Position numbers and translations under genes: made by a program
The notes under the pieces: generated by a model
Databases searched by the model: none
What the model saw: only the letters and a program-made list of their open reading frames with translations
Told to the model about the DNA's origin: nothing
Part shown: positions 1-16,555 of the stretch, piece after piece
Layout of the letters: each line of letters opens with the position of its first letter
Numbering within the stretch: the stretch's first letter is position 1
Assembly: GCA_029569475.1 (NCBI GenBank)
Contig: JAKQSZ010000053.1
Coordinates: forward strand, 1 to 16,555
DNA: 16,555 nucleotides
Origin: Candidatus Eiseniibacteriota bacterium
Lineage (GTDB): Bacteria; Eisenbacteria; RBG-16-71-46; CAIMUX01
Direction of reading: 5' to 3'

Positions 1-920
1 CGACCCTTGATCGACCAGACCGATACGGGGTCGTTCGCGGCTTCCCCGCGCGCGCGGGGATCGACCTCTGCTACGCACGCACGGGACCGCTTAGTCTTCG
101 GCTTCCCCGCGCGCGCGGGGATCGACCCCTCACCAGGGCCAACCTCAGCGATGCCTACCTGGCTTCCCCGCGCGCGCGGGGATCGACCCATCTGCGCCGC
201 CACCTTGATCTTTACCCTGGCGGCTTCCCCGCGCGCGCGGGGATCGACCTCCTCATGACCTGGGAGCACAAGGGATCGCCGCGGCTTCCCCGCGCGCGCG
301 GGGATCGACCCTTGACCACCCGGCCGATCCCGTCGCCGAATGTGGCTTCCCCGCGCGCGCGGGGATCGACCGTTCCTGTTGTGGCTGTCGCGCTATCAGA
401 GCGTGGCTTCCCCGCGCGCGCGGGGATCGACCCTGTCCCCAATCGATCAGCCTGCTTCCCTCCATGGCTTCCCCGCGCGCGCGGGGATCGACCTGGGACC
501 AGCCCGTTGTCACCGGCGCCCGCATTGGCTTCCCCGCGCGCGCGGGGATCGACCCCGGACGAGGCCGCGGTTCTGCAGAAGGTTATTGGCTTCCCCGCGC
601 GCGCGGGGATCGACCCGGGCACAAGACGGATAATCTCCGGATGCTCTGGGCTTCCCCGCGCGCGCGGGGATCGACCCCTATCAGGCCACGGACCGCGACT
701 TGCTCAAGAGGCTTCCCCGCGCGCGCGGGGATCGACCCAGAGCCGCCCATGCGGTCGCAAGAGTATCGGGGGCTTCCCCGCGCGCGCGGGGATCGACCTG
801 CTTCCCCTTCCCCTTCCCCATCCCCATCTCCGGCTTCCCCGCGCGCGCGGGGATCGACCTTGTGGGCAGACATGCGACTCTGTGAGATTCGGGGCTTCCC
901 CGCGCGCGCGGGGATCGACC
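1..920 (+). CRISPR. CRISPR array, type I-E-like repeats, 15 full repeats plus one cut by the window edge
   Basis: A 28-nt repeat starts at 39, 100, 161, 222, 283, 344, 405, 466, 527, 588, 649, 710, 771, 832 and 893. The last five bases of a further repeat occupy 1-5. The period is exactly 61 bp throughout, giving 15 spacers of 33 nt, all different, and the repeats look identical. Each repeat begins GGCTTCCCCG, contains the perfect palindrome CCCCGCGCGCGCGGGG and ends ATCGACC. This closely resembles the known I-E class (GTGTTCCCCGC...GGGGATAAACCG), so transcription is probably left to right with the leader off the left edge. If the repeat is counted as 29 nt with 32-nt spacers, as is usual for I-E, its last base varies (9 C, 5 T, 1 G, no A). 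No cas gene is in the window. The type call rests on the repeat alone. Confidence 0.97.
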
Positions 921-1089
921 CGCGACGCCAGGAACATGAGCTCGTCGAGGTTCCGGCATTGTTTGGACGCCGGGGGAGGACCGAACCCAACGGATCATGG
1001 ATCGCACGGAATGGGGAAGTGAGAGTTCCGAAAGGTTCCGCCACCCCCGCCGACAGTGGAGGCGAGAAGAGGGGATAGCGAGGTCGGGG

Positions 1090-1126
1090 AAACAGAACGG
1101 GGCACGGATGACGAATCCATGCCCCG
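1090..1126 (-). terminator. Rho-independent terminator of the FG-GAP gene
   Basis: A 12-bp stem with one mismatch (1098-1109 against 1115-1126) encloses a 5-nt loop. Read on the minus strand it is followed by TTCTGTTT. It lies about 30 nt beyond the stop codon at 1157, the right place to end the leftward FG-GAP gene. The rest of 921-1156, between the CRISPR array and this gene, shows no convincing coding sequence. Confidence 0.7.
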
Positions 1127-1156
1127 ATACGAGTCCTACGGCCGCTGGCTGGCTGA

Positions 1157-4100
1157 TCAGCGGCGAACGATCAGCTTGATGGTCGCGAGGTTTGCATCCT
1201 GGGCAAGCCGCGCCATGTACATCCCGGCCGCAACCTCCCGGCCGTGCTCGTCGCGAAGATCCCAAGCCAGCTGATGGTCACCGCGCTCCATCATGTCCGC
1301 CCAGAGAGTGGCGACGCGCCGCCCGCTGGCGTCATGAATCGTCAGGCTCGTCTCGCCGCGAACCGGGCTGTGGAAGCTCAGCAGCGCGGCATCGTGCGAG
1401 GGATTCGGCGTGACCCGCGCGAACCGGATCGAACCCGACCCAAGACCCTTGCCACTGCCGGGACCTCCGCCTTGCGTCGGGTCGGCGCCGTCCACGGAAC
1501 TTGAGCCCCCTCCGCCGGTGCGCAGGTCGGTTTCGGTCCCGCCATTGGAGGGGACCGAACACCACGGGGTGGTGGGGAAGAAGGGGGACTCACCGCGGAA
1601 ACGTACGCGCCAGTGCACTTCCGTGTCCGCGGGAAGGCCGGTCACGGTGGCGGTGGCGAGCACCGCGCTGCCGAGGCCCGGGACCGGCAGGCCGGTGTCG
1701 AGCCAGTCGGCCGGCTGGGGCGGCTCGGTCCACGACGTCGCCAGGGGCGAGACCTGAACCTCCAGGCGCACCTGGTCGCGACCCCGCGCGGTGCGTCCCA
1801 GCGAACTGACCATGAAACCGTCCGCCGCGTCGGAGGTGCCGCCCAGCGCGACCGGCGTCGTCTCGTCGGCGCGGAGCTGGCGCGGCCGGCGCAGCACGCC
1901 CGGCTCCTCGCCCGGCAGAAGGTCGCGGCCGCCGTAGTAGCAGACGACCCGGCCGAGGCTCGACGCGTAGTAGGGCTGGCCGGCGATGATGTCGGCGACT
2001 CCATCGCCCGTGATGTCGCCCGAAGTGTTCACGCTGAAGCCAAGATTGGTGAAGGGATCGGCGCCGTGGCGGGTCCAGGCAGGAGCGGGTGCGACCCCCG
2101 CGGCGCCTCCCAGGAAGAGCATCACGCTGCCCGCATCGTCCGCGCCGCTGTTGCTCCAGGGAGCGGCGCCCACGACGTCGCTGTAGCCGTCGTTGTTGAC
2201 GTCGCCGCCCCCCGCTAGGCCAAAGCCGAAACGATCAGCGAGCGCGTTGCCCAGCCGCTGAAAGTTCAGCAGGGGCGCGCGGTCGGCCTGTCCCAGATAG
2301 GCCACGACCAGGCCCCGGTCCGCGATGCCGTCGGCGTCGTAGTCGGGAGCGGCGTGGAGAAAGTCGCTGTAGCCGTCGCCGTTGATGTCTCCGCCGGCGG
2401 CCACGCGGGCGCCGAAGTGGGCGCTGGTCTGGTTGCCGCGCGTGCTCCAGGTCCCGTCCGTGCCGGAGGGGGAACCGAAGAACAGGTGAACGAACCCCTC
2501 GCCCGCGACGCCCTCGCCGGGGGCGCCGACCAGCACATCGGCGTATCCGTCGCCGTCCACGTCGCCGGCGCCCGCCACGCTGCGTCCGAACTCGTCAGAG
2601 TCGGTCGTGCCCAAGCCGGTCCAGATCGGCTCCGCGCCCAGGCCGTTCGGCCCGCCGGGATAGAGCAGGACCTTGCCGCCGCGCTCATCCTCTGTGCGGT
2701 GCCGGGGCGCGCCGACGAGCACATCGCCATAGCCATCGCCGTTGACGTCCCCGGCGCCCGCCACCGACATGCCGTACCAGGCGCCGAGGGCTTCGCCGGC
2801 GCCGGTCCACGAGGGAGAACTCTCCAGTCCATTGGCCGATCCCCGGTAAAGGAACGCCTGGCCGGCGTTGTCGAAGACGGGGTTTCCGAAGGGTTCTCCG
2901 ATCAGGAGGTCCTCGTAACCGTCATTATCGACGTCGCCGGCGCTGGCGAGCCCGTAGCCAAACTGACTCTGGGCCTCGGAGCCGGCGAGCGCCAGGTCGG
3001 CGGTCGCTCCGTAACCATCGGGGGAGCCGTAGTACACGTACACGACCCCTTCGTCCTCGTTGAAGGTGTCCCAGTAGGGGATGCCGACCGCCAGGTCGCT
3101 GTGGCCGTCGCCGTTCCAGTCGCCTTGCGCGAGCGTGTAGCCGAAGAGGGAGCTGACCTGGACGCCGGGGAGGGCGCGCGAGACCTGCTGGGCAGGGAGC
3201 GAGGGCCGGCCGAGCCAGAGCCGGACGATGCCCTCATCCGTCTGGCCGTTGTCATGCCGCGGCGCGCCCGCGATCACGTCACCGAAGCCGTCGCCGTTGA
3301 CGTCGCCGGCGGGGCGCACATCGGCGCCGAACTGCTCGGCTGCCTGCAGACCGGGCCGGTAGGCCAGAACGAGAAGCGTGTTGCCGGTCATGGAGCCGCC
3401 CAGCACGGTGATCGCGCCGGTGTTGCCCTCCGCTGACATTTCCGAGGCCAGCAGATCGGCGCAGCCGTCGCCGTTGACGTCGCCGGCTGTGTAGAGACCG
3501 TCGGCGAAGCCGCCGTGGTTGTTCGGGTAGACCCGGTCGGGCGCCGCCCCCGGACCGGCGGGGCCGCCATGAAAGACCAGGACCGCGCCATGCGCCGGGT
3601 TGTTGCTGCCCTTGTCGAAGGCGACGTCGCTGTAACCGTCGCCGTTGACGTCGCCGGCCATTCCCAGGCCCCAACCGCACCGTCCGCCGATCACCTCAGA
3701 CTCGTACGTCCAGTCGGGAACGAGAGACAATCCGCCGGGCGAACCGCGGAAGAGGTAGACGCGCCCTTCGCCGGTCTCGCCATCGGAGAGGTCGGGAGCG
3801 GCCACCAGGACGTCATCGAAACCATCGGCGTCGACATCGCCGGTGCCGCAGACCCGCATGCCGAAGTTGGCGCTCGCCGCGTTGCTCTCGAAGGTCCAGG
3901 CGTGGGTCGTGGAAATGCCGTCCGGCGTGCCGAGGAAGAGGTAGGCGCGCCCCTCGCTGGCCTGGCCGTCCGCATAACGCGGGGCCCCGACCAGGATGTC
4001 GTCGTAGCCATCCCCGTTGACGTCGCCGGCCGTGTCGATCGAGGTCCCGAATCCAATGTTGGAGATGTTGGGCTCCAGGATGGCCTGCGGGGTCTGGTTC

Positions 4101-4537
4101 GGTCCGGTGGGGGATCCGAGGTACACGTAGACGGCGCCCTCGGCGAACTCGCCGTTGGCGTAGACCGGGGTTCCCACCATCACGTCGTCGTAGCCGTCGC
4201 CGTTGAGATCGCCGGCGGTGGAGACCTTGCTCCCCAGCCAGTTCTGGGCTCCGCCGTTGACGGTCCAGACCGGCGTGGCAAAGTCCGGCGCGGGTCCGCC
4301 GAGATAGCACCAGACGGTGCCGTTGTCCTGCGATCCGTTCAGGAGCAGATCGCTGTAGCCGTCGCCGTTGACGTCCCCCGCGGTGCCCACGGAGAAGCCG
4401 ACCAGCGCCTGGGCGAGGTCGCCCTCGCGCACGGTCACAAAGGAGTCCGACAGCACGTCGGCCCCGGCCGGCCCGGCGAGTCCCGCCAGGACGACCAACA
4501 GGGCTCCGACGCCGCGAACCCGGAAGAGAGAACTCAT
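1157..4537 (-). CDS. Secreted FG-GAP repeat beta-propeller protein with C-terminal sorting domain
   Basis: This 1126-residue exported protein is probably surface-bound or extracellular. Residues 1-26 form a signal peptide (basic start, LLVVLAGLAG core, cleavage near AGA/D). Fourteen FG-GAP/integrin-alpha-type motifs of the form GD-x-NGDG-x-D follow at fairly even spacing from about residue 50 to 880. These are calcium-binding loops and would suit two seven-bladed propellers. A fibronectin-like segment comes next (motif HWRVRFRGESPFFPTTPW), then a Gly/Ser linker. The last ~90 residues are a FlgD-like/type IX-style sorting domain (VTPNPSHDAALLSF, DASGRRVATL, AAGMYMARL). Such proteins usually act in adhesion or ligand binding; no catalytic motif is seen. 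The frame stays open upstream to 4891, but that part is basic, low in hydrophobicity and overlaps the divergent permease. The start at 4537 has both the RBS and the signal peptide. Confidence 0.9.
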   Translation of the reverse strand: MSSLFRVRGVGALLVVLAGLAGPAGADVLSDSFVTVREGDLAQALVGFSVGTAGDVNGDGYSDLLLNGSQDNGTVWCYLGGPAPDFATPVWTVNGGAQNWLGSKVSTAGDLNGDGYDDVMVGTPVYANGEFAEGAVYVYLGSPTGPNQTPQAILEPNISNIGFGTSIDTAGDVNGDGYDDILVGAPRYADGQASEGRAYLFLGTPDGISTTHAWTFESNAASANFGMRVCGTGDVDADGFDDVLVAAPDLSDGETGEGRVYLFRGSPGGLSLVPDWTYESEVIGGRCGWGLGMAGDVNGDGYSDVAFDKGSNNPAHGAVLVFHGGPAGPGAAPDRVYPNNHGGFADGLYTAGDVNGDGCADLLASEMSAEGNTGAITVLGGSMTGNTLLVLAYRPGLQAAEQFGADVRPAGDVNGDGFGDVIAGAPRHDNGQTDEGIVRLWLGRPSLPAQQVSRALPGVQVSSLFGYTLAQGDWNGDGHSDLAVGIPYWDTFNEDEGVVYVYYGSPDGYGATADLALAGSEAQSQFGYGLASAGDVDNDGYEDLLIGEPFGNPVFDNAGQAFLYRGSANGLESSPSWTGAGEALGAWYGMSVAGAGDVNGDGYGDVLVGAPRHRTEDERGGKVLLYPGGPNGLGAEPIWTGLGTTDSDEFGRSVAGAGDVDGDGYADVLVGAPGEGVAGEGFVHLFFGSPSGTDGTWSTRGNQTSAHFGARVAAGGDINGDGYSDFLHAAPDYDADGIADRGLVVAYLGQADRAPLLNFQRLGNALADRFGFGLAGGGDVNNDGYSDVVGAAPWSNSGADDAGSVMLFLGGAAGVAPAPAWTRHGADPFTNLGFSVNTSGDITGDGVADIIAGQPYYASSLGRVVCYYGGRDLLPGEEPGVLRRPRQLRADETTPVALGGTSDAADGFMVSSLGRTARGRDQVRLEVQVSPLATSWTEPPQPADWLDTGLPVPGLGSAVLATATVTGLPADTEVHWRVRFRGESPFFPTTPWCSVPSNGGTETDLRTGGGGSSSVDGADPTQGGGPGSGKGLGSGSIRFARVTPNPSHDAALLSFHSPVRGETSLTIHDASGRRVATLWADMMERGDHQLAWDLRDEHGREVAAGMYMARLAQDANLATIKLIVRR

Positions 4538-4544
4538 CTGAAGA

Positions 4545-4549
4545 CCTCC
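4545..4549 (-). promoter_or_regulatory. RBS that sets the FG-GAP gene start
   Basis: GGAGG on the minus strand lies 7 nt before the ATG at 4537. It singles out this start over the in-frame ATG at 4567 and over the longer open frame reaching 4891. Confidence 0.75.
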
Positions 4550-4679
4550 ATGTTCGAAATCAGTCATAGGCGCGGCGCCCGGTTTGGGATCCCGCCGGGG
4601 AAGCGGGCGGTGGAGCGCCACCCTGCGGAAACACGAAGGCGGCGGCAAAACGCACGAGCTTTTTTGATGACGGTCGCAG

Positions 4680-4708
4680 TTGACGCTGGGGGAGCCAGCC
4701 GCTAGAGT
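4680..4708 (+). promoter_or_regulatory. Sigma-70-type promoter of the permease gene
   Basis: TTGACG (4680-4685) and TAGAGT (4703-4708) are separated by exactly 17 nt. They match the -35 and -10 consensus at 5/6 and 4/6 positions. Transcription would begin near 4715, which argues against a GTG start at 4712 and for the ATG at 4769. The 230-bp gap 4538-4768 is shared with the divergent FG-GAP gene; I found no clear minus-strand promoter in it. Confidence 0.55.
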
Positions 4709-4768
4709 GCCGTGGTTCGTGTCCGAGAAGAGACTACGAACTGCGGAGGGACGGACGCGCCCGCGACA

Positions 4769-6616
4769 ATGGACGCCGGCAAACCCACACATACCCACAC
4801 ACCGCGACCGCTGACCTGGCTTCTGGCCTGGGCGGTCGTCTTCTGTGACATCGGCACCAGCGTCTACTACGTCCCCGGAATCCTCTACCACCAGGTCGGG
4901 GACCTGGCCCCGCTCTTTGTCGGGCTGACCACGCTCGGCTTCTTCCTCCTGGCGCAGAAGTATGCCGAGGTCGCCTGGAGGAACCCCGAAGGGGGCGGTG
5001 TCGTCACGGTCGCCCGCAAGGCGTTCGGCTCATGGGTCGGGGCGATCGGCGGGATCCTCATCACGATCGACTACTTCCTTACCTCCTCGATCTCCTCGGT
5101 GAGCGGCTTCTCCTACCTGGCCACGGTCTTCCCCTTGATGGGCAACCACATCGAGGTCCTTTCCTGCGTGGGCATCGCTCTGCTCTGTGTCCTGAACATG
5201 ATCGGGATCCGGGAGTCGGCCACAGCCGCCCTGGCCATGGCGATGCTCTCCTTCGTGACCAGCCTGATCACCGGGATCGTCGGGCTCTTGCACATACAGC
5301 CGGACCAGGTGGCGGTGCTGATCGAGGGCGTGGGCCGCTTCGAGGCGCTGGGCCTGCGGACGATCCTCATCGGATTCGCCGGAAGCTGGCTGGCCTTTTC
5401 CGGGCTGGAGTCGATCAGCCAGCTCTCCCCGGCCCTGATGCCCCCCCTGAATCGCACGGCCCGCCGCGCCATGGTGACCGTGGTCATCACCATGGTCCTG
5501 ACCTCGCCGATCCTGACTGCCCTCTCGATCGCGGTCTTGTCGCCGGAGGTGAAGGCGGCGGGAGGGCACACCTACATCTCGGACCTGGCCGCCTCGACCG
5601 CCGGGACCTGGCTCAAGATCTCGGTCGTGACCTCGGCCTCCGCTCTCCTGCTCTTCGCCGCCAACACCGCCATGATCGGCGGCTACCACGTCTTCCTGGC
5701 CCTGTCGCGCGACCACTTCTTCCCGCGCATCCTCTCGCGGCGGAACAAGCACTTCTCCACACCGCACTGGGCGATCCTCATCACCACCCTGGTGCCGATC
5801 GGCACGATCCTGCTCACTCGGGCGCAGCTGAACCTGCTCGGCGAGATGTACAGCTTCGGCCTCCTGGGCGCCTTCACCTTCACGTCGATGGGACTGGACC
5901 GGATCCGTTGGAGCGAGAAGCAGCGCGGCCCGCTCTTCTGGCTGGGGATCCTCACCACCCTGATGGTGAGCGTCTCCTGGGGCGTCAACATCATCGAGAA
6001 GCCCTTCGCCACCGCCTACGGGGCGGCCCTGACGGTCTTCGGCGTGCTCATGGCCCTCTCGGTGCGCCGCAACTGGATCATCGCCGCGATCAACCGGATC
6101 CCGGTGATCAACCGCCGGGCCGCCCTGATCCGGCGCCGGGTGGAGGACGAGGTCGAGGAAGAGCAGGAGATCGTCACCATCGCCGGGGCCGTGGCCATGA
6201 AGCCGCTCTATCCCTCCTCCACCCTGGTGGCGGTGCTGGGAAACAACCCGAAGCTCATCGAGGAAGGGCTGCGCCGCTGCAAGGCGATGGGCGAGCACGC
6301 CATCTACCTGATGTCGGTGACGGAGTGGCCGGGGATGTTCTCGGGTGCCGAGAACAAGCCGTCTCCCGCGGTCGTCACGGCCCTGGCGGAGATGGGGCGC
6401 ATGGCCCACCGGCAGGGAGTCTTTCCGATCCCCATCTGGTCGGTCTCCGACAACGCGGCCCGGACCCTGGCCGATGCGTCGCGCATGCTCGGCTGCAACT
6501 GCGTCATGCTGGGGGTCAGCCAGCGCAGCGCGATCTATCACATGCTGCGCGGCAACGTCCTGCGCGGACTGGCGCGGCGGCTGCCCGAGGGGGCGACCAT
6601 CATCGCGGTGGGCTGA
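4769..6616 (+). CDS. APC-superfamily permease with C-terminal UspA-like domain
   Basis: This is a 615-residue inner-membrane secondary transporter. The first helix carries the APC-type motif FCDIGTSVYYVPG (about residues 25-37). Around a dozen hydrophobic segments run to about residue 430, with NPEGGGVV after the second helix and AANTAMIGGYHVFLALSRD later. The layout recalls amino-acid permeases and KUP/KimA-like potassium importers, so the substrate is open. After a charged linker (RRRVEDEVEEEQE), about 130 cytosolic residues look like a universal stress protein domain: VAVLGNNPKLIEEGLRRC near 487, then an LGVSQRS segment near 582. The nucleotide-binding signature is altered (G582-x2-Q585-x9-G595-N596 where G-x2-G-x9-G-S/T is usual). 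The ATG at 4769 is preferred because the promoter predicts a transcript starting near 4715. A GGAGGG lies 18 nt upstream, rather far. GTG at 4712 is the alternative start. Confidence 0.87.
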   Translation: MDAGKPTHTHTPRPLTWLLAWAVVFCDIGTSVYYVPGILYHQVGDLAPLFVGLTTLGFFLLAQKYAEVAWRNPEGGGVVTVARKAFGSWVGAIGGILITIDYFLTSSISSVSGFSYLATVFPLMGNHIEVLSCVGIALLCVLNMIGIRESATAALAMAMLSFVTSLITGIVGLLHIQPDQVAVLIEGVGRFEALGLRTILIGFAGSWLAFSGLESISQLSPALMPPLNRTARRAMVTVVITMVLTSPILTALSIAVLSPEVKAAGGHTYISDLAASTAGTWLKISVVTSASALLLFAANTAMIGGYHVFLALSRDHFFPRILSRRNKHFSTPHWAILITTLVPIGTILLTRAQLNLLGEMYSFGLLGAFTFTSMGLDRIRWSEKQRGPLFWLGILTTLMVSVSWGVNIIEKPFATAYGAALTVFGVLMALSVRRNWIIAAINRIPVINRRAALIRRRVEDEVEEEQEIVTIAGAVAMKPLYPSSTLVAVLGNNPKLIEEGLRRCKAMGEHAIYLMSVTEWPGMFSGAENKPSPAVVTALAEMGRMAHRQGVFPIPIWSVSDNAARTLADASRMLGCNCVMLGVSQRSAIYHMLRGNVLRGLARRLPEGATIIAVG

Positions 6617-6806
6617 CCGTTCGGGCACGCCGACACGATGGGGCTGGAGACCCGCGGACGACCTTCGCCCGGCCCGCCCGGCGCCCGGCTTCCGCCATGG
6701 GTTATCATGAAAGGTGCGCGTCTGACGCGCCCCGAGGCCGGATGGCGTCCCGAGCTGGTCGGGGCGCCCGGTCCTGTTCCGGGCACTTCCGTCCATGGAG
6801 GATCCG
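6617..6806 (+). other. Intergenic leader of the selenoprotein gene with hairpins
   Basis: No gene is seen here. A TATCAT at 6703-6708 could be a -10 element, but no fitting -35 box lies upstream. GCGCGT/ACGCGC forms a small hairpin at about 6716-6730. A perfect 6-bp stem with a 7-nt loop lies at 6766-6784. Neither hairpin is followed by a T run, so the first is at best a weak end to the permease transcript. The second sits 12 nt before the GGAGG RBS and could affect translation. Confidence 0.35.
6797..6801 (+). promoter_or_regulatory. RBS that sets the selenoprotein gene start
   Basis: GGAGG lies 5 nt before the ATG at 6807, which opens a signal peptide. This favours 6807 over the in-frame ATG at 6795, and over the internal ATG at 6954, which lacks any purine-rich RBS at usual spacing. 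Confidence 0.75.
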
Positions 6807-8843
6807 ATGCGGGGACTTCGCCAAGCGGTGGTTGCGCTCTTCTGGTTGACCCTGGCTGGCCCGGCGACGGCCGGCGTGCCGCCGGTCGTCATCGCCGAGG
6901 ATTACGGCGCGACGTGGTGACAGTATTGCCCTAATGCCCGGTGCGGGCTGGCAATGGTCCTGGAAGAGTTCGGAGGCAGGCTCATCGTCATCGAGCCGCA
7001 CGTGTCCTCCACCGACCCCATGAGCACGCCGGAGACGGAGGCGCGCGCGGACTGGTACGGCGTGAGCGGGATCCCGGACGTCCGTATCGGCGGCAAGGCC
7101 AAAGCTTCGGGCGCAACCACGTGCGAGCAGGCAGCCGGCGTCTACCGGCCCATCATCCAATCGCAATTGACCGAGAACAGCGGTCTGAGCCCCGTCGCCA
7201 TCACGGGGGACTTCTCGATCAGCGACGGAGTGGCCACGCTGGAAGCCACGTACCGGCTGGTGGACCCGGTCCCGCTGCCAGACATCCAGGCCACGCTCTT
7301 CCTCTACGAGGGCGATGTGACCTGGTGCTGCGGATACGGCGGAGAGGACACCTGGCAGGAAACGGTCCGGATGATCTGGAACGAGCCGGTCGTCTTCGAC
7401 GAGGTTGGCGACACTCGGACTGTGGCCAGGAGCATCCCGATCGGTTCCTGGAATCCGGACAATCTGCATGCCGTCGCCATCCTCCAGCAGACGGGCGGAT
7501 CCCTGCCGGTCGTGCAGGCCGCCCGGCTCCCCGCTGAGGTCGACTACTCGGTCACGATGCCGAGGTTCGTGGACTCGGCGCCCTCGGGCGAGGGCGTGTG
7601 CGTCTTCGACGGATCCTTCTGGAACCTGGCCGACGCCCAGGATCTCTTCACCCTCTCCACGACGCCGCCGGCCGGGTGGACGGTGGAGTTCCAGATCGAG
7701 GGCGATCCCCAGTGGTACACGAACACGGAGGTCAATCTCGCGGGCGGGGAGTCGCGGGGCGTCTCGGTCCGGGTCTCCACGGATGCCGTCCGCCGGGCCG
7801 ACACCGCTCTCTTCACGGTGCGGTCGAGCCATTCAGGACGGCTGCAGGAGATACGCCTCCGCATCTTCAACGGGGCGCCGGCCGTGCTCTTCGTGGATGA
7901 CGACAACGGCTCCAGCTATGGCGGCACGCCGTACAGCCAGCCCTTCCACCAGGGGTTCGGGGAAGCAGACTACCTCTACGACACCTGGGACGCCGACGCG
8001 GATCACGGCGGCGGAACCCCGGGATTGAGCGATCTGCTGGGCTACGACCTGGTGATCTGGGCTACCGCCTATGTGTACACCCGGCCGGTGACCGACACCG
8101 ACATGTTCGTCCTGAAGAACTACCTCGATTCCGGGGGCCGCCTCTATCTCGCCGGAACCGAGATCCTCACGCAGGCCGTGCCCGGGGACTTCTTTGCCAA
8201 CTACCTGGGCGTGGAAAGCTGGACCAACAACACCGGCGCCGACTACGTGACCGGGATCCCCAACGATCCCCTCAGCGACGGCCTGCTCCTCGACATGACC
8301 TGGCCGGTGCCGCAGGCCAACAAGGTGGACCGGGTCGACCCGACGACGGAGGGGCGGACGATCCTCGTCTCCGACGGGGGCAACTCCTCCGCCGTCCGCT
8401 ACGAGAGAGGCGCCTTCCGGACCGTCTTCTCGACGCTGGAACACCTCTTCATGGACAGCGACCCCGACCCGAACAACTCGGCCGCCTTCCTCGCCCGGAT
8501 CTGCACGTGGTTGCTCGGCTCCGACCCGACCGCAATCGGAGACCCACCGCAAGCGATCGCCTCGGGAATCCTTCGCGTGAGTCCGAGCCCCTTTGGAGTC
8601 CAGACCGAGATCTCCTTCGGGTTGCCGGGAAGCGCGGCGCGGGCGCCGGCCGAGGTGCTGGTTCTTGATGCCGCCGGGCGGCGGGTCCGGAGCCTTCATA
8701 GCGGCGTGGCTGAAGCCGGCCTGCAGCGGGTCGTCTGGGATGGGAAAGACGACCAGGGGGCGCCGGTGGTCTCCGGCATCTACTTCGTCCGGCTCAAGGG
8801 GAAGGACTGCGCCGGAGTGGCCAAGGTGGTCGCCATCCGGTGA
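6807..8843 (+). CDS. Exported thioredoxin-fold selenoprotein (UxxC) with amidotransferase-like and sorting domains
   Basis: The protein has 678 residues if the in-frame TGA at 6918-6920 is read as selenocysteine (U38). Residues 1-23 are a signal peptide ending ATAG. The mature N-terminus is an Omp28/thioredoxin-like domain: VVIAEDYGATW-U38-QYCPNARC, where U38-Q-Y-C41 replaces the usual CxxC, with C46 nearby and a likely cis-proline at P90 in GVSGIPDVRIGG. A middle domain starting near residue 360 (VLFVDDDNG, LVIWATAYVYTRP, LKNYLDSGGRLYLAGTEI) resembles class I glutamine-amidotransferase/ThuA-like folds; no catalytic Cys is evident at the expected nucleophile turn. Residues ~586-678 are a FlgD-like/type IX-style sorting domain (SPSPFGVQTEISF, DAAGRRVRSL, VVSGIYFVRLKG). 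Function is inferred: extracytoplasmic thiol-disulfide or peroxide chemistry. It overlaps the next gene by 4 nt. The alternative is a TGC-to-TGA nonsense error, but the SECIS-like hairpin and the exact active-site position argue against it. Confidence 0.85.
6918..6956 (+). promoter_or_regulatory. UGA selenocysteine codon and bacterial SECIS-like hairpin
   Basis: The TGA occupies 6918-6920. Downstream, 6924-6930 pairs with 6950-6956 (seven pairs, the outermost U-G). Next is an internal loop of CUAAU on the 5' side against a single U on the 3' side. An upper stem of GCCC (6936-6939) with GGGC (6945-6948) carries the loop GGUGC (6940-6944). The apical GU falls 21-22 nt after the UGA. In E. coli fdhF it falls 20-21 nt after, and bacterial SECIS models require a G near the start of the apical loop some 16-37 nt from the UGA. 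SelB with Sec-tRNA would bind here. No sel genes lie in the window. Confidence 0.8.
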
Positions 8844-9598
8844 GCGAGCCGACGGGCGAGGATTCGGAAGAACCGGGGCCGGGCGTGCAGGAGCGGTCCC
8901 CCGCTCCAGAAACGGTCGGCCTCGGGCTCGGCCGGCGCATCCACGTCATCGGCAACAGCTGCTCCGGCAAGAGCACCATGGCGCGTTTTCTCGGCGAGCA
9001 GCTCGAGATTCCCGTGGTCGAGCTGGATGCGCTCAACTGGCTGCCCGGCTGGGTGGGCCTCAACGCCACCAATCCAGACGAACTCGAGCGCTTGATGCGG
9101 GAGGCGACAAAAGGGGAAGAGTGGGTCGTGGCAGGTTCCTACTCCGCGTTCTGCCGCCGAGTGTTCTGGGACCGCCTGGAAACCATGGTCTGGCTGGACC
9201 TGCCGATGATGCAGCTGCTGGCTCGCGTGCTGCGCCGTTCCTGGCGGCGCTGGCGCTCGAAGGAAATCCTGTGGGGCACGAACGAAGAGAGTTTCTGGCG
9301 CCAGCTCATGGTCTGGCGCAAGGAAGACTCTCTGGTGTGGTGGATCGTCACGCAGCACTCGCGAAAGCGCCGTGAGATGGTCGCCATGCAAAGCGACCCT
9401 CGTTGGGCCCACCTCCGGTTTGTCCGGCTGGGATCCTCCGGGGAAGTACGGCGGTTCGTGGCGGAAATCGAGGCAAGGCAACGACGCGTGCCGCACCGCG
9501 AAGATGGAGCGGGTGACTCTTCCAGGTCGATCGTGCGTCGCGCGGCTGCCGTGCCGGGAGAAGACGGAATGGAAGGGAACCGCAAAGCACATGAGTGA
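8840..9598 (+). CDS. P-loop kinase-like protein, FlaR / topology-modulation type
   Basis: This is a cytosolic P-loop NTPase of 252 residues in the adenylate-kinase-like group often labelled DNA topology modulation protein FlaR; the true substrate is unknown. Walker A is G38-N-S-C-S-G-K44-S-T46 after a short strand (IHVIG). ELDALNWLPGW follows, then EEWVVAGSYSA, and a VWLDLP segment that can serve as Walker B. Arg-rich stretches (RVLRRSWRRWRS, SRKRR) correspond to the lid region of the family. Residues 1-31 and those beyond about 215 are low-complexity and not conserved in type. The GTG start overlaps the selenoprotein stop (GTGA), with AAGGTGG 10 nt upstream, so the two are probably translationally coupled. 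A later start within the first 30 codons is possible. Confidence 0.8.
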   Translation: MSEPTGEDSEEPGPGVQERSPAPETVGLGLGRRIHVIGNSCSGKSTMARFLGEQLEIPVVELDALNWLPGWVGLNATNPDELERLMREATKGEEWVVAGSYSAFCRRVFWDRLETMVWLDLPMMQLLARVLRRSWRRWRSKEILWGTNEESFWRQLMVWRKEDSLVWWIVTQHSRKRREMVAMQSDPRWAHLRFVRLGSSGEVRRFVAEIEARQRRVPHREDGAGDSSRSIVRRAAAVPGEDGMEGNRKAHE

Positions 9599-10187
9599 CG
9601 CAAGCAGATCCACGGCGACTCCCCGCTTTCTGGACGCATTGACGTATGCCATCCAACTTCACGGCGCGGATGTGCGAAAGGGCACCGGGGCACCTTATGT
9701 GGCGCACCTGCTGGGTGTCTGCGCCCTGGTGCTCCTGGACGGCGGATCCGAGGACGAGGCCATCGCCGCGTTGCTCCACGATGCCCTCGAGGACCATCCC
9801 GAGGAAGCGTCCCCCGAGATGATCTCCCGGCGGTTCGGGCAGGACGTCCTGGCCATCGTGAAGGCGTGCACGGATACCCCGGAAGGCTACAAAGGCGGCC
9901 CGAAACCCCCCTGGCGAGACCGCAAGACCGCCTACCTCGAACATGTCCGCAGAGCGGACCGCAGGGCGCTACGCGTCGGCCTGGCCGACAAACTGGACAA
10001 TGCCCGGTCGACTCTTCGGGACTTCCGGGAGATGGGCGACACGCTCTGGTCGCGGTTCAACGCGGGCAAGGACGATCAGCTCCGGTATTGCCGGTCCCTG
10101 GTCACGGCGTTTCGCGAGGCGGGCGCCGAAGGGTTCCTCATCGAGGAACTGGATGATGTCGTCACCGACCTGGAGAGAATGGCGTGA
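9591..10187 (+). CDS. HD-domain hydrolase, SpoT/Mesh1-like (p)ppGpp hydrolase family
   Basis: This 198-residue soluble HD-superfamily protein corresponds to the stand-alone hydrolase domain of RelA/SpoT, as in small alarmone hydrolases and Mesh1. The family's metal ligands are present: H39 (in GTGAPYVAH), H63-D64 (LLHDALED) and D133 (LADKLDNA). The E67-D68 pair of the HDxxED motif, linked to hydrolysis, is also there. No synthetase, TGS or ACT domain follows, so removal of (p)ppGpp or a similar nucleotide 3'-phosphate is the likely role. The ATG at 9591 overlaps the upstream gene by 8 nt. The frame is open further upstream, but that part overlaps the kinase-like gene and lacks family sequence. 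It is the last gene of the rightward group. Confidence 0.85.
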   Translation: MSDASRSTATPRFLDALTYAIQLHGADVRKGTGAPYVAHLLGVCALVLLDGGSEDEAIAALLHDALEDHPEEASPEMISRRFGQDVLAIVKACTDTPEGYKGGPKPPWRDRKTAYLEHVRRADRRALRVGLADKLDNARSTLRDFREMGDTLWSRFNAGKDDQLRYCRSLVTAFREAGAEGFLIEELDDVVTDLERMA

Positions 10188-10236
10188 CAACATTCCCGCC
10201 GGGTCCGCGCTCCGTTCGTTGACCGGTTGCGCCAGG

Positions 10237-10269
10237 TCTCCCGCCGCCGCGGCTGCTTCCGGCGGGGGA
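10237..10269. terminator. Possible bidirectional hairpin between convergent genes
   Basis: A ten-pair stem with one G-T (10237-10246 against 10260-10269) and a 13-nt loop lies between the convergent HD hydrolase and DUF2905 genes. No T run follows on either strand, so it is not a canonical terminator. The position is the main argument. Confidence 0.3.
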
Positions 10270-10302
10270 CTGGCCCATGGATGGCAGAAGGAGGCCGGGT
10301 GC

Positions 10303-10533
10303 TCAGGGAAGATGGAGATAGCGCCGCGCCACCCGGAACAGCAGGCTGACCACCACCGAGACCAGGAGCATGGAGACCAGCGGAAGGTAGAAACGCGCTG
10401 AGCCCCGCTCGATCCTGATGTCTCCGGGCAGGGAGCCGAACCAGCGCAGGGCCCCGAACCAGACCAGCAGTCCGATCACGACAACCACGGCGCCGGCGAA
10501 AATGATCGCGAGGCCGGCGGAGTGCTGGTTCAT
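10303..10533 (-). CDS. DUF2905 family small membrane protein
   Basis: A 76-residue protein with two transmembrane helices (IIFAGAVVVVIGLLVWFG and YLPLVSMLLVSVVVSLLF) joined by the family hallmark GSLPGDIRIERGSARFYLP. Length and motif fit DUF2905, a widespread inner-membrane family with no known role. The ATG at 10533 follows GAGGAG at 11 nt. It sits 15 nt after the DoxX gene on the same strand and is probably co-transcribed with it. Confidence 0.88.
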   Translation of the reverse strand: MNQHSAGLAIIFAGAVVVVIGLLVWFGALRWFGSLPGDIRIERGSARFYLPLVSMLLVSVVVSLLFRVARRYLHLP

Positions 10534-10548
10534 CAGAGGCCGCGCTCC

Positions 10549-10998
10549 TCAGGGGGCCGTGCGACGCCGCCGCCCCAGCGCGTAGCGTCCGGATCCGGCA
10601 ATCAGGAACGCCACGTAGACGGTGAAGAGCTCCAGCGCGTGGGAAGCTCCCGACCAGCCGGAGTTGTCAGTGCCAGGCGGGAGGTTGAGATGGCGCACCA
10701 TGGCGACCGCCATGGTGCAGGCCAGAGCGGCCGCGGCGGGCCGGAAGAAAAGGCCGAGCACGATGAGCACCGAACCGAGCGACTCGGCGAGCGAGGCCAT
10801 CAGCCCCCAGAAGAGCGGGGCAAAGGTCACTCCCAGGTGCTGCATCTGCTCACCCAGCCTGGTCCAGCGCTGCGGGCCGGAGGAGATCTTGTCTAGTCCG
10901 TGAAAGAGAAAGACGCTGGTTCCGATACCCAGGCGAAGCAGCAGAAGCGCAAGGTCCATCTTCCCGAAGCTCGCGCCGATGCGCTGGGACAAAGACAT
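10549..10998 (-). CDS. DoxX family membrane protein
   Basis: This 149-residue integral membrane protein has four predicted helices. The first carries the DoxX pattern LLLRLGIGTSVFLFHGLDKI. The middle pair (LMASLAESLGSVLIVLGLFFRPAAAALACTMAVAM) matches the family's quinone-oxidoreductase-subunit-like core. It ends in a basic tail (GRRRR). DoxX proteins are tied to thiosulfate/quinone or thiol redox chemistry in some species, but most members are uncharacterised. The ATG at 10998 has GGAGG 5 nt upstream; the in-frame ATG at residue 14 is less well placed. It leads a two-gene unit with DUF2905. Confidence 0.87.
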   Translation of the reverse strand: MSLSQRIGASFGKMDLALLLLRLGIGTSVFLFHGLDKISSGPQRWTRLGEQMQHLGVTFAPLFWGLMASLAESLGSVLIVLGLFFRPAAAALACTMAVAMVRHLNLPPGTDNSGWSGASHALELFTVYVAFLIAGSGRYALGRRRRTAP

Positions 10999-11069
10999 GA
11001 TCCCTCCGTTGCTTCCCCCCTGCCCGCAGGAGACTCGCAGGGGTGTGATGGGCGGATCCTGGTTGCTCG

Positions 11070-11212
11070 CGGACCTGACTCGCGGACCCTACTCGCGGAC
11101 ATCACTCCCGGACCCGACTCTCGGACCCGACTCCCGGACTCGACTCTCCGACCCGACTCCCGGACCCGATTCTCCAACCTTACTCCAGAGCCTTGCCCTC
11201 GGACCGTACTCC
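11070..11212. repeat. Degenerate 13-bp tandem repeat, about 11 units
   Basis: Eleven consecutive 13-bp units fill 11070-11212 with consensus CGGACCCGACTCY. The central copies (11109-11173) are closest to one another; those at 11174-11199 are the most diverged. The block occupies most of the gap between ccmF and DoxX and ends at the ccmF stop codon (TAG at 11214-11212). No phase or reading frame links the units to a protein. Confidence 0.8.
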
Positions 11213-13518
11213 TACTCGCGCGCCGGCCGGGATGCAGCATCCGACAACGCGGCCTGCCGCGGCCGGGCTCCCCGGCTCTCGCGCCGCGGGTCCTGACTCC
11301 GTTCAGCGACAGACCCGGTCCGGGGCGCGAGGCGGCGGTCGACATTGCGCCGCACGATGGCCAGGATCGCTCCCGCCGCCAGCAGGGCGGTCCCGACCCA
11401 AAGCACTCCGATCAGCGGTTTGACGCTTGCCTGGGCGAGGATGACCGGCCCTGCCGGCTGGGCCCCGTCAGTGGCGGCTTCACCGCCTCCGGAGGCCGCG
11501 ATCTCGATGGCGCCCTCTTCCACGGATAGCCGCTTCAGCGTCAGTTCCGTCCCATCCAGCAGAGCCACCGGCACCGGCGTGCCCGTCATGGCGCCCCCTT
11601 CCGCCACCACCGGCAGCCGCACCATCTCGGTTTCCTCGCCCCGTGCGACCTCGACCACCGCGATGACCGTCATGCCTCCGCCCATCGTGCCGCCGCCCAT
11701 CTCGAAAGCCCGGAAGAGGAGCTGGGCGCCGCCGAAAGGACGCGGTTCGTGCCGGACCAGGACGAACAGCTGCCCGTCGCCGCCCGCGCCGTCATCGATC
11801 GTGACGGGCGCGATGTACAGGTCTTCCGTGATGTCCCGCCGGATCGCCGGCTTCTTGAAGATCTGCCCGTCGTCCTGGCGGTAGTAGGTCAGGGCATCCA
11901 TCGCCGTGCGACCGCCCCCGGCGATCTCGAGGGACCAACGGGTCCTGGGGTCGGAGCCGGGCTCGCGTCCGAGGAAGGTCACGGTCCGTCCGAAGACGGA
12001 GGCCGGCACGCCTTGGACGAGCGACACGTCCACCGTCTGGTCCCAACGCTCACCGGCCACGATGCCCACGAACATCAGCGCGAAGCCGAGGTGGGAGATG
12101 GCGGCGCCGGAGTTCAGGAAGCGCCGCCGCGCCACCTCGAAGAGGCGGATGAGGTTCGAGGCGGCCGCGAGGCAGGCGACGAAGAAGAGGGCGAGGGAGG
12201 CCGCCCCGCGCCCTCCGGCGGCGAAGGCGGCCGCGGTGGCCAGGACGGCCAGCCCGGCCGCCATGCCCAGGCGGCGCAACCACAGCCGCGGGGGCAGCGG
12301 GCTCCACGAGAGAAAGGGAGCGATGCCGAGCGCCAGCAGCAGGACCAGGTAGAACGGAAGATTCGAGGCATTGTAGAAGTCGGTGGCCACGGTCGCCGGC
12401 CGGCCGAAGGCTGAGGTGATGATCGGCCACGAGGTGCCCACCAGCACGATCAGGGCGGAGATCCCCAGCAGGGTGATGGCGGCGGTGAGGATGAGCGGCC
12501 AGGCCAGCCGCATCTCGAAGGGTTCGGCGGGCGGCTCGCGCCGGCGGACCAGGGAGATGATGGAGACGGCCGCCACCAGGACAAGGCTGGCGAGAAGCCA
12601 GCCGTAGATGGAGCCCTTGGGGAAGGAGTGGACCGAGAAGTCCGCCAGGACACCGCTCCGCGTCAGGAAGGTGGCGTAGATCACCAGCAGGTATCCGCCC
12701 ATGGCCAGCGCGAGGTTGGCCAGCTTCAGGCCGCCGGTCGAGTTCTGCACCACCAGGCCGTGGATCAGCGCGGCGCCGACGATCCATGGGATGAGCGAAG
12801 CGTTCTCCACCGGGTCCCAGCCCCAGAATCCTCCCCATCCCAGGACCTTGTATGCCCAGACGCCCCCGAGGATGATGCCTGTCCCCAGCGTGACGAAACC
12901 GAAGAGGGACCAGCGCAGGCCGGGCCCCACCCATCCCTTCTCGTCCCGGCGCCAGCAGGCGACCCACGCCAGCACCGCCGGCACCGTCATGGCGGCATAG
13001 CCGAGGAAAACGACCGGCGGATGTGTCGCCATCCAGGGATCCTGCAGAAGAGGATTGAGCCCGCGGCCGTCGGGCGGCACGACGTGAGCCAGGCGGAAGG
13101 GATTGCCTCCGGGATGAAGCATGAAGGAGATCAGGAGAGTGACCGTCGGCGTGTAAGCGGCCATGACGGCTGCCGGCTGCCAACCTCCGCGGCGTGCGAG
13201 AACCAGCCCGATCAGCGCGCCCATCAACGCCCACAGCAGGTACGTGCCCTCCTGGCCTCCCCAGAAGGCAGCGATCAGGTAGACCAGGGGCAGATCGCGG
13301 GACGAGTAGCCGATGACGTAGTCATAGCGGAAGTCGTGGCGCAGGATCGCCGCCATCAGCAGGATCGAGGCCACCGCCAGCAGGCCGGTCATGGATCCGT
13401 ACGACCAGCGGAAGAGCTTTTCCGACGGCGCCCCTCCGCCGCGCAGCCAGCGCACCGCGCTCAGGATCGCAACGAGAGACAGCGCCAGGCTGGCCCAGAT
13501 GATCAAAGTGCCGAGCAT
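11212..13518 (-). CDS. ccmF: CcmF/NrfE-type heme lyase, cytochrome c maturation
   Basis: This 768-residue polytopic membrane protein attaches heme to apocytochrome c in system I maturation, taking heme from CcmE. The tryptophan-rich heme-handling WWD motif is clear (WGGFWGWDPVEN, residues 228-239). Four histidines fit the known axial ligands: H166 in MATHPPVVFLGY, H253 in ALIHGLVV, H297 in LADFSVHSF and H476 in AAISHLGFALMF. More than a dozen helices precede a periplasmic domain (about 490-690). One last helix and a basic, disordered tail follow. It is longer than E. coli CcmF (about 650). No other ccm gene is adjacent. The ATG at 13518 has AAGGA 9 nt upstream; a GTG at 13545 adds nine residues but has its GGAG directly against the start. 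Confidence 0.9.
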   Translation of the reverse strand: MLGTLIIWASLALSLVAILSAVRWLRGGGAPSEKLFRWSYGSMTGLLAVASILLMAAILRHDFRYDYVIGYSSRDLPLVYLIAAFWGGQEGTYLLWALMGALIGLVLARRGGWQPAAVMAAYTPTVTLLISFMLHPGGNPFRLAHVVPPDGRGLNPLLQDPWMATHPPVVFLGYAAMTVPAVLAWVACWRRDEKGWVGPGLRWSLFGFVTLGTGIILGGVWAYKVLGWGGFWGWDPVENASLIPWIVGAALIHGLVVQNSTGGLKLANLALAMGGYLLVIYATFLTRSGVLADFSVHSFPKGSIYGWLLASLVLVAAVSIISLVRRREPPAEPFEMRLAWPLILTAAITLLGISALIVLVGTSWPIITSAFGRPATVATDFYNASNLPFYLVLLLALGIAPFLSWSPLPPRLWLRRLGMAAGLAVLATAAAFAAGGRGAASLALFFVACLAAASNLIRLFEVARRRFLNSGAAISHLGFALMFVGIVAGERWDQTVDVSLVQGVPASVFGRTVTFLGREPGSDPRTRWSLEIAGGGRTAMDALTYYRQDDGQIFKKPAIRRDITEDLYIAPVTIDDGAGGDGQLFVLVRHEPRPFGGAQLLFRAFEMGGGTMGGGMTVIAVVEVARGEETEMVRLPVVAEGGAMTGTPVPVALLDGTELTLKRLSVEEGAIEIAASGGGEAATDGAQPAGPVILAQASVKPLIGVLWVGTALLAAGAILAIVRRNVDRRLAPRTGSVAERSQDPRRESRGARPRQAALSDAASRPARE

Positions 13519-13592
13519 TCTCCTGGATCCTTCTCCGGTTCCCACCTCCGGCCGGGGTCATCGACTGGCGAACATCGGACGAACACCGGATC

Positions 13593-13630
13593 ATACAGGT
13601 TTGACCCGCGCAGTCCCGTCAATCCTGTAT
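13593..13630. repeat. 13-bp inverted repeat upstream of ccmF
   Basis: ATACAGGTTTGAC (13593-13605) and GTCAATCCTGTAT (13618-13630) are inverted copies with one mismatch, separated by 12 nt. They lie about 75 nt before the ccmF start, within the 291-bp gap 13519-13809. On the minus strand TTGACG (13622-13617) and TATGAT (13595-13590) fall in these arms and resemble promoter boxes, but at 21 nt the spacing is too long to be a good sigma-70 promoter. An operator or a mobile-repeat end are both possible. Nothing else is recognised in the gap. Confidence 0.55.
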
Positions 13631-13809
13631 CCCGTCAGTTCTGGAGCCATGCTGTCGTCCGGTGCGAGAGCCGTGCTCCCGGGAGTCCCTTCCGGAGCGC
13701 TCACGTCACCCAAGACGCCCCCAGTGATGCATGGACCACCTCCGTCCGGCGATCCCGGTGGGCGAGGGATGGGCAGTGTCACCGTCCGTGTGAGTGGCGG
13801 TCGAACCGA

Positions 13810-15114
13810 TCACTCCTGGATCACGAGGTCGACCCGGCGATTCCGCTGGCGCCCCTCCGCGGTCTCGTTGTCGGCAACCGGCCGCGTGTCGCCGTAACCG
13901 GCCACCACCATGCGTTCCGGGGCCACTCCCTGGCTGGCCAGAAACTCGTACACAGCGGTCGCTCGTTTCTCGGAGAGCTGCTGGTTGTACGAAGCCCGGC
14001 CGACGCTGTCGGTGTGTCCTTCCACCGCGATGTGCATCTCCGGGAACTGGTTGAGGATGGTGGCCACCCGGACGAGGCTGAACTCGACGTTCCGCTTCAA
14101 GGTCGCCCGGTCGAAATCGAAGAGGATATCCGCCAGGCTTACGATGGTGCCGCGGGCGTCGCGGGTGATGCGCGCGAACTCGCCTTCGAGTTGCTGCATG
14201 GCCTGGAAGAGCTCGTCTTCCCGGGTCTTGGCCGTGGAGCGCATCTGCTCGAGTTCGCCGCGCAGATTCTCCTTCAGCCCGCGCTCCAGCTCCAGGATCT
14301 CGCGGAGTGCCGCGCCTTCGGCCGCCCCGGCCTCCAGGGTCAGGCGGGAGGCCCGCTCGCAAACCGGGTCGGAGACTTCGCGCCGGACGCGGGCCTGGAG
14401 TTCCTGCACCAGTCGCAAGGCCCGGTGCTTCTGCAGGTCGGCGGCGGGGCCGACCTTGCTGGTGTCGGCCGGTTGCCAGGCGCGCTGGTACCTGTCCTCC
14501 AGGTCGCGGATCGGGACCTTCTGCGCGCGAGCCACCTCGCTCCACTCCGTCCAGGCCTGCTGGATGTCCCGATAGAAGACCATGGCGGATTTCTCGGGAG
14601 CGTACATCAACGGCATCCGCGGGACGTCGAGGGCGCCGGGAGAGCTTTCGACCCGCGGGATCTCGCCGGCGGCGCGACCGGCGAACTGCTCGGTCTCCAG
14701 GAGCTGTCTCTGCGCCTTTTCCCATCGCTCCACGGCAGCCCGCGCGTCGCGCCGGCATCCCGCGGCGGCCTCCATGGCGTCCTCGGCCTGCGCCTCGGCC
14801 AGCGCCGCCCGGGCATCGGCCACGGCGCGGGCCATGGCGAACGACGCCTCCTTCTTCCCGCCCTTGGCGGAGAGGGCGCGGGCGGCCTCCCTCTCGGATT
14901 GCGCCGAGGTCAGCAGGTCGGCCGCCAGGTCCGCCGGCTCAAGAGCGCTCGCTTCGGCCACGTAGCGCTCGTAGTCATCGACGGCCGGCGCCAAGCGCGG
15001 CCCCGAGGCGGCGCACCCCAGCATCAGGAGGAGAGTGGCCGGGATCGCTGCGAGGTTTGCGACGAGAGAGTAGCCCTGGCGGGCTCGCGGAGAGAAACCC
15101 ACTGCTTTTGCCAT
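13810..15114 (-). CDS. OmpA-family lipoprotein with N-terminal DUF4398-like region
   Basis: A 434-residue envelope protein. Residues 1-33 are a signal peptide ending in a lipobox-like MLGC, so C34 may be lipidated; the -3 methionine is off-consensus. An Ala-rich helical stretch (about 44-110, YERYVAEASALEPADLA) resembles DUF4398, often found on OmpA-type proteins. A long coiled-coil-like region follows (about 210-325). The C-terminal OmpA domain starts at residue 330 with ILFDFDRATL and continues with EGHTDSVG, LSEKRA and GYGDTRPVA; the Asp and Arg of HTD and EKRA are the usual peptidoglycan-binding residues. The likely role is tethering the outer membrane to the cell wall. The ATG at 15114 has AGGAG 7 nt upstream. 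The 200 bp beyond it (15115-15314) hold no gene. Confidence 0.9.
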   Translation of the reverse strand: MAKAVGFSPRARQGYSLVANLAAIPATLLLMLGCAASGPRLAPAVDDYERYVAEASALEPADLAADLLTSAQSEREAARALSAKGGKKEASFAMARAVADARAALAEAQAEDAMEAAAGCRRDARAAVERWEKAQRQLLETEQFAGRAAGEIPRVESSPGALDVPRMPLMYAPEKSAMVFYRDIQQAWTEWSEVARAQKVPIRDLEDRYQRAWQPADTSKVGPAADLQKHRALRLVQELQARVRREVSDPVCERASRLTLEAGAAEGAALREILELERGLKENLRGELEQMRSTAKTREDELFQAMQQLEGEFARITRDARGTIVSLADILFDFDRATLKRNVEFSLVRVATILNQFPEMHIAVEGHTDSVGRASYNQQLSEKRATAVYEFLASQGVAPERMVVAGYGDTRPVADNETAEGRQRNRRVDLVIQE

Positions 15115-15314
15115 GAATACACTCCTGGTCTGCCGGCCCGTGCGTATCCGTCACGATGACCAGGTTCCCCCCGGCTCAGGATCGCGAGGTGAAGCCTTGG
15201 CCGGGCTCCGCCTCCTTGCGACCGGCGGCTCGGAGGGGGTCCCTGACCCCGGATCTGTGCATTGTGGCGGTGGTGGCGGGGAGGATCAAGCCTTGCCGAG
15301 GCGGCGCCCGGCGG

Positions 15315-15864
15315 GCCGGAGGTGGCCACCCGCCGCGTGTCCCAGTGCGCCTCGAGGAACTCCTTCCAGGTGGACCACCGCTTCCGCTCACGAACCGGCT
15401 CGATCCCGTGCTCACGGAGAATGCTGCCGATGGTGGTGTCGGAGACCTTGTGCCCGAGGTTGGCGAGCCCGTCCTGGATGCGGTCGTAGCCCCAGGTTGG
15501 ATTCTCCCGGGCCATGCGCAGGACCAGCTCGACGATCTCCGGCTTTACGCGAGGACTTCCGACCGCGCGCCGGCGCTCGCTGTAGTCCCACTTCTCGGCC
15601 ACGAGCTGCCGGTGCCAGCGGAGGATGGTGTCGGGCGAGAAGGCGGCACCGATCTCGCCGAGCACCTTCCGTCCGAGCACCCTGCCTTTGACCGCCAGGC
15701 GCCGCCGCTGGTCGCCGTTGAACTGGATCCGACGCTGGCCGTACGCCTCCTTCAGCACCTGGTTCTCGGTGCGAAGATACTCGAAGTGATCTCCTGCTGC
15801 TGCCGGTTGACCAGGCCGGCCAGGATCGTGGGAGGAGGTGCGAGGGCTGGAGGATGAATCGCAT
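15315..15864 (-). pseudogene. Decayed transposase/integrase (IS3/IS481-like), frameshifted and truncated
   Basis: Pieces of one integrase-type protein lie in order in three frames. MRFILQPSHLLP starts at 15864. TILAGLVNRQQQE follows after a shift near 15830. A longer piece starts after another shift near 15790 (EYLRTENQVLKE, DQRRRLAVKGRVLGRK, SPDTILRWHRQLV, ENPTWGYDRIQDGL, SDTTIGSILREHGIEP, WKEFLEAHWD). HWD at 15339 is followed directly by TRRVATSG. In intact relatives a TRRV-like segment lies some tens of residues later, which suggests an internal deletion. The DDE catalytic core is missing, so the element is dead. Family placement is from memory of the protein pattern. Confidence 0.8.
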
Positions 15865-16053
15865 GGCTGGTTCCGTCTGGGGCCAAAGGAACGAGCATCG
15901 GAGAGCGGAACCGGCCGGTCAAGCCGCGGCGTCGCGCATGCACCGGCGGTTGGCAATCGTAGGTCCGAGAGGGAGTTGGACCTCGGCTGAGTCTCTTGAC
16001 TCTAGGCGGTCACCTGAGCGCGGGGACGCTCTCGCGGACGGGCCTCGCGGGCA

Positions 16054-16085
16054 CTCTGGGAGCGGCCTCGGAGTCGCTCCCAGAG
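16054..16085. terminator. Perfect 11-bp hairpin downstream of the FlgD-like fragment
   Basis: CTCTGGGAGCG (16054-16064) and its exact complement (16075-16085) enclose a 10-nt loop. It lies about 80 nt beyond the stop of the leftward FlgD-like gene and could end its transcript, though no T run follows on the minus strand. On the plus strand it is followed by CCTTGTCTTCC. The rest of 15865-16164 holds no gene; it has two smaller inverted repeats (15961-15983 and 15989-16002). Confidence 0.4.
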
Positions 16086-16164
16086 CCTTGTCTTCCGCCT
16101 CGCGTCGCGAAGAGCCGCAAGGAACCGGGAAGTGGCCTCAGTGGCTACTCGAAACGCCATTCCA

Positions 16165-16421
16165 TCACTTGACCAGGATCATCCGCGTCGCGCTCGCGTG
16201 CGCAGGCGTGCGCAGATTGGTGAAGTAGATACCGGCCGGTAGCCGGGCGCCGTGGTCGTCACGGCCATTCCACACGACCTCGTGATCTCCCGCAATCAGG
16301 TCGGCCTCGACGAGCTTGCGCACCCGCCGCCCGCCGATGTCGAGGATGTCGAGCCGGACCGGGCCAGCCGACGACAGGGTGAAGCTGATGGTCGTCTCGC
16401 CGCTGAAGGGGTTTGTGGGCG
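16165..16421 (-). pseudogene. C-terminal FlgD-like sorting domain of a gene broken by an IS element
   Basis: About 85 codons remain, ending at TGA 16165. They show the same sorting-domain pattern as the other two exported proteins here: PTNPFSGETTISFTL, LDILDIGGRRVRKLVEADLIAGDHEVVWNGRDDHG, and PAGIYFTNLR. Upstream of about 16421 the frame runs into the end of an IS3-family element, and no signal peptide or N-terminal domain remains. The 5' part of the gene is probably on the far side of the insertion, outside the window. What the intact protein did cannot be told from this domain, which only serves export and anchoring. Confidence 0.8.
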
Positions 16422-16555
16422 TGCCCCGCTTTCGTGGACACCTCAGTTGGCGCGATACTGCGCTGGGAGGGAGCCATGGCAAAGCGGAAGCGACGGAAGT
16501 TCACGGACGAATTCAAGGCTGACGCGGTCAAGTTGGTCCGCGCGGGTGGCAGGAG
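16422..16555 (+). mobile_element. Left end of an IS3-family insertion sequence
   Basis: Homology of the FlgD-like fragment stops at about 16421. Sequence beginning TGCCCCGCTTTCGTGGACAC follows, which fits an IS3-type terminal repeat opening with TG. The OrfA gene starts 54 nt further in. The right end, second repeat and target duplication are beyond the window, so the exact boundary is an estimate. Confidence 0.65.
16476..16555 (+). CDS. IS3-family transposase OrfA, partial (5' end only)
   Basis: The first 26 codons are visible: MAKRKRRKFTDEFKADAVKL followed by VRAGGR. This is the standard opening of IS3-family OrfA, whose N-terminal helix-turn-helix binds the element's ends. GGAGG lies 5 nt before the ATG. 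The gene runs off the right edge. In intact elements OrfA and OrfB are joined by programmed -1 frameshifting; that part is not in view. Confidence 0.85.
   Translation, partial: MAKRKRRKFTDEFKADAVKLVRAGGR

What the first reader, a model, noticed from the sequence alone, without database searches (positions are those of the whole stretch)
6807..8843. New selenoprotein candidate: in-frame UGA replaces the first cysteine of a thioredoxin-like CxxC site
From a well-placed ATG with GGAGG and a signal peptide, a single TGA (6918-6920) interrupts an otherwise open 679-codon frame. It falls exactly at the resolving point of the family motif: TW-U-QYCP where TWCxYCP is expected. A random nonsense mutation landing on the catalytic cysteine, followed by 640 intact codons, is unlikely. 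I know of no described selenoprotein with this Omp28-like domain plus amidotransferase-like domain plus sorting domain. Standard gene calling would begin at 6954 and miss the active site and the export signal.
Basis: partly seen in the sequence, partly recalled or inferred. Interest (0 to 1): 0.96.

Follow-up and report, generated by a model that had tools for sequence, protein, structure and literature searches.

The report
Surface selenoprotein with UGA-coded active site
In this gene, probably from an uncultured Eisenbacteria bacterium, a UGA "stop" codon sits exactly where related proteins carry the first cysteine of a thioredoxin-like active site, so the gene likely makes an exported selenium-containing (selenocysteine) redox protein, and most of its relatives in the databases are probably cut short because gene finders stop at the same codon.

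Summary
One TGA (6918-6920) interrupts an otherwise open frame (678 residues) with a Shine-Dalgarno site and, by eye, a signal peptide. It replaces the first Cys of TWCQYCP.

Evidence for selenocysteine (Sec) is comparative:
- Of 91 homologue clusters, 6 reach the site, all with Cys; 85 begin downstream of it, 60 within about 22 residues.
- In Cloacimonadota, all 17 relatives with an inner stop have TGA at this Cys. SelB is in 14 of 15 of their genomes, against 8 of 63 genomes with TGA-less relatives (p = 4e-9, kinship not corrected).
- A hairpin after the TGA uses one base-pair register in the window and in 10 of 18 Cloacimonadota TGA genes, against 0 of 11 Cys genes and 2 of 338 other TGAs of the window. 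The register was chosen after seeing it.

Omp28-related selenoproteins are already known (GOS_C / NF045500). This protein scores 39-42 bits on that model (cut-off 200) and adds an amidotransferase-like fold and a FlgD-type tail: a divergent, apparently undescribed subfamily.

Not tested: Sec machinery of the window's own genome (not held); DNA of the 85 truncated homologues. Hairpin stability alone is not significant.

The parts
6797..6802 (+). Shine-Dalgarno GGAGGA, 4 nt before ATG
   Evidence: sequence
6807..8843 (+). full reading frame of the predicted selenoprotein (678 residues plus stop)
6807..6872 (+). signal peptide MRGLRQAVVALFWLTLAGPATA
   Evidence: by eye; no signal-peptide program was run; stretches 1-7 and 10-18 have pLDDT under 50
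6870..7541 (+). thioredoxin-like plus beta-sandwich module, residues 22-245, HBP35-like fold
6918..6920 (+). in-frame TGA, predicted Sec codon (residue 38)
6927..6929 (+). TGC, second residue of the UxxC site (Cys41)
6924..6956 (+). predicted SECIS-type hairpin: apical stem 6936-6940/6944-6948, loop GUG 6941-6943, lower stem 6924-6930/6950-6956
6954..8843 (+). truncated ORF that standard gene calling gives (629 aa)
   Evidence: P0002
7863..8525 (+). class I amidotransferase-like (ThuA-like) fold, residues 353-573
8601..8801 (+). FlgD Ig-like C-terminal domain, residues 599-665
   Evidence: PF13860 43.6 bits, cut-off 27
8841..8843 (+). TGA acting as the real stop; overlaps the GTG start (8840) of the next gene

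Best explanation
The TGA at 6918-6920 is predicted to be read as selenocysteine by the SelB route, which would give an exported thioredoxin-like oxidoreductase with a Sec-Gln-Tyr-Cys active site. Shown: the TGA sits at the first Cys of the CxxC motif, in a frame otherwise open from a Shine-Dalgarno-led ATG to 8841. Shown: relatives whose sequence was read at that place have Cys or an in-frame TGA. Predicted: a hairpin just after the UGA recruits SelB and Sec-tRNA. Predicted from fold: residues 22-245 form an HBP35-like thioredoxin module, residues 353-573 an amidotransferase-like module probably without catalysis, and the FlgD-type tail anchors the protein at the cell surface. Inferred: Sec38 attacks disulfides or similar substrates outside the cell and Cys41 resolves the intermediate.
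For: (1) Of 91 homologue clusters, 6 contain the site and all 6 have Cys. The other 85 start downstream of residue 38, 60 of them at about residues 39-60 (56 counted by script, 4 placed by eye), so gene callers appear to meet a stop at the same place. (2) P0002, which differs from the window at three residues, also starts at M50; this argues against a read error, though its upstream DNA was not seen. (3) Cloacimonadota: 17 of 17 listed rows with an inner stop have TGA, none TAA or TAG, and all 17, plus L062, have it at this Cys behind a signal-peptide-like N-terminus. (4) SelB over cut-off in 14 of 15 TGA genomes versus 8 of 63 others with hits, p = 4e-9. tRNA-Sec over the gathering score in 13 of 16 TGA genomes (all 56 bits or more) versus 1 of 12 chosen others (47.5 bits, gathering 47). 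(5) Same hairpin register in the window and 10 of 18 Cloacimonadota TGA genes, 0 of 11 Cys genes, 2 of 338 other TGAs of the window (register chosen after seeing the folds); pairs kept in 86% of cells versus 28-45% when slid. (6) A model built only from Cloacimonadota genes has its best window hit at 6921-6965. (7) In the tree, the six Cys members of the Eisenbacteria set need six changes among truncated ones, five forced by starred branches.
Against: No genome is held for the window, so its selA/B/C/D are untested. The DNA upstream of the 85 truncated homologues was not seen. The hairpin is not unusually stable (z -0.16 to -0.71), and 167 of 338 other TGAs of this GC-rich window also fit the published bSECIS rules. 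Hairpin energies of TGA and Cys genes do not differ significantly (p = 0.12). The structure model adds little over sequence alone (12.0 versus 10.8 bits, and the sequence-only E-value is the better one). Eight of 18 Cloacimonadota TGA genes do not keep the full register. One TGA genome, G168, shows neither SelB nor tRNA-Sec over cut-off, and G166 and G212 no tRNA-Sec. Outside this set, one weak Omp28-like match in a Bacteroidota genome holds a TAA (G097, E 2e-4). The SelB test does not correct for shared ancestry.
Confidence: 0.91

Rival explanations
1. The TGA is an ordinary stop from a recent nonsense mutation or sequencing error, and the gene is a pseudogene or makes only the part from 6954.
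For: The ORF from 6954 is what an ORF finder reports; own-genome Sec machinery is untested.
Against: The near-identical P0002 and 60 of 85 truncated homologue clusters begin at about the same place; 640 codons downstream stay open; no clear Shine-Dalgarno is seen by eye before 6954; the hit is exactly on the catalytic Cys.
Confidence: 0.06
2. UGA is read through as a common amino acid, by reassigned code or leaky suppression, without selenium.
For: Read-through alone would also restore the frame.
Against: The same gene ends on a TGA that overlaps the next gene's start, so the code is not reassigned throughout; the 6 full-length homologues have Cys, not Trp, at the site; TGA relatives track SelB and tRNA-Sec in Cloacimonadota.
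Confidence: 0.02
3. The Sec reading is right, but the protein is a plain member of the known Omp28-related selenoprotein family (GOS_C / NF045500), and the extra domains are incidental.
For: The best selenoprotein-family match is NF045500, residues 27-238, UxxC in a Trx-like fold (GOS_C described).
Against: 38.7-42.2 bits against a curated cut-off of 200, and profile positions past 264 of 377 unmatched; a set of 91 clusters of its own, found with a profile that spans the amidotransferase-like middle.
Confidence: 0.2

Closest known systems
Omp28-related selenoprotein, NCBIfam NF045500 (hypothetical protein GOS_C)
   Same: Trx-like fold, UxxC motif, Omp28-like module
   Different: The window protein matches only profile positions 40-264 of 377 at 39-42 bits (cut-off 200) and adds amidotransferase-like and FlgD-type domains
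HBP35 of Porphyromonas gingivalis (PDB 5y1a)
   Different: Cys instead of Sec; no amidotransferase-like match reported in that chain; hemin binding of the window protein not tested
Cloacimonadota Omp28-like proteins with TGA (L062, L090, L095, L101, L104-L117)
   Same: TGA at the same Cys, signal-peptide-like start; 10 of 18 with the hairpin in the same register
   Different: Separate group in the tree; L062, the one read along its length, shows by eye a PKD-like and repeat region before a FlgD-like tail instead of the amidotransferase-like fold

Membership tests
Bacterial selenoprotein gene | in-frame UGA at a redox position aligned with Cys in homologues | tested here: met
Bacterial selenoprotein gene | bSECIS rules of PMC13188914: loop 3-9 nt, stem 4-16 bp, G in the first two loop positions, spacing 16-37 nt, MFE -7.5 or lower | tested here: met
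   loop GUG, 5 bp, spacing 20, -13.6 kcal/mol; but 167 of 338 other TGAs of the window also fit, so weak
Bacterial selenoprotein gene | selA, selB, selC, selD in the same genome | not testable with these tools
   no genome held; no tRNA in the window
Bacterial selenoprotein gene | Sec shown in the protein | not testable with these tools
   needs mass spectrometry
Omp28-related selenoprotein NF045500 | score over the curated cut-off of 200 bits | tested here: not met
   38.7 and 42.2 bits
Omp28-related selenoprotein NF045500 | UxxC in a Trx-like fold | tested here: met
   (fold predicted)
Pfam Omp28 PF11551 | match over the gathering score | tested here: not met
   no match up to E 1 for the window module; homologues P0028 (36.1 bits) and P0092 (66.5) pass 34.9, P0023 (25.4) does not
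HBP35-like proteins | thioredoxin plus beta-sandwich fold | tested here: met
HBP35-like proteins | thioredoxin activity | not testable with these tools
   bench assay
Type IX secretion cargo | TIGR04183 sorting domain over cut-off | tested here: not met
   15.6 bits, cut-off 23; FlgD_ig PF13860 is met, and homologue P0023 passes TIGR04183 at 32 bits
Class I glutamine amidotransferase | fold | tested here: met
Class I glutamine amidotransferase | catalytic Cys-His-Glu | not tested
   no Cys seen by eye in the GGRLYLAG stretch (residues 443-450)

The most novel reading that the evidence does not exclude
Eisenbacteria carry a large, multi-copy family of surface-anchored Sec thioredoxins in which Sec is the ancestral state and Cys has replaced it on separate lines. 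About 85 database clusters are headless versions of selenoproteins. This would be an expanded selenium-based redox system working outside the cell.
Probability: 0.6. Interest if true: 0.72.

Novelty: new variant of a known kind. Interest (0 to 1): 0.58.

Why it matters
It would add a multi-domain, exported selenoprotein subfamily to the prokaryotic list and extend selenium use to a phylum for which three paper searches in an open-licence library found nothing. It also shows a large annotation gap: truncated starts across a whole family point to missed Sec codons, a signal that can be used without knowing SECIS rules. The scattered Cys members make Sec-to-Cys exchange directly testable within one family.

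Tried and rejected
Own-genome search for Sec machinery: no genome held. Rfam scan of the window at E up to 5: three weak matches, none near 6918. Viral contigs: no relative by profile. Phylum of G001 (KSB1 and Calditrichota records, 82 genomes): the middle fold occurs in other proteins (34 of 82 genomes), and the 17 listed Omp28_seleno rows there show no inner stop (11 of 82 genomes), so the TGA form is not general. Hairpin stability as evidence: rejected, because shuffles and other TGAs do as well. A Mann-Whitney test of hairpin energy, TGA versus Cys genes, was not significant (p = 0.12). RNAalifold on the 19 TGA stretches kept only 3 pairs, -0.58 kcal/mol. The covariance model gained little from structure, and one Cys gene, L086, scored 27.6 bits, read as a recent Sec-to-Cys change. 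Most Foldseek matches after 5y1a are long chains with low TM-scores and were not used. The MAFFT mapping misplaced five rows (P0007, P0011, P0015, P0069, P0091), which I placed by eye. The 11 Cys genes used as a control (9 Cloacimonadota, 2 Bacteroidales) are those of the fetched loci that fit a motif filter, not all Cys relatives. A second paper on selenoprotein prediction (PMC12013277) was seen as passages and not used. After the filing check I recounted, read the rest of the review table, and ran one more paper search; confidence was lowered by 0.01 because the exact TWCQYCPN matches are partly by construction.

Full report
OBSERVATION. The ATG at 6807 follows GGAGGA (6797-6802). The frame is open to a TGA at 8841-8843 except for one TGA at 6918-6920. 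Residues 36-42 read TW-U-QYCP. An ORF finder reports only 6954-8843. No clear Shine-Dalgarno is seen by eye before 6954. Third-position GC is 0.84 before the TGA and 0.88 after it; the upstream stretch 6618-6806 is also GC-rich (0.78), so this is only mildly informative.

THE SITE IN RELATIVES. The loci were fetched with search words that included TWCQYCPN, so the exact TWCQYCPN seen in many of them is partly by construction. Five further rows at E 1e-3 or lower without that word (L011, L015, L018, L019, L033) also have Cys at position 38; one weak row (L015, E 0.84) has Ser, and some short rows are chance matches. A first protein search gave 10 homologues and a profile search without the FlgD tail gave 87, together 91 clusters. 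The six with an organism name are from Candidatus Eisenbacteria / Eiseniibacteriota. Six clusters reach the site and all have Cys: WCQYCP, WCTYCP twice, WCGDCP, WCSYCP, SCGPCA. The other 85 start after residue 38. By script 56 start at 39-60; four more were placed by eye at about 39-48; the remaining 25 start later. Some late ones may be cut by contig ends. P0002 is near-identical to the window, with three substitutions, and also starts at M50. I did not see the DNA of these homologues; that a TGA stops them is inferred.

THE SAME CODON WHERE DNA COULD BE READ. In a Cloacimonadales genome the NF045500 model found a match with one TGA (L062; the same call gave one weak match with a TAA in a Bacteroidota genome, G097). 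In 124 genomes of that phylum, 78 had matches to residues 1-521 of the window protein at E 1e-6 or lower. Seventeen listed rows in 15 genomes had one inner stop, always TGA. All 17, and L062, have it at the first Cys: TWUGYCP, TTUGYCP, SWUPYCP and the like, behind a signal-peptide-like start. SelB (TIGR00475 over its cut-off) is in 14 of these 15 genomes and in 8 of the 63 with TGA-less matches, Fisher p = 4e-9, not corrected for kinship. tRNA-Sec is over the gathering score in 13 of 16 TGA genomes (G091 included; all 56 bits or more) and in 1 of 12 TGA-less ones that I chose (G140, 47.5 bits against 47). G168 lacks both; G166 and G212 have SelB but no strong tRNA-Sec. These are largely metagenome bins and may be incomplete.

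THE HAIRPIN. After the UGA the window can fold a two-part hairpin with apical loop GUG. It fits the bSECIS rules of a 2026 review (PMC13188914; abstract, passages and parts 1-2 of 3 of section 7 seen). But so do 167 of 338 other TGAs of this window, and shuffles fold as well. The sharper test is register, which I chose after seeing the folds. Pairs 16-28 to 20-24 after the UGA, with G in the first two loop positions, are all present in the window and in 10 of 18 Cloacimonadota TGA genes, against 0 of 11 Cys genes (9 Cloacimonadota, 2 Bacteroidales), 2 of 338 other TGAs of the window and 2 of 609 codons of the same gene. Over 19 TGA sequences 86.3% of cells pair, against 28-45% with slid partners, with five C-G to G-C changes in one pair, in related sequences. 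RNAalifold alone keeps only three pairs. A model built without the window has its best window hit at 6921-6965 (12.0 bits, E 0.11; next 6.2), but a sequence-only model finds the place too (10.8 bits, E 0.0098).

EVOLUTION. A quick tree of 65 rows, with 29 of the 85 truncated clusters chosen by hand, puts 35 Eisenbacteria rows together (support 90), with five Cys rows scattered among them (P0072 and P0087 share an unresolved fork) and P0092 outside. The six Cys rows need six changes, five forced by starred branches. Cloacimonadota TGA genes form another group (support 100) with one Cys gene, L086, inside it. L086 keeps a strong hairpin match (27.6 bits) and its genome G156 has SelB, as expected if it recently changed from Sec to Cys. 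The truncated rows are assumed to be Sec and the root is not inferred, so ancestral Sec is the likely but unproven reading.

WHAT IS KNOWN. Omp28-related selenoproteins are not new: NCBIfam NF045500 is the entry given for GOS_C with UxxC in the review table, and GOS_C was described in 2008 with 74 Sec and 312 Cys sequences and a Trx-like fold (PMC2398784, passages). The window protein scores 38.7-42.2 bits against a 200-bit cut-off. Searches pairing selenoprotein or selenocysteine with Eisenbacteria, selenoprotein with Eiseniibacteriota, selenocysteine with Cloacimonad, and 'Omp28-related' with selenoprotein found no paper; Omp28 with selenocysteine found one, on Helicobacter; selenoprotein with type IX secretion found one, on rabbit diet (listings only, open-licence library only).

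VERDICT. The Sec reading is very likely right. The kind is known, this subfamily and architecture appear undescribed, and the main gap is the missing genome.

Noticed in passing
window 39-920: CRISPR array: 15 identical copies of a 28-nt palindromic repeat GGCTTCCCCGCGCGCGCGGGGATCGACC at a 61-nt period, with the look of a type I-E repeat (recalled); no cas gene was looked for.
   Followed up: partly
L086:1600-1647: Cys homologue in a SelB-positive Cloacimonadota genome (G156) keeps a strong SECIS-like hairpin (27.6 bits) and lies inside the TGA group, as if Sec had recently been replaced by Cys.
   Followed up: partly
P0045/P0071/P0079; P0047/P0048/P0053; P0041/P0068; P0027/P0030; P0012/P0040; P0032/P0056: Several homologues share one longest-contig length (51179, 77460, 82493, 42960, 13697, 61852), suggesting multiple copies on one contig; in one set a Cys copy (P0048) goes with truncated copies.
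   Followed up: no
G168:C382 (L109): A TGA-containing Omp28-like gene in a genome bin with neither SelB nor tRNA-Sec over cut-off: incomplete bin or mis-binned contig.
   Followed up: no
window 8840-9598: Next gene (AAA_18-like, 25.7 bits, under its cut-off) starts on a GTG that overlaps the stop of the selenoprotein frame, suggesting translational coupling.
   Followed up: no
window 1157-4891 (-), 16165-16482 (-): Two more FlgD_ig-tailed products: a protein with 13 FG-GAP stretches and a short C-terminal piece.
   Followed up: no
window 11066-11186: Tandem repeat of period 13/26 (unit CTCCCGGACCCGA) between the DoxX and CcmF genes.
   Followed up: no
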